From NCBI RefSeq assembly GCF_003023845.1, contig NZ_PYFT01000001.1:496001-560000 (forward strand): 64,000 bases of DNA. Direction: 5' to 3'. Of the stretch, positions 1 to 64,000 are shown piece by piece (the stretch's first letter is position 1; each line of letters opens with the position of its first letter). This stretch comes from Adhaeribacter arboris (GTDB lineage Bacteria; Bacteroidota; Bacteroidia; Cytophagales; Hymenobacteraceae). A program made the translations under genes and the position numbers. The notes below the pieces were generated by a model that did no database searches, was not told where the DNA came from, and saw only the letters and a list, made by a program, of their open reading frames with translations.

Positions 1-2
1 TT

Positions 3-1373
3 TGGGGAACCAGTACGGAAACCTTGGGGGAAATGGGCGAATACTGGAAAATTTCCGTAGTAACTTCCGATGATGTAGCCGCCGATGTGGAAGCCGGGAC
101 GGACGGTATCTCGCGGGATGCCGATAACTTAATTATCCGGTCCAGCGATAAGCCTTTTGCTGCCGTTTATACCCAAATTTACGAAGGTATCTTACGGGCT
201 AACCTGGTACTGGAAAACCTGAATAATGAAAACCAATTAACCGCCGAGCAAAAAACCAGTTTAGAAGGAGAAGCAAAATTTTTACGCGCTTTCTTTCATT
301 TCGAAGCCCTGAAGCTCTGGGGAACCCCACCCATTGCCACCGAAGTGCCCAAAAATCTAAATAACTTGGCATTGCCGAATGCTACTCAGGAACAATTATT
401 TACGCAAATTCTGGCTGATTTTACCGAAGCCTACAATAAGCTACCTGCTACCTGGGACGATGCTAATAAAGGCCGCGCTACTAAATATGCGGCGCAAGCC
501 TACCTTGGTAAAGTAAACGTCTGGAAAAAAGACTGGCCCGCCGCTATTGCGGCGTTCGAAGATGTTATCGCTGCCGGTCCTTATAGCCTGATTAACACCG
601 GTAATCCGCAGAAAGACCTGGACGATGTGTTTGCTTTTAATAATGAAAATAACCAGGAATCGATTTTTGAGGTGCAATACGGCGGCCCTTTCTCAGATGA
701 TAACGTGTGGGTTTTTGACGATACTCACTCCGAAGCCTTTAAAGCCTCGCAGGGTACTACCCGTAGCTGGTACTGGGATGCTGCTAATGGCGCTCCGGGC
801 GGCAAACTAGGTTGGTGGGCGCCTACCCAGGATCTGGTAAATGCCTACGAAGCCGGCGATGCCCGGTTAGGCGTGTACGTGTACCAAGCGGGGGATATGT
901 ATTACACCTCCGACTATAAACCGGTAGCTTATAATCCGGCTTGGTCATCAACGGGCTATACCGTGAAAAAATACGTGGGAGCCCGGAATATGGTGCCCGC
1001 CGATAATTCTCCGAACCAACAAGCAAATTTTAACAACGAACGGCTGTATCGTTTTGCCGAATTAAAACTGTTGTACGCCGAAGCCTTAATTGCCCAAGGC
1101 AGAACCGCTGATGCAGCCCAGCAAATTAACGATATCCGGAATAGGGCCGGCCTAGCTAATTTGCCCGCTGGCGCAGATCTGACCCAGGCATTGCGCCGCG
1201 AAAAAAGACTGGAATTGGCTTTTGAACCGCACCGTTGGTTTGATATTGTAAGATGGGGAATTGGTCCGGAAGTGTTTGGTAGCAAATGGCAGGAGCGGTA
1301 CAATGTTTATCCTTTCCCGCAAACCGAAATTGACCGCACCGGCGGAACCTTAAAACAAAATCCAGGCTATTGA
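3..1373 (+). CDS. RagB/SusD family nutrient-uptake outer membrane protein (5' partial)
   Basis: Surface-exposed glycan- or nutrient-binding partner of a SusC-type TonB-dependent transporter. The frame is open to the left edge, so the first ATG/TTG codons near base 24-33 are internal and the lipoprotein signal and first helices lie outside the window. The C-terminal SusD signature is clear: the RLYRFAELKLLYAEAL helix, an IRNRAGL segment, RREKRLELAFEPHRWFDIVRWG and the usual closing block with a PFPQTEID motif and a QNPGY end. About 455 residues are visible against about 500-600 for the family. The susC partner should lie just upstream, outside the window. The genes that follow encode exported propeller proteins, which often accompany SusCD systems. 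Confidence 0.93.
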   Translation, partial: WGTSTETLGEMGEYWKISVVTSDDVAADVEAGTDGISRDADNLIIRSSDKPFAAVYTQIYEGILRANLVLENLNNENQLTAEQKTSLEGEAKFLRAFFHFEALKLWGTPPIATEVPKNLNNLALPNATQEQLFTQILADFTEAYNKLPATWDDANKGRATKYAAQAYLGKVNVWKKDWPAAIAAFEDVIAAGPYSLINTGNPQKDLDDVFAFNNENNQESIFEVQYGGPFSDDNVWVFDDTHSEAFKASQGTTRSWYWDAANGAPGGKLGWWAPTQDLVNAYEAGDARLGVYVYQAGDMYYTSDYKPVAYNPAWSSTGYTVKKYVGARNMVPADNSPNQQANFNNERLYRFAELKLLYAEALIAQGRTADAAQQINDIRNRAGLANLPAGADLTQALRREKRLELAFEPHRWFDIVRWGIGPEVFGSKWQERYNVYPFPQTEIDRTGGTLKQNPGY

Positions 1374-1586
1374 TAATTTGCCAAATTACCACCAACCGAA
1401 AAGGAGGGGCCATCTGGTTCCTTCAGTTCGGTTGGAAAATAATAATGGTACCAAGCTATTGTCTGGAACAGTTAAATTTTTATTTGTTTTTAGCTACCAT
1501 ATACAGAAATTTTCGGGCCTAAACTTTAAATATTAATTGCCTCCATACCATACCTATTTTAAGCTGTTAGTTGCCGGTAATCTAAT

Positions 1587-4500
1587 ATGAAGAATCAGCT
1601 TTTTCCCAGAAAATTCCTGAAAGTTAGTTTGCCCATTCTATTACTGCTATTGGCTTTTACCTTATGGCAATGGACTAGTCGTACCGAAAAACTTTTTCGC
1701 ACCTTACCGGCTACTTCTACCAACATCCATTTTGCGAATATTATTAACCCGCCCGATTCCCTTACGGTGCTGGATTTTGAATACCTCTATAATGGCGGTG
1801 GGGTAGCTATTGGCGACATTAACAACGATGGTTTACAGGATATTTACTTTACCGGCAATTTGGTTTCGAGTAAATTATACCTGAACCGGGGCAACTTTAC
1901 ATTTGAAGACATAACCATTAAAGCCGGCGTAAGTACGCGTACCTGGGCCAACGGAGTGGTTATGGTCGATATTAATCAGGATGGTTACAAAGATATCTAC
2001 GTTTGCGTAGGCGGCAACCGCCACACTCCCGAAAAAGAAAAAGCGAATCTGCTCTTTATCAATAATAAAAACAATACGTTTACCGAAGCCGCGCAACCAT
2101 ACGGTTTAGCCGATACGGGTTACGGTATTCAGTCGGCTTTTTTCGATTACGACCGCGATGGCGATCTGGACATGTATTTACTACGCAACGCTTTTGTGGA
2201 TTACAATCGCAATAATCCCCGGCCCAAACAGCTAAACGGCAAAGCCGCCTCTACCGATAAGCTATTCCGCAATAATGGTAACCACACTTTTACCGATGTT
2301 TCGGCGGCGGCCGGAATTTTAATTGAAGGCTTTGGTTTAGGCGTGGGCGTGAGTGACATTAACAACGATGGCTGGCCCGATGTGTACGTTTCAAATGATT
2401 TTATCACGAATGATTTAGTTTGGATTAATAACCAGAACGGTACGTTTTCCAACCAAGCCAAAAAATACCTGAAACACCAGACCTACAATGCCATGGGCAA
2501 CGATTTAGCCGACCTTAACAACGACGGACTGGTCGATATTATGGTATTAGATATGTTGCCCGAAGATAACAAGCGCTGGAAGCTCACTACCATGGGCAAT
2601 AATTACGATGAATTTGAAACTAGTTTACGGCGGGGATATGAGCCTCAATACGTCCGGAATACTTTGCAGTTAAACAATGGCAGCAGCCCCAACGGTCCAA
2701 TTGCTTTTAGTGAAATCGGGCAGCTCGCCGGGGTGGAAGCTACCGAATGGAGCTGGGCACCCTTGTTCGCTGATTTAGATAATGATGGTCAGAAAGACTT
2801 ATTTATCACCAACGGCTACCCGAAAGATATCACCAATCTGGATTTTATTGTGTACGGGCACCAATCGGCCGCTATGGGCACCCGCGAAGGAAACAGGAAA
2901 GAAAGAACGGCTAAGTTAAATTCCTTGCCCGGCGCCTTAATTCCGAATTACGTGTACCAAAACCGAGGTAATTTAACTTTTAAGGACCAATCGCTAGCCT
3001 GGGGCATGACGGAACCCGCTTATTCAAACGGCGCTGCCTACGCCGACCTGGACAATGACGGCGATTTAGACTTAGTTACCAATAATATAGATAAAGAAGC
3101 CACTATTCAAGAAAACCGTTTACATCAGATTAAAAATCCTAATAAGCCTACCAATTACTTACGATTTGCTTTTACCGGATCGCCTCAAAACCGGGAAGGC
3201 ATTGGCGCCAAGGTATTTGTAAAGCATAAAGGTGTGCTGCAATATCAGTATTTTACTCCTTTCCGGGGCTATCTTTCCTCCGTGGAGCCTTACCTGCACT
3301 TTGGCTTAGACACGATTAAAGTAGTGGATAGGGTAGAAGTAGTTTGGCCGGATGGTAAATACCAGTTGCTGCAACAGGTAAAAGCCAACCAAGTCTTACA
3401 AGTAGAGTATGCCCAGGCCGGTCCGGCGCCAGCAGTTTCCACTCCTGCTGCTTCTTCTTTATTCAGGCTGGTTGCGGAGGGCGGTGGTTTAGGGTACCGG
3501 CACGAAGAGAACAGCTTTGTGGATTTCAAGCTGCAACCCTTGCTGCCCCACGGCCACTCCCGCCAGGGTCCGGGCTTAGCGGTGAGCGACGTGAACAAGG
3601 ATGGCTTAGCCGACGTGTACGTCGGTGGTACTACCGGGCACGCCGGAGCATTGTTTTTCCAGCAAGCCTCGGGTAAGTTCCAGCGGCAGTCTACACCCAC
3701 TATCGATAGTTTAGGGGAAAGTTTAGGGGTGTTGTTCTTGGATGCCGACCAGGACCAGGATCCGGATTTGTATGTAGTTAGAGGGAGCTCCGAACAAGTA
3801 CCGGGTTCTCCGTTGTACCAGGATCAACTTTATTTGAATGATGGCCAGGGGCGCTTTACTTTAGCTGCGGGTGCCTTACCTGTTATGCGCTCGAGTAAAG
3901 CCAGCGTCGTAGCGGCGGATTACGACCGGGACGGGGACTTAGACGTGTTCGTGGGCGGAAGGATCACACCGGGCGCTTACCCGACAACTCCCCGCAGCTA
4001 CTTACTGCAAAACGAGAGTAAAAACGGACAATGCCGCTTCCGGGAAGTTACTCCATCCACTTTAGCGCAGACGGGCATGGTAACGAGTGCTTTGTGGAGC
4101 GACTACGACAACGATGGCTGGGTGGACTTGCTCGTAACCGGCGAGTTCATGGCTTTGCGCTTCTACCACAATCAACGGGGCAAGTTAGTGGAAGCAACGC
4201 ATCAAACGGGTTTAGAACATACGGTTGGGTGGTGGAACAGCTTAGTCGGCGCAGACTTTGACCAGGACGGCGACATGGACTACGTGGCGGGCAACGTGGG
4301 GCTGAACACCCGTTACCAGGCCAGCGTGGAAGAACCTTTGTGCGTGCACGCCCAAGACTACAACAAAGACGGGCGCATCGATCCGGTGCTGAGCTACTTT
4401 AATCAAGGGCAGCGCTACATTCTGCACAGCAGAGATGACTTGATTGACCAGATAAATACCATGCGGGGCCGTTTCCCCACCTACCAGTCCTACGCCGCAG

Positions 4501-5153
4501 CCAAGTTCGAGGACTCGTTCTTGCCCCAGGAGTTAGCCGGCGCGCAGGTCTTGTGTGCCGAGCGGATGGCAAGCAGTTACCTGGAGAACGTCGGCCAGGG
4601 CAAGTTTCGAATAAGAGCTTTGCCCAGAGAAGTGCAGCTGGCCCCGGTGTACGGGATGGTAGTCGGCGATTACAACCAGGATGGGTACTGGGATGTGCTG
4701 GCGGTGGGCAACTCTTATGCCCCGGAAGTAAGTACGGGGCGCTACGATGCGGGACTCGGCTGGTATTTAGAAGGCAACGGGAAAGGCGGGTTCAGGAGTG
4801 TGCCGGCGAGCAAGAGCGGGCTAGTGGCCGAGCAGGATGCCAAGAGTGTGGTAGCTGTAAGGCAAGCGACTGGACAACAGCTATTGATCGTAGGCAACAA
4901 CAACAGTAGAGTAGAAGTGTTCCAGGCAGCCCCATCCGGATATTACTACCTGGCGCAGGGGCAGGATGCCTGGGCCGAGATACAGTTGAAGAACGGCAAG
5001 AGCTACAAACACGAGTTTTCCTATGGCAGTTCGTATCTCTCCCAAACCGAACGCAACCTCAAATTAACGGCGGATGTTACCTCATTGACAATTTATAGTT
5101 TCTCCGGAGAAAAAAAGGTTATTCCATTGGATTTACATGCGGTCAATCACTAA
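1587..5153 (+). CDS. CRTAC1/VCBS beta-propeller protein with ASPIC/UnbV domain (copy 1)
   Basis: Large exported or membrane-anchored protein of 1188 residues, probably acting at the cell surface with the preceding SusD. A hydrophobic segment (about residues 13-29) is a signal anchor with no lipobox Cys. Two FG-GAP/VCBS propellers (about 50-480 and 650-1150) carry many calcium-binding DxNxDG loops, the first at residues 77-85 (DINNDGLQD). An ASPIC/UnbV domain (about 535-610) with GIGAK and VEVVWPDGK motifs lies between them. Residues 571-1160 are identical to the neighbouring copy, and so is the DNA (3297-5067). The last 17 bases overlap the start of copy 2, so the two are translationally coupled. 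The substrate is unknown; binding or presentation of a polymer is inferred from context. Confidence 0.9.
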   Translation: MKNQLFPRKFLKVSLPILLLLLAFTLWQWTSRTEKLFRTLPATSTNIHFANIINPPDSLTVLDFEYLYNGGGVAIGDINNDGLQDIYFTGNLVSSKLYLNRGNFTFEDITIKAGVSTRTWANGVVMVDINQDGYKDIYVCVGGNRHTPEKEKANLLFINNKNNTFTEAAQPYGLADTGYGIQSAFFDYDRDGDLDMYLLRNAFVDYNRNNPRPKQLNGKAASTDKLFRNNGNHTFTDVSAAAGILIEGFGLGVGVSDINNDGWPDVYVSNDFITNDLVWINNQNGTFSNQAKKYLKHQTYNAMGNDLADLNNDGLVDIMVLDMLPEDNKRWKLTTMGNNYDEFETSLRRGYEPQYVRNTLQLNNGSSPNGPIAFSEIGQLAGVEATEWSWAPLFADLDNDGQKDLFITNGYPKDITNLDFIVYGHQSAAMGTREGNRKERTAKLNSLPGALIPNYVYQNRGNLTFKDQSLAWGMTEPAYSNGAAYADLDNDGDLDLVTNNIDKEATIQENRLHQIKNPNKPTNYLRFAFTGSPQNREGIGAKVFVKHKGVLQYQYFTPFRGYLSSVEPYLHFGLDTIKVVDRVEVVWPDGKYQLLQQVKANQVLQVEYAQAGPAPAVSTPAASSLFRLVAEGGGLGYRHEENSFVDFKLQPLLPHGHSRQGPGLAVSDVNKDGLADVYVGGTTGHAGALFFQQASGKFQRQSTPTIDSLGESLGVLFLDADQDQDPDLYVVRGSSEQVPGSPLYQDQLYLNDGQGRFTLAAGALPVMRSSKASVVAADYDRDGDLDVFVGGRITPGAYPTTPRSYLLQNESKNGQCRFREVTPSTLAQTGMVTSALWSDYDNDGWVDLLVTGEFMALRFYHNQRGKLVEATHQTGLEHTVGWWNSLVGADFDQDGDMDYVAGNVGLNTRYQASVEEPLCVHAQDYNKDGRIDPVLSYFNQGQRYILHSRDDLIDQINTMRGRFPTYQSYAAAKFEDSFLPQELAGAQVLCAERMASSYLENVGQGKFRIRALPREVQLAPVYGMVVGDYNQDGYWDVLAVGNSYAPEVSTGRYDAGLGWYLEGNGKGGFRSVPASKSGLVAEQDAKSVVAVRQATGQQLLIVGNNNSRVEVFQAAPSGYYYLAQGQDAWAEIQLKNGKSYKHEFSYGSSYLSQTERNLKLTADVTSLTIYSFSGEKKVIPLDLHAVNH
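3297..5067 (+). repeat. 1,771-bp direct repeat, copy A
   Basis: This block begins at CACTTTGGCTTAGACACG and ends at CAACCTCAAATTAA. It recurs at 6790-8560, offset 3493, with no difference I could find. All antisense and out-of-frame open frames inside it also recur unchanged, which confirms identity at the DNA level. The flanking sequences of the two genes diverge abruptly on both sides. Confidence 0.95.
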
Positions 5154-8100
5154 AATATTTACTTTTTTAATTTTTAGCTGGTTTCTTATCGGTTGTAAAA
5201 ATCGCGTTTCCGTTTTTGAAAGACTTTCGGCTACCAAAACGGGTATCCGCTTTACTAATACTATCCGGGAAGACGATCAGCATAATGTTTTTACCTATAC
5301 CAATATTTATACGGGTGCCGGAGTAGCCGCCGGCGACATTAACAACGATGGTTTAACGGATTTGTTTTTCAGCGGCAACATGGTTTCGGGCCGCCTCTAT
5401 TTAAATAAAGGAAATCTGAAGTTCCAGGATATTACTCCCACGGCGGGCCTGACGAGTAAACGTTGGCAAACCGGCGCTGCCATGGTGGATATTAATCAGG
5501 ATGGCTGGCTGGATATTTACGTTTGCGTTTCCGGAAATGCTGTTGACCAGGAACGCGCGAACTTGTTATACATCAACAACCGGAACAATACCTTTACCGA
5601 GAGCGCCCAAGCCTACGGTCTGGCCGATACCCGCCAGATCATGCACGCATCGTTTTTTGATTACGACCGGGATGGGGATTTGGACGTTTTTATGATTGTG
5701 AATCCGGCTTCTTTGCGCGATAATGTGAATGTTATTCGTACCCGGCAATTAAAAGGCGAGAGTGGCAGTACCGATGTTCTTTACCGGAACAATGGCGACA
5801 ACACGTTTACCGATATCTCGCGGCAAGCAGGTATTTTAGCGGAAGGCTACAGCTTAGGATTAGCTATCAGTGATATCAATAACGACGGCTGGCCGGATGT
5901 GTACATATCCAATGATTTTATTTCCAATGATGTCCTGTATATCAATAATCAGGACGGTACTTTCACCGATAAAGCCTCAGAATGCCTGAAGCATACCAGT
6001 TACGCGGGTATGGGCAACGATGTAGCCGATATCAATAACGATGGGCTGGTAGATATGGTGGAGCTCGACATGCGACCGGAAGATAATACCCGGCAAAAAT
6101 TAATTATTCCCGCCTCCGGTTACGATCGCTTTCAATTAACACTCAACCGAGGGTATGATGCCCAATACAGCCGCAATACCTTGCAACTGAACCAAGGCAA
6201 CGGCAAATTTAGTGAAGTAGGGTATTTAGCGGGTATCAGCAGCACCGATTGGAGTTGGAGCGCTTTACTAGCAGACTACGATAATGATGGTGACCGGGAC
6301 TTGTTTGTGACGAATGGGTTCCTGAAGAATATGGGTGACCTGGATTATGTGCATTATCAAAATGTGTACAACGGTCCGATCGGCAATCAGCAAGCTAAAA
6401 TCAAAAATAAAATAGAGGCGATAAAATCACTTCCAGGAGTGCCACTGAGCAATTATTTATACGAAAATACGGGCAATATTCATTTCAAAAATACATCAGC
6501 CGAATGGGGGATTGATGCCAAGGGCTTCTCAAATGGCGCCGTGTACGCCGATCTAGATAACGATGGTGATTTGGAATTAGTAGTCAATACAATAAATGCG
6601 GAAGCTCAGATTTACGAAAACAAAAGCAATGAACAATTAAAACGAAATTATTTAAAATTAAAGCTAACCGGCAACGCTCAAAACCGCAATGGTATCGGAA
6701 CCAAAATAAAACTAAGCTACCAGGGCAAGCTCCAATATTACGAACATTTTCTTTCCCGGGGGTATGAGTCGTCGGTAGATCCCATTATTCACTTTGGCTT
6801 AGACACGATTAAAGTAGTGGATAGGGTAGAAGTAGTTTGGCCGGATGGTAAATACCAGTTGCTGCAACAGGTAAAAGCCAACCAAGTCTTACAAGTAGAG
6901 TATGCCCAGGCCGGTCCGGCGCCAGCAGTTTCCACTCCTGCTGCTTCTTCTTTATTCAGGCTGGTTGCGGAGGGCGGTGGTTTAGGGTACCGGCACGAAG
7001 AGAACAGCTTTGTGGATTTCAAGCTGCAACCCTTGCTGCCCCACGGCCACTCCCGCCAGGGTCCGGGCTTAGCGGTGAGCGACGTGAACAAGGATGGCTT
7101 AGCCGACGTGTACGTCGGTGGTACTACCGGGCACGCCGGAGCATTGTTTTTCCAGCAAGCCTCGGGTAAGTTCCAGCGGCAGTCTACACCCACTATCGAT
7201 AGTTTAGGGGAAAGTTTAGGGGTGTTGTTCTTGGATGCCGACCAGGACCAGGATCCGGATTTGTATGTAGTTAGAGGGAGCTCCGAACAAGTACCGGGTT
7301 CTCCGTTGTACCAGGATCAACTTTATTTGAATGATGGCCAGGGGCGCTTTACTTTAGCTGCGGGTGCCTTACCTGTTATGCGCTCGAGTAAAGCCAGCGT
7401 CGTAGCGGCGGATTACGACCGGGACGGGGACTTAGACGTGTTCGTGGGCGGAAGGATCACACCGGGCGCTTACCCGACAACTCCCCGCAGCTACTTACTG
7501 CAAAACGAGAGTAAAAACGGACAATGCCGCTTCCGGGAAGTTACTCCATCCACTTTAGCGCAGACGGGCATGGTAACGAGTGCTTTGTGGAGCGACTACG
7601 ACAACGATGGCTGGGTGGACTTGCTCGTAACCGGCGAGTTCATGGCTTTGCGCTTCTACCACAATCAACGGGGCAAGTTAGTGGAAGCAACGCATCAAAC
7701 GGGTTTAGAACATACGGTTGGGTGGTGGAACAGCTTAGTCGGCGCAGACTTTGACCAGGACGGCGACATGGACTACGTGGCGGGCAACGTGGGGCTGAAC
7801 ACCCGTTACCAGGCCAGCGTGGAAGAACCTTTGTGCGTGCACGCCCAAGACTACAACAAAGACGGGCGCATCGATCCGGTGCTGAGCTACTTTAATCAAG
7901 GGCAGCGCTACATTCTGCACAGCAGAGATGACTTGATTGACCAGATAAATACCATGCGGGGCCGTTTCCCCACCTACCAGTCCTACGCCGCAGCCAAGTT
8001 CGAGGACTCGTTCTTGCCCCAGGAGTTAGCCGGCGCGCAGGTCTTGTGTGCCGAGCGGATGGCAAGCAGTTACCTGGAGAACGTCGGCCAGGGCAAGTTT

Positions 8101-8682
8101 CGAATAAGAGCTTTGCCCAGAGAAGTGCAGCTGGCCCCGGTGTACGGGATGGTAGTCGGCGATTACAACCAGGATGGGTACTGGGATGTGCTGGCGGTGG
8201 GCAACTCTTATGCCCCGGAAGTAAGTACGGGGCGCTACGATGCGGGACTCGGCTGGTATTTAGAAGGCAACGGGAAAGGCGGGTTCAGGAGTGTGCCGGC
8301 GAGCAAGAGCGGGCTAGTGGCCGAGCAGGATGCCAAGAGTGTGGTAGCTGTAAGGCAAGCGACTGGACAACAGCTATTGATCGTAGGCAACAACAACAGT
8401 AGAGTAGAAGTGTTCCAGGCAGCCCCATCCGGATATTACTACCTGGCGCAGGGGCAGGATGCCTGGGCCGAGATACAGTTGAAGAACGGCAAGAGCTACA
8501 AACACGAGTTTTCCTATGGCAGTTCGTATCTCTCCCAAACCGAACGCAACCTCAAATTAATGGCGGACATAGTTCAGGTTAAAATTACAGACTTCCAAGG
8601 CAGAAGCAGAAACCTGGACTTAACCGACCATAATTTATTAGCTACCAAAATCAGCAATCATCGAACATCATCATTAAAATAA
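5137..8682 (+). CDS. CRTAC1/VCBS beta-propeller lipoprotein with ASPIC/UnbV domain (copy 2)
   Basis: Tandem paralogue of the preceding gene, 1181 residues. The N-terminus has a lipoprotein signal ending in FLIGC (Cys20), unlike copy 1, so this one is probably lipid-anchored. The domain order is the same: an N-terminal propeller with DINNDG loops, a UnbV domain around residues 515-595, then a second propeller. Residues 1-551 are clearly homologous to copy 1 but strongly diverged. Residues 552-1141 are identical to copy 1, including silent positions (DNA 6790-8560). The final 40 residues differ again. This mosaic is best explained by gene conversion. The start at ATG 5137 overlaps the previous stop by 17 bases, and the DUF5009-like gene follows 8 bases after the stop. 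Confidence 0.9.
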   Translation: MRSITKIFTFLIFSWFLIGCKNRVSVFERLSATKTGIRFTNTIREDDQHNVFTYTNIYTGAGVAAGDINNDGLTDLFFSGNMVSGRLYLNKGNLKFQDITPTAGLTSKRWQTGAAMVDINQDGWLDIYVCVSGNAVDQERANLLYINNRNNTFTESAQAYGLADTRQIMHASFFDYDRDGDLDVFMIVNPASLRDNVNVIRTRQLKGESGSTDVLYRNNGDNTFTDISRQAGILAEGYSLGLAISDINNDGWPDVYISNDFISNDVLYINNQDGTFTDKASECLKHTSYAGMGNDVADINNDGLVDMVELDMRPEDNTRQKLIIPASGYDRFQLTLNRGYDAQYSRNTLQLNQGNGKFSEVGYLAGISSTDWSWSALLADYDNDGDRDLFVTNGFLKNMGDLDYVHYQNVYNGPIGNQQAKIKNKIEAIKSLPGVPLSNYLYENTGNIHFKNTSAEWGIDAKGFSNGAVYADLDNDGDLELVVNTINAEAQIYENKSNEQLKRNYLKLKLTGNAQNRNGIGTKIKLSYQGKLQYYEHFLSRGYESSVDPIIHFGLDTIKVVDRVEVVWPDGKYQLLQQVKANQVLQVEYAQAGPAPAVSTPAASSLFRLVAEGGGLGYRHEENSFVDFKLQPLLPHGHSRQGPGLAVSDVNKDGLADVYVGGTTGHAGALFFQQASGKFQRQSTPTIDSLGESLGVLFLDADQDQDPDLYVVRGSSEQVPGSPLYQDQLYLNDGQGRFTLAAGALPVMRSSKASVVAADYDRDGDLDVFVGGRITPGAYPTTPRSYLLQNESKNGQCRFREVTPSTLAQTGMVTSALWSDYDNDGWVDLLVTGEFMALRFYHNQRGKLVEATHQTGLEHTVGWWNSLVGADFDQDGDMDYVAGNVGLNTRYQASVEEPLCVHAQDYNKDGRIDPVLSYFNQGQRYILHSRDDLIDQINTMRGRFPTYQSYAAAKFEDSFLPQELAGAQVLCAERMASSYLENVGQGKFRIRALPREVQLAPVYGMVVGDYNQDGYWDVLAVGNSYAPEVSTGRYDAGLGWYLEGNGKGGFRSVPASKSGLVAEQDAKSVVAVRQATGQQLLIVGNNNSRVEVFQAAPSGYYYLAQGQDAWAEIQLKNGKSYKHEFSYGSSYLSQTERNLKLMADIVQVKITDFQGRSRNLDLTDHNLLATKISNHRTSSLK
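6790..8560 (+). repeat. 1,771-bp direct repeat, copy B
   Basis: Second copy of the block at 3297-5067, in the same reading frame of the paralogous gene. The first mismatch after it is C5068 versus T8561. See the finding on gene conversion. Confidence 0.95.
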
Positions 8683-8690
8683 CCTAACAT

Positions 8691-9839
8691 ATGAAAGTAA
8701 TGACAACCGACACTTCGGCAGATATTGAGCAGAAATCTTTAACGCAAACCAGTTCTCCTCGCCTGCTTTCGCTGGATTTCATGCGGGGACTTATTATGGT
8801 TTTGCTCATGCTCGAAGGAGCCGGTTTGTACGAGCACTTGTACAACGAAAACGGGCAGGGTATTTTCAATGCTTTTATGCAGCAGTTTCATCATCATCCC
8901 TGGCACGGAGTGCGTTTTTGGGACTTAATTCAACCGGGTTTTATGTTTATTGCCGGCACCGCTTTAGCTTATTCCCTTACCCGGCAGCAGCAAAAAGGCA
9001 TGCCCTGGGGCCAGTCTTTCGTGAAAGTACTAAAGCGATCCGGATGGTTGTTTTTTTGGGGAGTGCTGGATTACGCCGTGCGGCGGACTGGTCTTTCTTT
9101 TGAGTTGTGGGATGTACTTACCCAATTATCCTTTACCACTTTGGTAACTTTTTTAGTTTTCCGGTGGCCGGTACGTTATCAGTTTATTTTTAGTTTGGGT
9201 TTACTGTTGCTCACCGAAGTTTTATACCGTTTCACTCACGTCCCCGGTTTTGACCAGCCTTTTACCGACCAGCACAATTTTGGTAATTACGTCGATTTAC
9301 TTTTAATGAACATTATTAATCCGGGTGGTTGGGTAGCCATAAATTGTATTCCCACTACGGCGCATACTTTATGGGGAGCCATGGCTGGTCGGTTGTTACT
9401 TTCGAATAAACCCGGTTCCGAAAAAGTAAAATGGCTATTATATTCCGGTATAGCTGCTCTGGTTTTAGGTTATTTGCTCGATTTTACGGTAACGCCGGTT
9501 ATTAAACGCATTGCTACCAGTTCTTTTGTGCTTGTATCGGGTGGTTGGTGTTTACTGGCCTTAGCCTTTTTGTTCTGGTGGATCGACATCAAGAATCATA
9601 AAAAATATTTATTCTTCTTTCTCGTGGTTGGTATGAATTCCTTATTCATCTATTTGTTTTTCGAAATTGTGGGTAGCCGCTGGTTTAACGGGTACATCGG
9701 CGCCATTACCGGCGGATTGTTGGAAATGGCACGCTTTCCGGAAGCTATAATTGGCATAATTACCTCTTTGGTTATTTTCTTCCTGGAATGGCGCATGTTA
9801 TTATTTCTTTATAGAAGAGGAATATTCTTTAAAATATAA
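8691..9839 (+). CDS. DUF5009/heparan-alpha-glucosaminide N-acetyltransferase-like membrane protein
   Basis: Polytopic inner-membrane protein of 382 residues with about ten hydrophobic segments. The N-terminal RLLSLDFMRGL motif (residues 24-34) is the hallmark of the DUF5009/DUF1624 acyltransferase-3-like group related to human HGSNAT, which transfers acyl groups to sugars across a membrane. His-rich loops follow (FHHHPWHG about residues 67-74). It starts 8 bases after the second propeller gene and is probably in the same operon, suggesting acylation or deacylation of the glycan handled there. An alternative in-frame ATG lies three codons downstream. The substrate is not predictable from sequence. 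Confidence 0.78.
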   Translation: MKVMTTDTSADIEQKSLTQTSSPRLLSLDFMRGLIMVLLMLEGAGLYEHLYNENGQGIFNAFMQQFHHHPWHGVRFWDLIQPGFMFIAGTALAYSLTRQQQKGMPWGQSFVKVLKRSGWLFFWGVLDYAVRRTGLSFELWDVLTQLSFTTLVTFLVFRWPVRYQFIFSLGLLLLTEVLYRFTHVPGFDQPFTDQHNFGNYVDLLLMNIINPGGWVAINCIPTTAHTLWGAMAGRLLLSNKPGSEKVKWLLYSGIAALVLGYLLDFTVTPVIKRIATSSFVLVSGGWCLLALAFLFWWIDIKNHKKYLFFFLVVGMNSLFIYLFFEIVGSRWFNGYIGAITGGLLEMARFPEAIIGIITSLVIFFLEWRMLLFLYRRGIFFKI

Positions 9840-9914
9840 TTCACCAAAAGTAAGGGTAGAAAGCAAAATCTTTTTCAAATCGTTGAAAGAAACAATTAGC
9901 AGTAGCAAAGAATA

Positions 9915-9946
9915 AATGAAACCAGTTTGGCTCTAGACCACCCTCT
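9915..9946 (+). repeat. Dispersed repeat containing ACCAGTTTGGCT, copy 1
   Basis: Contains ATGAAACCAGTTTGGCT, related to copies at 14521-14560 (minus strand) and 26406-26450. This is the most diverged of the three: similarity stops soon after the GGCT. It lies in the leader region of the amidohydrolase gene. Confidence 0.5.
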
Positions 9947-10064
9947 GGAGCCAATTGAGGTCTATCGCCAGGAGGTAACCGTGAACGATGAAGAGCATGA
10001 GCGCTATTTTAATGAACCGGAACAGTCTCAACTAAAATACAGAAAATATAATCCACTTTCCCTT

Positions 10065-11141
10065 ATGAATAAAAACCTACTCTTGCTGCTCGCGTGCATC
10101 TTAGCTGTAGAAACTACTTTTGCCCAAAATCCAGAACAATTATTACTAAAAGATTACCGCCCGAAATCCATTTACAAAATACCCATTACCACCGTACCAA
10201 AAGCCAAGTACCCGGCAATTGATTTGCATTCGCATCCTTATCCTAAATCCGAGGCGGAACTGACGCAGTGGGTAAAAACCATGGATCAGGTGGGAGTAGA
10301 AAAAACAGTTGTATTATCTTATTCCACCGGTGCCAGATTTGATTCGATTCAAAAGCAATACAGTAAATATGGCAATAGGTTTGAGGTTTGGTGCGGATTT
10401 GATTTTACGGGTAAAGATAAACCAGGCTGGAGTAAAAAGGCCGTGAAAGAACTGGAACGTTGTTTTAAAGCGGGGGCTCGGGGTGTAGGCGAACTGGGCG
10501 ATAAAGGTTTAGGTGAATTTTATTCCTTGCCTACTCCCGGTTACGGCTTGCACATTGATGATCCGCGCATGAAGCCTTTGTTGCAAAAATGCGCCGAGTT
10601 AAAAATGCCGATTAGCATTCATGTGGCCGAACCGTACTGGATGTACGAACCCATGGACTCGACCAACGATGGTTTAATGAACGCTTACCAGTGGAAAATT
10701 GATAAAACTAAACCCGGTTTATTGGGCCATGCTGCTTTAATTAAAACTTTAGAAAATGCGGTGCGCGATAATCCTAAAACCACTTTTGTTGCCTGCCACT
10801 ATGCTAACACCGAATACGACCTTAGCATTTTAGGAACTTTGTTTGATAAATATCCCAACCTGTACGCCGACATTGCCGCCCGCTTCGGCGAAGTAGCTCC
10901 GATACCCCGTTACATGAGCGCTTTTTTTAAAAAGTACCAGGATCGGTTAGTTTACGGTACCGATATGGGAACTAGTCCTAAAATGTACGCGACTACTTTC
11001 CGGATTCTTGAAACCCTTGACGAGCATTTCTACGATTTCGACCAGTTCGGCTATCACTGGTACTTGAACGGGTTTGGCCTGGATGATGCAACGCTTCGCA
11101 AAGTTTACCGCGATAATGCTCTTAAAATTTTAATGAAGTAA
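10065..11141 (+). CDS. Exported amidohydrolase (amidohydrolase_2 / PF04909-like)
   Basis: Metal-dependent hydrolase of 358 residues with a TIM-barrel fold, acting in the periplasm. I place the start at ATG 10065 because it gives a clean signal peptide (MNKNLLLLLA... ending TTFAQ). The longer open frame from TTG 9927 covers a repeat and lacks a plausible start. Metal-ligand motifs are present: DLHSH (residues 53-57), a later ISIHVAEP, ACHYAN, and the C-terminal YGTDMG Asp typical of amidohydrolases. The gene follows the propeller/DUF5009 operon in the same direction after 225 bp. A role in hydrolysing a side group of the same substrate is only inference. Confidence 0.85.
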   Translation: MNKNLLLLLACILAVETTFAQNPEQLLLKDYRPKSIYKIPITTVPKAKYPAIDLHSHPYPKSEAELTQWVKTMDQVGVEKTVVLSYSTGARFDSIQKQYSKYGNRFEVWCGFDFTGKDKPGWSKKAVKELERCFKAGARGVGELGDKGLGEFYSLPTPGYGLHIDDPRMKPLLQKCAELKMPISIHVAEPYWMYEPMDSTNDGLMNAYQWKIDKTKPGLLGHAALIKTLENAVRDNPKTTFVACHYANTEYDLSILGTLFDKYPNLYADIAARFGEVAPIPRYMSAFFKKYQDRLVYGTDMGTSPKMYATTFRILETLDEHFYDFDQFGYHWYLNGFGLDDATLRKVYRDNALKILMK

Positions 11142-11354
11142 GAAGAACAACCATTTTACAGAACCTTGCAGTTTCAGCTCGTCAGCCAGTACGGACATAA
11201 CCGGTTCATAGCAACAGCCGGAGCAGTATTAAATTGTACTTTCTAGATTGAAGGAGGGAGTAATTCGGATTACTTTTCAGAGGTTTCTCTTTTCTGCTGG
11301 TTATACCCATTAGTATTCATTCCCTTCCATAAGGTTGATTTAAAAAGTTGCTTC

Positions 11355-11385
11355 AACCCGGCGGGTTTTGAAAACCCGCCGGGTT
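11355..11385. terminator. Bidirectional hairpin between convergent genes
   Basis: Perfect 15-bp arms (AACCCGGCGGGTTTT and its complement) around one central base, followed by a T-rich stretch on the + strand. It sits between the converging amidohydrolase and acs genes and can serve both. Confidence 0.85.
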
Positions 11386-11433
11386 TCATTTCCTATGTTA
11401 TGGAAGTTACTTGAGGCAATTTGGTATACATTC

Positions 11434-13332
11434 TTATAACGCTCCCTGAATAATCTCATCTACTACCAACGGGTCGAGCAACGTGCTGGTATCACCGAGG
11501 TTGGTGGTATCGCCTTCGGCCACTTTGCGTAAAATACGGCGCATAATTTTGCCGGAACGGGTTTTAGGTAAGCCGCTTACAATCTGAATTTTGTCGGGTT
11601 TGGCAATTTTGCCAATGTGTTCCACTACGGTTTCAATCACTTCAGCCCGTAAGTTTTCCGGGTTAGCGGGGGCTTGGTCCGCGCAAATAACAAAAGCGTA
11701 AATACCTTGCCCTTTTATAGCGTGTGGATAACCCACCACCGCACTTTCCACGATGTGGCGATTTTGGTTAATGGCATTCTCAATTTCGGCGGTGCCAAAA
11801 CGGTGCCCCGATACGTTAATCACATCATCTACGCGGCCAATAATCCGGTACAAGCCATTTTCATCGCGGCGGGCGCCATCGCCGGTAAAATACAAGTTTT
11901 TGTAGGTACTAAAATAACTCAGGCGACAGCGTTCGTGGTCGCCGTAAGTAGTGCGGATAATGCCCGGCCAAGGAAACTTCATGCACAAATAACCTTCGGT
12001 TTCGTTTTCTGTAATTTCTTCGCCGTTTTGATCCACCAAAATAGGCTGCACTCCTGGTAAAGGCTGGCCGGCGTGACTGGGTTTCATGGGGGTAACACCC
12101 GCCAATGAGGAGATCATGATGCCGCTGGTTTCCGTTTGCCACCAGGTATCTACCACGGGGCATCTTTCTTTACCTACGTGAATATGATACCAATGCCAGG
12201 CTTCCTCGTTAATCGGTTCGCCTACCGAGCCGAGTACTTTCAGAGAATCCAGGCTATACGATAAAACATGGTCCAGACCAGCCGCCATTAGCGAACGAAT
12301 AGCGGTAGGGGCGGTGTAAAAAATATTAACGCTATGTTTGTCAATCACTTGCCAGAATCGTCCCGGATCGGGAAAAGTAGGTACACCTTCGAACATAACG
12401 GTAGTAGCGCCGGCAAGTAAAGGACCGTATAATAAATAAGAATGACCGGTTATCCAGCCAATATCCGCGGTGCACCAGTAAATATCGCTTTCGTCGTACT
12501 GAAAAACGTTGCGGAAAGTATAATCGGTATACACCATGTAGCCGCCGCAGGTATGTACTACCCCTTTAGGTTTACCCGTTGAGCCGGAAGTGTACAATAT
12601 AAAGAGCATATCTTCCGAATCCATTTCTTCGGCTTCGCAGTTTTTTTCTACTTTTTGCAGCTCTTCGTGCAGGTAAACATCGCGGCCGGGCAACATTTTC
12701 ACGGCCCAGCCCAACCGGTCTACTACAATTACTTTTTTCACGCTGGGGCAATCTTCCAGGGCTTCGTCTACTACCCGTTTTACCGGAATTTGCTTAGCTC
12801 CCCGGTTCAAACCATCCGACGTTAAAACCACGCTAGCTTCCGCATCTTTAATGCGGTCGGCCATGGAATTAGCCGAGAAACCAGCAAAAATAACCGAATG
12901 AACCGCGCCTACCCGGGCGCAAGCGAGCACACTAAAAGCCAGTTCCGGAATCATGGGCATGTAAATACAAACCCGGTCGCCTTTTTTTACCCCGTTGTTC
13001 CGTAAAACATTGGCAAATTGGCACACCTTCTCGTGCAGTTCGCGGTAGGTATAGCGCACAAAGCGTTCTTTCGGATCGTTCGGTTCCCAGATTAAAGCCA
13101 ATTTATTACCACGAGTTTTCAGGTGACGGTCGAGGCAGTTTTCGGTAATGTTTAATTTTCCGTTCACAAACCACTTAACCCGGGGTTCTTCAAAGTTCCA
13201 GTCGAGCACTTTGTCCCAGGGCTGCCGCCAGGTAAAGGTTTGGGCAATTTCATCCCAAAAACCTTCGGGGTCTTTAACACTTTTTTGGTACGCAGCCTGG
13301 TAACCGGCAAACGAATGAATACGTGAACTCAT
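11434..13332 (-). CDS. acs: Acetyl-coenzyme A synthetase (AMP-forming)
   Basis: Converts acetate, ATP and CoA to acetyl-CoA via acetyl-AMP in the cytoplasm. The 632-residue length fits Acs (about 650). The N-terminal acetyl-CoA synthetase domain has FWDEIA near residue 25. Adenylation motifs include YTSGSTGKPKG (about 245-255), WWQTETSG, and GRVDDVINVSGHR. The C-terminal PKTRSGKIMRR carries the catalytic Lys that is acetylated in many bacteria. The ATG at 13332 gives the normal N-terminus. Functional partners nearby are the acetate symporter actP with its DUF485 partner (22.8-24.7 kb) and a thiolase (28.9 kb), though they are not in one operon. Confidence 0.97.
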   Translation of the reverse strand: MSSRIHSFAGYQAAYQKSVKDPEGFWDEIAQTFTWRQPWDKVLDWNFEEPRVKWFVNGKLNITENCLDRHLKTRGNKLALIWEPNDPKERFVRYTYRELHEKVCQFANVLRNNGVKKGDRVCIYMPMIPELAFSVLACARVGAVHSVIFAGFSANSMADRIKDAEASVVLTSDGLNRGAKQIPVKRVVDEALEDCPSVKKVIVVDRLGWAVKMLPGRDVYLHEELQKVEKNCEAEEMDSEDMLFILYTSGSTGKPKGVVHTCGGYMVYTDYTFRNVFQYDESDIYWCTADIGWITGHSYLLYGPLLAGATTVMFEGVPTFPDPGRFWQVIDKHSVNIFYTAPTAIRSLMAAGLDHVLSYSLDSLKVLGSVGEPINEEAWHWYHIHVGKERCPVVDTWWQTETSGIMISSLAGVTPMKPSHAGQPLPGVQPILVDQNGEEITENETEGYLCMKFPWPGIIRTTYGDHERCRLSYFSTYKNLYFTGDGARRDENGLYRIIGRVDDVINVSGHRFGTAEIENAINQNRHIVESAVVGYPHAIKGQGIYAFVICADQAPANPENLRAEVIETVVEHIGKIAKPDKIQIVSGLPKTRSGKIMRRILRKVAEGDTTNLGDTSTLLDPLVVDEIIQGAL

Positions 13333-13667
13333 AGTTTTAAAGGTGAAAGTAAAAAGGTTTAAAGCCGGAAATTGCGATTTTGAAGCGGATTAATCAATTA
13401 AAAAATGATAAAAGATTTATCATCTACTTCCCGGTAAAAATTAGACCTTCTAAACTAGAAATGTATCCGAATAAAGTAGGGGCAAGAATATACTTTTAAG
13501 AAATGATAAAATCACCCTTGCATTTCACCTAGTCTGTAACTTTGAAAGAAGCCGCCGCTTTTGGCACTGTATGGTACAAATCAGTATTCCCGGATTATCG
13601 GCCAACCCTGTCGTACCATAAAATCTGATAAAGTTTTCTCGTATAATAAATTACCTGGCCGCCGCAT
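13333..13667. other. Intergenic region between acs and the VOC gene
   Basis: About 335 bp without a convincing gene. A TAACTTTG box at 13537-13544 with CTTG 16 nt upstream looks like a Bacteroidota promoter reading rightward, but no gene follows it in that direction. The divergent acs promoter should also lie here. TATGGTAC (13569 on) and GTACCATA (13613 on) form a short inverted pair. Confidence 0.4.
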
Positions 13668-14027
13668 TCACTTCAAAATTCCGAAGGTGTTACGGTCTAA
13701 GTCCACGAAATATCCTTGCCAGCATTGGCCGGGGATGGCAAATTTAGGCAAAACTACCTGCCCGCCATTCTGTACAATTAATTGGCTGGTCTGGTCGAAA
13801 TTTTCTACCTGAATGGAACAAACGTAGGCGTTGGCACCACTTTCCGGCGCAGGTATGGAAGCCGGTCTTTGTAAAAGTCCCCCGTTAATACCGTTGGTTT
13901 CGATCCGGTAATATTCGATGGGTAGGTATTCTTCTTTTATAAATTTCCAGCCGAATACCTTTTCGTAGAATTTGATTTCTCTGGCCGGGTTAGAAGATTG
14001 AATTTCAAAATAGCCTATTGTATTCAT
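13668..14027 (-). CDS. VOC family (glyoxalase/bleomycin-resistance-like) protein
   Basis: Small cytoplasmic protein of 119 residues with one vicinal-oxygen-chelate module. It begins with MNTIGYFEIQSSNP, followed by the FYEKVFGWKF helix/strand, YYRIETNGINGGLLQRP, and ends with the strand VDLDRNTFGIL. This closely resembles stand-alone VOC proteins annotated as glyoxalase-like. These can isomerise, bind antibiotics or cleave dioxygen substrates, so the reaction cannot be named. It opens a run of small minus-strand accessory genes. Confidence 0.85.
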   Translation of the reverse strand: MNTIGYFEIQSSNPAREIKFYEKVFGWKFIKEEYLPIEYYRIETNGINGGLLQRPASIPAPESGANAYVCSIQVENFDQTSQLIVQNGGQVVLPKFAIPGQCWQGYFVDLDRNTFGILK

Positions 14028-14157
14028 TCTGGGTAAAGGTAAATACTTTTTTAAGGGGGTGGTTTACAATTTCAAAATGAAAACTTGTCCTATATCCGGA
14101 AAACTCAAAAAGTTTTATTTTCTAAAGGTATAGAAGCTTTTTTTGGCAGTTAAATTT

Positions 14158-14511
14158 TCAGCGTACTACCGTATAATGTAGCCCTATTACTCCGCCCGGG
14201 AATACCTTATTGGTAACAAGTTGCAGTTCTGCATTATCGGCAATATTTGCAAATACCGGAATTACCTGACCTAATAGAACGGGATTAATAAATAATTAAT
14301 ACTCATCAATCAGGTGGTGTGCCATTAAAGAATGGGCTGCCGTGGGGCTGCCAAAAATCAAAATATTTTTCCCGCTCTTCTTTTTAAGTGCTTCGATTTC
14401 AGAAATTACATTTTCGCTAATAATTATGGTTTTGGCTATTGTTGCCCCCTTCATAGTATGGGATAGCACTACTTTCTCGGACTTATTGTACCATTCGGAA
14501 TGCTCAAGCAC
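14158..14511 (-). pseudogene. DHFR-like (RibD C-terminal family) gene fragment with internal stop
   Basis: The readable part starts VLEHSEWYNKSEKVVLSHT, then KSGKNILIFGSPTAAHSLM and HLIDEY, which are diagnostic of the YyaP/YyaR-type dihydrofolate reductase family. Codon 72 is TAA (14296-14298). Reading on in the same frame gives LFINPVLLG, then VFANI and VGLHY-like family motifs (here VIGLHYTVVR), ending at TGA 14158-14160. The first half of the usual about 180-residue protein is absent. Upstream the frame runs into a dispersed repeat (14521-14560) and a TGA. It is therefore 5'-truncated and carries a nonsense codon. Confidence 0.82.
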
Positions 14512-14520
14512 TGCAACCTT

Positions 14521-14560
14521 AGAAGGCCCTTTGTAGCCAAACTGGTGTCAACTTTTCTTA
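14521..14560 (-). repeat. Dispersed repeat containing ACCAGTTTGGCT, copy 2
   Basis: On the minus strand this reads TGACACCAGTTTGGCT followed by ACAAAGGGCCTTCTAAGG. It aligns closely over about 45 bases with 26406-26450, with only a few mismatches and single-base gaps. It abuts the point where homology of the DHFR-like relic begins. Confidence 0.7.
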
Positions 14561-14689
14561 GCTACGTTCTATCTAGCATCTAATAAGATTCTATCCAATA
14601 CAGCTTATTTCTTTCAACTTGGTATAAAATAGATACTATTAAGGTTTGGTAGGAGCAAGTTCATAGCAGGAAGTTATTTTTCGCGCAAC

Positions 14690-15169
14690 TTAAATACCGG
14701 CTTTAGTTTCGTTTAAAATTTTCTTGATTAAAGAAATTTGACCGAGGTGGTAATGGACGTGTTCAATAATGCCAAATAAATTGCGGAAGTAGTTACCGTA
14801 TTTGGGGTCGGCAAACACTTCCAATAGCTTGGCTTCTTCTAACCTTCCCATTTGGGCGGCAAATAATTCGGCTTCGGATAAGGTTTTGGTTACTAATTTT
14901 TCCCAATCATCCGCCGAAGTGATAGCCGGTAGGTCAAAGCTAAATTTGTCGCTGGCTTGTAATGGTTCTCCTTGTAATACTTTTAAAACGGCACTCACGT
15001 AATAGTTAATGTGAAAAACTAAAACCGCAATGCAATTTAAGTTATGAACCTTAGTAATTGCTTGTTCCCAGCTTACGTCGGCTAAGGTATCTTTCAGGTT
15101 AACGGCAGTCCAGTTACCCCCAAAATGAACCTCCCGGAAATGTTTCGCTAGGTGTGGAATAATTGCCAT
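14690..15169 (-). CDS. DinB-like four-helix protein
   Basis: Cytoplasmic protein of 159 residues resembling the DinB/DUF1572 superfamily, four-helix bundles that often bind a metal through three His. Candidate ligands are in HINYYVSAVLK and the C-terminal HVHYHLGQISLIKK, which is the usual closing motif of the family. Some members use bacillithiol or mycothiol as cofactor, which cannot be judged here. The ATG at 15169 is well placed. It is a single gene in an accessory stretch, with a palindromic intergenic site (15216-15352) immediately upstream. Confidence 0.8.
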   Translation of the reverse strand: MAIIPHLAKHFREVHFGGNWTAVNLKDTLADVSWEQAITKVHNLNCIAVLVFHINYYVSAVLKVLQGEPLQASDKFSFDLPAITSADDWEKLVTKTLSEAELFAAQMGRLEEAKLLEVFADPKYGNYFRNLFGIIEHVHYHLGQISLIKKILNETKAGI

Positions 15170-15567
15170 TGGTTTAGATGAAATAATGGTAGTGTTGCAT
15201 ACGTTAGTTGGAGTTGCCCAACGTTAGAGTATTGATAAAGTTGTAACATAAGAAAAACCACCGTCTCCATACCCACCAAAGCAAATTAGCGATTTAAAGT
15301 TGAATGTTGAACATCCTGCCCCATTTTTATAAACACAATGTTGTACGCCGCTGTTTCTTTTTGCCGGCGCAAATTGATGGTTAATCTATATTATTTTTAC
15401 TTTAAAATCTAAAATAAAAAGTTCACCGCGTAAAAAGGTGGATTGCTTGTCGATACCGAAAAAGGTACTGCCGGAAGCATAATCCCTCTTAAAAGTGTCG
15501 GCTATAAATTTATTTCGGACGCTCTTTACCTTTAAATTCCGGAAAGAACTTTCCAGCATAACTTTAC
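15170..15567. other. Intergenic region holding site S1
   Basis: About 400 bp. Apart from the palindromic site S1, the remainder (15353-15567) is AT-rich and shows no credible open frame or hairpin terminator. Confidence 0.5.
15216..15352. repeat. Palindromic intergenic site S1, homologous to S6
   Basis: About 137 bp beginning CCCAACGTTAGAG and ending in TTTATAAACACAATGTTG. The two ends are inversely complementary with bulges, and the whole unit aligns along its length with 21743-21876, sharing blocks such as CCAACGTTA, AAGTTGT, ATTTAAAG and ATAAACACA. It lies between the DinB gene and the 187-residue exported protein. Confidence 0.65.
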
Positions 15568-16110
15568 TCAGCAGCCGCCTTGGCGAGGGACCCGTTTGTA
15601 AATTATTTTACGATCTCGTTCTACATAGTTGAGCCATACTATTGGATATAAATACTTGGGTGCGTGCGATACAGCATGACTTCTTATAATTATTTGGTCG
15701 TTAACCTTTAGGCGATGCAGTTGCTGCCATTCACTAGACTTTCCCGGTCCATAACCAAGAATATAATCGTCGCCATTCAGCCTGACCATCACGCCGAAAC
15801 CTAATCGGGCGCCTGGCGGAAGCGAAAGAGCGGTTACAACAGCCTCCATATTGGTAGAAGCTCGTATATGCTTCCTTATTTTAGCTTCAGCGGCATATAC
15901 TTTTTTACCTGCGGGAGACGCTTCCCATTTTTTGAAATTTATACCGGCTGGGGTAGCTTCCCATTTTTCCCTTGCGGCTTTCCTTTCAACCGCCGAGAGG
16001 GGCTTGGGGGTTGTTTTTTTAGAGGCTTCATTTTTGATTTCACGATTGGCAAATACTAGTCCGCTTACCACCACCAGCGGTAAGAGCAGTGCATACATAA
16101 CTTTTTCCAT
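15568..16110 (-). CDS. Exported protein with shared leader and C-terminal GGC
   Basis: Unrecognised secreted protein. I prefer the second ATG (16110, MEKVMYALL) because it gives a normal signal sequence. The annotated frame extends 7 codons further to 16131. The leader (hydrophobic LLLPLVVVSGLVFA, then NREIKNEASKK) is nearly the same as that of the next gene upstream (16228-17325), and both end in Gly-Gly-Cys. The mature part has an internal 13-residue repeat (KWEATPAG... KWEASPAGKK) and a C-terminal region rich in beta strands and His (SHAVSHAPKYLY). A 96-bp gap with a hairpin separates it from the upstream gene, so one operon is likely. Confidence 0.75.
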   Translation of the reverse strand: MEKVMYALLLPLVVVSGLVFANREIKNEASKKTTPKPLSAVERKAAREKWEATPAGINFKKWEASPAGKKVYAAEAKIRKHIRASTNMEAVVTALSLPPGARLGFGVMVRLNGDDYILGYGPGKSSEWQQLHRLKVNDQIIIRSHAVSHAPKYLYPIVWLNYVERDRKIIYKRVPRQGGC

Positions 16111-16133
16111 TTTTTGTGGGTTTAAATTCATTC

Positions 16134-16165
16134 GCCGCCATGTCTCCCGGAGGGGACGTGGCGGT
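16134..16165. repeat. Hairpin upstream of the 187-residue exported protein
   Basis: CCGCCATGTC and GACGTGGCGG form arms with one mismatch around TCCCGGAGGG, immediately upstream of the leader of the minus-strand gene ending at 15568. It could attenuate or stabilise the two-gene transcript; there is no T-tract. Confidence 0.55.
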
Positions 16166-16227
16166 TTAGCTACTATTTATTATGCACTAAATCGCAAAAT
16201 CCCGGTGACGTTGCTGGGAAATTTTTT

Positions 16228-17325
16228 TCAACATCCACCCTTGCTGGGTATGGCATAGATCACGTTGCCTGAAACAAATAAATTGAAGCCTTTATCTTCT
16301 ACAGATGGGAGCAACAATTTCCATGTTTTTCCCTTGTCGGATGATCTGAAAATGCCGCTAGGATGAGCACTAAAGAAGTTTTCACCAACCTGGGTAATTG
16401 AAGTCATAAAGGCGTGCGCACGAAGGCGATCATTAATGCGATCATTCCAGTTCCGGCCTATTGAATTAATAACAACTTTGTCCCGAAGGGCGGAATGAAT
16501 GGACTGCCAGGTTTTACCGCCGTCGTAGGAGGTACTTAACCTACTGGTATTTGGGGTATTCGACTCGGAATTGGAGGTGATAGCAACGAATCCACCTTTG
16601 ATCGATTTTACATCGAAGGCCACACTGTCTTCACTGATCACTGGCGCCCAGTTGTCGCCATTATCGATCGATCTTATTATCTTTCTCCTACTGGTTGCCA
16701 GCAGTACGCCATTCGACTCGGCCAAATTCCCTACCAAGCGTCCGGCATAGACATGTTTCCAGGTTTTTCCACTATCAGTGGATCTAATAATGCCTCTGTC
16801 GATGGCGATGAAAATAGTACCTCCTGAGGTTTCAAAAACGCTGCGTAGTCGCTCCTGAAAATTTTCGAATATCGGCGACCATACATTCGTTCCGTTTGTT
16901 GTTTTTAGATTTACACCCCAGTAATTAGTGGCAGCTATCCCGGACTTACCGGGGGCAATGCTGCTATGTTCGTCCGGGATTGTTTCTTTCGTCCAAAAAG
17001 GAGAGGTGGCATTTGGTGTATTGTGATAGAGTCCGTTTCCCACCCTTAAGAACAGGCCTTTATCATTTGCAAAGAAGCTATTGCCCCGAATACTATCTAC
17101 CCGTAAATTTTCGGGTAGCCCTTTGCTGATGTCCTGCCAGGTTTGTCCGCCATCTGTAGATTTAAAAACGATCTTTGCAGGACCGGCCATCTTCGTTTTT
17201 AGGTCTGGCTTTTTAGATTCTTCATTTTTGATGTCGCGATTAGCTGATACGAGTCCGCTTACCACCACCAGTAGTAAGATCAGCGAATACATAATTTTTT
17301 TCATATTTGTAGGTTTAATTAACAT
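16228..17325 (-). CDS. Exported sialidase/BNR-repeat (photosystem-II-stability-like) propeller protein ending in GGC
   Basis: Secreted beta-propeller of 365 residues (358 from the second ATG, 17304). The leader MKKIMYSLILLLVVVSGLVSA is followed by NRDIKNEESKK, matching the downstream gene's leader. The mature part contains BNR/sortilin-type repeats: STDGGQTWQDIS, STDSGKTWKHV, SIDNGDNWAPV, SYDGGKTWQSI and SSDKGKTWKLL, i.e. five SxDxGxTW Asp-boxes. Such propellers bind ligands or glycans; no catalytic sialidase Arg triad is evident, so enzyme activity is doubtful. It ends IPSKGGC. It is divergent from a membrane-bound winged-helix regulator 155 bp away. Confidence 0.85.
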   Translation of the reverse strand: MLIKPTNMKKIMYSLILLLVVVSGLVSANRDIKNEESKKPDLKTKMAGPAKIVFKSTDGGQTWQDISKGLPENLRVDSIRGNSFFANDKGLFLRVGNGLYHNTPNATSPFWTKETIPDEHSSIAPGKSGIAATNYWGVNLKTTNGTNVWSPIFENFQERLRSVFETSGGTIFIAIDRGIIRSTDSGKTWKHVYAGRLVGNLAESNGVLLATSRRKIIRSIDNGDNWAPVISEDSVAFDVKSIKGGFVAITSNSESNTPNTSRLSTSYDGGKTWQSIHSALRDKVVINSIGRNWNDRINDRLRAHAFMTSITQVGENFFSAHPSGIFRSSDKGKTWKLLLPSVEDKGFNLFVSGNVIYAIPSKGGC

Positions 17326-17440
17326 AGATCTATCTCCTGATAAATCAGATTTGTTTAAGGCACTTCTTTTATTTTCGTATAGATTTTTGAAATTGGTGCC
17401 ATAAAAATACTTTGATTTATTTCAGCCTAAGGAACTTAGA

Positions 17441-17471
17441 TTGTAAATAAGCGTGTAAACTTTGTAAATAA
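17441..17471 (+). promoter_or_regulatory. Three TGTAAA repeats upstream of the ToxR-like regulator
   Basis: TTGTAAATAA occurs at 17441-17450 and 17462-17471, exactly 21 bases apart (two helical turns), with a third TGTAAA at 17454-17459 between them. The array lies in the 155-bp divergent promoter region, 10 bases before the regulator's ATG. OmpR-type winged helices bind direct repeats, so this is a candidate operator. Confidence 0.5.
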
Positions 17472-17480
17472 TATCTTGAC

Positions 17481-18368
17481 ATGATGCCGGATAAAAGAAA
17501 TTTCTTGCCCATAAAACATAAGCACCTGGGCGGATTATTACTGCTAGTGTTTATCTCAATAATCTGTGTGGCTTTCAGCGTTACTGACAATGATGACTTT
17601 GCCTTTGCCCGAAGGGAAATTTTGCTTCGCCGGCTCGGACATGAAATACTCCGGCAATCGGGCGACAGTACATCCCGGGTACTACCGGTAAAAAAAATCG
17701 CCGAAAATAAATACCAGATTAGTTTTGAGAAGGCGTTTACTTTTCAACCCGAATCCCTGGTGCAAACTACGCAGCGTTTATTAGCCAAAGACCCGCTCGC
17801 CCGTGATTACGTGGTTAATGTACGGAACAATGCGAGTGTAGTCTATGGCTATGCGATCTCCAAAAATAAGAAAGAGGATATTATAGCTTGTATCGGAAGA
17901 AGGCAACCCGTAGCGCGTTACAGGATTACTATTACATTCAAACCAACCGGAATAATTACCGCCAAGAATGGATATCTGCTGGGCAGCCTGGCCGCTTTAG
18001 CCTTGGTTGGATTTATTTTTTTTAGATCGGTTAAGCCGCGGAAGGCCTTACCGGACCGTCAGCATCCGGGTATATTCCTTTTAGGGTCCATGTCGTTCGA
18101 CGCAGAGACGCGTAAGCTCCTGATAAATGGAAAGACCGTAGACTTGACCAGAACGGAAACCCGGGTATTACGCATTTTCGCGTTGTCTCCGAACGAAGCT
18201 ATTGAGCGAAGCCGGCTCCAAAAAGAAATATGGGAAGATGAAGGGGTTATCGTCGGCCGCAGTCTGGATATGTTCATTTCAAAACTCAGAAAAAAGCTGG
18301 AAATTGATCCGACCATCCAGATTGTTGTTATACGCGGCAAAGGCTATAAGCTCCAAATTAGCGCTTAA
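17481..18368 (+). CDS. ToxR-like membrane-bound winged-helix transcriptional regulator
   Basis: One-component regulator of 295 residues. Transmembrane segment 1 is at about residues 17-34 (GGLLLLVFISIICVAFSV), a periplasmic domain at 35-168 with one Cys (IIACIGRR), and segment 2 at about 173-192 (YLLGSLAALALVGFIFF). A C-terminal OmpR/PhoB winged helix follows at about 205-295 (DLTRTETRVLRIFAL, SRLQKEIWED, SLDMFISKLRKKLE, IRGKGYKL). This places DNA binding in the cytoplasm at the C-terminus, the reverse of ToxR itself. It is divergent from the two GGC-ending exported proteins, so a sensor role for that pair is inferred. Direct repeats just upstream could mediate autoregulation. Confidence 0.85.
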   Translation: MMPDKRNFLPIKHKHLGGLLLLVFISIICVAFSVTDNDDFAFARREILLRRLGHEILRQSGDSTSRVLPVKKIAENKYQISFEKAFTFQPESLVQTTQRLLAKDPLARDYVVNVRNNASVVYGYAISKNKKEDIIACIGRRQPVARYRITITFKPTGIITAKNGYLLGSLAALALVGFIFFRSVKPRKALPDRQHPGIFLLGSMSFDAETRKLLINGKTVDLTRTETRVLRIFALSPNEAIERSRLQKEIWEDEGVIVGRSLDMFISKLRKKLEIDPTIQIVVIRGKGYKLQISA

Positions 18369-19295
18369 GAAAATCTTTTCGCTTTGAACGGAGGATATTA
18401 AAATTCATGGGGCATTTGTAAAACGCTAAAGGGAGCTACGAATGGGGTATGATTAAGGAATTATTCTTCTTTCCTAAAGTCTCCGGAAAGAAACTTTGCT
18501 TTTACCCAAAAGCGGATAATTGGTATTTCACTGTTGGTTTAATTATCTTTTAATTATGGAGCAAGTTTATCGCAAAAAATAAGTCCGGTTGTCGGGGCCA
18601 AAAACTGTGGCCTTAGTTAAAGGTCGCCAAGCAAAAAATGTGAATTTACGTAGACGGTTCGTTTTTTACAATGGTGAACGTCTTGGCTTTGTGGTCGGGT
18701 GGCATGACAAATCGGAGACTTGTCAACTTACAACCCTAATGACAGAAAGCAACTGCTGAACAAACCGCAACTTAGCGCCACCTGCCATAAAGCTTTTGTT
18801 AGCAGCAGGCATTTCTTGCACGGCCTTTTTAATTATTTAAGTCAAGTTAGTAGTTTGTAACTGAACTTGTTTCGTTTGTCCATCTTTTAATTTTCCGAGT
18901 TGAGTCATTGGATAGTTCATTTAATTTTCTAAAGTTTGCTTATAAGTTTTTATTCTTGATTTTAGTTCGTTGAGTAATTTTGTCCAGCTACAATTTTCTG
19001 GTAATTTCTTGTCTAATTACAAATCCGGCTAATTCTCTTAATTCTCAAGGGCAGTTTACTTGTCGAGCAGTTTACCTGATTTTATTGCTCATCATTTATG
19101 CCGTTGCTCAATAACTACAGTTTTTGATGCTTTCTGCTAATGAACACGCATTGCAGAAGGTGAGGCAATAACATTCTAGTAGTTTAAATTTAGATCATAA
19201 ATTTAACGTATCAATGTGGTACAACACTTGCCAGTAAGTCCCACCTTTGGTAATGGAATGCTGCTTGTTCGCATTCATTTTTTTGATAGCAATTA
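18369..19295. other. Gene-poor region with palindromic site and a decayed minus-strand frame
   Basis: About 930 bp. It contains palindromic site S2 (18676-18812). To its right, the minus strand around 18920-19045 reads ELRELAGFVIRQEITRKL, then after a frameshift WTKLLNELKSRIKTYK and a stop. This looks like a remnant of a gene interrupted by stops; I do not recognise the family. A 27-codon frame follows on the same strand (MNYPMTQLGKLKDG...). Nothing intact is visible elsewhere. Confidence 0.4.
18676..18812. repeat. Palindromic intergenic site S2
   Basis: Left arm 18685-18703 (GGCTTTGTGGTCGGGTGGC) is largely complementary to the right arm 18777-18794 (GCCACCTGCCATAAAGCT), with bulged bases. 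The flanks are GAACG on the left and TTGTTAGCAGC on the right. Its design is the same as sites S3-S6 but its sequence differs. Confidence 0.6.
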
Positions 19296-19353
19296 AAAAG
19301 TAATAATAATATTACCTAACATTTATTGTTTAGGTAATATTATTATTACTTTT
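19296..19353. promoter_or_regulatory. 24-bp perfect inverted repeat overlapping the hicAB promoter
   Basis: Arms 19296-19319 and 19330-19353 (AAAAGTAATAATAATATTAC followed by CTAA, and its exact complement) flank a 10-base loop. The right arm runs into TACTTTTG (19347-19354), a match to the TAnnTTTG -7 element, with TTG at 19326-19328 as a -33 element. The toxin ATG is 27 bases after the -7 box. Probable operator for the HicB helix-turn-helix antitoxin. Confidence 0.7.
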
Positions 19354-19380
19354 GTTGTCAAAACTTATTAATAATATAAT

Positions 19381-19641
19381 ATGACAGCATCATTTCTTAT
19401 CAGCCACCTTGAGAAGGCTGGCTGGCAGCAAGTTCGTCAACAAGGAACGCACCGTATTCTTTCGCATTCCAACCATCCTAATCTTCTTTCAATTCCTGAC
19501 TTAGGAGAGCAAGCCTTAAATCCAAGCTTAGTGAATGACATTTGCCGGGAGGCAGGTTTGAAAGGGAGAGTGCATAAAATTCAACTTAGTCCAAAGGGAA
19601 TTATAACGATAGTAAAGAACCTGCTGAGCCTATCTCAGTAA
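19381..19641 (+). CDS. hicA: HicA-family mRNA interferase toxin
   Basis: Small double-stranded-RNA-binding-fold RNase of 86 residues that cleaves mRNA when unopposed. The N-terminus has the HicA layout: helix LISHLEKAGWQQVRQQGTHRILSH with GTH containing the expected catalytic His, the strand LLSIPDLGEQALNPSLVNDICREAGL with the family-typical final helix. It is 17 bases upstream of hicB in the toxin-first order usual for hicAB. The promoter and palindrome at 19296-19354 serve the pair. Plus-strand orientation sets it apart from the surrounding minus-strand array. Confidence 0.88.
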   Translation: MTASFLISHLEKAGWQQVRQQGTHRILSHSNHPNLLSIPDLGEQALNPSLVNDICREAGLKGRVHKIQLSPKGIITIVKNLLSLSQ

Positions 19642-19658
19642 TTTAAAAAATTTATCTT

Positions 19659-20075
19659 ATGCAAGAGTTTATAACCCTGCCTGTGCGCATTGATTGGGAG
19701 GAACACAAGTTTGGGGCTCAGGTGAAAGCACCCGGTTTTTTACTTACCACACAAGGCGACACGGTACCTGGTGTGTTGGAGAATTTACGTAATCTCCTCA
19801 TAGATTATTTAATGCACGAGGGTAAAAACCATCCGGAGTGGCAGGACATTACGGCAGAAGAGATTAGGTTTGAGTGTGAGTATGACTTAGCCGCTTTTTT
19901 TGAGCACTTTAAAGAACTTAAAATATCGGCCATTGCGGTTAAGGCTGGTATTAATTCCAATCTTTTGCAGCAGTACGTTTCAGGGAACAAGCGAGCTTCG
20001 GAAAGTCAAGCCAAAAAGATCCAGGCGGCTGTCCATCTTTTAGCTAATGAACTAAGACAAGTAGCTTTAAGCTAA
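19659..20075 (+). CDS. hicB: HicB-family antitoxin with C-terminal helix-turn-helix
   Basis: Antitoxin of 138 residues. The N-terminal RNase-H-like partial HicB fold (about 1-75) includes APGFLLTTQGDTVPGVLENLRNLLIDYL, the pattern that contacts HicA. The C-terminal HTH (about 88-135: ISAIAVKAGINSNLLQQYVSGNKRASES) binds DNA, probably the 24-bp inverted repeat upstream of hicA. Both proteins appear complete, so the module may be active. The palindromic site S3 begins 62 bases after its stop. Confidence 0.87.
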   Translation: MQEFITLPVRIDWEEHKFGAQVKAPGFLLTTQGDTVPGVLENLRNLLIDYLMHEGKNHPEWQDITAEEIRFECEYDLAAFFEHFKELKISAIAVKAGINSNLLQQYVSGNKRASESQAKKIQAAVHLLANELRQVALS

Positions 20076-20137
20076 AGGACACGTGTGATTGTTTCAGCAT
20101 CAATTTATGCATACTTCATGCCTGTCTACGCTTGCTA

Positions 20138-20187
20138 CCTAACGCTCCTTAGCTAAAAAGTGCAAAGTGGTTTTTAGGTATGGTTGG
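20138..20187. repeat. Palindromic intergenic site S3
   Basis: CCTAAC at the left and GGTTGG at the right enclose CTAAAAA (20153) and TTTTTAG (20171-20177). On the minus strand the 3' end reads GTTAGGT, which fits the integron core consensus GTTRRRY. It separates hicAB from the lipoprotein gene. Confidence 0.5.
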
Positions 20188-20304
20188 GGGGAGTTAATAT
20201 TTTATTTATATAAGGTAGTATTTATTTTGGTACTCAAAAAAGCTCTGGAAATTACTTTATTCCTTTTAGAATCATTATTTTTCAACTGCTACATCTGATA
20301 TCTC

Positions 20305-20523
20305 TTATTTTTCGACTACAGTGGGTATTACAGTTTCCTCTTCAACTACTGTATTTGGTATCTCTTCCTCTACACGTATTTCATCAACAGGCTTTGTTTT
20401 GGTGGTTGGCACTAGGTCGTCCTTTTTATCTTGACAAGCCGTAAAGACAAAAGTCGTTAAAAGTGGCACAAGTACTAGGTGTTTGAACACATTCACGGTT
20501 GTTTTTTTTCCTTTGTTCATCAT
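20305..20523 (-). CDS. Small Glu/Val-rich lipoprotein
   Basis: Unrecognised lipoprotein, about 72 residues from the MMNKGKK start (20523); a longer frame begins at 20565. The signal peptide ends FVFTAC, with the Cys followed by QDKKDD, a typical lipidation and surface-export context in Bacteroidota. The mature chain is short and acidic with degenerate repeats (VEEEIPNTVVEEETVIPTVVEK). The stop lies inside a repeat unit: read in frame past TAA, another EISDVAVEK then stop follows. The gene occupies one unit of the palindrome-bounded array (sites S3 and S4). Confidence 0.65.
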   Translation of the reverse strand: MMNKGKKTTVNVFKHLVLVPLLTTFVFTACQDKKDDLVPTTKTKPVDEIRVEEEIPNTVVEEETVIPTVVEK

Positions 20524-20596
20524 TGCAACGGTTTTTATGGTTATTATATAGGATGGAAGAACCATCTATTTTCCATAAAATTTGTTTTTTATTTCC

Positions 20597-20649
20597 CCCA
20601 ACGTTCTGGGCTAAACGACGGCGAAGCTGCCGTTTAGGTGTGGTTGGCA
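20597..20649. repeat. Palindromic intergenic site S4 (attC-like)
   Basis: Outer CCAAC/GTTGG pair and an inner stem from CTAAACGACGGC and GCTGCCGTTTAG around GAA, with bulged bases. The stop codon (20634-20636) of the minus-strand membrane-protein gene lies inside the right arm, so the coding sequence runs into the site. Confidence 0.6.
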
Positions 20650-21125
20650 GTTGTGATTTTTAATTTTTTACCCATTACAAACACAAGTAACAAAACATTT
20701 GTAGCGCACAGCATAAGAAAAAGTGGCACACCATAAATCCAAGCTGAAATTGCAGATTTGAAACCTTCTTGTCCGTAAGTTAGGGATTTCTGAACACCAG
20801 CAGTTATCGAACAACTGCAAAATAAAAGGACCCAAAAACTAATTATAGTGACGGTATTTACAGCAAATCTATTACCCTTCCTGATTTTATTTTCATAAAG
20901 ATCCCCAAATAAAATTGCAGCAGCTATTAATACTACTGCCTGAATAGTAAGAAAGCCAAGATTATTTTTAATTTCAATAAGTTGATTTTCTAAAATTTGA
21001 TTAGCAGTCAACATATTATCATTAAAAACGGAGACAAGCATTACTACTAACATTGGCAGCAGATAGAGTAAACCAACTGAGGCAATTATACTTTTAATAA
21101 TAATTTTAGTACCCTTTTCTATCAT
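20634..21125 (-). CDS. Four-helix integral membrane protein, unknown
   Basis: No family recognised. I choose ATG 21125 (MIEKGTKIIIK) and 163 residues; the longer frame starts at a TTG that lies within palindromic site S5. Four hydrophobic segments are visible: IIASVGLLYLLPMLVVMLVSVF, LTIQAVVLIAAAILFG, VTIISFWVLLFCSCSI and WIYGVPLFLMLCATNVLLLVFVMG. The protein is almost entirely membrane-embedded. AT-rich, alone in its unit, with no obvious promoter. Its stop overlaps site S4. A cassette-type gene of unknown function. Confidence 0.7.
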   Translation of the reverse strand: MIEKGTKIIIKSIIASVGLLYLLPMLVVMLVSVFNDNMLTANQILENQLIEIKNNLGFLTIQAVVLIAAAILFGDLYENKIRKGNRFAVNTVTIISFWVLLFCSCSITAGVQKSLTYGQEGFKSAISAWIYGVPLFLMLCATNVLLLVFVMGKKLKITTANHT

Positions 21126-21137
21126 AATTTTTATTAC

Positions 21138-21205
21138 TGCCAACGGTTAGTATAAACAACGAGCAAGGCCCTCGGCCGTAGCTTGGTGTTTATGCAGTGT
21201 TGGCA
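21138..21205. repeat. Palindromic intergenic site S5 (attC-like)
   Basis: TGCCAAC (21138-21144) pairs with GTTGGCA (21199-21205). Inside, ATAAACAACGAGCAAG pairs with CTTGGTGTTTAT with extrahelical bases, and GGCC/GGCC lies at the centre. The stop codon of the next minus-strand gene (21206-21208) directly abuts the site. Confidence 0.65.
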
Positions 21206-21712
21206 TTAGTTATTTTTTAAAGCTGGTATCTCGTTGTTTTCTGGATTCCTTTTAGAGTATTGTATCAGTAATGTATCACCAACTTTATAGATATTTTTCC
21301 TGTCTCGCAGATTGTAAGTGCTATATTGTTCATTATCGACTGTGAATTTACATTTAACAAGCCATTGGCCTTCTCTTTTCCTTGATGGCTTACTATACCA
21401 TTTTTCAATTATGATTCCTTTTGTTGTCGCACCATATTTTGAAAATTCGTAATCCGATATTTTTCCAATCCAGAGTCCGAAGGTAGGGCCAATGACTAAA
21501 ACGGAACCTACTGCTAATCCTAAACATGCTTTTTCGTTTATTTGATAAAACTGAAGCGACTTGTAAAGTAAAAAAGGAACTACAGCAAATATTATAATAA
21601 ATGGAAACCATTTAATCGCGCCTTGTTTGGCAAAAAGCATAAAATACCCAAAGCCGAAGTATAATAAAAGTAAAGTAACAGCAAGTAAAATTGGATAAGC
21701 CTTCTTATTCAT
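21206..21712 (-). CDS. Membrane protein with C-terminal DUF3592-like domain
   Basis: 168 residues. Three N-terminal membrane segments (AYPILLAVTLLLLYFGFGYFML, WFPFIIIFAVVPFLLY, LGLAVGSVLVIGPTFGLWIG) are followed by a soluble C-terminal beta domain (TKGIIIEKWYSKPSRKREGQWLVKCKFTV, VGDTLLIQYSKRNPENNEI) resembling DUF3592-type proteins. The position of the GDTLLIQYSKRNPE motif fits that family; function is unknown. The stop directly abuts palindromic site S5 and the gene lies alone between S5 and S6. Confidence 0.7.
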   Translation of the reverse strand: MNKKAYPILLAVTLLLLYFGFGYFMLFAKQGAIKWFPFIIIFAVVPFLLYKSLQFYQINEKACLGLAVGSVLVIGPTFGLWIGKISDYEFSKYGATTKGIIIEKWYSKPSRKREGQWLVKCKFTVDNEQYSTYNLRDRKNIYKVGDTLLIQYSKRNPENNEIPALKNN

Positions 21713-21742
21713 TAACTATATTAAATTGTTATTCTAATTAAT

Positions 21743-21876
21743 GCCAACGTTAAAGTGTTTATGAAGTTGTGGCAATTGAAAAACGTCAGTTTCAATCAAC
21801 CACAAAAGCAAAATAGCTATTTAAAGACGAATGCTTGACTTCCAGCCACAATTTCATAAACACACTGTTGGCTGCA
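21743..21876. repeat. Palindromic intergenic site S6 (attC-like)
   Basis: GCCAACGTTAAAGTGTTTAT plus GAAGTTGTGGC at the left is matched by the inverse complement of GCCACAATTTCATAAACACA plus CTGTTGGC at the right, with a few bulges: a near-perfect stem of about 28 bp around a 75-base interior. It shares its full length with S1 (15216-15352). Confidence 0.72.
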
Positions 21877-21896
21877 GGGCTTTTAGCGGCATACGT

Positions 21897-22445
21897 TTAT
21901 TTTAATTTTTCAAACATCATCTTCACTTTTTGCTCTTTATCTAAAGGGATAATAGTAAAAACATAGCTGTCTGAATTTATATCAAGAAGTTCTATTGAAA
22001 AACCCTGAGGCTTTAGTTCTTGCTTATCAATTAAGTTTATTATTTCACCCGTGTCATGCGCTCGATAGAAGTCGTCCTCTGAAAGTGTAAAGTCATACCT
22101 TTTTGCAATTCTTATTTCGTTCAAATAAATACGAATTTCGCTTTCTGGTTCTTTCCAATCTACTTCGGCCATTTGTCCATTTTCAAGCAAGGTGTCTACC
22201 AAAACAAATTTCGGTGTTAGTAAAGCATCTTGCGGATATTTCAACCCGCGTTCGGATAAAATGAAATTTTTATTATCATCATAAAAAGCTTTTGGGTCTT
22301 GAAACGCTTGCTTAAGGTTAGCTTTCAAGTCACTCTTTAAAGTATCGGAAATTACAATATAGTCAACAATTTCTTCGTAAAATGCTAAGTCAGGATTAGA
22401 CTTGCGACTTTGTTTCTCGCCAAAGATTTTTGATAAAAATCCCAT
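21897..22445 (-). CDS. DUF6630-like cytoplasmic protein
   Basis: Soluble protein of 182 residues. It starts MGFLSKIFGEKQ and contains YPQDALLTPKFVLVDTLLENGQMAEVDWKE, a segment reminiscent of the DUF6630 family in which a middle region ends in a conserved EVDWKE-like motif. No catalytic residues can be named. No signal peptide or membrane segment. It sits alone between palindromic sites S6 and S7 in the minus-strand array. Function unknown; assignment by recalled resemblance only. Confidence 0.65.
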   Translation of the reverse strand: MGFLSKIFGEKQSRKSNPDLAFYEEIVDYIVISDTLKSDLKANLKQAFQDPKAFYDDNKNFILSERGLKYPQDALLTPKFVLVDTLLENGQMAEVDWKEPESEIRIYLNEIRIAKRYDFTLSEDDFYRAHDTGEIINLIDKQELKPQGFSIELLDINSDSYVFTIIPLDKEQKVKMMFEKLK

Positions 22446-22455
22446 AATTATGATA

Positions 22456-22590
22456 ATGCCATTTAGTTAGGTGCTCGTGTCGCCTTGCAGCCAACTCCCA
22501 GATATACGGAACTGTTCCGGTTATTGGCATTCTATTTTACTTAGTTACTCCGTATATCCACCCAAAAACAACCGACAACCGGAATGCATT
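22456..22590. repeat. Palindromic intergenic site S7 (compound)
   Basis: GATATACGGA (22501-22510) is the exact complement of TCCGTATATC (22549-22558), and CCGGTT (22518) pairs with AACCGG (22577). GTTAGGTG (22465-22472) and GCAGCCAAC (22487-22495) at its left are the terminal core motifs seen at other sites. It closes the array on the side of actP. Confidence 0.55.
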
Positions 22591-22789
22591 ATTAATAATA
22601 AGTTCAGCTAAAGGATAGCCTTAGTTCTACGAACTAAAAATTTTTTGCAGACATATCTCGTATTTGCCTTATTCAATAGAAACAAGAAAGTTTCTTTAAT
22701 AAAGCAAATCTATTTTCCCGTTCAGCTAATCTAAATTCAAATACTAATCCGCGAAATCCGAATAATCCGTGAAAATCTGCGATCCAGAA

Positions 22790-24370
22790 TTACTCCGCCC
22801 CAATACCTAAATAAGTCCGCAGTTTTTCAGATTCAAACTTTTCGGCGGCGGCTGTTTCCGGATTAGCTAAAGACACCACAATACCAACGAAAAAAGCAGC
22901 GGACATAGATACCAAGGCCGGGTTTTTAAGCGGGAAAATAGCCTCAGGGTGGTGCAATATATCTACCCATACGGTGGGGCTAAGCACAATGAGCACCAGC
23001 GATAAAAAGGCACCCGTAGCAATGCTCCAAACAGCTCCTTGGGTGGTAAATTTCTTCCAGATGATCGACATGAGCAAAGCCGGGAAATTAGCGCTGGCCG
23101 CAATGGAAAAAGCTAAACCCACCATAAAGGCTACGTTTTGACCTTTAAATACCAAACCTAACACAATCGATAAAACACCTAAAGCAACCGTAGCCCGTTT
23201 GGCTACTTTCATTTCGCCTTTCTCGTTGGATACACCTTTTTGGAAAACGTGCACGTACAAATCGTGCGAAATACTGGAAGCGCCGGAAAGCGTTAAACCC
23301 GCCACTACCGCCAGAATAGTAGCAAAAGCCACTGCCGCAATAAAGCCCAGAAAAGCCGTGCCGCCGGCTTGTTCGGCCAGCAACAAAGCCGCCATATTAC
23401 CCCCTTTATCAATACCTTCAATAACGGGTTTGCCTACTAAAACCATGGCCGAAAAACCAATAAAAAAAGTAAGAATATAAAAATAACCGATAAAACCGGT
23501 AGCCACAAAAACCGATTTACGCGCGGCTTTAGCATCCGGTACGGTGTAAAAACGCATGAGAATATGCGGCAATCCGGCTGTTCCCAGCATTAAAGCCAAA
23601 CCCAGGGATAAGGCATCGAAAGGATTAGTAATAAAACCGCCGGGAGCCAGCATGGCCTCCCCGTATTTTTCGGCGACCGCTTGAAACAAATTAGCCGGAC
23701 TAAAATTAAAAGTTGCCAGCGACAATAGTACCAGCACCGTTGCGCCACTCAAAAGTAAAACCGCTTTAATAATTTGGACCCAGGTAGTTGCCAGCATGCC
23801 TCCAAATAACACGTAAGCCGTCATCACGCAACCGACCACCACTACGGCCAACTCGTACTGCAACCCGAATAAAGTTTTGATTAGACCACCGGCGCCTACC
23901 ATTTGCGCAATCAGGTAAAAAGCAATGGTTAGTAAAGAACCTACCGACGACACAATCCGGATGGGGCGCTGTTGCAGGCGGTAGGCTACCACATCGGCGA
24001 AGGTATACTTGCCTAAATTGCGGAGCGGTTCGGCAATTAAAAACATAATTAAAGGCCAGCCTACCAGAAAGCCAATCGAATAAATTAGACCGTCGTACCC
24101 TTTGGTGGCTACCATGCCGGCAATGCCCAGGAAAGAAGCCGCACTCATGTAATCGCCGGCCAGAGCCAAGCCGTTCTGGAACCCCGAAATATTACGGCCC
24201 GCCGCGTAAAACTCAGAACCGGTTTTGGTTTTCTTGGCCGCCCAGTAAGTAATGTATAGGGTAATTGCCACAAACAAAAAGAACATAACAATAGAAACGG
24301 GATTGGCCGTGCCTAAAGTAGAGGCAGCCGGCAGTGCAGAAACCTGCAGCAAAAGAGAAGAAGTAAGCAT
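22790..24370 (-). CDS. actP: Cation/acetate symporter (SSS family)
   Basis: Sodium:solute symporter of 526 residues with about 13 membrane helices, importing acetate or related monocarboxylates. The N-terminal [36 protein letters not shown] is the diagnostic ActP/YjcG signature. Ion-site-bearing helices [21 protein letters not shown] and [16 protein letters not shown] are also typical. It begins 8 bases after the DUF485 gene and is probably co-transcribed with it. Functional link to acs at 11.4 kb. The family also includes pyruvate and propionate transporters, so substrate is likely rather than certain. Confidence 0.93.
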
Positions 24371-24378
24371 AAGGGAAT

Positions 24379-24693
24379 TTAGTTGGCGTTCATTTTATTT
24401 TTAATTTCCTGTACTTCGGTGTCGTAGGTATTATTGGCCCAATACACGTAAATACCCGTTAACAACCAGGCCGATACGATTATACCAAAGCCAATGGGCA
24501 AAGCCCAGGGTAAATAACTGCCTATTTTTACCGCCAGTAATTCTTTATCGAAAGCAACCACTAATAAAAAGCCAATGTAAATGACCAGAATACTAATAGT
24601 AAGCAGTAAAGAAACCGACCAGCGTTTGCTCACCAATCGTTTAAATTCCGGACTTTCAATAACGGCGCGCGCTGTTTTGTGAGGTGGATGCAT
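24379..24693 (-). CDS. yjcH: DUF485 inner-membrane protein
   Basis: Small membrane protein of 104 residues with two helices ([21 protein letters not shown] and [25 protein letters not shown]). The N-terminal [12 protein letters not shown] and C-terminal [10 protein letters not shown] are typical of DUF485/YjcH, which is encoded next to acetate symporters in many bacteria. Eight bases separate it from actP, so the two form an operon. It probably assists the symporter; the mechanism is not established. Confidence 0.9.
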
Positions 24694-25215
24694 ATGTAAG
24701 GAGAGTTTAAAAAGTAAATATTGCTGTTAGTTCCCGAGTTATTTTAACTAGTTCAGTAATTCATGGGCATTAAGCTTAATTTCTTGCTCCAAAAGTTACC
24801 GAAACGTATCTGGCGTTGTATCCATTACTCCAATAGAATTTTGCATATAATCAAAAGTTTGGTTCCGGCTAAAGCATGTAGCAACCAGAGCTTACAATGG
24901 CGATAAGCATCTTTCACAAATGACTTTCTTTTAGGATCGTTTCTGTAAAAAAACAGATTAAAGCTACTAATTTCGTCTTTGCCCATTACGCTGGCTAAAT
25001 ATGATAAAATCCCCGCAGAAAATCACGGTATAAGCTTACCTTTTCTCCGAGCTTTTTGCCGCTTGACTTGCCTTCGCTAAAAAGTAAAATTGAGATTTAA
25101 GAATTAGAAAGGTGTTACAAATGATAAAATGAATTTGGAACAGTCCGGATGCGTTTACGATTGCATCCAGACTATTCCAAAACGAAATAGTAGGCTAGAA
25201 AATATTTGAGTAAGT
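24694..25215. other. Intergenic region with a probable gene relic
   Basis: On the minus strand a 53-codon frame runs from ATG 24986 to TAA 24825 (MGKDEISSFNLFFYRNDPKRK, then SFVKDAYRHCKLWLLHALA). After a shift of frame the text continues RNQTFDYMQNSIGVMDTTPDTF, a stop, then LLEQEIKLNAHELLN and a stop at 24748-24750. This looks like one protein broken by a frameshift and a nonsense codon. The family is not recognised. Nothing else is visible in the 520 bp. Confidence 0.4.
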
Positions 25216-26118
25216 TTACCGAATGGGTGGGTATTTGCGAATGAATTTACGAAGATAAATAATTAAAATAGGCAGGATAAGAAGCAAGGGCCAAAGGTGC
25301 AATAAACCAATGAACAAGGCTATCATAATATCCCAACCACCTTGCAAGGCATTGCGCACCCGAACGGCAAAACTGGTATCGGGTAAAGAAGTAGTTGCCA
25401 GTTTTTGGTAGAAAGTCAAGTTAATGGTATTATAACTGGTTTGCCGGTTCAGGTAGGTAAGACGAGCTTCGGTACTTTCAATTTCTTCCTGGAGTTGCCG
25501 TAATTGTTCTTCTACGGTAATAATATCTTTTACCGTTTTGGCTTGTTTTAGCAAATCCAAATACCGCGCTTCAACCGCTTTTTTGGTTTTCAATCGGGCG
25601 GCAATATCAATGTATTCGGTAGTTACATCTTCGGCGGTAATATTCTTGGAATCGAGGTAAATACTTTGCCCGGAAATGCTGTTCAGCAAAGACTCAAATT
25701 TTTCCGGCAATACTTTTATTACCAAGCTGTTTTCTAAAGTACCGTCGGTCCGGGATTCATTAGCCGATAGCAGTTGGGCATCGTGTTGGGTTATTTGTTG
25801 GTTAATAGCCAGAGTACTTTTCTTAAAATCTGCCACCTGAAAGCGCAAATTGGCCGTTCGGATTATTTTTTGATCTACTGCGGATCTTTTAGATGAGGAG
25901 ATAGCCTGTTCTTCGGCTTTAAATGGTCTGGAGGAGACTTCTTGATTTTCTATCATAGCCTCTGTTGCTACTACAGCATCTGTTTTAGCTTCAGAGTCAC
26001 TTACTGGTGGCTCTCTAAGTTCTGAAGTGGATACTTTTTTTTCGTTCCTATGGCAGCTCAAATGCAGAATAATTAAAGAAAAAATTAAAATACGGCGGAA
26101 GCATAAGCGCATTTTCAT
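25216..26118 (-). CDS. DUF4349 domain lipoprotein
   Basis: Envelope protein of 300 residues. The lipoprotein signal ends ILHLSC (Cys about 22), then a low-complexity linker. The DUF4349 domain covers about residues 85-275: KIIRTANLRFQV, then a coiled-coil hairpin (LDLLKQAKTVKDIITVEEQLRQLQEEIESTEARLTYL), then SYNTINLTFYQ. A C-terminal membrane helix (IALFIGLLHLWPLLLILPILIIYLRK) ends the protein. Both ends are therefore membrane-attached, an arrangement typical of this family. Function unknown. A single gene with no close operon partner. Confidence 0.87.
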   Translation of the reverse strand: MKMRLCFRRILIFSLIILHLSCHRNEKKVSTSELREPPVSDSEAKTDAVVATEAMIENQEVSSRPFKAEEQAISSSKRSAVDQKIIRTANLRFQVADFKKSTLAINQQITQHDAQLLSANESRTDGTLENSLVIKVLPEKFESLLNSISGQSIYLDSKNITAEDVTTEYIDIAARLKTKKAVEARYLDLLKQAKTVKDIITVEEQLRQLQEEIESTEARLTYLNRQTSYNTINLTFYQKLATTSLPDTSFAVRVRNALQGGWDIMIALFIGLLHLWPLLLILPILIIYLRKFIRKYPPIR

Positions 26119-26405
26119 GGTTAAATAGTGTTTAGTTGGTGATAGATAAATTTCACGGCTCTTCCTTCAATAATTATTTCCCTTCATCTGAAAGAAGCAG
26201 CCTTTGGATTTAAGTAATACTTTCCGGTTAAAGAATTTCTCCGGGCCAACCATAAGTAGAAGAAAGTGTAGTTTAGGCTTGTTCTTACATTAAAGATGCA
26301 GCATTAAGGCTTTCTGCATAAGCAGTAATTAAATTTTATATTAGATAAAAATTAGGAAGAATTTTTTAACCGATTCTACTACCACTAAGTGGCAAATCCA
26401 GTAGC

Positions 26406-26450
26406 TAAGTAAAATGACACCAGTTTGGCTAGAGAGGGCCTTTAAGGATT
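26406..26450 (+). repeat. Dispersed repeat containing ACCAGTTTGGCT, copy 3
   Basis: TGACACCAGTTTGGCT (26415-26430) followed by AGAGAGGGCCTTTAAGG aligns over about 45 bases with the minus strand at 14560-14521. The 10-mer CAGTTTGGCT recurs inverted at 26597-26606 (AGCCAAACTG), so this copy may be one end of a roughly 190-bp element. Confidence 0.7.
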
Positions 26451-26606
26451 CGGTGCCGAGGAACGAGGCATTTCGACGCAGGAGAAAAGAAGACTTACCA
26501 GCCCGAACTAGCCAAACGAGGCCCGCCGGCCACGAGGCAAACTTGAAATTAGAAGTTGCATCAGCGCCAATGTCTGGAGACTTGAAAAGGCGCCAAAGCC
26601 AAACTG
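26421..26606. mobile_element. Possible small inverted-repeat-bounded element
   Basis: Bounded by CAGTTTGGCT and its complement AGCCAAACTG. The interior is GC-richer than the AT-rich flanks. A 77-codon plus-strand frame (26414-26647) crosses it but looks non-natural (Arg-rich, no family), so I do not call it a gene. No transposase is present. Confidence 0.35.
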
Positions 26607-26648
26607 CAGTAATTGAAATTTTAAGAATTCGAATAAAACAAGCATAAA

Positions 26649-26677
26649 AAAGGCGGAACCTTGCTGATTCCGCCTTT
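26649..26677 (-). terminator. Rho-independent terminator of the YwqK-like gene
   Basis: AAAGGCGGAA and TTCCGCCTTT form a 10-bp stem around nine bases, followed on the minus strand by a T-run. It lies 29 bases after the stop of the minus-strand gene at 26706. Confidence 0.85.
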
Positions 26678-26705
26678 ACATGAATAATTAAATTAAAAAA
26701 ATTAA

Positions 26706-28118
26706 TTATCGTTCCGCCATAGCTACCCCATTCTTGTATTCAGTAGTTCTGATAATCTTACCGCTTTCGTCAAATTGCTTCCAGGTGCCTATTTGCTTAT
26801 TGTACCGGTAAGTACCCGTAATTTCCAGGTTGCCCGACTCAAAATATTGCTTATAAGGCCCGTTCTTTAAGCCGCTTTTGTATTCGGTTTCGGCTTGTAC
26901 TTTACCGCTGGCAAAATACGCCGTTACTTTGCCCAGAATTTTACCGTTTTCGTAAGTAGCTTTTTCTTTTACCTGGCCATTTTCGTGGTAAGAGATTCGT
27001 TCGCCGGTTAATCTGCCTTCCTGGTAGGTTTCTTTCCGCTTAAGTTGTTTACCGTCGTAGTACACTTTCCAGTCGCCGGTTTTTACGTTGTTTTTGTACA
27101 ATTGCTCTTCCTGCACATTCCCCGATTCATAGTAACTCGTAATTTTCCGGTCTTGTTCCTCATTGGCGTACCGAATTTCTTGCTTCTGCTTACCGCTGGG
27201 ATAAAAATACTGCGCCGTGCCCGTCATCTTCCCGTTATCAAAAGTTACCTGGCTCATTTTCTGACCGTTTTCGTAATAAGTCCGGGCAGGACCATCGGCT
27301 TGGCTGGTGGTATTTTTAAATTTGGTGAGTACCCGTTCGGTGTTTATTTTCCCATCCGGAGTGACTACTTTGGGTTTAACCAGGGTGCTGGTTTTATAGG
27401 TTGTTTCCGATTTTAATTTCCCGGAACGGTAATATGACCGGACAATGCCGCTGCGCTTACCGTTTTCGTTATTTGCTTCCAATTCTAACTGACCATTATC
27501 GTAGTAGGTTTTGTAAGACCCATCGAGAACACCGTTTTTATAAGTTGCTTCGGTGTGTACTTTGCCGTTGGGGTGATAAGTTATGGCTGGCCCGCTTTGC
27601 TCACTCTTTACGTAGGTAATAACCGATTGTAAACCCCCTGCCGGGTAATATTCCTTTACTTCTCCTTCCGGAAAGCCGTTTACAAAAGTGGCTTCGGTTT
27701 TAGGATTACCATTTTCGTAAAAAGATTTAATGGGGCCGGTTTGTTTATCGTCGGTATAACCGGCTTGCTGCAAGGGCTTGCCATTCGGGTAAAAAGACTC
27801 GAATAAACCTTGCCGTAGGCCATTTTGGTAGGCTACTCTTACCCGTTTCGCGCCGTCTTCGTAAAATTCCTGGTAAATGCTGTCTTGTTTGCCGTTCGTA
27901 AAATGGGTAATGGCTTCGAGTCTGCCACTCCGGTAAAATCGTTTGTACGTACCTTCCGGCACGGTATCGGGGGGAACGATGTAATAAATTTGCTTAACCG
28001 CCGTCCGCTGCAAGTCGTGGTAACTCACCATTTTTTTCCGGGTATTCTGGGCCGAAGTTGTAAAGCCAATTAGATTCAATAAGAAGAAAGTTAGAATAAA
28101 TCGCCAGGAATAAATCAT
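26706..28118 (-). CDS. YwqK-type MORN-variant repeat exported protein
   Basis: 470 residues. The signal peptide is MIYSWRFILTFFLLNLIGFTTSA, then about 15 copies of the 23-residue PF07661 MORN_2 repeat with the pattern G-x-x-x-x-Y-Y-x-x-G-x-x-x-x-x-x-x-Y-x-N-G-K (for example GPIKSFYENGNPKTEATFVNG). These repeats form extended beta-hairpin solenoids. Database names such as toxin-antitoxin YwqK antitoxin come from Bacillus YwqK and do not imply toxin neutralisation here. Probably periplasmic or surface-exposed. A hairpin terminator follows. Confidence 0.88.
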   Translation of the reverse strand: MIYSWRFILTFFLLNLIGFTTSAQNTRKKMVSYHDLQRTAVKQIYYIVPPDTVPEGTYKRFYRSGRLEAITHFTNGKQDSIYQEFYEDGAKRVRVAYQNGLRQGLFESFYPNGKPLQQAGYTDDKQTGPIKSFYENGNPKTEATFVNGFPEGEVKEYYPAGGLQSVITYVKSEQSGPAITYHPNGKVHTEATYKNGVLDGSYKTYYDNGQLELEANNENGKRSGIVRSYYRSGKLKSETTYKTSTLVKPKVVTPDGKINTERVLTKFKNTTSQADGPARTYYENGQKMSQVTFDNGKMTGTAQYFYPSGKQKQEIRYANEEQDRKITSYYESGNVQEEQLYKNNVKTGDWKVYYDGKQLKRKETYQEGRLTGERISYHENGQVKEKATYENGKILGKVTAYFASGKVQAETEYKSGLKNGPYKQYFESGNLEITGTYRYNKQIGTWKQFDESGKIIRTTEYKNGVAMAER

Positions 28119-28429
28119 GAAGAAAGCCTAAAATAGAATAAAATAGCCTTATCGAGTAACGTAAGGCTGTTGCTAAATAATATACTTCTCCGCCCGAAAG
28201 GGCACCTCCCCTAAGAACAGGGAAGGAGAGGCCGTTAAAGCTGCGTAATTAATTTTATAACATCTTTTTCTCGTTATTAATTTATTTTTGGATGATTTTG
28301 TCAGAAAGAATTTCCAGTGATTATTTTAAAAAGGGGTTTCTTTCAAAAATAAAGTAAACAGACTAGAGTGACTATAAGTAAAAGTAGGGATATTAAATGC
28401 GATAAACAGCCTTTCTTCCGCTGTTCTTA

Positions 28430-28630
28430 GGTAGGGCCGTTAAGTTCAATTAAAAATTAAGATGGCGCGAGGCCCTCGCCTCGTGGCTACCATTTGGTAG
28501 GCCTCTGGCCAGGCGAACCGAATAACCAGTTTTAGCGCATTGGTTTACTTATTTTCACCGGCCAAAGGCCGGACGATAATTCTCACGAGCGTAGACGCTC
28601 GCGATATATTTAGAACTTAACGGCCCTACC
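28430..28630. mobile_element. MITE-like element with 18-bp terminal inverted repeats and 8-bp TSD
   Basis: Left end 28430-28447 (GGTAGGGCCGTTAAGTTC) and right end 28613-28630 are exact complements. TGTTCTTA flanks the unit directly at 28422-28429 and 28631-28638, an 8-bp target-site duplication. The 165-bp interior is non-coding and full of short palindromes. It would have to be mobilised in trans. Confidence 0.75.
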
Positions 28631-28684
28631 TGTTCTTAGGGCTACGAATAGAAAACTTAAGCGGGATAATTTTTTCTGTCTGCT

Positions 28685-28783
28685 GCCAGTTTGTAACTGG
28701 CGGAACGGAAATTCACCTTGCCTGCTCACCCTCTCTCAGGGTGGATTAGAGCGTTTTAACTGTCCCGCCAGTTGCAAACTGGC
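28685..28783. repeat. 99-bp unit with 19-bp inverted ends
   Basis: GCCAGTTTGTAACTGGCGG at the left and CCGCCAGTTGCAAACTGGC at the right match as inverse complements at 18 of 19 positions. Each end is also palindromic in itself (GCCAGTT/AACTGGC). Confidence 0.65.
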
Positions 28784-28895
28784 AACTATCAGTAGTTCCA
28801 AGTTAAAAACTCGAAACAGGGAAGATCTTTAAGCTTTTTTGTTTTTGGTTCCTAATTCTAGCTTCTTAGGAGAAGTGCCCTTTCGAGCGGAGGGG

Positions 28896-30080
28896 TTACA
28901 TTTTTTCGAGGACAATGGCGGATGCTCCACCACCCCCGTTACAAATACCCGTTACCCCAATTTTCCCGTTTTTCTTATCGAGTACGTTTAGTAAAGTAGT
29001 TACAATGCGGGCTCCGGAGGCGCCCAGCGGATGGCCTAAGCTAACGGCTCCCCCGAAAATGTTTACATTACTGTTTTTTAAATTTAATTTCTGGTTATTG
29101 GCAATAGACACTACGGCAAAGGCTTCGTTAATTTCGTAAAAATCCACTTCTTCGGGCGTAATGCCCGCAACTTTTAACGCTTTCGGAATGGCTAGGGCGG
29201 GCGACGTAGTAAACCATTTTGGCTCTTGTTCGGCATCGGCGAAACCTAATATTCTAGCGATAGGTTTAACCCCCAGTTCTTCGGCTTTTTCTTTGCTCAT
29301 CAGCACCACCGCGGCCGCGCCATCGTTTAAAGTAGAGGCATTAGCCGCGGTAATGGTTCCTTCTTTATCAAAAACCGGTTTTAGGCTGGTAATTTTATCG
29401 AAGTTCACTTTGGTGTATTCCTCGTCTGTGTTTACGATAATCGGATCTTTGCCGCGCTGCGGTATTTCCACGGGTATAATTTCATCTTTTAACTGACCCG
29501 CTTCCGCCGCCGCCGCTGAACGGCGGTACGATTCAATGGCAAATTCGTCTTGCATCTGGCGGGTAATTCCCATTTCGCGGGCGGTGTGTTCGGCGGCGTT
29601 GCCCATGTGAAAATCGTTGTATACATCCCACAATCCATCTTTTAACAAACCATCCGTCATTTGGCCGTGGCCTAATTTCGTACCAAAGCGTACTTTATCC
29701 AGGTAATAGGGCACGTTGCTCATGCTTTCCATGCCGCCGGCTACAATCACGTCTTTGTGCCCCAGCATAATAGCCTGTGCGGCAAACATGATGGCCTTAG
29801 AACCGGAAGCACATACTTTGTTAACGGTAGTACATTCTACTTCGTAACCCAAACCAGCGTAAAGAGCTGCCTGGCGGGCCGGAGCCTGACCTAAGTTAGC
29901 CGACAGCACATTCCCCATAATTACTTCCTGCACTTCTTTATTAACTACACCAGCTTTCTCCAGGGCACCTTTTATGGCAGCAGCACCTAGTTGGGTAGCG
30001 GTTAAGGCCGCTAAACTTCCTCCAAAAGAGCCAATAGGAGTCCGGACGGCAGAGATAATATATACTTCTTTTACCTGCAT
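28896..30080 (-). CDS. Acetyl-CoA C-acetyltransferase (thiolase)
   Basis: Condenses two acetyl-CoA to acetoacetyl-CoA or cleaves 3-ketoacyl-CoA, cytoplasmic. From ATG 30080 (MQVKEVYIISAVRTPIG) the protein has 394 residues, the usual thiolase length; the longer frame begins at GTG 30092. Catalytic residues are visible: NKVCASGSKA (nucleophile Cys near 88), GGAVSLGHPLGASGAR (His) and GICNGGGGASA (acid/base Cys). An atoB/phaA-type biosynthetic thiolase is likely from the close match to that subgroup, but fadA-type degradation is possible. The stop codon directly abuts an inverted repeat (28863-28893). Confidence 0.93.
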   Translation of the reverse strand: MQVKEVYIISAVRTPIGSFGGSLAALTATQLGAAAIKGALEKAGVVNKEVQEVIMGNVLSANLGQAPARQAALYAGLGYEVECTTVNKVCASGSKAIMFAAQAIMLGHKDVIVAGGMESMSNVPYYLDKVRFGTKLGHGQMTDGLLKDGLWDVYNDFHMGNAAEHTAREMGITRQMQDEFAIESYRRSAAAAEAGQLKDEIIPVEIPQRGKDPIIVNTDEEYTKVNFDKITSLKPVFDKEGTITAANASTLNDGAAAVVLMSKEKAEELGVKPIARILGFADAEQEPKWFTTSPALAIPKALKVAGITPEEVDFYEINEAFAVVSIANNQKLNLKNSNVNIFGGAVSLGHPLGASGARIVTTLLNVLDKKNGKIGVTGICNGGGGASAIVLEKM

Positions 30081-30304
30081 AATTGTAAGCACACTATTTT
30101 TTATAAGAAATCAGACACAAGTATCAAGATATTAGCCAAAGTAAATTTTATTTTAAATCATTATTTAGTTAGGAGCTGATTTTAGAAATGGAAGTCCTAT
30201 TACTTAGGTTAGGTTAATTTTGGCTCACTACTTAGTTAAATTGAAACAAGAAAGAGCACCTTAAGTTTAAAGGATCCTGCGGGTCGGTATTAATCTTTTA
30301 ACTT

Positions 30305-31276
30305 TTACCAATCAGGTTTACCCGAATTACTTTTCCGGGTATTCTTCCGCGGTATTTGCTGTAAATATTGTACCTCGGCTTCGCGCATGGCGTTCAGCAG
30401 CATTTTCGCTTTTTCTGGTGTCAGGTTCGCTTCCTTTAATCGTTCGTACGTGGTTTGGCTGTTCTGATCGCCTTCGTTGCTTGCTTCGCGGCTCCCTTTT
30501 CCAGAGATGCCTGCCTTATCCGAGGCAGAGCCAGCTTCGTTGTTTAAGCCCCGGGTGGTACCGGGTAGCAGGCCGCTTTTTTCTTCCCGCTGCTTGTTAG
30601 AGGAGGCATTGGGTACAGGAGCGTTGGATTCTGTTTCTTCGCTTCCCGGAATGTTGTCGTCGGTATTGGATGACGGCGGATTCTGAGCATCCTTAGTAGT
30701 CGGATCTGGCATTTCCTGCTGCGTAGAGCCTGCGTTATCCTCTTTTTTACCCGATTGAGTAGTTTCTTTTTTTTGCTCGGCTCTATCGCGTTTGGCTTGA
30801 TCTGGCTGCGGCGGTGGTAGCTGGGCGTCATTTTCTTCGGGGTTCGCCGCTAAATATTTTTTTAACCATTCGTAATTAAAGCGAGCCTCTTCGTTTAAAG
30901 GGTTTAAGATTAATGCTTGCTTAAAATAATTTAACGCCTTAGTCTTGTCTTTTGAAACGATTATGACGCCTAACTGTAAATTTACCAAAGAGGCTATCCG
31001 GGTGGGCGTTTTAGTTAATAAAGGTTGATAGTATTTTACCGCCTGGCCCATTTTCTTTTGCTGATAATAAGCGTGCGCCAAGTTCAGCCGTACAGCCCGG
31101 TCGCGCACTTGGAGCGAATCGCTTAAGTATTTATAAAAGTAAATGGCCGTAGAAAAATCCTGACGGGAATACGCTTCCTGAGCTTCGGTTACATACGCAT
31201 TAATGCGCGATATTTTTATCAGCTTTTGGCTGAAAAAAGCCATTAATACAGCTAAAAGAGCCATTAAAATTTTCAT
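30305..31276 (-). CDS. BatC/BatE-like TPR protein
   Basis: 323 residues. An N-terminal membrane segment (MALLAVLMAFFSQKLI), then TPR repeats (about 30-150: SRQDFSTAIYFYKYLSD, LNLAHAYYQQKKMGQAVKYY, NYFKQALILNPLNEEARFNYEWLKK). A long low-complexity Ser/Glu/Gln-rich tail follows (150-285), with a conserved terminal LTPEKAKMLLNAMREAEVQYLQQIP. This is the layout of the Bat (Bacteroides aerotolerance) TPR subunit. The ATG overlaps the upstream VWA gene's TGA (ATGA), so the two are coupled. Confidence 0.85.
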   Translation of the reverse strand: MKILMALLAVLMAFFSQKLIKISRINAYVTEAQEAYSRQDFSTAIYFYKYLSDSLQVRDRAVRLNLAHAYYQQKKMGQAVKYYQPLLTKTPTRIASLVNLQLGVIIVSKDKTKALNYFKQALILNPLNEEARFNYEWLKKYLAANPEENDAQLPPPQPDQAKRDRAEQKKETTQSGKKEDNAGSTQQEMPDPTTKDAQNPPSSNTDDNIPGSEETESNAPVPNASSNKQREEKSGLLPGTTRGLNNEAGSASDKAGISGKGSREASNEGDQNSQTTYERLKEANLTPEKAKMLLNAMREAEVQYLQQIPRKNTRKSNSGKPDW

Positions 31277-32244
31277 AGCCGGATAACGTTAAAGATAATT
31301 AATATATCGAGCATAATAAAGATAAAGGCTATAAACAGCGGGTAATAATATTTATTTGCTTTAACGTCTACGGTGCGGGTTTCTTGCCTTTCGCCTTCAA
31401 TCGCGTTGATGGCGCTAATTAGTCGGGGAATTTCGGAAGAACGGGCGCCAATTTCAAAATACTGGCCGTTGGTATTACCGGCTATTTCCGCGAGTCGTTC
31501 GGCGTTTAACTTACTCATTACCCGTTTTCCTTTATGGTCGGTAACAAATCCTTTAGCTAAAGGAATAAGAGCGCCATTTTCAGAACCAATACCTAAGCTA
31601 ATTACCCGAATATTCTCGCGGTTCAATTCCCGGTAAATGGGGCTGAGAGTAGGACTAAAATCTTCCCCATCGCTGATTAGTAAAATTATTTCGGCTCGTT
31701 TTTCTGGGATATGAGGTTGGTTATTGGCTTTAAATTTAGTTAAAGCAAGTTGCAAAGCCGGTTCATAATTAGCGCCAGCGCGGGGCAGCAAGTTGGTATG
31801 CAAAGATTCCGCAAATAATAATAGGGCACTTTGGTCGTAGGTTAAGGGGCACTGCACGTATGCTTCCGACGAAAAAACAATCAGCCCAATGCGGTCGGAG
31901 TTAAATTTTTGAATTAGCTGGCGGAGTTCGTATTTAACTTTTTCTAAGCGGGAGGGAGGCACGTCCCGGGCGTTCATCGAAGCCGATACATCCACCAAAA
32001 TAAAAATATCTTTTCCAATGGTTTTAATTTGTTTTTTCATCGCGCCGAACGAAGGCCCCAGAATGGCAATAATAATCAAAAGAAAGTAGAAGGTCCGGAA
32101 ACCAAACTTTATCCAAACTACATCTGGTTTTTGTTTGAAATGCCGGGCCAAGCGGTGAATTCTAAAAATATACCCCAAATACAAAATCAGGAACAAAATG
32201 CCCGTTAAAATTTCGATGGAGGTAAAGGACTGATCCCAATTCAT
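31273..32244 (-). CDS. Membrane-anchored VWA-domain protein (BatA/BatB-like)
   Basis: 323 residues. An N-terminal membrane helix (EILTGILFLILYLGYIF), a second (TFYFLLIIIAILGP), then a von Willebrand A domain whose MIDAS motif DVSASMNA lies near residues 84-91 with later metal-site Thr/Asp (ISDGEDF). It closes with a C-terminal membrane helix (YYPLFIAFIFIMLDILIIFNVIRL). Together with the overlapping TPR gene it forms a two-gene Bat unit, usually part of a MoxR-DUF58-BatABC(DE) operon linked to envelope stress tolerance. MoxR and DUF58 are not beside it here. Confidence 0.88.
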   Translation of the reverse strand: MNWDQSFTSIEILTGILFLILYLGYIFRIHRLARHFKQKPDVVWIKFGFRTFYFLLIIIAILGPSFGAMKKQIKTIGKDIFILVDVSASMNARDVPPSRLEKVKYELRQLIQKFNSDRIGLIVFSSEAYVQCPLTYDQSALLLFAESLHTNLLPRAGANYEPALQLALTKFKANNQPHIPEKRAEIILLISDGEDFSPTLSPIYRELNRENIRVISLGIGSENGALIPLAKGFVTDHKGKRVMSKLNAERLAEIAGNTNGQYFEIGARSSEIPRLISAINAIEGERQETRTVDVKANKYYYPLFIAFIFIMLDILIIFNVIRL

Positions 32245-32828
32245 ATTTTCATTCGGGTAGGAGGTGCGGCCAAATAGCTATTTAACTCCTCCAAAATAAA
32301 TTTACGTTATACAAAATGGCTTACGTTATATAGGTTGGCAACTAAATATAAAATCTTTCATTATATCTATCATTTACCTGACTGATAAAAGTTTAATACT
32401 GGTAAACGGCGCATTTTTGTTGTTCGATAAAGTAAATACTTGCTTTATTCTGATTATAACGAGGTTCTTGATTGTGTATTATTTTCCTGCAACTTCTAAG
32501 ATTTCTTTATTTTTAAAAAGGTAAAGCTACAAAATCTTGAGAGTAATAAACGCAGGAGGCCGTATTAGGACTTTGGTAACGACCGGGAAAAGGTATAAAT
32601 ACATAGTGCAGTTTTACTCGCAATCCCCTATTTTGTAAAATTCCTGTAATCAATCCAGGGAAAATAAAACTTATATTCTAAACATCTATTTAGGTGGTAT
32701 AATCGACAATTTTACCGCTACTAAAATGTAAGTCGGTAATTGGGAAATAGCAAAAGGGAAATTATTGCTTTGATAGAAAGAAGATTAAAAATAAAATGTA
32801 ATTATTTTTTAGTTGAGGGCGGGGGAGT
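32245..32828. other. Intergenic region upstream of tRNA-Ser
   Basis: About 580 AT-rich bases between divergent transcription units. I see no open frame with family resemblance, no palindrome and no repeat. Confidence 0.5.
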
Positions 32829-32861
32829 TTTGTAATTGTCAGAATAATTCTGGTATATTTG
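32829..32861 (+). promoter_or_regulatory. Bacteroidota-type promoter for tRNA-Ser
   Basis: TTTG (32829-32832), 21 bases, then TATATTTG (32854-32861) matches the TTTG/TAnnTTTG primary sigma promoter. The tRNA starts 24 bases downstream of the -7 box. Confidence 0.75.
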
Positions 32862-32884
32862 CAATCTCTTTAAACGAAAGAGCC

Positions 32885-32972
32885 GGAGTGATGGGTGAGT
32901 GGCTGAAACCAGCAGTTTGCTAAACTGCCGTACCTCTAAAGGGTACCGGGGGTTCGAATCCCCCTTACTCCG
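32885..32972 (+). tRNA. tRNA-Ser (anticodon GCU)
   Basis: 88-nt class II tRNA. Acceptor GGAGTGA pairs with TTACTCC. The anticodon loop TTGCTAA gives GCT, reading AGC/AGU. A long variable arm (TACCTCTAAAGGGTA) and the T-arm GGGGGTTCGAATCCCCC are present; CCA is not encoded. Confidence 0.96.
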
Positions 32973-33082
32973 CAAATTTTTTTTGAGATAAAGTTTTTAA
33001 TTCAAAAAAATAACTTAAGTTTGCACCGCGTTTCTGGAAAACCACTTTAATTAAGTACTTTTCGGATAAACGGTAAACAGTT

Positions 33083-33156
33083 CGGGGTGTAGCGTAGCCC
33101 GGTATCGCGCCACATTTGGGATGTGGAGGTCGTAGGTTCGAATCCTGCCACCCCGA
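33083..33156 (+). tRNA. tRNA-Pro (anticodon UGG)
   Basis: 74 nt. Acceptor CGGGGTG pairs with CACCCCG. Anticodon stem CCACA/TGTGG with loop TTTGGGA gives TGG (Pro). T-arm GTAGGTTCGAATCCTGC. CCA is not encoded. TAAGTTTG (33016-33023) may be its -7 promoter box. Confidence 0.95.
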
Positions 33157-33160
33157 CGTA

Positions 33161-33193
33161 AAAGCCACTAATCTAAAGTTAGTGGCTTTTTTA
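33161..33193 (+). terminator. Terminator after tRNA-Pro
   Basis: AAAGCCACTAA and TTAGTGGCTTT form an 11-bp stem with a 7-base loop followed by a T-run, four bases after the tRNA. Confidence 0.9.
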
Positions 33194-33392
33194 TTTTAAG
33201 CCCCCTCTGCTCCAAAAGGCGTCTATCTACCGGAAAGCTATCCCGCTTATATTAATTTCAGCTTTTTATTTTATGTGTTGAATTTTACTAGACGAAAAGT
33301 AATTTTCCCGCTTAATTTCTTAAATTTCTCTTACTAAAAAAGTGTTTGTTAAGGGTATCTTTTTACCTATTCTACCTTCTTATTTTTTCTCC

Positions 33393-35492
33393 ATGAACCG
33401 ATTGATGCAAATAAAATTAAATTTTTCTATGCGCTGGATGATAGTGCTTGCCTGGCTAATAAGTCAGCAGGTTAGTAATTTGGCGTTAGCAGGTCCGGCG
33501 CCATCGACTAATCCCTTACAAGTTTCTTTTAACCAACCAATTAACTTTAAAGTTGTTACGGCTGCCCACATAAAAGAAGCAACCGACCAGGCCATTGTGA
33601 ACACGAAAACGGCTTTAGAAGCAATTTACGCGATTAAAAAAGGGAAACACACTTTCCAAAATACGCTATTGGCTTACGATAACTTATCGGACCAGTTAGG
33701 TTCGGTGGCCATGGGCATTAATATACTCGCCAATGCCAGTTCCGATTCAGCGGTCCGCAACCAAGCCTTAAGAAGTTTAGAAGTCTTGGACAAATATGAT
33801 AACCAACTGAGCCTCGACGAAAAGCTGTACTTGGCGGTCAAAGATTTTTCTACATCCAAAAAAGGCAAAAAGTTACAAGGTGCTCACCGGCTTTACCTGA
33901 AAGATTTAATAGAAAATTACGAGCGGGATGGCTTTGCGCTTACTCCGGAAAAACGTCAGGAACTGCAGAAAATTAACGATAAAATATCGGAGCTTAGCTT
34001 AACTTTTAGTAAAAATATTGCCGCCTACCAGGATTACTTATGGCTCCCGGAAGCTGAATTAAAAGGTTTGCCGGAAGATTTCGTGAAAAGTTTGAAAAAA
34101 GAAAAAGACTTGTACCGGATTGGCCTGGATGGACCTTCTTACACAACTTTCATGAAATACGCTATTTCGGAACCAGTGCGTAAGCAATTGTATATGAAAT
34201 ACAACAACCGCGCCGCCGATAAAAATGTAGCGGTGCTGCAACAATTATTAGTGGAACGCCAGAAAAAAGCCCATTTGTTAGGTTTCCCGACTTATGCGGC
34301 CTACCAAACTGCCAGCCGCATGGCCAAAAATCCGGCGGCCGTTTGGGAGTTGGAAACCAATCTCGCCGGAAAAGTAAAGCAAAAAACGCAGAGCGACCTG
34401 AACGAACTACTGGCAGTTAAACAAGCTTACCTGAAAGAATCGGCTCCGGCTACGGTCAACATTTGGGATGCCTCTTTTTACAGCAACCAGCTCATGGTGC
34501 AAAAATACCAGCTTGACCAGGAAAAATTAAAAGAATACTTTTCGCTGGATAATGTATTGAGTGGCTTGTTTCAAACAACGGAGCATTTATTCGGGGTGAA
34601 ATACGAAGAAGTAAAAGATGCCTCGGTGTGGCACCCCGATGTGCGTTTGTTTGAAGTAAAACAGGATGGGGCTACCATCGGCCGTTTTTACCTCGATTTA
34701 TTTCCGCGGGATAATAAATATACGCACGCAGCCTGTTTCCCCATCCGGAAAGGAAAAAAATACGCGGCTGGTTACCGGTTGCCCACGGCTGCTTTAATCT
34801 GTAACTTTAATGCTCCCACCGCCGACAAACCGGCTTTGCTCACGCACCGGCAAGTAGAAACATTCTTTCATGAGTTCGGCCATGTGCTGCACAATATGCT
34901 CACCACCGCCGAGCTGGCCGGGCAATCCGGTACTTCCGTAAAACGGGATTTTGTGGAAGCTCCTTCGCAGATATTCGAAAATTGGGTATGGGACTACAAT
35001 GCCTTAAAATTATTTGCTAAACATTATAAAACCGGTAAAGTATTGCCCCCGGCTTTGCACCAAAAAATGGTAGATTCCCGCAACGTTGGCTCCGGCCTGG
35101 CGGCTTCGGCTCAAATTTTTTACGGCACCTTAGATATGACCTTGCACGATAAATTTAACCCGGAAGGTACCCAATCCACGACCGATGCACTCAAAGAAGT
35201 ACAGAATAAAACTATGCCTTACCCCTACCTGGAAGGTACCCACATGCAAGCCGCCTTTGGTCACTTAACTGGCTACGGGGCGGGCTATTACGGGTATATG
35301 TGGAGCAAAGTATTTGCGGAAGATATGTTCTCGGTGTTTGCCAAAAACGGGGTGATGGACCAGAAAACGGGTTTACGGTACCGGAATATTATTTTAGCCA
35401 ATGGTTCGAGCCGCGACGAATACGAACTGGTAAAAGAGTTTCTGGGCCGGGAACCGAACCAGGAAGCATTTCTGAAATCGTTGGGCTTGTAG
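33393..35492 (+). CDS. M3-family metallopeptidase (oligopeptidase A/Dcp-like)
   Basis: Zinc peptidase of 699 residues from ATG 33393; the longer frame starts at a GTG 17 codons upstream. A hydrophobic segment (MRWMIVLAWLISQQVSNLALA) suggests periplasmic export. The catalytic HEFGH is at residues 493-497 with the third ligand in the following QIFENW region, as in thimet/neurolysin and Dcp enzymes. The family trims short peptides; the oligopeptidase versus dipeptidyl carboxypeptidase choice cannot be made with certainty. It stands alone between tRNA genes. Confidence 0.93.
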   Translation: MNRLMQIKLNFSMRWMIVLAWLISQQVSNLALAGPAPSTNPLQVSFNQPINFKVVTAAHIKEATDQAIVNTKTALEAIYAIKKGKHTFQNTLLAYDNLSDQLGSVAMGINILANASSDSAVRNQALRSLEVLDKYDNQLSLDEKLYLAVKDFSTSKKGKKLQGAHRLYLKDLIENYERDGFALTPEKRQELQKINDKISELSLTFSKNIAAYQDYLWLPEAELKGLPEDFVKSLKKEKDLYRIGLDGPSYTTFMKYAISEPVRKQLYMKYNNRAADKNVAVLQQLLVERQKKAHLLGFPTYAAYQTASRMAKNPAAVWELETNLAGKVKQKTQSDLNELLAVKQAYLKESAPATVNIWDASFYSNQLMVQKYQLDQEKLKEYFSLDNVLSGLFQTTEHLFGVKYEEVKDASVWHPDVRLFEVKQDGATIGRFYLDLFPRDNKYTHAACFPIRKGKKYAAGYRLPTAALICNFNAPTADKPALLTHRQVETFFHEFGHVLHNMLTTAELAGQSGTSVKRDFVEAPSQIFENWVWDYNALKLFAKHYKTGKVLPPALHQKMVDSRNVGSGLAASAQIFYGTLDMTLHDKFNPEGTQSTTDALKEVQNKTMPYPYLEGTHMQAAFGHLTGYGAGYYGYMWSKVFAEDMFSVFAKNGVMDQKTGLRYRNIILANGSSRDEYELVKEFLGREPNQEAFLKSLGL

Positions 35493-35655
35493 CCAGTTTT
35501 CTAAACTTACCGGTTTATAGCTGCTAGAAAATAAAGAGGGCTGGCTCCAAAGACAAGCCTTAATAAATGCCAGTCAAAATTTGCGGTGTTCTTTATATTT
35601 TCTTTTCTTTGCACTTTCAAAAAGCGGCGGTGTTTTACTGCTTCTTTTTAATGTT

Positions 35656-35729
35656 GGTCTCGTAGCTCAGCTGGATAGAGCAACTGCCTTCTAAGCAGTA
35701 GGTCTTTGGTTCGAATCCAAACGGGATCA
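35656..35729 (+). tRNA. tRNA-Arg (anticodon UCU)
   Basis: 74 nt. Acceptor GGTCTCG pairs with CGGGATC (two G-U-type pairs). Loop CTTCTAA gives anticodon TCT, reading AGA/AGG. D-loop AGCTCAGCTGGATAGAGC and T-arm TTTGGTTCGAATCCAAA are standard. CCA is not encoded. Confidence 0.95.
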
Positions 35730-35740
35730 CTTGAAGATGA

Positions 35741-35778
35741 GTCACTTATAAGATAAAACTTGTAAGTGGCTTTTTTAT
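35741..35778 (+). terminator. Terminator after tRNA-Arg
   Basis: GTCACTTATAAG and CTTGTAAGTGGC form a stem with G-U pairs around ATAAAA, followed by six T. Confidence 0.8.
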
Positions 35779-36001
35779 TTACACACTCATTACTTCAAAT
35801 TGATTGTTTCCTGCTTTTTGTTTCTTATTTAATCGTTATGACAAGAAGCCGGTTTTCTTCATGTAGTTAACGTAAGTTTATTTAAATTATACCATTAGCT
35901 TTAGATCCAAAATAGAATTCTAAGGCATTTTTCTGGCTACAAAGAGATAATGATGTTTCCAGTTTCCTCTTATTTAGGGAAAGGAAACAGGAACACTGTT
36001 G

Positions 36002-36259
36002 TTATCCCTGGCCAACATAGGCATTTACATGGTCATATGCTTCCTGGTAGGTAGGGCATTCGCCTTTGTTTACCGAACCAGGTTGGTTATTGGGTATAAA
36101 AACGTGCCAATGCCAGTTTCCATAATTGTGGGTAATGGTGGCGATGAGCTCGTCTGTTTTATGCAAGTGTCCGGCATCATCATAAACATTACCGCGAAAT
36201 TCTATTCTATCACTTAAAAAGGAAGGGGGCTCCGGGTAGTTATGGATAAAAGCTTTCAT
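36002..36259 (-). CDS. Small hypothetical protein
   Basis: 85 residues from a clear ATG, no recognised family. Sequence contains HNYGNWHWHVFIPNN and many aromatic and His residues, no signal peptide or membrane segment. Probably a genuine small soluble protein because composition is protein-like and no longer frame overlaps it on the other strand, but coding status is not proven. First of three small minus-strand genes in this gene-poor stretch. Confidence 0.55.
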   Translation of the reverse strand: MKAFIHNYPEPPSFLSDRIEFRGNVYDDAGHLHKTDELIATITHNYGNWHWHVFIPNNQPGSVNKGECPTYQEAYDHVNAYVGQG

Positions 36260-36600
36260 GTTAGCGCCTCAAGGTTGGATTCGACCAACAAAATACATCT
36301 TTATCTTATAAAGTAAAAAATTAATTAACTATTACTCCACAACGCATTTTTATACTCCTTTCGACCACCTGCTACTAGACTAAATAACGGTGAGATAAAG
36401 TGGAAGATATTATAACAACTAGGATAGAAAAAATCTATCTAAGAAAAATAGTTTAATTTGTAGTTTATAAGAAAGTTTCGGCATGTATTTTTAACTTTTA
36501 GTATATTAGAATACTAAACAAATAATAATTTAAAAATTACTGTAACCGACAATAGGAAAGAAATACCCCGTAGTTGGAAAACATCCAAAAACTAAAATAG
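36260..36600. other. AT-rich intergenic region
   Basis: About 340 bp between two small minus-strand genes, very AT-rich, with no frame or inverted repeat that I would support. Confidence 0.5.
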
Positions 36601-36630
36601 CAAAAACCCGCTTACGGTTGCGGGTTTTTA
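36601..36630. terminator. Strong hairpin terminator
   Basis: AAAAACCCGC and GCGGGTTTTT (10-bp arms) flank an 8-base loop, 40 bases after the stop of the 60-residue minus-strand gene. A-run and T-run on either side let it work in both directions. Confidence 0.85.
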
Positions 36631-36670
36631 TTAGCATTAGGAGCATTTAAAGAAAACTTTATTACTTTGT

Positions 36671-36853
36671 TTATTCATCGCTATTGGTGACTAAAGGATT
36701 AATAAAATCATCTTCTGGATTTTGCACGACTGTTGGCGTGGCTAGTTGGTTTCGTAATTCCGTTAGTTCAATCTGCTCCTCATCGGTTAAATTACGCTGC
36801 GTGGAAAGTTCTACTACGCGCTGGGAGGCGGCTACTTTATCTGCTTCATTCAT
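36671..36853 (-). CDS. Small acidic hypothetical protein
   Basis: 60 residues: MNEADKVAASQRVVELSTQR, then LTDEEQIELTELRNQLATP and an acidic end. The helical N-terminal half with regularly spaced Leu could be a short coiled coil. The dedicated terminator at 36601-36630 supports a real transcript. No family recognised and no membrane segment. Confidence 0.6.
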   Translation of the reverse strand: MNEADKVAASQRVVELSTQRNLTDEEQIELTELRNQLATPTVVQNPEDDFINPLVTNSDE

Positions 36854-37000
36854 GATTTCTTTATTTTATATTATTAAAACTAGGCTAACAAAAAAGGCGG
36901 CTCAATGTTTAAGGGCTAAAGAGTACAATAATACAAAAGCCATCCCGAAGAATGGCCATATAACCTTACATATTAAAGCTAGGTAGGTGTTAATTGCTAA

Positions 37001-37225
37001 TTATACAAAAGAATAGATTTTGCATTGGTCCTGATCTTTTTGAAACCGGATTATATTTTTGTGTTCTAGGTTTTGAATAACTGCAATCATTTCACTTTCA
37101 GTAAGATTTATTATTTGTTCAAACATTATTAGATATTCTTGAGGTATAAAATTAGGATTATAAATAACTGCTGGAGCTTTACCACTTTCACTTAAACAAA
37201 CACTGAATTCATAGGCTAATTTCAT
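37001..37225 (-). CDS. Small hypothetical protein
   Basis: 74 residues starting MKLAYEFSVCLSESGKAP. The second half (EQIINLTESEMIAVIQNLEHKNIIRFQKDQ) has a winged-helix-like helix-strand pattern, but it is too short to assign. AT-rich; ATG start. Coding status moderately supported. Confidence 0.5.
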   Translation of the reverse strand: MKLAYEFSVCLSESGKAPAVIYNPNFIPQEYLIMFEQIINLTESEMIAVIQNLEHKNIIRFQKDQDQCKIYSFV

Positions 37226-37482
37226 GATTCGATTATTCTTTTCTGTTCAATGGAGATTTTTTATTCAACGGAATGAGTTTATTTACCCTTAGTAAATCCA
37301 GCTAATCGGTATATTGTTACCGGGTAAAAAGAAAAAATTACTGAATGTATAAACAATTGGTTAGGTAATTTTCCTAACTATCTATAATGCTCTTTGCCGG
37401 ATATGGGGTGAACAGGTTGATTTGCAAGGAGATTTTAAAATTTTATCCCGCACGAAAGCATTGCCTAGTAATTTTAAATTCG

Positions 37483-38541
37483 ATGAAAAATAAAAAAGTG
37501 ACTAGAACCGGAATTTTAATTTTTCTGTGGCTCTTCTGGATAACTGTTTCTTCCGGGTGCAGTGTGGCGGAACCAGGTCCGAAGTCTAAAGAGTTTGCCA
37601 AAGGAGCCGATATTGGTTGGTTACAACAGATGGAAGCAACCGGCTACAAGTTCTACGATGATAAAGGCCAAGAACAGGATTGTTTCCAAATATTAAAGGA
37701 CCATGGTATTAATACCATTCGCCTGCGGACTTGGGTGAACCCCTCCAATGACCCGGTAAGCGGCCATAACGGCAAAGACGAAACGGTGGCAATGGCCGTT
37801 CGCGCCCAAAAGTCGGGCATGCGCGTCATGATTAATTTTCACTATAGCGACACCTGGGCCGATCCCGGAAAACAAAAAAAGCCCGCCGCTTGGGAAGGAC
37901 ATGCTTTTCCGCAACTACTAAAAGATGTTTACGACTATACCTATGAGGTAATGAGCGCTCTGAAAAAAGCCGGCGTAACCCCGGAGTGGGTACAGGTAGG
38001 AAACGAAACGCCGGGCGGCATGATCTATCCGGAAGGAAGCGTGGCTAACTGGCCGCAATTGGCCCAACTCATTAATAAAGGGTATGATGCCATCAAAGCA
38101 GTTAATCCAAGCGCTAAAGTTATTCTTCATCTGGATCAGGGCAATAACAATCAACGGTTCCGGACTTGGTTCGATAATGCCACCGCCAACGGCGCCAAAT
38201 ACGATGTGATAGGCCTATCCTATTATCCTTACTGGTTACCCGGAAACCCGGATTTTAAGCTTTCCATTGATGACTTAGGCAAGAATATGAATGATATGAT
38301 TAACCGCTACGGCAAAGAAGTAATGGTAGTAGAGGTAGGCGGCGAAGATACCAAACCGCAAAATACGTACGACATGCTGGTGGCCGTTCAGCAAAAAGTA
38401 AAAGCGGTTACCAGAGGCAAAGGGTTAGGAGTAATCTACTGGGAACCCCAAGGGGCCAGGAGCTGGAGCAAGTATCCGCTAAGTGCCTGGGGAGATGATG
38501 GTAAGCCCACCAAAGCCATGGATGCCTTTCTGGTTAAGTAG
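37483..38541 (+). CDS. GH53 arabinogalactan endo-beta-1,4-galactanase (lipoprotein)
   Basis: Cleaves beta-1,4-galactan side chains of pectin or type I arabinogalactan at the cell surface or in the periplasm. I start at ATG 37483, 352 residues, because it gives a lipoprotein signal ending SSGC (Cys26); the longer frame from 37387 lacks one. GH53 motifs: FAKGADIGWLQQMEATGYKFYD, GINTIRLRTWVNP, FHYSDTWADPGKQKKPAAW, the acid/base Glu in VQVGNETPGG, and the nucleophile Glu region VMVVEVGGE before the final GVIYWEPQGA. With the GH30 galactanase at 43.1 kb this indicates galactan use. Confidence 0.93.
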   Translation: MKNKKVTRTGILIFLWLFWITVSSGCSVAEPGPKSKEFAKGADIGWLQQMEATGYKFYDDKGQEQDCFQILKDHGINTIRLRTWVNPSNDPVSGHNGKDETVAMAVRAQKSGMRVMINFHYSDTWADPGKQKKPAAWEGHAFPQLLKDVYDYTYEVMSALKKAGVTPEWVQVGNETPGGMIYPEGSVANWPQLAQLINKGYDAIKAVNPSAKVILHLDQGNNNQRFRTWFDNATANGAKYDVIGLSYYPYWLPGNPDFKLSIDDLGKNMNDMINRYGKEVMVVEVGGEDTKPQNTYDMLVAVQQKVKAVTRGKGLGVIYWEPQGARSWSKYPLSAWGDDGKPTKAMDAFLVK

Positions 38542-38888
38542 TTCAAAGATTAGTAATGACAAGATAAAATATTTCACTTTCAACTCTCGTAAACTGAAAT
38601 CTGGTGGCTTGCCAGACGAAATTAAAAGATTAGAAGAAGTCGTTAGCTCCGGCAGCAACGGGCTTCAATTTATCAATCATTGAGAGTTTATAGATTAGCC
38701 CGTTTTCTTTTTAATCTATGGTAACCTATAGAGTGGTGAGCGGAATTTTATCTTGGAGTGTTTGCCTGATTAGCACAAGAAATTACAACTCAGGAAACTT
38801 TTATGGTTAATTTTTTACAAAAACCTGCTGGAAAATTTTGGTCGTTCAACCAGTTATCTTAATTTTTTGCGGTTTAACAAAATAATAT
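38542..38888. other. Intergenic region with possible coding remnant
   Basis: About 350 bp. A plus-strand frame reads FNSRKLKSGGLPDEIKRLEE then VVSSGSNGLQFINH and a stop at 38681-38683. It looks protein-like but has no start and no recognised family, so it may be a relic. The remainder is AT-rich leader for the next gene. Confidence 0.35.
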
Positions 38889-39974
38889 ATGTCTGAAAAT
38901 ACAAAGCTTTTGCGGGTGCTGGTGGTGGGTTGCGGAAATATGGGAACTTCTCATGCCTTCGCCTATCACACGGTGGATGGATTTCAAATTTGTGGTATTG
39001 TTTCTACCGGGAAAAGTAAAGAAGTTTTAAATCAGAAAATAGGCGGCAGCTACCCCTTATTCTCCGATCTGGATGAAGCGCTCAAGCAGACTCAGCCCGA
39101 TGCCGTTTGCATTTCTACCTATCCGGATACGCACGAAAGCTTTGCGTTGAAAGCGCTGGCAAAAGGCTGCCACGTGTTTCTGGAAAAGCCCATTGCGGAT
39201 TCGGTGGAAGGAGCGGAACGAGTAGCTGCCGCGGCTCAAAAAGCAAATAAGAAATTAGTAGTCGGTTATATTTTGCGCCACCATCCCTCCTGGATTGAGT
39301 TTGTCCGGTTAACCCGCGAATTGGGAAAACCTTTGGTAATGCGGATGAATTTAAATCAGCAAAGCCACGGCGCGGCCTGGGCCGTTCACCGGAATTTAAT
39401 GAAAAGTTTAAGCCCGATTGTGGATTGCGGCGTGCATTATATTGATGTCATGTGCCAGATGACGCGTTCCCGGCCCATACAGGTGAGCGCTATTGGCGCC
39501 CGATTAACCGAAGATATTCCGGTTGGTAATTACAATTATGGGCAATTACAAATTCGTTTCGAAGATGGATCAGTCGGTTGGTACGAAGCCGGTTGGGGAC
39601 CGATGATTAGTGAAACGGCTTTTTTTGTAAAGGACGTAATCGGCCCGAAAGGTGCCGTATCTATTGTGGCTAAAGACGCGGGTGGAACCGGGAAATCGGA
39701 TTCAGTGGAAGCCCACACCAAAACCGAATGGCTTCGGTATCACCGGGCAGATTTAAACGAAAAAGAAGAACTAAAGCTGGAAGATGCCTGGATTAGCATG
39801 GAAGATGAACCTGACCACCAGGAATTGTGTAACCGCGAGCAACTGTATTTTCTGCAAGCCATCCGGGAAGATATCGATTTAACCGACCATGTAGCCGATG
39901 CGGTGAACAGTTTACGGATTGCCTTTGCCTGCGATGAATCCGTCCGGACGGGCCAGGTAATAGCGTTAAGGTAA
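38889..39974 (+). CDS. Gfo/Idh/MocA-family NAD(P)-dependent oxidoreductase
   Basis: 361 residues. N-terminal Rossmann domain with GCGNMG (residues 14-19), then TQPDAVCISTYPDTHESFALKALAKGCHVFLEKPIADS with the conserved EKP motif, and the C-terminal GFO_IDH_MocA beta-sheet domain (PLVMRMNLNQQSHG, DCGVHYIDVMCQM). Such enzymes oxidise or epimerise sugars and cyclitols; the substrate is unknown. It has no signal peptide, so it is cytoplasmic. Lies between two galactanase genes, so it may process released sugars. Confidence 0.9.
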   Translation: MSENTKLLRVLVVGCGNMGTSHAFAYHTVDGFQICGIVSTGKSKEVLNQKIGGSYPLFSDLDEALKQTQPDAVCISTYPDTHESFALKALAKGCHVFLEKPIADSVEGAERVAAAAQKANKKLVVGYILRHHPSWIEFVRLTRELGKPLVMRMNLNQQSHGAAWAVHRNLMKSLSPIVDCGVHYIDVMCQMTRSRPIQVSAIGARLTEDIPVGNYNYGQLQIRFEDGSVGWYEAGWGPMISETAFFVKDVIGPKGAVSIVAKDAGGTGKSDSVEAHTKTEWLRYHRADLNEKEELKLEDAWISMEDEPDHQELCNREQLYFLQAIREDIDLTDHVADAVNSLRIAFACDESVRTGQVIALR

Positions 39975-40217
39975 AAAAATAGTGTTTTGAAATATAAGCC
40001 TGAGCCATTCACTAGTACTACTTCTGGTTTGGACTAACTTAAATTTTCCGATAAAAGAGTAGAGCGATAGTGAAGGGAAATAGCTCTTCTGCCGGAAATA
40101 TTTTTAATAAAGTTCCGTTTTCCGTTTTATTTCTTAAATTAAGGCATTAAAATCCAATACCTTACTTTGTTGGTAAGGATTGGAGACAGACCTTTTTTAT
40201 TTAGTTTTTAAATTTAT

Positions 40218-40730
40218 ATGAAACGTCGCTCCGCAATAAAAAATTTAAGTTTGGCGGTGGCCGGAATGGTGAGTTTACCGGCCTGGGTTTCGGCCTGGAC
40301 CCCCGAATCCATTGGCCAGGTAAACAGTTTACCCATCCCGGATGAAAATTTGTTAGCTGAAATTACCGAAACTATTATTCCGGAAACCCAAACGCCAGGA
40401 GCCAAGTCACTGAAAGTTCACCAGTTTGTTCTGCGCATGATTCAGGATTGTTTCGGGGAAGAGGCCCAAACTCTTTTGGAACAAGGTCTCCTTAAAACGG
40501 ATCAGCTAGCCAATATTGCCTATAATAAACCTTTTGTTTCCTGCGATACGGCGCAACGGATGGAGTTACTTACCCATCTTCAGACTTCAGATGACCCGGC
40601 AGGTAAGCAATTTGTGGATATGGTTAAGAACTTGACCATGCGCGGTTACCTGAATTCGGAATACGTGCTGGTTAATATTAACCACTACAACATTGCGCCG
40701 GGCTTTTACCACGGCTGTGTTCCAATTTAA
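40218..40730 (+). CDS. Gluconate 2-dehydrogenase subunit 3-like protein
   Basis: 170 residues. N-terminal MKRRSAIKNLSLAVAGMVSL resembles a Tat-type signal with twin Arg. The mature part (LLAEITETIIPETQTPGAKSL, VHQFVLRMIQDCFG, FVDMVKNLTMRGYLNSEY) is the gluconate_2-dh3 domain, a small subunit that helps export or fold a GMC-type flavoprotein. The GMC gene starts 65 bases downstream, the expected partner. Confidence 0.9.
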   Translation: MKRRSAIKNLSLAVAGMVSLPAWVSAWTPESIGQVNSLPIPDENLLAEITETIIPETQTPGAKSLKVHQFVLRMIQDCFGEEAQTLLEQGLLKTDQLANIAYNKPFVSCDTAQRMELLTHLQTSDDPAGKQFVDMVKNLTMRGYLNSEYVLVNINHYNIAPGFYHGCVPI

Positions 40731-40795
40731 ACTTAGCGCTTACCCGGCTTATATTTTTCAAAATTTTATATTTATCTCTGAATTTTCTTTACTTC

Positions 40796-42514
40796 ATGGC
40801 ATTCTTTAACATAGATTCCATTAAAGACCGCACTTTCGACGCGATTGTAGTGGGTTCCGGCATTAGCGGCGGTTGGTCGGCGAAAGAATTAACCGGTCGT
40901 GGTTTACGTACTTTAGTTTTGGAGCGTGGTCGGGATGTACAACACATCAAAGATTATCCTACTACTTTTAAAAACCCGTGGGAGTTTCCGCACTTAGGCC
41001 AAATTCCGAAAGAACTGCGCGATGCCAACCCTATTGCCAGCCGGTGTTACGCCTTTAACGAAGATGCCGCTCATTTTTTTATTAAAGACAACGAACATCC
41101 CTACGTGCAGGAAAAGCCTTTCGATTGGATTCGGGGTTACCAGGTGGGTGGTAAATCTTTAATGTGGGCCCGGGGTACCCAGCGCTGGTCGCAGTACGAT
41201 TTTGATGGTCCGGCCCGGGATGGTTTTGCCGTGGAATGGCCGATTAACTATGCCGATATTGCCCCCTGGTACAGCTACGTCGAAAAATTTGCCGGTATTT
41301 CCGGGAATAAAGATGGATTGCCGCAATTGCCGGACGGCGAGTTTTTGCCGCCGCATGAGCAATCGTGCGTGGAAAAGCATTTTACCCAGCAAATGGCGAA
41401 GCATTATAATAATACCCGACCTGTAATTATTGGTCGTTGTGCTCACCTTACCCAACCTCAGCCTATTCATACGCAGCAAGGAAGGGGACAGTGCCAGAAC
41501 CGGACTTTGTGCCAGCGGGGTTGTCCGTACGGGGGTTATTTTAGCAGTAATTCTTCTACGCTGCCCTGGGCCCAGAAAACCGGTAAAATGACGCTTCGGC
41601 CTGATTCGGTGGTGCATTCCATTATATTCGACGAGAAGAAAAACAAAGCTACGGGTGTACGGGTGATAGATGCCCATACGAAAGAAATGACGGAATACTA
41701 CGCCAAAATTATTTTTGTGAATGCCTCCACTTTAAACACCAACTTAATTTTGCTTAATTCCACATCCAACCGCTTCCCGAATGGTTTGGGTAACGATAAT
41801 GGTTTGTTGGGTAAATACATTGCTTTTCATAATTTCCGGACCACTATTTCAGCGGAGTACGAAGGCTTTTTAGATACTATTACCGAAGGTAACCGGCCCA
41901 ATAGCAGTTACATTCCCCGTTTCCGGAACGTGTTTAAGCAAGAAACGGATTTTTTACGGGGCTATGCGGCGGGTTTTGGCTCCAGCCGGATGCTGGACAC
42001 CGATCGATCCGGATTTGGAGAATCTTTAAAAGCGAATTTAACGCAAAAGAAATACGGTAACTGGCACGTAAGCTCCCACATGATGGGCGAAACCATACCG
42101 AAAGAAACGAATTACGTAACCTTGGATTCGGATTTAAAAGATGCCTGGGGTATTCCGCAGCTTAAAGTTTCGGTGGCATACGACGATAACGACGAAAAAA
42201 TGATTGCGGACTTCCATCAGCAAATGACGGAAATGCTGACCGTAGCTGGATTCACCAACATTAAAACCAACGATCGTCCCGATAAAGCCCCCGGCTTGGA
42301 TATTCACGAAATGGGCGGCGTACGCATGGGCAAAGACCCGAAAACTTCGTTGTTAAATAAGTGGAACCAGTTGCATGCCTGCCAGAACGTGTTTGTTACC
42401 GATGGCGCCTGCATGACTTCCAATTCTACCCAAAATCCTTCGCTTACTTTTATGGCTATCACGGCTAGAGCTGCTAATCATGCAGTGGATAAATTAAAGA
42501 AAAAGAATTTGTAG
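40796..42514 (+). CDS. GMC-family FAD oxidoreductase
   Basis: Large flavoprotein subunit, 572 residues, likely a periplasmic sugar or alcohol dehydrogenase carried out by co-export with the small subunit, as it has no signal of its own. FAD-binding GSGISGG near residues 20-26, then LVLERGRD. The middle GRGQCQNRTLCQRGCPYGGYF and C-terminal NVFVTDGACMTSNSTQNPSLTFMAITARAANHAV are typical of the gluconate/sorbose/2-keto-gluconate dehydrogenase branch. Electrons probably pass to a cytochrome not encoded here. A palindromic terminator follows at 42541. Confidence 0.92.
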   Translation: MAFFNIDSIKDRTFDAIVVGSGISGGWSAKELTGRGLRTLVLERGRDVQHIKDYPTTFKNPWEFPHLGQIPKELRDANPIASRCYAFNEDAAHFFIKDNEHPYVQEKPFDWIRGYQVGGKSLMWARGTQRWSQYDFDGPARDGFAVEWPINYADIAPWYSYVEKFAGISGNKDGLPQLPDGEFLPPHEQSCVEKHFTQQMAKHYNNTRPVIIGRCAHLTQPQPIHTQQGRGQCQNRTLCQRGCPYGGYFSSNSSTLPWAQKTGKMTLRPDSVVHSIIFDEKKNKATGVRVIDAHTKEMTEYYAKIIFVNASTLNTNLILLNSTSNRFPNGLGNDNGLLGKYIAFHNFRTTISAEYEGFLDTITEGNRPNSSYIPRFRNVFKQETDFLRGYAAGFGSSRMLDTDRSGFGESLKANLTQKKYGNWHVSSHMMGETIPKETNYVTLDSDLKDAWGIPQLKVSVAYDDNDEKMIADFHQQMTEMLTVAGFTNIKTNDRPDKAPGLDIHEMGGVRMGKDPKTSLLNKWNQLHACQNVFVTDGACMTSNSTQNPSLTFMAITARAANHAVDKLKKKNL

Positions 42515-42540
42515 AGATTAGAAGAATTTAAGTCTTAATT

Positions 42541-42570
42541 AAAAAAGCCAATCGTACGATTGGCTTTTTT
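42541..42570. terminator. Perfect 30-bp palindromic terminator
   Basis: AAAAAAGCCAATCGT followed by its exact complement, 27 bases after the GMC stop, with A-run and T-run at the ends. Confidence 0.9.
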
Positions 42571-42646
42571 AATTAAGAAAGACCTACGTTGTTAAATAAA
42601 TTTTCCATTTATTAAAATTTTATTTAATGCTTTAAAAAATAACGAA

Positions 42647-43042
42647 ATGTATGAATGCCTTTACGAGTGTTTTCTTTCAATTAAGGAACTACTTATAATT
42701 TTAACGTCAATAGGTTCTTTTTTCGCCATAATTATACCTTTAATTAATTCATTAAAAAGCTACATTGACGCTCGTCAAGATAAAAAATTTGAATATTATC
42801 ATAAATTGATAGATGAATTTATTGGTGGAGACTAAAATAATACTACTCCAATGTTGGATAGGCAATTAGCAATTGTTTACGAATTAAGATTTTATTCAAA
42901 ATATTATCCTATTACTCAGAGAATACTAATAGATGCTAAAAATTCTTGGGCTAATAATTTAAGATTAGTTGAAGAAATAAATTTTACTCTAAAATATATT
43001 AACTCTAATTGGGTTGATAGATTAATTTCAAAAAAATATTAA
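42647..43042 (+). pseudogene. AT-rich single-TM gene split by one in-frame TAA
   Basis: The first 62 codons encode a membrane helix (LLIILTSIGSFFAIIIPLI) then SYIDARQDKKFEYYHKLIDEFIGGD, stopping at TAA 42833-42835. The same frame continues at once NNTTPMLDRQLAIVYELRFYSKYYPITQRIL to a stop at 43042. Together they give one 131-residue protein of a type I recall as small TM-anchored proteins with an LDRQ...YELR motif, function unknown. Codons are much more AT-rich than in neighbours (16 of 60 GC at 42661-42720), suggesting acquisition. A reinitiated second peptide is possible but a decayed gene is simpler. Confidence 0.72.
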
Positions 43043-43131
43043 AAATGACTTAAGGTTAAAGTAAGTTATTTCCTTGCTCCATTCATTAAAAATTTATTTA
43101 ACATTTACACCTATTTGAATTTATAAACCTT

Positions 43132-44721
43132 ATGAATTTAAGTGCCCGAAAATTTAATTTAGCCATATTCTTACTTGTTATCTGCTCCGAAATAAGTCTA
43201 GCCCAACAGTCCAATCTAAAGCCTCTAATCATTACCATTGACACTAAAAAGCAAGCACAAACCATCGATAATTTTGGGGCGGCGGGTTGCTGGTACGCGG
43301 AAGGGATCGGAAAATTTTGGCCGACGCAGAAAAAAGAACGGATAGCCGAATTGCTTTTCAGCCAGGAGCGGGATGAAAAAGGAAATCCGAAGGGTATTGG
43401 CTTGTCGGCTTGGCGGTTTAATATTGGGGGCGGTACTACCGAACAAGGAGATAATAGCGGCATTAAAGAGGTAAACCGGCGGGTCGAAAGTTTCCTGAAT
43501 TCGGATGGCACCTATGATTGGAGCAAGCAAGCCGGCTATACCTGGTTCTTGAAAAAAGCAAAAAACTACGGAGTTGAAAAATTAATTGCTTTCTCCAACA
43601 CCCCTCCGGTTCAAATGACGAAAAACAATCTGGGTTATAAAACCGAGAAAGATTACCGTTCCAACTTAAAGCCCGATCAATACGAGGCGTATACTAATTT
43701 TCTGACGGAAGTTCTCCAGCACTACGAAAAAGAAGGACTGCGCTTTAATTACATCAGTCCGGTAAACGAGCCGCAGTGGGACTGGACCGGCAAATTCGGC
43801 GAAGCCAAGCAGGAGGGAAGCCCCTGGCGAAACGACGAAATTGCGCAAGTGGTTAAGAGTCTGGATAATGCTTTGGAGAAGAAAAAACTAACCAGCCAAA
43901 TTATTTTACCCGAAGCGGCTAAACTTACTTTTCTGTACCGCGATACTACCCATTCTTCGCGCCAGGTGCAGCAGTTTTTCGGGAAGAATAGTTCTTTAAA
44001 TCTTAGTACCTTGAAACACCTACCCAAATTAGTAGTAGGCCATAGTTATTTTACCGATGAAGGCGACAGTGCCACGGTAGCAATTCGGGCGCAGTTGGCA
44101 GATACAGTAAGTAAGTACGGGGTACAATTCTGGCAATCGGAATACTCGATGCTAGCCGATGGTTTCCGGGAAGGAATGAAAGGCCGTCGGAGTGGGATGG
44201 ATTGCGGCCTGTTTCTGGCTAAAATTATTCACCAGGATGTAACGGTGGCTAACGCGGCGGCTTGGCAATTCTGGAACGCTTTTGAACCGGGCAAACCCGA
44301 TTTCGATACGCGCTATTACCTGATTGCCTTGCAGCCCAATGCCAACTATACGGACGGAGAATTTTATGCGACTAAAAATTTGTGGGCTTTGGGGCATTAT
44401 AGTTTATTTATCCGGCCGGGGATGCACCGCTTAGTTATTACGCGCAACGATAATTTATCGCCGGTAGCCGCCGCTCAAAAAGTTATGGTTTCCTCTTTCG
44501 CGGATGCTACTGGTAAGCTGGTAGTGGTGGCCATTAACTACGAAATGGAGGCACGTAATCTGCAGTTAAATGTAAAAAATTATTCTTCAGGTGCTGTTTA
44601 TAAACGCTACGTTACTACCGCCGCTGCCGCAGATAATTTAAAACCTTATCCTGCCGGCAAAATAAGTCAAGCTATTACTTTACCACCTCGCTCCATTACT
44701 ACCTTGGTTATCCAGAAATAA
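43132..44721 (+). CDS. GH30-type endo-beta-1,6-galactanase
   Basis: Secreted glycosidase of 529 residues with signal peptide NLAIFLLVICSEISLAQ. The barrel begins QTIDNFGAAGCWYAEGIGKFWP, followed by the family's RFNIGGGTTEQGDNSGI. The acid/base Glu is in ISPVNEPQWDW and the nucleophile in FWQSEYSML. The C-terminal beta-sandwich domain runs from about 420 (HRLVITRNDN... MVSSFADATGKLVVVAIN). GH30 subfamily 5-like enzymes act on beta-1,6-galactan of arabinogalactan proteins. Together with the GH53 enzyme this covers two galactan linkages. Confidence 0.9.
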   Translation: MNLSARKFNLAIFLLVICSEISLAQQSNLKPLIITIDTKKQAQTIDNFGAAGCWYAEGIGKFWPTQKKERIAELLFSQERDEKGNPKGIGLSAWRFNIGGGTTEQGDNSGIKEVNRRVESFLNSDGTYDWSKQAGYTWFLKKAKNYGVEKLIAFSNTPPVQMTKNNLGYKTEKDYRSNLKPDQYEAYTNFLTEVLQHYEKEGLRFNYISPVNEPQWDWTGKFGEAKQEGSPWRNDEIAQVVKSLDNALEKKKLTSQIILPEAAKLTFLYRDTTHSSRQVQQFFGKNSSLNLSTLKHLPKLVVGHSYFTDEGDSATVAIRAQLADTVSKYGVQFWQSEYSMLADGFREGMKGRRSGMDCGLFLAKIIHQDVTVANAAAWQFWNAFEPGKPDFDTRYYLIALQPNANYTDGEFYATKNLWALGHYSLFIRPGMHRLVITRNDNLSPVAAAQKVMVSSFADATGKLVVVAINYEMEARNLQLNVKNYSSGAVYKRYVTTAAAADNLKPYPAGKISQAITLPPRSITTLVIQK

Positions 44722-44813
44722 GTAATCAGATTAATTTAAAAAATGAAATAGGTAGCTTTAACATTCTGAGTATTAATAAAGAAAGTTAATGCAATATGCT
44801 TAAGCAGTATGGT

Positions 44814-45593
44814 TTAAATATTCTGAATATCGCCTAACTCTTCGTCCACTTTCTTGGCCGCGCGCATTAAGCTGCTGGCAAAAATAAATTCGTTTAGTTC
44901 TTTAATATTGGTATTCATGATATCGTCTTTGGTGCCTTCCCAAACTTTATTGCCTTTATACATGTACATGATATGATCTCCAATTTCCATTACCGAGTTC
45001 ATGTCGTGGGTTACTACTACGGTGGTAATGTCAAATTCTTTGGTTATTTCGTAAATCAGTTCGTCGATTTTAATCGAGGTCAAGGGGTCTAAACCGGAGT
45101 TAGGTTCGTCGCAGAAAAGATATTTGGCGTTAGGGGCAATAGCCCGCGCAATGCCCACGCGTTTTTTCATCCCCCCGCTAATTTCGGAGGGCATTTTTTT
45201 ACCCGCATTTTCCAGACCTACCCGTTTTAAACAAAAATTCACCCGATCGCGCCGTTCTTCTTTGGTCATGGAGCTTTGCATCCGCAGCGGAAATTCTACG
45301 TTTTCTTCTACCGTCATAGAGTCAAATAATGCTCCTCCCTGGAATAGCATACCAATTTTACGTCTTATTTCCTGCCGCAGATCCAATTTATTATTGGTAA
45401 ATACTTTGCCATCGTACGTTATACTGCCAATATCCGGTTTTATTAAGCCCACAATGCATTGCAACAACACACTTTTACCGGTACCACTCGCGCCCAGTAA
45501 TAAATTAGTTTTACCTGCCTCAAAAACGCCGGTAATGCCATTTAATACTTTCGTACCATTAAAGGATTTATGAATATTATGTACTTCGATCAT
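44814..45593 (-). CDS. mlaF: MlaF-like ABC transporter ATPase
   Basis: ATPase of the Mla/MCE phospholipid transporter, 259 residues, cytoplasmic, docking to MlaE. Walker A GASGTGKS (near residue 33), signature ISGGMKKRVGIARAI, Walker B YLFCDEPNSGLDP and the H-loop VVVTHDMNSVM are intact. The permease gene mlaE lies 197 bp upstream in the same direction. No MCE-domain substrate protein is encoded immediately nearby, so the rest of the complex is elsewhere. Confidence 0.92.
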   Translation of the reverse strand: MIEVHNIHKSFNGTKVLNGITGVFEAGKTNLLLGASGTGKSVLLQCIVGLIKPDIGSITYDGKVFTNNKLDLRQEIRRKIGMLFQGGALFDSMTVEENVEFPLRMQSSMTKEERRDRVNFCLKRVGLENAGKKMPSEISGGMKKRVGIARAIAPNAKYLFCDEPNSGLDPLTSIKIDELIYEITKEFDITTVVVTHDMNSVMEIGDHIMYMYKGNKVWEGTKDDIMNTNIKELNEFIFASSLMRAAKKVDEELGDIQNI

Positions 45594-45625
45594 GTTTTTA
45601 GTCCATAGTCCACTGATTCTATTAT

Positions 45626-45657
45626 TGAATGAGTGAATGAGTGAATGTGTGTATGAG
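45626..45657. repeat. 8-bp tandem repeat, four units
   Basis: TGAATGAG, TGAATGAG, TGAATGTG, TGTATGAG in the mlaE-mlaF spacer. A purine/T-rich microsatellite with no evident coding role. An inverted pair GTACTACG / CGTAGTAGTAC follows at about 45685-45721. Confidence 0.6.
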
Positions 45658-45790
45658 TAGTTGTGTAATTCATGATTGCAAGCGTACTACGCTGCGTAAT
45701 TACGTAAAACGTAGTAGTACCTTTTCAACTTTTTTATATTTAACCTTCAAACTTTTCAACCTTTCAACTTTCTAACTAATAACTTGCAAC

Positions 45791-46519
45791 TTACAGCAAC
45801 AGTTTAGCCAGCACAAAATCGGCGATTAATACCGCAATAATGCTTTTAGTTACCGCCTTGGTACTGGAGGCGCCTACTTCTAAGGCTCCCCCTTTGGTAT
45901 AGTAACCTTCATAAGAAGAAATAGAAGCAATCAGAAAGGCAAATACTACCGATTTTATTAATGAAAATACAATGTTATACGGCACAAACGCATCCCGAAT
46001 CCCTTCAATGTACTCGGTGGCCGTTAAAGCGCCCGTGGCCGTACCAGCAATGTAACCTCCCCCAATGGATAACGTCATGGCGACAATAACGAGCAAGGGA
46101 AACATGATAAGCGAAGCAATAATTTTAGGTAAAACCAGATACGAAGCCGCATTTATACCCATTACTTCTAACGCATCCACCTGGTCCGTAATTTTCATGG
46201 TGCCCAAACCCCCCGCTATATTAGAGCCTACTTTTCCGGCTAACACAATAGAGGTAATGGTGGGGGCTAATTCCAGAATGGTCATTTCCCGCACCATAAA
46301 CCCAATGGTGGAGCGCGGAATGAGGGCATTGGTTAGGTTGTAAGCTACCTGCACGCAGGTTACGGCGCCAATAAAAGTTGAAACAATGGCGACAATAACA
46401 ATAGAGTTAATGCCGATTAATATGGCCTCGTCGATTGTACGGTTAAATAAAATCCGGAATGCTTCGCCCCGGGAAAAAAGACTGCCTATAAAAAGTAAAA
46501 AATTACCAAAGGTTCTCAT
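45791..46519 (-). CDS. mlaE: MlaE-like ABC transporter permease
   Basis: Inner-membrane permease of 242 residues. MlaE/YrbE family motifs: RTIDEAILIGINSI, ALIPRSTIGFMVREMTILELAPTITSIVLAGKVGSNIAGGLGTMKITDQVDALEVMGINAASYLVLPKIIA, then C-terminal YEGYYTKGGALEVGASSTKAV. Forms the lipid transport channel with MlaF, coded next. The upstream SDR gene is divergent. Confidence 0.92.
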   Translation of the reverse strand: MRTFGNFLLFIGSLFSRGEAFRILFNRTIDEAILIGINSIVIVAIVSTFIGAVTCVQVAYNLTNALIPRSTIGFMVREMTILELAPTITSIVLAGKVGSNIAGGLGTMKITDQVDALEVMGINAASYLVLPKIIASLIMFPLLVIVAMTLSIGGGYIAGTATGALTATEYIEGIRDAFVPYNIVFSLIKSVVFAFLIASISSYEGYYTKGGALEVGASSTKAVTKSIIAVLIADFVLAKLLL

Positions 46520-46613
46520 AGTGAGGTTTTAAGTGTATGCAGTTAGTTAAAACTGCCAAAGCGATTTACAATTGACTATATTACGTGGAAATTTATAAAA
46601 CTATCGTACACCT

Positions 46614-47327
46614 ATGCAAAAATATATATTGGTTACTGGCGGCACCAAAGGTATTGGCCGGGCAATTATTGAGCGATTTGCTGCCGAAGGCTTTCATATT
46701 ATTACTTGTTCGCGCAAGGAAACTGAATTAAAAAAATTAAAATTAGACCTGCAGCAAAAATATACCTTCAGTAAGGTGTTTTACCGGGCTGCCGATCTCA
46801 GCGATTCATTGGCGCTACAAAACTTTCTGGACTACGTGCATTCTCTTAAAGTGAAAATAGATGTACTGGTAAATAATACCGGGGTATTTTTGCCGGGCAA
46901 AATTCACGAAGAGCCCGATACCGTTCTGCGCCACATGATAGAAACTAACCTTTTCAGCGCCTATTTTGTTACAAAATCGCTGGTAGGTGAAATGATTAAA
47001 CGGCGCAGTGGGCATATTTTTAATATGTGCTCCACGGCCAGTATTACGCCTTATACTAACGGAGGTTCTTATTGCATTTCTAAATTTGCCTTATACGGCA
47101 TGACCAAAGTATTGCGAGAAGAACTAAAAGAACATAATGTAAAAGTAACGGCCGTTTTGCCCGGGGCTACTTTAACCGCTAGCTGGGAAGGGGTAGATCT
47201 GCCACCCTCCCGGTTTATCCGCCCCAGTGATGTTGCTAACGCTGTTTTTGCTGCGTATCAGTTATCGGATTCGGCGGTAGTAGAAGAGCTGCTAATCCGG
47301 CCGCAATTAGGCGACATAGAGTCATAA
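46614..47327 (+). CDS. Short-chain dehydrogenase/reductase
   Basis: 237-residue classical SDR. Cofactor motif TGGTKGIG (8-15), VNNTG (87-91), catalytic Ser in STAS (140-143) and YxxxK as Tyr153/Lys157 (YCISK). Substrate unknown. SDRs of the 3-ketoacyl reductase type and sepiapterin-reductase type look alike at this level; the short N-terminus and FNMCSTAS segment do not separate them. Divergent from mlaE and not clearly in an operon. Confidence 0.9.
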   Translation: MQKYILVTGGTKGIGRAIIERFAAEGFHIITCSRKETELKKLKLDLQQKYTFSKVFYRAADLSDSLALQNFLDYVHSLKVKIDVLVNNTGVFLPGKIHEEPDTVLRHMIETNLFSAYFVTKSLVGEMIKRRSGHIFNMCSTASITPYTNGGSYCISKFALYGMTKVLREELKEHNVKVTAVLPGATLTASWEGVDLPPSRFIRPSDVANAVFAAYQLSDSAVVEELLIRPQLGDIES

Positions 47328-47769
47328 TTGTTTTAAATTTAATATTTAAGTATGAAAACTCAATTTATTGATACTTACTTCGATGTGTGGTTTAAATGAA
47401 AATTTTAAAATGAATTTTTATTGATCAAATAGTACTCTGTGCTTCGCCAAATTTGGAGAAAGAGCTACCTACTTTTTATATTTACTTCCTTAACAATATG
47501 AATTCTAAAATCTATTTTGTTGGGTCATTAGGATAGCTTGGTTATTTTACCTTCAAAGCAAAGTGTAAAAGCATACTAGTAATTAAGGTTACTTATATGA
47601 TTTTTGCTTATTAATCGTTCCTGTATAAGTATTTAAAACAGGAGAAATTAATTTAAAACCTACTTAAAGTATTCTGAATTATAAATTTGAGCGGGCTTTT
47701 AAAGCAACCGTAGATGAGAAATTAAGTAATAACTAAATCAAGTTTTTAGAATGATGAAAATTTGGGTGT
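47328..47769. other. AT-rich intergenic region upstream of gldA
   Basis: About 440 bp with no open frame worth reporting, no terminator-type hairpin after the SDR gene that I can see, and no repeat. The gldA promoter should lie in its right half. Confidence 0.5.
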
Positions 47770-48681
47770 ATGTCGGTTGAAGTAAAGAATTTGACTAAGT
47801 TGTTTGGCGCTCAGCGAGCTGTAGATAATATTTCATTTACAGTTAGTCCGGGTCAGGTGTTGGGATTTTTAGGCCCCAACGGAGCGGGTAAATCCACTAC
47901 CATGAAAATTGCGACTGGTTATTTACCGCCCAGTTCGGGTACCATTACCATTAATGGTTTCGATGTGCAAGAAGCGCCTTTGGAAGTGCGCCGGCATGTG
48001 GGCTATTTACCGGAACATAATCCGCTTTACCTGGATATGTACGTGTCGGAATACCTGGTTTTTATTGGGCAACTCTATGGGTTAAAACGGGGGGAATTAA
48101 ATAACCGGGTGCAACAAATGATTGCTTTGTGTGGGCTTACTGTTGAGCGCCACAAGAAAATTGGTTCGCTATCCAAAGGATACCGGCAAAGGGTAGGGTT
48201 AGCTCAAGCGCTCCTGCACGATCCTCAAGTTTTAATTTTAGATGAACCTACTACTGGTCTGGACCCCAATCAAATAACCGAGATAAGAGCCTTGATTAAA
48301 AAAGTGGGCCAGGAAAAAACGGTCTTGTTTTCGACCCACATTATGCAGGAAGTTTCAGCCATTTGCGACCGGGTCGTTATCATAAATAAAGGTAAAGTAG
48401 TGGCCGATAGTGCAGTCTCCCGCTTGAATAATCTGAATCAAGAAGAGATAATAACGATAGCCGAATTTGAGAGTCCCATTGAAGTTAGTTTTTTACAACA
48501 GATACCAGGCATCCAGGAAGTAGAGCAAATGGTTAACTTTACTTACCGCTTAAAATCCCCTAAAAAAGCGGATGTCCGTTCGGCTGTTTTTGCCTTAGCC
48601 GCCGAGCACAAATGGAGCTTAATCGGTCTTCGCCAGGAAGAACAATCGCTCGAAAAGATATTTCAATCGTTAACTAAATAA
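47770..48681 (+). CDS. gldA: Gliding-motility ABC transporter ATPase GldA
   Basis: 303-residue ATP-binding subunit of the GldAFG transporter needed for gliding and linked to the type IX secretion lifestyle. Walker A GPNGAGKST (35-43), Q-loop region VGYLPEHNPLYLDMYVSEYL, signature LSKGYRQRVGLAQALL and Walker B VLILDEPTTGLDPNQ. A C-terminal domain (about 220-303) typical of GldA follows. The permease gene gldF lies 102 bp downstream and gldG overlaps it. GldA-F-G together form an exporter-like ABC system of unclear cargo. Confidence 0.95.
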   Translation: MSVEVKNLTKLFGAQRAVDNISFTVSPGQVLGFLGPNGAGKSTTMKIATGYLPPSSGTITINGFDVQEAPLEVRRHVGYLPEHNPLYLDMYVSEYLVFIGQLYGLKRGELNNRVQQMIALCGLTVERHKKIGSLSKGYRQRVGLAQALLHDPQVLILDEPTTGLDPNQITEIRALIKKVGQEKTVLFSTHIMQEVSAICDRVVIINKGKVVADSAVSRLNNLNQEEIITIAEFESPIEVSFLQQIPGIQEVEQMVNFTYRLKSPKKADVRSAVFALAAEHKWSLIGLRQEEQSLEKIFQSLTK

Positions 48682-48783
48682 ATTAGATGATGAAAATTAG
48701 AATTTATGAATTAAAAATTAGAAAATAAGCATTTGTGGGTAAAAGTGTAGACTAATAATTTCTAATTCATAATTAAAAAAGCC

Positions 48784-49512
48784 ATGTTCGCCGTTCTGCG
48801 TAAAGAAATAAATTCCTTTTTAAATTCTATGATTGCCTACATGGTCATTGGGGTTTTCCTGCTGGCAACAGGCCTTTTTATGTGGGTATTTCCGGATAGC
48901 AGCGTGCTGGATTACGGCTATGCTGATATGTCCACTCTCTTTAATATTGCTCCTTGGATGTTTCTGTTTTTAATTCCGGCCATAACCATGCGTACTTTCG
49001 CCGAAGAAAAGAAATCGGGTACCATCGAATTGCTGCTTACGAAACCTATCACCGACCTGGATATAATTTTAGGCAAATTTCTGGCTTGCCTTGGTTTGGC
49101 AGTTTTAGCTTTGTTGCCCACTTTAATTTATTATTATTCGGTGCATACGTTAGGCAATCCGGCCGGTAACATTGATTCGGCAGCGGTGGCGGGTTCGTAC
49201 TTGGGAATGATTTTTTTAGCGGGCATTTTTACCGCTATCGGCGTTTTTGCTTCGGCCTTAACCGAAAATCAAATCGTAGCTTTTATTGTGGCTGTTTTTT
49301 TCTGTTTTTTGGTTTACGCGGGGTTTGACTCCTTGGCGGCCATTGATATGTGGGGCACTACTTCTTACCTTATTAGTCAGTTAGGGATATCTTTTCACTA
49401 CAATGCCTTGAGCAAAGGTTTAATTGACTCCCGTGATGTGCTTTATTTTGTGAGCGTTGCCGCCTTGTTTCTACTGGCTACAAAATTAATTATGGAGAGC
49501 CGAAAATGGTAA
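48784..49512 (+). CDS. gldF: Gliding-motility ABC transporter permease GldF
   Basis: 242 residues with six membrane segments. The ABC-2-type pattern is clear: AVLRKEINSFLNSMIAYMVIGVFLLATGLFMWVFP, RTFAEEKKSGTIELLLTKPITDLDIILGKFLACLGLA, and C-terminal VSVAALFLLATKLIMESRKW. Order gldA-gldF-gldG and a 7-base overlap with gldG support co-translation. Partners GldA (ATPase) and GldG (membrane-anchored extracellular domain). Confidence 0.94.
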   Translation: MFAVLRKEINSFLNSMIAYMVIGVFLLATGLFMWVFPDSSVLDYGYADMSTLFNIAPWMFLFLIPAITMRTFAEEKKSGTIELLLTKPITDLDIILGKFLACLGLAVLALLPTLIYYYSVHTLGNPAGNIDSAAVAGSYLGMIFLAGIFTAIGVFASALTENQIVAFIVAVFFCFLVYAGFDSLAAIDMWGTTSYLISQLGISFHYNALSKGLIDSRDVLYFVSVAALFLLATKLIMESRKW

Positions 49513-51212
49513 CGGAACAAAATAACTCTGCTACCAAAACTCGGAAAAGCCGGGATATTACCCAATATCTGGTATTAACCGGATTGATTATTCTTCTAAA
49601 TTTTTTATCGGGATTTTATTTTTATCGCTATGATTTAACCGAAGATAAACGCTATACCATGGCGCCGGCTACCCGCCGATTATTGCAGAATTTGCCCCAA
49701 CCGGTACACGTAGATGTCTACTTAGCGGGGGAATTTCCAACGGGTTTTAAACGCTTGCAAGCGGCCGTTCGTGAAACTTTAGAAGAATTACGGATTTATT
49801 CCTCTAATTTTTCTTACTCCTTCATTGACCCAAGTGCGGGTACCGACTTAAAAAAACGAAATCAGCTGTATACCAACCTGGCTTTAAAGGGTATTCAACC
49901 AACTAATTTGTTTGCCATGGAAGGGGACAAGAAAGTAGAAAAGCTGGTTTTTCCGGGAGCCATTGTAACGGCGGCCGGAAAAGAGGAACCCGTTATGCTG
50001 CTGAAAGGCAATCAGGCGGCTTCGCCGGATGAGCGGTTAAATCAATCCATTGAAGGGTTAGAATTTGAACTAGCTTCGGCTATTCGGAAACTAGCCAGTA
50101 CTAACCGGAAACGCATTGGTCTGGTAGATGGCCATGGCGAACTTAACAACCTGGAAGCTGCTGATTTTATCACTTCGCTGCAAAAATATTACGATGTTTA
50201 CCGGGTAGATTTAAATAAAGTACCCAGTCTGCAATCGTTAAGCGCTCTAATAGTAGCCCGCCCGGTACGACCTTTCAGGGAAGTAGAAAAGTATAAATTA
50301 GACCAATTTATCATGCAGGGCGGTAAAGCACTCTTTTTTCTAGATGCTATTAACGTTGCATTGGATAGTATCCGGCCGCAAGGCTATTTTGCTTTGCCTT
50401 ACAACCTGAACCTCGATGATTTATTGTTTAAGTACGGGGTGCGGGTAAATGCCAATTTAGTGCAGGATATAAATTCAGGGCAAATTCCGGTAGTAACCGG
50501 GCGATACGGGAACCAACCCCAAACCCAATTAATGAACTGGCGCTACTTTCCGCTAATTAATACTTTTAGTCAGCATCCACTTACCCGAAATTTGGATGCC
50601 GTTTATGGAAAATTCTTGAGTACGATGGATAGTGTACGGGTAAAAAGTATCCGGAAAACGCCCTTACTATTTACCTCGCGTTACACTAAAATTTTAGCCC
50701 CGCCAATAACTGTTAGTTTAAACGAAGCGCGGGTTAACATAAAACCATCTTTGTATAACAAGGGACCGCAAGCAGTCGGGTATTTACTCGAAGGTAATTT
50801 TCCCTCTTTATTCACTAATCGGCCTTTGCCAGCTGGTTTGCCGGCCAATACTTCACCCGGGGTTACTACCGGTAAACCCACTACAATAATTGTTTTTTCT
50901 GATGGTGATTTAATCCGGAACGAAGTGAACCCGAAAAACAACCAACCCTACGAATTGGGTTACGATCGGTTTATGCGTACCCGCTTTGCCAATAAGGATT
51001 TGGTGATGAACGCAGTAGAATACCTGCTTGATGAATCCGGATTAATTAATGTTCGTTCTAAACAAATTACTTTGCGGCCGCTCGACCGAATTCGGATAAA
51101 AGAAGAACGTCAGCGCTGGCAAATTCTTAATTTAGTAGGGCCATTAATTTTACTGGTGTTTTTTGGCATTGGTAAATATTACCGCCGTCAGCGCAAGTAC
51201 GCCCGCCTGTGA
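49506..51212 (+). CDS. gldG: Gliding-motility protein GldG
   Basis: 568 residues. An N-terminal membrane helix (YLVLTGLIILLNFLSGFYFY), a large periplasmic domain of the GldG/ABC_transp_aux type (RYTMAPATRRLLQNLPQPVHVDVYLAGEFPTGFKRLQ), KRIGLVDGHGE and DKFIMQGGKALFFLDAIN-type segments (here LDQFIMQGGKALFFLDA), and a C-terminal helix (LNLVGPLILLVFFGIGKYY). Start ATGGTAA overlaps the gldF stop by seven bases. Confidence 0.94.
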   Translation: MVTEQNNSATKTRKSRDITQYLVLTGLIILLNFLSGFYFYRYDLTEDKRYTMAPATRRLLQNLPQPVHVDVYLAGEFPTGFKRLQAAVRETLEELRIYSSNFSYSFIDPSAGTDLKKRNQLYTNLALKGIQPTNLFAMEGDKKVEKLVFPGAIVTAAGKEEPVMLLKGNQAASPDERLNQSIEGLEFELASAIRKLASTNRKRIGLVDGHGELNNLEAADFITSLQKYYDVYRVDLNKVPSLQSLSALIVARPVRPFREVEKYKLDQFIMQGGKALFFLDAINVALDSIRPQGYFALPYNLNLDDLLFKYGVRVNANLVQDINSGQIPVVTGRYGNQPQTQLMNWRYFPLINTFSQHPLTRNLDAVYGKFLSTMDSVRVKSIRKTPLLFTSRYTKILAPPITVSLNEARVNIKPSLYNKGPQAVGYLLEGNFPSLFTNRPLPAGLPANTSPGVTTGKPTTIIVFSDGDLIRNEVNPKNNQPYELGYDRFMRTRFANKDLVMNAVEYLLDESGLINVRSKQITLRPLDRIRIKEERQRWQILNLVGPLILLVFFGIGKYYRRQRKYARL

Positions 51213-51384
51213 TTAAGCTTTCCTTCCTTCCGGCTAATGAAGCAGTTTAAAGCCAAGTAAATAGTAAAAATACTAGCCGCCGGAAAGCTTCTTCGGGAAG
51301 AAACTAAGGTTTGCAGAAGAAGGAAAACGCTACAAAAGATTTCCACAATCCTGCTTTTGCGGTAGGAAAAACTCTAATTATTTC

Positions 51385-51392
51385 TAACTTTG
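51385..51392 (+). promoter_or_regulatory. -7 promoter element of dnaN
   Basis: TAACTTTG matches TAnnTTTG; transcription would begin about 7 bases later and translation at ATG 51417. A TTTTG 25 bases upstream is at the long end for a -33 box. Confidence 0.6.
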
Positions 51393-51416
51393 TTTCACCA
51401 CTTCAGCCAAAAAGTA

Positions 51417-52541
51417 ATGAAATTTATTGTATCGTCTTCCGCTTTATTAAAACAGCTACAGAGCATAAACGGGGTAGTAGCCAATAACCCGGTAGTCCCA
51501 ATTTTAGAAAATTTTCTCTTTGAGATTCAGGATGGTACGTTAACAATTACCGCTTCTGATTTAGAAACTTCCATGATTACGGAGTTACACGTAGAAGCTA
51601 AAGAAAATGGCCGGATTGCTGCTCCTGCCCGAATATTGCTCGAAACCCTTAAAAATTTACCCGATCAACCCGTTACTTTCACCCTCGACGAAGAAACGTA
51701 CACCATTGAATTAAGCTCGGCCAACGGACGATACAAGCTTTCCGGCGAAAACGCTACTGATTTTCCGAAAGTGCCGGCCGTAAAAAGCCAAAGTTCCATC
51801 GAGGTGCCTTCTAATGTATTAGCCCGCGCCATCAATAAAACTATTTTTGCGGTAAGCACCGACGAACTTCGCCCGGCTATGACGGGTATCTTTGTGCAGC
51901 TTACCGATAGCAATATAACTTTTGTGGCTACCGATGGACACCGTTTACTGCGCTACCGCCGGAACGATGTTGCTCCCGGCGATTCGGCTTCTATTATTAT
52001 TCCCCGGAAGGCTTTTACTTTGCTTAAATCTACTTTACCCGCCGAACCTACTTCGGTGCGGGTAGAATTTAATAGTTCCAATGCCTCCTTTAGTTTCGAC
52101 AATATACGGTTGGTTTGTCGCTTAATTGATGAACGTTATCCGGATTACGAAAACGTAATTCCGATGAAAAACCCGAATAAGCTGAATATTGACCGGTATG
52201 ATTTATTAAGTTCGGTTAAACGAATTTCCATTTACTCGAATAAAACCACGCACCAGGTACGTTTAAAATTAGCGGGCAGTGAACTGCAGATTTCCGCCGA
52301 AGACTTAGATTTCTCCAACGAAGCCAACGAGCGTTTGGCTTGCCAATACGAAGGGGAAGACATGGAAATTGGCTTTAATGCTAAGTTCTTGCTGGAGATG
52401 CTCAACAATATTGATTCCGACGAAGTAAACTTAGAACTTTCTACTCCCAACCGGGCCGGTTTGCTCATGCCAACCAATAACGACGATAACGAAAATATAT
52501 TAATGTTGGTAATGCCGGTAATGTTAAATAACTACGTTTAA
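51417..52541 (+). CDS. dnaN: DNA polymerase III beta sliding clamp
   Basis: Processivity clamp of 374 residues. ATG 51417 starts MKFIVSSSALLKQLQSINGVV, the normal N-terminus; the longer frame begins at a TTG inside the promoter. Three clamp domains: 1-120 (NNPVVPILENFLF), 121-250 (FAVSTDELRPAMTGIFVQL, ATDGHRLLRY), 251-374 (RISIYSNKTTHQVRLKL). The C-terminal NDDNENILMLVMPVMLNNYV forms the hydrophobic partner-binding cleft. dnaN next to gld genes is consistent with the chromosomal core. Confidence 0.97.
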   Translation: MKFIVSSSALLKQLQSINGVVANNPVVPILENFLFEIQDGTLTITASDLETSMITELHVEAKENGRIAAPARILLETLKNLPDQPVTFTLDEETYTIELSSANGRYKLSGENATDFPKVPAVKSQSSIEVPSNVLARAINKTIFAVSTDELRPAMTGIFVQLTDSNITFVATDGHRLLRYRRNDVAPGDSASIIIPRKAFTLLKSTLPAEPTSVRVEFNSSNASFSFDNIRLVCRLIDERYPDYENVIPMKNPNKLNIDRYDLLSSVKRISIYSNKTTHQVRLKLAGSELQISAEDLDFSNEANERLACQYEGEDMEIGFNAKFLLEMLNNIDSDEVNLELSTPNRAGLLMPTNNDDNENILMLVMPVMLNNYV

Positions 52542-52730
52542 TTAGTTTTTAGTTTTAGGTTGAAGTAGTACGGAAAGATTAAGTACCGACAATAGCAATT
52601 AAAATTTTTAATAAAATAGGAAGGGAAGTTAATCACTTCCCTTTTTTGTTATTTATGATTTAAGCAAATGTAAGCTGTTAAATAACGGGAATATTTTTCG
52701 GGAACAATTTACAAAAACCGGTTGAAGCCT

Positions 52731-52738
52731 TACCTTTG
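52731..52738 (+). promoter_or_regulatory. -7 promoter element of gldC
   Basis: TACCTTTG fits TAnnTTTG, 63 bases before the gldC ATG. No strong -33 TTTG is visible at the ideal spacing. Confidence 0.45.
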
Positions 52739-52801
52739 CCCGGAAAATTCTATTAAAAGACCAATACTTACTTCTAAGATATTTTAATTACCACCAGATC
52801 C

Positions 52802-53146
52802 ATGAAAAAATCAGAAATATATTTTAGTATTGCCCTGGATGATCAACACGTTCCGGAAGCTATTTCGTGGCGGGCAACGGATGCCGGAGATACTATTCAT
52901 TTTGCCAAAGCTATCAATATTGCTCTCTGGGATCGCAACGAAGCCGGTACCATGAAAATTGACCTTTGGACGAAAGATATGCCCGTAGAGGAGATGAAAT
53001 ATTTTTACATAGATACGATTGGCGCTATGGCCGAAAGTTTACAACGCGCTACCAACGATAACGCCATGGCACAAAAAATGAAAAATTTGTGCGAAGAACT
53101 AATGAAGCACGTGGACGACGAGCAAAAAAATCAACCAAATGCTTAA
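52802..53146 (+). CDS. gldC: Gliding-motility protein GldC
   Basis: 114-residue cytoplasmic or peripheral protein. Begins MKKSEIYFSIALDDQHVPEAI, followed by ISWRATDAG and KAINIALWDRNEAGTMKIDLWTKDMPVEEMKYFYIDTIGAMAE, which matches GldC. In Flavobacterium it is needed for efficient gliding, exact role unknown. A strong terminator follows immediately, so it is transcribed alone from the 52.73-kb promoter. Confidence 0.93.
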   Translation: MKKSEIYFSIALDDQHVPEAISWRATDAGDTIHFAKAINIALWDRNEAGTMKIDLWTKDMPVEEMKYFYIDTIGAMAESLQRATNDNAMAQKMKNLCEELMKHVDDEQKNQPNA

Positions 53147-53147
53147 G

Positions 53148-53191
53148 CTAAAAATAAAAGCCCCGCTTTTCAGTGGGGCTTTTATTTTTAG
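53148..53191. terminator. Terminator after gldC
   Basis: CTAAAAATAAAAGCCCC and GGGGCTTTTATTTTTAG form perfect 17-bp arms around ten bases, directly after the gldC stop. It can serve the converging minus-strand gene as well. Confidence 0.9.
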
Positions 53192-53254
53192 TTAAAGTAG
53201 TGTTTTTCTATTCTAACAACGAACAACTAGTAACCAATGACTACTTATTTAATT

Positions 53255-53737
53255 TTACCGATTAATTGCTGGTCTTAAAACCGGGTCCGATGCTGTGGTG
53301 TTGGTAGAATTATTCCCAATTGATTTGCTTAAAGGATTACTTGTCTTTTTCGATTTAGACAAACCCAGGCTTTTCGCAAAATCTTTATCGTATTTATAAA
53401 ATTCTGACCGGTTACCGTAATATTGACCGTATTGGTCTAAACTCAAGAAGTTTTCTAATTCTTTGTCGCGTTCCCGACAAACTCCCTGGCAGTTCTTTTC
53501 TGCTAAGCTGGGATTGTTCGCGTATTTTTGTTCAATCTCCACCATCTTACTCACTTTTTCCTGGTTTATTTCCCGTAACCGCTTCGCCTGGAAGTTATTC
53601 AGACGCAATTCCCGGATCATTTGGTCCGAAAGCCGGTCGGCCCGTTCTTTAATTGTTTCTGTTTTATCTTGCCTTTGCGCTTGAACTCCAAAAACGGAAG
53701 CCCAAAGTAGAAAGGTCATCATCCAAAATTTTTTCAT
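53255..53737 (-). CDS. Exported helical protein, Spy/DUF4890-like
   Basis: 160 residues from ATG 53737 (MKKFWMMTFLLWASVFGVQA); the 176-codon frame begins at 53785 with an unlikely N-terminus. After the signal peptide the sequence is helical (ERADRLSDQMIRELRLNNFQAKRLREINQEKVSKMVEIEQ), the pattern of small Bacteroidota envelope proteins that resemble CpxP/Spy periplasmic chaperones with LxxLx RE/IN repeats. Two Cys in NCQGVCRERDKE may form a disulfide. The tail is Ser/Asn-rich. Function unknown. Confidence 0.65.
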   Translation of the reverse strand: MKKFWMMTFLLWASVFGVQAQRQDKTETIKERADRLSDQMIRELRLNNFQAKRLREINQEKVSKMVEIEQKYANNPSLAEKNCQGVCRERDKELENFLSLDQYGQYYGNRSEFYKYDKDFAKSLGLSKSKKTSNPLSKSIGNNSTNTTASDPVLRPAINR

Positions 53738-53997
53738 AGCTACAATAGTTAAACTTAAAAATTTTCGGGTTAGAAACAAGAACACTCAATTGCTTTGAGT
53801 AGTGTCCTTCTGTTATTACTAAACGAAAATTAAGCCGGGATGTTGATAAACAAAGTAATAAGTTTTAGGGCTGAAGCAAAACGAAATGAAGCCGGTATCA
53901 ACTAGGCAGCAGGTGTTTTAAAAAAGAGAAAAAGAAAAAAGCAGCTTCATTAGAAAGAAAAGCTGCTTCTAAACTATAAAATCTGGTTTTTGCCTTT

Positions 53998-54534
53998 TTA
54001 AAATTTGTTCTTCCACATCATGGACTCCACGGGTAAATCGGTGCGGGTAGTATACTTGGCGTTGGATTTTTTATTGTAAAAATTTTCAATATCGCCTTTA
54101 ACTTCGAAGTAAATTAATTGCCCGATTGGCATGCCGGCGTAAATCCGTACGGGTTGGGTAACTGAAATTTCCAGGGTCCAGGTATTACAGAAACCTACGT
54201 CGCCTTTACCGGCGGTAGCGTGTATATCTATACCTAACCGGCCCACACTTGATTTTCCCTCCAAGAAAGGTACGTGCGCGTGCGATTCGGTATATTCTTG
54301 AGTAACTCCTAGATAAAGTGTATGAGGTTGCAAAACATAACCCGTTTCCGGAATATCAAAATGAATGATTTCATTGTGTTTCCGGGCATCAATAATATCA
54401 TCTTTATAGGTAGCTAGGTGCTTGCCTAAATGAACATCGTAGGAATTGGTGCCGAGGCAATTACGATCGTAAGGTTGAATGAGAATATTCCCTTTAGCCA
54501 TTTCGGCTAGTATTTCTTTATCGGTTAATATCAT
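53998..54534 (-). CDS. dcd: dCTP deaminase
   Basis: Deaminates dCTP to dUTP for thymidylate synthesis, cytoplasmic trimer. 178 residues, close to other Dcd proteins (about 178-193). Starts MILTDKEILAEMAKGNILIQPYD. The active-site region EGKSSVGRLGIDIHATAGKGDVGFCNTWTLEI contains the conserved catalytic Glu at the end and the nucleotide-binding Ser/Arg. It ends PVESMMWKNKF. Bifunctional dCTP deaminase/dUTPase cannot be excluded, but nothing here suggests it. Confidence 0.94.
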   Translation of the reverse strand: MILTDKEILAEMAKGNILIQPYDRNCLGTNSYDVHLGKHLATYKDDIIDARKHNEIIHFDIPETGYVLQPHTLYLGVTQEYTESHAHVPFLEGKSSVGRLGIDIHATAGKGDVGFCNTWTLEISVTQPVRIYAGMPIGQLIYFEVKGDIENFYNKKSNAKYTTRTDLPVESMMWKNKF

Positions 54535-54659
54535 GGTGGTGCTTGCAAATCAAGCTTAAAAATAATAAATATTTACCGAATGGTAGTTAGATAATAATCT
54601 AGCTGACTTTTGCTTTGTCACGCTTAACCATGCAATGGCATAGCTACTGCCTAAATTTT

Positions 54660-55033
54660 TTAACTTTTATTGCGCATTAGGGCTTTTTCTATCTTGCGGA
54701 TTTCGTTTATCTGGTCTAAATTATGAGAAAGGTAACTGATAGCAATGCGCCAAATGATTTAATATCAACTCCAAAATACGCAAGGCTGATTCTGTTTCTT
54801 AATCTGCACATTTCCTCCCAGGGAGTGTCTGGATAGCTGGTTATTACTTCTTCTGCCAAATTTTTAATCGTTTGGCCTATTGCTTCAAATTTTTTAATTA
54901 CGGCATCCAGAGTTCTGTAATTTCCTTGGAAAGAATTAGCCTCATGTTCTGCTAAGTATTCCTGCAAGCGGAGCATAGAAGTTTGAAGGTCTACCAGATA
55001 TAAAATGTAATTTTTATGTTTAGTCCATGTACT
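54660..55033 (-). pseudogene. Decayed HepT-like (DUF86) toxin gene
   Basis: Reads HKNYILYLVDLQTSMLRLQEYLAEHEANSFQGNYRTLDAVIKKFEAIGQTIKNLAEEV, then WEEMCRLRNRISLAYFGVDIK, a typical HepT/DUF86 line of a nuclease that pairs with MNT antitoxins. Two defects: the RX4HXY motif has Leu for His (RNRISLAY; one base, CTT for CAT), and a base is missing from an A-run at 54758-54760, after which the true frame continues IIWRIAISYLSHNLDQINEI and stops at 54660-54662. No start codon precedes it in frame except ATG 54976. No MNT antitoxin lies nearby. Inactive remnant. Confidence 0.8.
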
Positions 55034-55375
55034 TTACCAGGCTGCTCAACGCTGGATTAGTAACTAAGTCAATCTTTATGTGAAAAACATTTTTCTAGAT
55101 ATTTTTCTCAGGCGAAAAATCCTCGTGCGGGAATGGTAGAATAACCGACCGGAATATGTATGTCACTTTCTTCTGTTTGCTTGTTCTCGGCAAATAAGCC
55201 AAAATAGCCAACTTCCTTTCCTTAAAATTTATCCTTTAGATAAGGTTTGATTTCTTTCGGTTTTGTTTCTCAATCTTTTGCAGTCAAACTAGCATGCCTA
55301 TAAAACTTTTATTTCATTTAACATGATGCCTAGCCGAACAGGTCTGGGCGCTTTTTTAATGCACCCTAGGTGTTG
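55034..55375. other. Intergenic region
   Basis: About 340 bp, no support for a gene. Only short low-complexity T- and C-rich stretches. The plus-strand frame at 55323 is antisense to the Rpn gene's end. Confidence 0.5.
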
Positions 55376-56263
55376 TTACCCCTCGTTTTTCTTTTTCAAC
55401 GTTTCTATCTGCTGTTCTGTCAACCCCGTAGTTTCAGCAATTACCTCAAACGGAATCCCTTTTTTCAGCATGTTTTGGGCAACTTTCTCTATTCCTTTCT
55501 CTATTCCTTTTTCTATTCCCTCTAATAGTCCTTCTTCCCTTGCCGTATCCAGTGAGTTTTTCATGTCCCGGTAATATTTCAAACTATCTTCATAAGAACG
55601 AACCTGTTCCGGCGTGAACCGGGCTATTTCTGCTGTTTCAAAGAGCTTCTCAAAAATACGTTCCCGTAACTTATCGGGTACTTTGTTTAAACGGTTGAGG
55701 TTACGGATCACATACAACCACTTGTCGAATCGGGTGTCCAGTTCCTCAACGGTCTTGTTGAATTTAGGCATTTCAAGGTAAATAAAAGTAAGCTTATCGT
55801 AAAATACTTCTTTGGTTTCCGTATCGGTTAACTTGATGTCGTACCGGAATTTAGCCGGATCATTTTCATCTTCGTCAAAAACGAAGTCCAGCAAGGCTAT
55901 GGTATAAACCGCTTTTAATTCATAGTTCCAGTCGGCCCGTTTAGCTTGTTCTCTTATTGGGAAAGTAGAATAATAAACGGTTCGGTCTTTAAAGAAGTTT
56001 TGTTTGGTTTTTTGTAGTTCCACAATAAACTTCTCGCCTCTTTCATTCTCACAATAAAGGTCGAAAATAGCTTTTCTATCTAATTCGCTGCTTCCTAAAT
56101 GTTCGCTTTTCAGGTACGTTAAATTTTTTATTTCTCCTTGTTCTTCTTTTAAGAGCACGTTTAAGAAGTCAAGAAGCAGGTCTTTGTTCGGTTCTTCCCC
56201 GAACAGTTTCTTAAAACCGTAATCGGTAAATGGATTTATATATCTTTCTGTAAATTCAGTCAT
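55376..56263 (-). CDS. Rpn-family PD-(D/E)XK nuclease/transposase-like protein
   Basis: 295 residues from ATG 56263 (MTEFTERYINPFTDYGFKKLFGEE); the frame also extends to a TTG at 56272. The N-terminal FTDYGFKKLFGEEPNKDLLLDFLNVLL and IFDLYCENERGEKFIVELQKTKQ contain the PD-(D/E)XK core (Asp in FDLYC, Glu-x-Gln in VELQ). Middle region YIYLEMPKFNKT (here FIYLEMPKF). The C-terminus has a 4-residue repeat GIEK three times from 12-base DNA repeats. Rpn proteins stimulate recombination and hydrolyse DNA; some act in phage defence. Confidence 0.92.
   Translation of the reverse strand: MTEFTERYINPFTDYGFKKLFGEEPNKDLLLDFLNVLLKEEQGEIKNLTYLKSEHLGSSELDRKAIFDLYCENERGEKFIVELQKTKQNFFKDRTVYYSTFPIREQAKRADWNYELKAVYTIALLDFVFDEDENDPAKFRYDIKLTDTETKEVFYDKLTFIYLEMPKFNKTVEELDTRFDKWLYVIRNLNRLNKVPDKLRERIFEKLFETAEIARFTPEQVRSYEDSLKYYRDMKNSLDTAREEGLLEGIEKGIEKGIEKVAQNMLKKGIPFEVIAETTGLTEQQIETLKKKNEG
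55487..55522 (-). repeat. 12-bp tandem repeat within the Rpn gene
   Basis: CTCTATTCCTTT, CTCTATTCCTTT, TTCTATTCCCTC on the plus strand, coding for GIEK units near the C-terminus. In-frame, so copy-number change would alter protein length only. Confidence 0.85.
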
Positions 56264-56403
56264 TAAGGACAACTTTTATCCAAAGATACAGGTTTTCTGG
56301 CAGACTGTTTCTGGTTCTCAAATGTGGATTAACGGCCTGGTATAAAAGGCGAACGAGGCATGGTCAAAGTATGGCTTTTATGCCTGGTTAGCTTTTGTGA
56401 TTC

Positions 56404-56985
56404 TTACCACTCCATTACTAGAAGATAGTAAATTGGTACGTACAGTACTGATGCTGCTAAAAAATTAAGAATTGCCCTACCCACAGTTATGTTCTGAACT
56501 ACCGTTAAGTTTTTTACCAAACGTACAAGCGTCCAAATAGCCAAGATTCCAATTGCAATCTTCAACACAGGCATTATTACAATGAGAGCTATCATGTTTT
56601 CTTGAATGATACTACTTTCGAAAAAGTGGGCAATTGTCAAATATAAGACTATCAGAGCAACAGTATACAAATGAGGCAAGTATGCAAGACTAAAAGCTTT
56701 CAAGATATTTTTATAGGAACCTTCTGTATTAAAGAATTTGCCTGTGAGCTTAACAAAATAGCACATGATAAAATTAGACACACAACCATACAGAAAACCA
56801 ATAACTATAAGCGATATGATAAGTGGCGGCAAGTCAATTTTTAAGGCAAGAAAATAGTCTTGCTTTAAGGTAAAGTAGGCGAATACACCTTGCAAGGTGA
56901 AGAACCATATTGTCTTTCCCCAACGGACATTTTCTTGAAGTGCTTCTTCAATACTTATATTTGAATTATCTACAATTTGACTCAT
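56404..56985 (-). CDS. Yip1-like membrane protein
   Basis: 193 residues from ATG 56985 (MSQIVDNSN); the longer frame starts at TTG 57003. Five hydrophobic segments (TIWFFTLQGVFAYFTL, LIISLIVIGFLYGCVSNFIMCYF, LYTVALIVLYLTIAHFF, MIALIVIMPVLKIAIGILAIW, AILNFLAASVLYVPIYYLLV). The pattern FFNTEGSYKNILKAFSLAYLPHL, with a soluble N-terminus and a Tyr/Pro-containing third loop, fits the broad Yip1 group. Function unknown. Divergently or separately expressed from hemL, which ends 30 bp on the other side. Confidence 0.65.
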   Translation of the reverse strand: MSQIVDNSNISIEEALQENVRWGKTIWFFTLQGVFAYFTLKQDYFLALKIDLPPLIISLIVIGFLYGCVSNFIMCYFVKLTGKFFNTEGSYKNILKAFSLAYLPHLYTVALIVLYLTIAHFFESSIIQENMIALIVIMPVLKIAIGILAIWTLVRLVKNLTVVQNITVGRAILNFLAASVLYVPIYYLLVMEW

Positions 56986-57032
56986 TAAATTATTAGATAT
57001 CAACGTTAACTTCTAGATAAATGGAATAACTG

Positions 57033-58328
57033 CTAAGCTAATTGGTGAATTACCTGGAGAGCAGCTAAATTAGCCGCAATGTATTGATCGGCCAGTTTAT
57101 CCGTTAAGGCGATGGATACAAACAAAGATTCGAATTGGGAAGGTGCCAGGTAAATGCCTTGACGCAGCATACTGTTAAAATATTGCCCAAACAAAGCCAA
57201 GTCGGATTGTTTCGCCGATTCAAAATCGGTAACCGGGTCGGGCGTAAAGAAAATGCTGAACATGGAACCTACCCGGTTGATGGTATAAGCTAAATTTAGT
57301 TTCGCCAGATTAGCCTGCATGCCTTCTACCAGTTTGCTCGTCAGGTTCTCCAAATAAGCGTAAACTTCGGGATGTTCGTTTAAATACGTGAGCATGGCAA
57401 AACCAGCCGCCATGGCAATTGGATTACCCGAAAGAGTTCCCGCCTGGTACACCGGCCCGGCCGGAGCTACGCAGTCCATAATTTCTTTTTTTCCACCGTA
57501 TGCCCCAACGGGCATGCCGCCGCCAATTATCTTCCCTAAAGTAGTCATATCCGGCAGTACGTTGTACAACTCCTGGGCGCCCCCTTTGGCTAACCGGAAC
57601 CCGGTCATTACTTCGTCAAAAATTAAAACTATATTTTGCTGGGTACATAGGTCGCGCAAACCTTGTAGAAAACCTTTAACCGGCGGTACCAGGCCCATAT
57701 TGCCGACCACCGGTTCCAGAATAATAGCAGCAATCTGACCGGCATTGGCTTCAACAGCAACTTTTACGGCTGCCAGGTTATTAAATGGTACAGTTATCGT
57801 ATCCTGCGCCACGCCTTTGGTAACGCCCGGGCTATCCGGCACACCCAAGGTAATTGCGCCGCTGCCCGCCGAAATCAAAAAAGAATCGCCGTGGCCGTGG
57901 TAGCAACCTTCAAACTTGATAATTTTATCTTTGCCGGTAAACCCGCGAGCTACCCGGATTGCCGACATAGTTGCTTCGGTACCAGAATTTACCATGCGCA
58001 CTTTCTCTAACGAAGGTACCATTTGAACAATCAATTCCGCCATCTCTACTTCGCGGCGGGTAGGAGCACCAAACGAAAAAGATTTACCTAAAGCATCTTG
58101 TACGGCTTTCTCTACCGTTTCACAGGCATGGCCCAGAATCATCGGACCCCAGGAATTAATAAAATCCAGGTATTGGTTGCCATCTTCATCAAAAAGATAA
58201 GGGCCTTTGGCGGAGGCCATAAATAGGGGGTTGCCTCCCACGGCTTTGAAAGCCCGCACCGGCGAATTAACCCCACCCGGAATTACTTGCTGAGCCCGCT
58301 GAAATAAATTTGAACTTTTCTGAATCAT
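57033..58328 (-). CDS. hemL: Glutamate-1-semialdehyde 2,1-aminomutase
   Basis: PLP enzyme of the C5 heme pathway that makes 5-aminolevulinate. 431 residues, normal length. Starts SNLFQRAQQVIPGGVNSPVRAFKAVGG. The PLP Lys is in TTLGKIIGGGMPVGAYGGKKEIMD (near residue 266) and the signature EPVVGNMGLVPP and SGTEATMSAIR are intact. It lies 28 bases downstream of an LpoA-like gene in the same direction. The organism therefore uses the C5 route. Confidence 0.97.
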   Translation of the reverse strand: MIQKSSNLFQRAQQVIPGGVNSPVRAFKAVGGNPLFMASAKGPYLFDEDGNQYLDFINSWGPMILGHACETVEKAVQDALGKSFSFGAPTRREVEMAELIVQMVPSLEKVRMVNSGTEATMSAIRVARGFTGKDKIIKFEGCYHGHGDSFLISAGSGAITLGVPDSPGVTKGVAQDTITVPFNNLAAVKVAVEANAGQIAAIILEPVVGNMGLVPPVKGFLQGLRDLCTQQNIVLIFDEVMTGFRLAKGGAQELYNVLPDMTTLGKIIGGGMPVGAYGGKKEIMDCVAPAGPVYQAGTLSGNPIAMAAGFAMLTYLNEHPEVYAYLENLTSKLVEGMQANLAKLNLAYTINRVGSMFSIFFTPDPVTDFESAKQSDLALFGQYFNSMLRQGIYLAPSQFESLFVSIALTDKLADQYIAANLAALQVIHQLA

Positions 58329-58356
58329 GAGAAATGCTTTTGCACTATTTTTCTAT

Positions 58357-60048
58357 TTATCGGAAAATGGGATTAACCACGTTTAGCTGCAGGTTCTCCA
58401 TTTTTAATAAGGGCACGTATTGGTTGTCCTGAGCCCCTGCGTATCCTATCCCCTGAAATACAACGCCCGAAACAGGTCCTTCGTTCTGCAAACCACTGTT
58501 AAATTGACGGCCATACTTCTGTAGTATTTGTCCAAAATAATACAGCATTTCGAAGCCGGAGTAAGCATAAATGGAAGGCGGCACGTTAAACCGCGCCGCG
58601 TACTTACGCCGGAATTGCTGCGGCCCGGGAAGAGTATTATCAATAAATTTAGGATAGATAAAATAAATATTACGATTATCGAATTGATTTAAGGATATCT
58701 GATTCACGTTTAACCAGGAAGGATAGGTAATAACAGGAATGGTAGCATCCGTGAGGGCTAATTGGCTTAGAGTGGATATGGCTACCGAAGGCGTATTCGA
58801 TAACAGCAGCAAATGTCCGATTGTGGTTAAATCAATAGCAGATAGCAGGGTAGCCGCCGAGGTAATTTTAGGATTAAATCTCTTATACAGTGTAATTTTT
58901 CCGCCCAACCGCTCAAACTCGCGTTTATAGGCATTGGCAAAAGATGTATCTTCTTTAGTTGTTTCGGCCAGAATAATGGTGTTTTTAACCGGAAAATTCT
59001 GGTAAGCAAAAGCGGCACTTTGCCTGGCCCGAGTAGTAACCGAAGATTCAAATAAATACAAGTTAGGACTGGTTTTAACCAAACTTAAATCTTCGGAAAG
59101 AGGGTTAATGCTATTAAGATTATGCTGCCGGGTAAACTGAGAGATAATTTTGTTAGCTGATTTATAAACCGGACCCACAATTAAATCCATGCTGGCCAAC
59201 TCGGGCATTTGCAGAGTAGCTTTTATTTTGTTGGTATCGGCGGGAGCGTCGTAGGTAAATAAATTAAGCTGAATTTGCTGTATGGCTAAAGAATCTTGAG
59301 CCAAGAGCATGCCGGCGTAAAAATCAGTAACAAATTGGTTCCGACGCGCTTTTGCTTCCGCTTCAGTTTGCGGAAAGGGTAGAAGCACAGCTACATTAAA
59401 ATTATTTTTTTTAGCGCCAACCAGACTATTTGGGTCGAATTTACTTTTATCCAGCTTAAACTTTTTTACCAGATTTTCCAGAGTTTCTTTATCTGCAGCG
59501 GTATACCAACCGGCTATTAGCTTGTTCGCATACACCTGGGCGAGTACTTTATCGTCGTTGTACTTATTCAATAAATTTTGAAGCATAGTTTTATCTGAAA
59601 TTTGATTCAGATAATTGTATTCCATGGCAGTAGCATCCGTCGTTAAACTTTTTTCTTTAATGCTTTCCAGAATAGAAAGGGCCCGTTCGTAATCTTTCTG
59701 TTCAAAAGCAATGTTGGCCTCTAGAAATATTGCTTCGGCTAAGTTAGGCCAGGAGGAATAAGCATTTTTGAGCAAATTTAATTTTTGACTAGCTTCCGGG
59801 TATTGTTTTGCTTTAACCGCTGCTACAGCATATAAGTACATCGCCCCGGGCGAGTAAGCCGGCTGATTCGCGGTAATCAGCGGCTGCAACTCTTTCATGG
59901 CCAATTGGTATTTATTAGCCGTTAGTAGTTGTTTCGCGTTTTCGTATTTAGTACCCAAATCGGCAGCCGTTTGGGCTTGTACGGGGAGCAAACTGGTAAA
60001 TAGCAGCAGCCAAAAAGCCTGAAAGGTATATCGGCAGAGTTTATTCAT
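58357..60048 (-). CDS. TPR plus periplasmic-binding-fold protein (LpoA/LppC-like)
   Basis: 563-residue exported protein with signal MNKLCRYTFQAFWLLLFTSLLPVQAQ. The N-terminal TPR-like helices (about 30-210: LLTANKYQLAMKELQPLI, AVKAKQYPEASQKL, AFEQKDYERALSILESI) precede a type-1 periplasmic binding-protein fold (about 225-540: NVAVLLPFPQTEAEAKARRNQFVTDFYAGMLLAQDSL, VGPVYKSANKIISQF). This is the layout of LpoA/LppC penicillin-binding-protein activators, or of amino-acid-type ABC binding proteins. No lipobox is obvious. Upstream of hemL in the same operon direction. Confidence 0.78.
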   Translation of the reverse strand: MNKLCRYTFQAFWLLLFTSLLPVQAQTAADLGTKYENAKQLLTANKYQLAMKELQPLITANQPAYSPGAMYLYAVAAVKAKQYPEASQKLNLLKNAYSSWPNLAEAIFLEANIAFEQKDYERALSILESIKEKSLTTDATAMEYNYLNQISDKTMLQNLLNKYNDDKVLAQVYANKLIAGWYTAADKETLENLVKKFKLDKSKFDPNSLVGAKKNNFNVAVLLPFPQTEAEAKARRNQFVTDFYAGMLLAQDSLAIQQIQLNLFTYDAPADTNKIKATLQMPELASMDLIVGPVYKSANKIISQFTRQHNLNSINPLSEDLSLVKTSPNLYLFESSVTTRARQSAAFAYQNFPVKNTIILAETTKEDTSFANAYKREFERLGGKITLYKRFNPKITSAATLLSAIDLTTIGHLLLLSNTPSVAISTLSQLALTDATIPVITYPSWLNVNQISLNQFDNRNIYFIYPKFIDNTLPGPQQFRRKYAARFNVPPSIYAYSGFEMLYYFGQILQKYGRQFNSGLQNEGPVSGVVFQGIGYAGAQDNQYVPLLKMENLQLNVVNPIFR

Positions 60049-60237
60049 GTAGAATCTTTAAAATGAAGCGTTAGGTATAATTAGGTACGTAACAGAAGTT
60101 CAACTACTGGTTCAAAATAGTTAGCCCAAAAAAGCGTACGACTCCCGTTAGGTACAAACTGGCGAATATAAATGACGCTAGTTACGCTTCGCTAAACTGC
60201 GCCAGGGATAAGATGATTTCAATCAGCCTGTTTCTTT

Positions 60238-60288
60238 TGGCCTTTCATCAGACAAGTTGTAGGTTACAACTTGTCTGATGAAAGGCCA
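60238..60288. repeat. 51-bp near-perfect palindrome
   Basis: Arms 60238-60261 and 60265-60288 (TGGCCTTTCATCAGACAAG continuing to TTGTA, and its exact complement) flank GGT. It lies between guaA and the LpoA-like gene, 20 bases after the guaA stop. There is no T-run beside it, so it is not a classical terminator. Confidence 0.85.
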
Positions 60289-60307
60289 ATTTTCAACCCT
60301 GCAACTC

Positions 60308-61837
60308 TTATTCCCATTCAATAGTGGCCGGCGGTTTAGAGCTAATATCGTACACCACACGATTCACGCCTTTTACTTTGTTAATAATTTCGTTTGATAC
60401 GTTAGCTAAAAATTCATACGGTAAGTGAGCCCAATCGGCCGTCATGCCATCTACGCTGGTAACGGCCCGTAAAGCTACCACGTTTTCGTAAGTACGTTCG
60501 TCGCCCATTACGCCCACGCTTTGCACCGGTAAAAGCATCGCCCCAGCTTGCCATACTTCGTTATACAAACCGCTTGTACGCAAGCTTTGAATAAAAATAT
60601 GATCTACTTGTTGTAAAATATGTACTTTCTGGGGGGTGATGTCGCCAATTATCCGGATAGCCAAACCTGGGCCGGGGAACGGGTGGCGGCTCAGAATTAA
60701 GTCGTCGATGTTTAAAGTTTTTCCTACCAGCCGAACTTCATCTTTAAACAAAGCTTTCAGCGGTTCCACAACTTTCAATTTCATGTAGTCGGGCAATCCA
60801 CCAACATTATGATGCGATTTAATCGTAACTGACGGGCCTTTCACCGACACAGATTCAATTACATCGGGATAAATTGTACCCTGCGCCAACCATTTTACGT
60901 CTTCAATCTGATGCGCTTCTTCGTCGAAAACCTCGATAAATACCCGGCCAATGGCTTTACGTTTTAGTTCGGGATCGGTCAGTCCGGTCAGAGCGGAATA
61001 AAAGTTAGCTTTGGCATCTACCCCTTTTACGTTTAAACCCATGTGCTGGTACGAGTCGAGCACACTTTGAAATTCGTTTTGCCTGAGTAAACCATTATCC
61101 ACAAAAATACAGTACAAGTTCTTACCAATGGCCTGGTGAATCAGCATGGCCGCCACCGATGAATCTACCCCGCCCGATAATCCTAAGACTACTTTATCGT
61201 TCCCAATTAAATCGCGCAATTCCTGTACGGTAGTTTCAATAAACTGGTCCGGGGTCCAGTCTTGCTGACAACCGCAGATGTGCACCACAAAATTACGCAG
61301 CACGGTTTTGCCTTCGGTAGTATGCGTTACCTCCGGGTGGAACTGAATTCCATAGGTTTCCTGGTTAGCAATTTTATAAGCGGCAACCGCTACGGTATCG
61401 GTGGAAGCTAAAATTTCAAAATTTTCCGGAATATGCTTGATCGTATCGCCGTGCGACATCCAAACCTGAGTGCCGATGGTAATTTCTTTTAATAAACGGT
61501 TCGTGGCGTGTACTTCGCTGAGGCGGGCCCGGCCATATTCGCGAATAGTAGAAGCTATAACCTCCCCGCCATTTTCGTAGGCCATTAATTGAGCGCCGTA
61601 ACATACCCCCAGAACCGGAACAGAACCTAAATACAGATCTAAATTAGGATTAGGATGATCCTCGTCGCGTACCGAACAAGGACTTCCGGACAAGATTACG
61701 CCTTTGATATCTGGCGTTAAGGCGGGCACTTTATTAAAGGGGTGAATTTCGCAGTAAACGTTGAGTTCGCGTACCCGGCGGGCAATTAACTGGGTATATT
61801 GCGAACCAAAATCGAGAATGAGAATTTTTTCTGGCAT
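60308..61837 (-). CDS. guaA: GMP synthase (glutamine-hydrolysing)
   Basis: Converts XMP, ATP and glutamine to GMP. 509 residues from [15 protein letters not shown] (ATG 61837); the longer frame adds a non-homologous 16 codons. The N-terminal class I glutaminase has GVCYGAQ (Cys79) and the His/Glu of FHPEVTHT. The ATP-pyrophosphatase P-loop is [10 protein letters not shown] (about 228-237), and the C-terminal dimerisation domain ends [11 protein letters not shown], the conserved ending. Essential purine gene; a palindrome follows its stop. Confidence 0.97.
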
Positions 61838-61928
61838 GCGCAAAAGTAAGGAAAAATGTTTTAATCTAAATCCTGGATTTTGCACGGTTGAGAATCAGCC
61901 TGCATTTTATTTAGTCGGGAAACATAGC

Positions 61929-61970
61929 AAAAAAGGCCCCGATTCTTTTAATGGAACCGAGACCTTTTTA
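61929..61970 (-). terminator. Probable terminator of csbD
   Basis: AAAAAAGGCCCCGATTC and GAACCGAGACCTTTTTA form an imperfect stem, just after the csbD stop in minus-strand direction and before the guaA start. A T-run follows on the minus strand. Confidence 0.6.
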
Positions 61971-61989
61971 GCTATTCTAATCGGGGTGC

Positions 61990-62202
61990 TTATAAACGGG
62001 CCATCCAGTTTTTTACATCTTGGGCCGCTTTACCAATTTTATCGCCGATTTTACCGAACCATTCCTCCTGGGTGCCTTCGGCGTATTCTAAATCATCATC
62101 GGTTAAGTGTCCGTACTCCTGGCGGATTTTTCCTTTTGTTTCCGTCCAGTTACTGCGGGCTCTCAGCTCAGCAGCATCGTTATCAAAATCATTATAGGCC
62201 AT
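61990..62202 (-). CDS. CsbD-family stress protein
   Basis: Small soluble protein of 70 residues. The motif SNWTETKGKIRQEYGHLTDDDLEYAEGTQEEWFGKIGDKIGKA is the CsbD/YjbJ family signature. CsbD proteins are induced by general stress in other bacteria, function unresolved. It has its own likely terminator and stands alone between guaA and the divergent FMN reductase. Confidence 0.9.
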   Translation of the reverse strand: MAYNDFDNDAAELRARSNWTETKGKIRQEYGHLTDDDLEYAEGTQEEWFGKIGDKIGKAAQDVKNWMARL

Positions 62203-62447
62203 AGTTTTTTAGTTTAGGTTAAAAATAGAGCTATGTTATTGTTAACGTTACGCAGCCTATTTAGTTTATTTAAAATAAAATGCTTTAATTGTCAGAACTG
62301 TAAATGGCTTCCATTTAATTACTTTGTTCATTCTGGATTAATTAGAAAGTAAAATGATAGAAAGCTGAAAATGTTATTAGTAAACTTATCTTATTTTAAA
62401 GTAAGCTCTGTAGATTTTAAGAGAGAGATTCCTTTAATCTAGCTGTT

Positions 62448-62987
62448 ATGAAAATTCTTGGTATTTCGGGTAGTCTTAAAACCACTTCTAAAAATTCTGT
62501 ATTGGTACGGGCAATTCAAACCTTTATACCAACTAATTGGCATTATACTATTTACAACGGACTTGATGATTTGCCCCATTTTAGCCCAGAACGGGATATT
62601 GATCCGGCTCCAGAAGCGGTACAAAAATTACGTTCCTTGCTACAGACAGCCGATGCAGTTTTGATTTGTACGCCGGAATATGCCCATGGTATGCCGGGCT
62701 CCTTAAAAAATGCTTTGGACTGGACAGTTTCATCCGGCGAATTTGTTAATAAACCGGTAGCGGCGCTTAGTGCTTCGCCTTCGATGATGGGAGGGGATAA
62801 AGCGCACGCCGGTTTGGTACAAACCCTTACGGTATTATCCGCCATTATCCCCGAAGAAGCTAAAATTATTATTCCTGGTATTCCCCAAAAGCTGGATAGC
62901 AATGGCGAGTTAATGGATGGAACTACTATTCAGCGGGTTAAACAAATGCTGGAAGTTTTAGCCGAAACAGTGGTAAAGGGCAATTAA
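62448..62987 (+). CDS. NADPH-dependent FMN reductase family protein
   Basis: 179-residue flavodoxin-fold protein. Starts MKILGISGSLKTTSKNSVLVRAI with the phosphate-binding GSLKTTSKN, followed by FMN-contact motifs VLICTPEYAHGMPGSLKNALDW and ALSASPSMMGGDKAH. The family reduces FMN, quinones, azo dyes or chromate; the physiological acceptor is unknown. A TTG/ATG alternative is unlikely. Single gene with an upstream gap. Confidence 0.9.
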   Translation: MKILGISGSLKTTSKNSVLVRAIQTFIPTNWHYTIYNGLDDLPHFSPERDIDPAPEAVQKLRSLLQTADAVLICTPEYAHGMPGSLKNALDWTVSSGEFVNKPVAALSASPSMMGGDKAHAGLVQTLTVLSAIIPEEAKIIIPGIPQKLDSNGELMDGTTIQRVKQMLEVLAETVVKGN

Positions 62988-63055
62988 AAAAGAAAATAAC
63001 TTTTTAAGGAAGTATTTAAAATAAGTTTTATCGGACCTACAACTAAATAGATTTT

Positions 63056-64000
63056 ATGCGGAAACAATTACTAAGCTTGGTTTTTTTTCTTTGGGTATTG
63101 GGTACGTACGCGCAAACGGCCAGCACCATCCAGAAAGCGGGTACGAACTTAAAAGTAACTACTCCCGAGAGCGTAGGCATGAGTAGTGCGCGCCTGCAGC
63201 GCATGGATAAAATGATTCAGGAGTATACCAGTAAGAACTATTTGCCCGGGGTAATTGCTTTTATTTCACGTGACGGTAAAACGGTATACCAAAAAGCATT
63301 TGGCGTTAACGATACCGAAACAAAAGCCGCTTTAGAGCTTAATGCCATTATGCGTATTGCTTCCCAAACCAAAGCGCTTACCAGTTTAGGCGTTATGCTC
63401 TTGTTCGAAGAAGGTAAGTTTTTGTTAGATGACCCCGTTTCTAAATATTTGCCCGCCTTTAAAAACCAGCAAGTACTCGATAAATTTAGCGAAAAAGATT
63501 CTACCTACACCACCGTACCGACCAAACGCGAAGTAACCATCCGGCACTTACTCACGCACACTTCGGGTATCGGGTATGCCGGTATTGGCAGTAAAGAAGC
63601 CACCGCTATTTATGCCAAAGCAAAAGTAACCAGTGGTATTGGTACTCCAGAAGGTAAAATTGGCGATGCTATGAACCGTTTAGGCGCCTTACCCCTGATG
63701 CACCAGCCCGGGGAGAAATTTACCTATAGCTTAAGCACCGATGTATTAGGTTATTTTATTGAAGTAATGTCGGGGCAACCATTAGATAAATTTATGCGTT
63801 CCCGGATTTTCGAGCCGCTCGATATGCAGGATACTTACTTTTATTTGCCGGCCAGCAAGCACAACCGCCTGGCTACTTTGTATACCGAAGATGCTCAAAA
63901 GAATACCATAAAAGCGCAGGCCCGTAATGGCCAATCGCCCGATTATCCGAAAGTTACCAATGGTACTTATTTTTCGGGTGGGGCAGGTTTGTCTTCTACC
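63056..64000 (+). CDS. Serine beta-lactamase-like hydrolase (class C type, 3' partial)
   Basis: Starts at ATG 63056 and is open for 315 codons to the window edge. Signal peptide MRKQLLSLVFFLWVLGTYAQ. The catalytic SxxK is ASQTK (Ser103, Lys106), preceded by the expected YLPGVIAFISRDGKTVYQKAFG. The second motif is at FTYSLSTDVLG (YSL in place of YxN). Residues RHLLTHTSGIGY match the family. It may be an esterase or beta-lactam-binding protein rather than a true beta-lactamase. The C-terminal part with the third motif is outside the window. Confidence 0.9.
   Translation, partial: MRKQLLSLVFFLWVLGTYAQTASTIQKAGTNLKVTTPESVGMSSARLQRMDKMIQEYTSKNYLPGVIAFISRDGKTVYQKAFGVNDTETKAALELNAIMRIASQTKALTSLGVMLLFEEGKFLLDDPVSKYLPAFKNQQVLDKFSEKDSTYTTVPTKREVTIRHLLTHTSGIGYAGIGSKEATAIYAKAKVTSGIGTPEGKIGDAMNRLGALPLMHQPGEKFTYSLSTDVLGYFIEVMSGQPLDKFMRSRIFEPLDMQDTYFYLPASKHNRLATLYTEDAQKNTIKAQARNGQSPDYPKVTNGTYFSGGAGLSST

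Follow-up and report, generated by a model that had tools for sequence, protein, structure and literature searches.

An orphan cassette array of a putative integron-like system in the Bacteroidota

Within the 64,000 nucleotides of the Adhaeribacter arboris genome analysed here (contig NZ_PYFT01000001.1, positions 496,001 to 560,000, forward strand; hereafter the window), four consecutive minus-strand genes form an orphan array of cassettes that very probably belongs to an integron-like system of Bacteroidota. To our knowledge, integron function is taken to require a single specialised integrase, IntI. The sequence-only reading of this DNA had proposed an integron-like array, possibly Bacteroidota-specific; the proposal is borne out by cassettes shared with exact boundaries, by a conserved attI site behind which cassettes are exchanged, and by complementarity between the start of each cassette and its own end. 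Judged by sequence comparison, the system works like an integron and falls outside the IntI type; it is set apart from IntI-type integrons and classical attC sites because two features that define these, the IntI insertion and the extrahelical bases, are absent. A large phylum would thus carry cassette arrays of integron logic with a different enzyme. Reports of complete integrons in Bacteroidota are rare (PMC9024848), and our search of the open-access literature, outside of which lie preprints and most subscription papers, found no description of such a system.

Architecture of the array and its sites

The four genes (20305-22445) are each closed by one site, all features lying on the minus strand. 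Cassette 1 (21749..22495, 747 bp) carries the gene at 21897-22445, a DUF6630 member (Pfam E 1e-23); cassette 2 (21145..21748, 604 bp) carries a weakly DUF3592-like gene (21206-21712, Pfam below cut-off); cassette 3 (20603..21144, 542 bp) encodes a membrane protein (20634-21125) and cassette 4 (20144..20602, 459 bp) a small lipoprotein-like protein (20305-20523). They are closed, in this order, by S6 (21741..21874), S5 (21137..21206), S4 (20595..20650) and S3 (20136..20190), the last of which is the final site of the array. The sequence-only reading was right that the gene at 21206 abuts S5 and that the gene at 20634 ends inside S4; its description of four genes each separated by a palindromic site holds for S3 to S6, and S7, which it had counted among them, is not a cassette site. 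At 68% DNA identity, a relative of the cassette 1 gene with DUF6630 occurs in a genome from another family of the order (G514 C1:1741780-1742223). Adjoining the array end on the plus strand are a HicA toxin-type gene and a possible partner (19296-20075), with a perfect 24-nt inverted repeat upstream, at 19296-19353.

Sites were scored with two covariance models: R1, built from sites of this genome with seeds trimmed to equal length, and R2, for which the model was rebuilt on 86 sites from across the bacterial family; the alignments made afterwards took the sequences as they are. RNAalifold applied to a MAFFT alignment did not recover the inner stem, as the spacers differ by one base. R2 returned S5 at 65.2 bits (E 1.5e-14), S4 at 54.9 bits (E 7e-12) and S3 at 39.8 bits (E 6e-8). 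When each site was folded, S5 (z -5.5) and S6 (z -4.7) did much better than shuffles, and S3 (z -0.4) and S4 (z -0.7), taken alone, did no better than shuffles; the folding check suggested earlier for every site thus succeeds for S5 and S6 and fails for S3, S4 and S7. Despite their weak single folds, S3 and S4 are secure members of the covarying family because of their R2 scores in the window. S6, whose bottom strand is the plus strand, is a long variant of which both strands fold about equally well and which has close copies (88-92%) in other arrays, at locus L026. A lone site of the same family (56326..56394, minus strand; R2 43.8 bits, E 5.6e-9) lies behind the gene at 56404-57003. An Rfam search returned tRNAs only, and the plain GCCAAC...GTTGGC pattern matched 13 places, just 2 of them true sites. 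Elsewhere in the window, a decayed S6-type long site (15214-15344; 78% to L026 12309-12432) lies outside any array, and positions 3024-5074 and 6529-8567 form a two-kilobase direct repeat, 94.8% identical.

Compared with the attC features given in PMC2727003, the sites share length, outer boxes, unequal unpaired spacers, a variable loop, strand bias and covariation, and differ in their want of extrahelical bases and in a GTTRR core. GTT occurs in 85 of the 86 family sites and GTTRR in 69, the full GTTRRRY and RYYYAAC motifs in 22 and 20, respectively. The unpaired spacers measure 7-9 and mostly 5 nt and the loops vary, as in the central spacers and terminal structure of attC. Among the 86 sites, all of the short type, the unpartnered column that would hold an extrahelical base in the L stem is filled in one; in its place stand a purine mismatch and a G-T wobble (84/86; C-A on the top strand). 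The bottom strand is the more stable in 84/86 sites, and the alignment holds 174 double-change cells as compared to 77 in shuffles, with 0/500 shuffles scoring as high.

The remaining palindromic candidate, S7, had been taken for a further cassette site. It is devoid of a paired outer box, folds at chance level (z -1.0 and -1.6) and carries AATAACCGGAACAGTTCCGTATATCTGGGA/GTT (the slash marks the crossover), which is matched once in the window and never in shuffles; because this sequence heads other arrays of the genome, S7 is better described as an attI-like site heading the array (22496..22532, minus strand, crossover core A/GTT at 22496/22495). The attI sequence of the window recurs at 13 further places in the genome (0 for the reversed-pattern control), so that 14 attI-like sites stand against 0 for the reversed pattern. 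Flanking it is an actP-type symporter gene (22790..24370, minus strand), which in part of the genus is constantly found next to this attI: three congeners possess the attI behind actP together with other first cassettes, the match to the window stopping at A/GTT, and in three other congeners the attI is absent behind actP. These comparisons show a conserved attI behind which cassettes have been exchanged at one locus in sister species.

A recombinase associated with the arrays

That no integrase lies in the window was correctly noted; at the level of the genome the absence does not hold, as a recombinase gene stands beside the same attI sequence at C1:6676226-6677668 (L026 4227-5669). Its 480-aa product is the one intact array recombinase found in the genome, which carries at least about 68 sites (R2, among the 150 best candidates). 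About 150 bp separate the gene from the attI that follows it in the array at 6.68 Mb, and this array is complete: the attI adjoins the recombinase gene and heads a polar tandem of single-gene cassettes with exact core boundaries.

Recombinase matches at E 1e-60 or better are present in 65/120 genomes of the family, and in 16 of the 17 family loci read a conserved attI follows the recombinase stop by about 150 bp, its last bases, A/GTT, being the cassette boundary. Polarity is uniform: R1 sites (E up to 0.02, 33 loci) lie on the expected strand, opposite to the genes, in 86/86 cases. Sites at E 1e-5 occur in all 13 genomes examined that have the recombinase, and 12 genomes of two sister genera that lack it have none, so that sequence comparison shows sites and recombinase to be associated. 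Two congeners (G009 and G024) keep sites (16 and 11) and attI, with no recombinase found, so some arrays may be relics, or another enzyme may act. A phylum search at E 1e-80 retrieved one distant match only; an alignment search reached a wider family, with relatives of 30-50% identity in Flavobacteriaceae, Bacteroidales, Cytophagales and Chitinophagaceae, most of them with an N-terminal extension. Downstream of 20 such phylum-wide relatives lie 61 sites on the expected strand and 3 on the other, with 2 upstream. Recombinases of 41% identity in g6 (L087, L094) also adjoin sites, and the recombinase family is therefore wider than the 60-68% group. A second relative of the recombinase is broken by internal stops (L028 12661-12732 and 13293-14327) and has one attC-like site beside it.

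The array recombinase differs from IntI by profile, alignment and phylogeny. Among NCBIfam models, an XerA-type model reaches 208 bits (cut-off 220), and the integron integrase model TIGR02249 reaches 201 bits in two pieces, below its cut-off of 265. In the alignment, all 17 IntI carry the IntI-specific insertion (about 192-236 in IntI1), which every array recombinase examined lacks; the insertion is likewise a gap in the array recombinase against the IntI4 structure 2a3v. A passage of PMC9668308 that cites Messier and Roy gives the additional domain around patch III as the IntI-defining feature and describes it as unique to IntI and needed for integron recombination; this is the domain missing from the array recombinase. 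The insertion is not fully conserved in the integron-like subgroup of PMC8138268. In the tree, the IntI group together (100/99), the Bacteroidota array recombinases fall into a second clade (94/89, inner 98/85), and XerC/XerD lie outside both; the exception is one Prolixibacteraceae array recombinase (L155) that is sister to IntI with modest support.

An AlphaFold model of the array recombinase (pLDDT 84) places its core close to XerA (Z 22.8) and IntI4 (Z 20.0), the best solved match being the archaeal XerA 4a8e. The N-terminal part is modelled as two modules, each strand-strand-helix-strand-strand-helix-strand, on which a full-length fold search was uninformative. Their nearest solved fold is the XPB N-terminal domain, weakly matched (Z 6.3 over 57 residues); the match to the SMARCAL1 HARP domain 4o66 is weak as well (Foldseek probability 0.51), Pfam HARP appears below cut-off in 7/25 recombinase members (best E 0.011), and with the modules folded alone no match reached Z 8, nor was a HARP chain among the matches listed. 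As modelled, the N-terminal modules weakly resemble HARP/XPB DNA-recognition domains.

The genome-wide search for intI that had been proposed did return an IntI-type gene, at 1.66 Mb (C1:1659408-1660301; L009 9346-10338), which passes the TIGR02249 cut-off at 297 bits; the gene bears an in-frame TAG just before its LRHS motif and has no cassette sites nearby, and on these two grounds we rejected it as the cassette mover. Its presence, along with a site anatomy and a cassette logic that match those of integrons, is what would speak for an ordinary CALIN or sedentary integron, with genuine attC sites that a genuine IntI moves or once moved. We regard this explanation as improbable. Apart from the state of the IntI gene itself, i) of 58 phylum genomes with IntI, only this one and G156 belong to the same class, ii) the sites track the other recombinase, which has no IntI insertion and stands outside the IntI clade, and iii) the conserved bulged base of attC is absent from the sites, and R2 found no match on a class 1 integron and a Vibrio integron.

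Cassette exchange and matching ends

Cassette 4 is found a second time in the genome: window 20138-20603 equals L026 7664-8128 at 99.6%, within the array at 6.68 Mb and among different neighbours, and the identity starts at C/GTT and stops in CGTT. Five further units are repeated among or within the arrays of this genome, with breakpoints at or beside the GTT core. Beyond the species, G002 and G038 share a 1019-bp unit at 100% identity, which stands first behind attI in the former and inside an array in the latter, and a 640-bp unit is 92.8% identical between the congener G003 and Rufibacter. At the level of sequence, these cases show that units have moved from array to array and across species and genera, and that the breaks fall at the GTT core. 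The array proposal had been staked on related strains gaining or losing single units at these boundaries; such exchanges are found, in the shared units and in the first cassettes exchanged behind the actP attI, and the proposal stands.

The cassettes also fit their own ends. In the window, the first eight bases of each cassette are the exact reverse complement of the outer box of its own site in 4/4 cases: cassette 1 starts with GTTGGCTG, cassette 2 with GTTGGCAT and cassette 3 with GTTGGCAG, the reverse complements (8/8 each) of the R'' boxes of S6, S5 and S4, respectively; cassette 4 starts with GTTGGGGG and its own site S3 begins with CCCCCAAC (8/8), yet S3 ends with GTTAGGTA in the array. 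Across the bacterial family, a mean of 4.1 of the five bases after GTT are matched (37 neighbour pairs), as compared to 2.3 for random pairing and 2.7/5 in a within-one-site control. In phylum-wide arrays, where we used a scan independent of box pairing, the match is perfect for 25/31 cassettes (0.9 expected at random) and for 1/61 in the within-one-site control. Eleven of the 14 attI-like sites of the genome are followed by a site closing the first cassette at 7-8 of 8 bases, and three have no matching first site. If a cassette leaves as a circle cut at the GTT core, its own start has to close its own site, and cassette ends with a start complementary to their own R'' are compatible with such a circular form.

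These observations bear on the possibility that homologous recombination, gene conversion or insertion sequences acted between similar repeats with no site-specific enzyme, for which it can be said that some sites are mutually similar and that insertion sequences adjoin several arrays. We hold this very unlikely: the sites on either side of a shared unit are short and for the most part unlike each other, the boundaries of shared units fall at the same GTT core every time, and homologous exchange would not match the first bases of a unit to the outer box of its own site. Modules driven by XerC/XerD at dif-like sites, as in pdif modules, would suit the Xer-like recombinase core with its best solved match in XerA, and are hardly credible here, given that the sites are 53-135-nt hairpins with variable stems, always on one strand, rather than conserved 28-bp duplex sites, and that they track the extended recombinase, from which Xer proteins form a separate clade. 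Immobile terminator-like or REP-like hairpins between unrelated genes, suggested by how common hairpins between small genes are and by the weak folding of S3 and S4 alone, are contradicted by the exact sharing of units, besides the exchanged cassettes behind one attI, the own-end complementarity and the polarity, and can practically be set aside.

Proposed mechanism and relation to known systems

For the integron-like system, we infer catalysis by the 480-aa tyrosine recombinase, a single enzyme that would act in trans on about 14 attI-headed arrays, since one intact recombinase was found as compared to 14 attI-like sites. By recombining two cassette sites it would release a cassette in circular form and insert it at attI. 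As in integrons, the cassette site may act through its bottom strand, single-stranded and folded; the better folding of 84/86 bottom strands and a sequence that varies with pairing kept point in this direction. The N-terminal HARP/XPB-like modules might then recognise the folded site, a role suggested by the absence of the insertion that does so in IntI. Whether all of this amounts to a second integron class in Bacteroidota, with folded single-stranded sites used without the IntI domain, HARP/XPB-like recognition and many arrays served in trans, we judge to be evenly balanced.

Sedentary chromosomal integrons, for example those of Vibrio, have the same order of recombinase, attI and array, the same polar one-gene cassettes, the same GTT core, R''/R' boxes, unequal unpaired spacers and better-folding bottom strand, and the same complementarity of the cassette start to its own R''. 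In contrast to these, the recombinase here has no IntI insertion, bears extra N-terminal modules and occupies its own clade; the sites have no extrahelical stem base and follow GTTRR more than GTTRRRY (22/86 full); and many attI-headed arrays accompany one recombinase gene. The window array resembles a CALIN in its several sites and no adjoining recombinase, but an attI-like site stands at its head, no match links its sites to canonical attC, and elsewhere in the genome a recombinase is encoded next to the same attI sequence. XerA, XerC and XerD share the catalytic and core-binding domains and are likewise devoid of the IntI insertion; unlike them, the array recombinase has extra N-terminal modules, forms a separate clade and heads cassette arrays.

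If the system is active, there would be two recombinase designs for cassette shuffling, and such sites could be used by other means than the IntI-specific domain; a good number of the small, functionally uncharacterised genes in these genomes would constitute a mobile pool that may escape present integron finders. It would also provide a second system for testing how a recombinase reads a DNA hairpin.

Other arrays offered further observations. In the array at 118-138 kb, an IS110-type transposase lies inside a cassette site (L025 11908-12963), and G006 has a related element, 82% over 1.4 kb, in a site of like kind (L101 9342-10747); such insertions are reminiscent of the IS1111-attC group of classical integrons. 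Toxin-antitoxin-type cassette pairs, as in large chromosomal integrons, are present at L026 18066-18702 (a Gp49-like and an HTH protein) and at L030 13068-14496 (a nucleotidyltransferase-like pair). In two arrays, near-identical transposase genes (L029 6619-8151 and L030 15079-16611) lie just before attI, as if the platform had been copied or disrupted.
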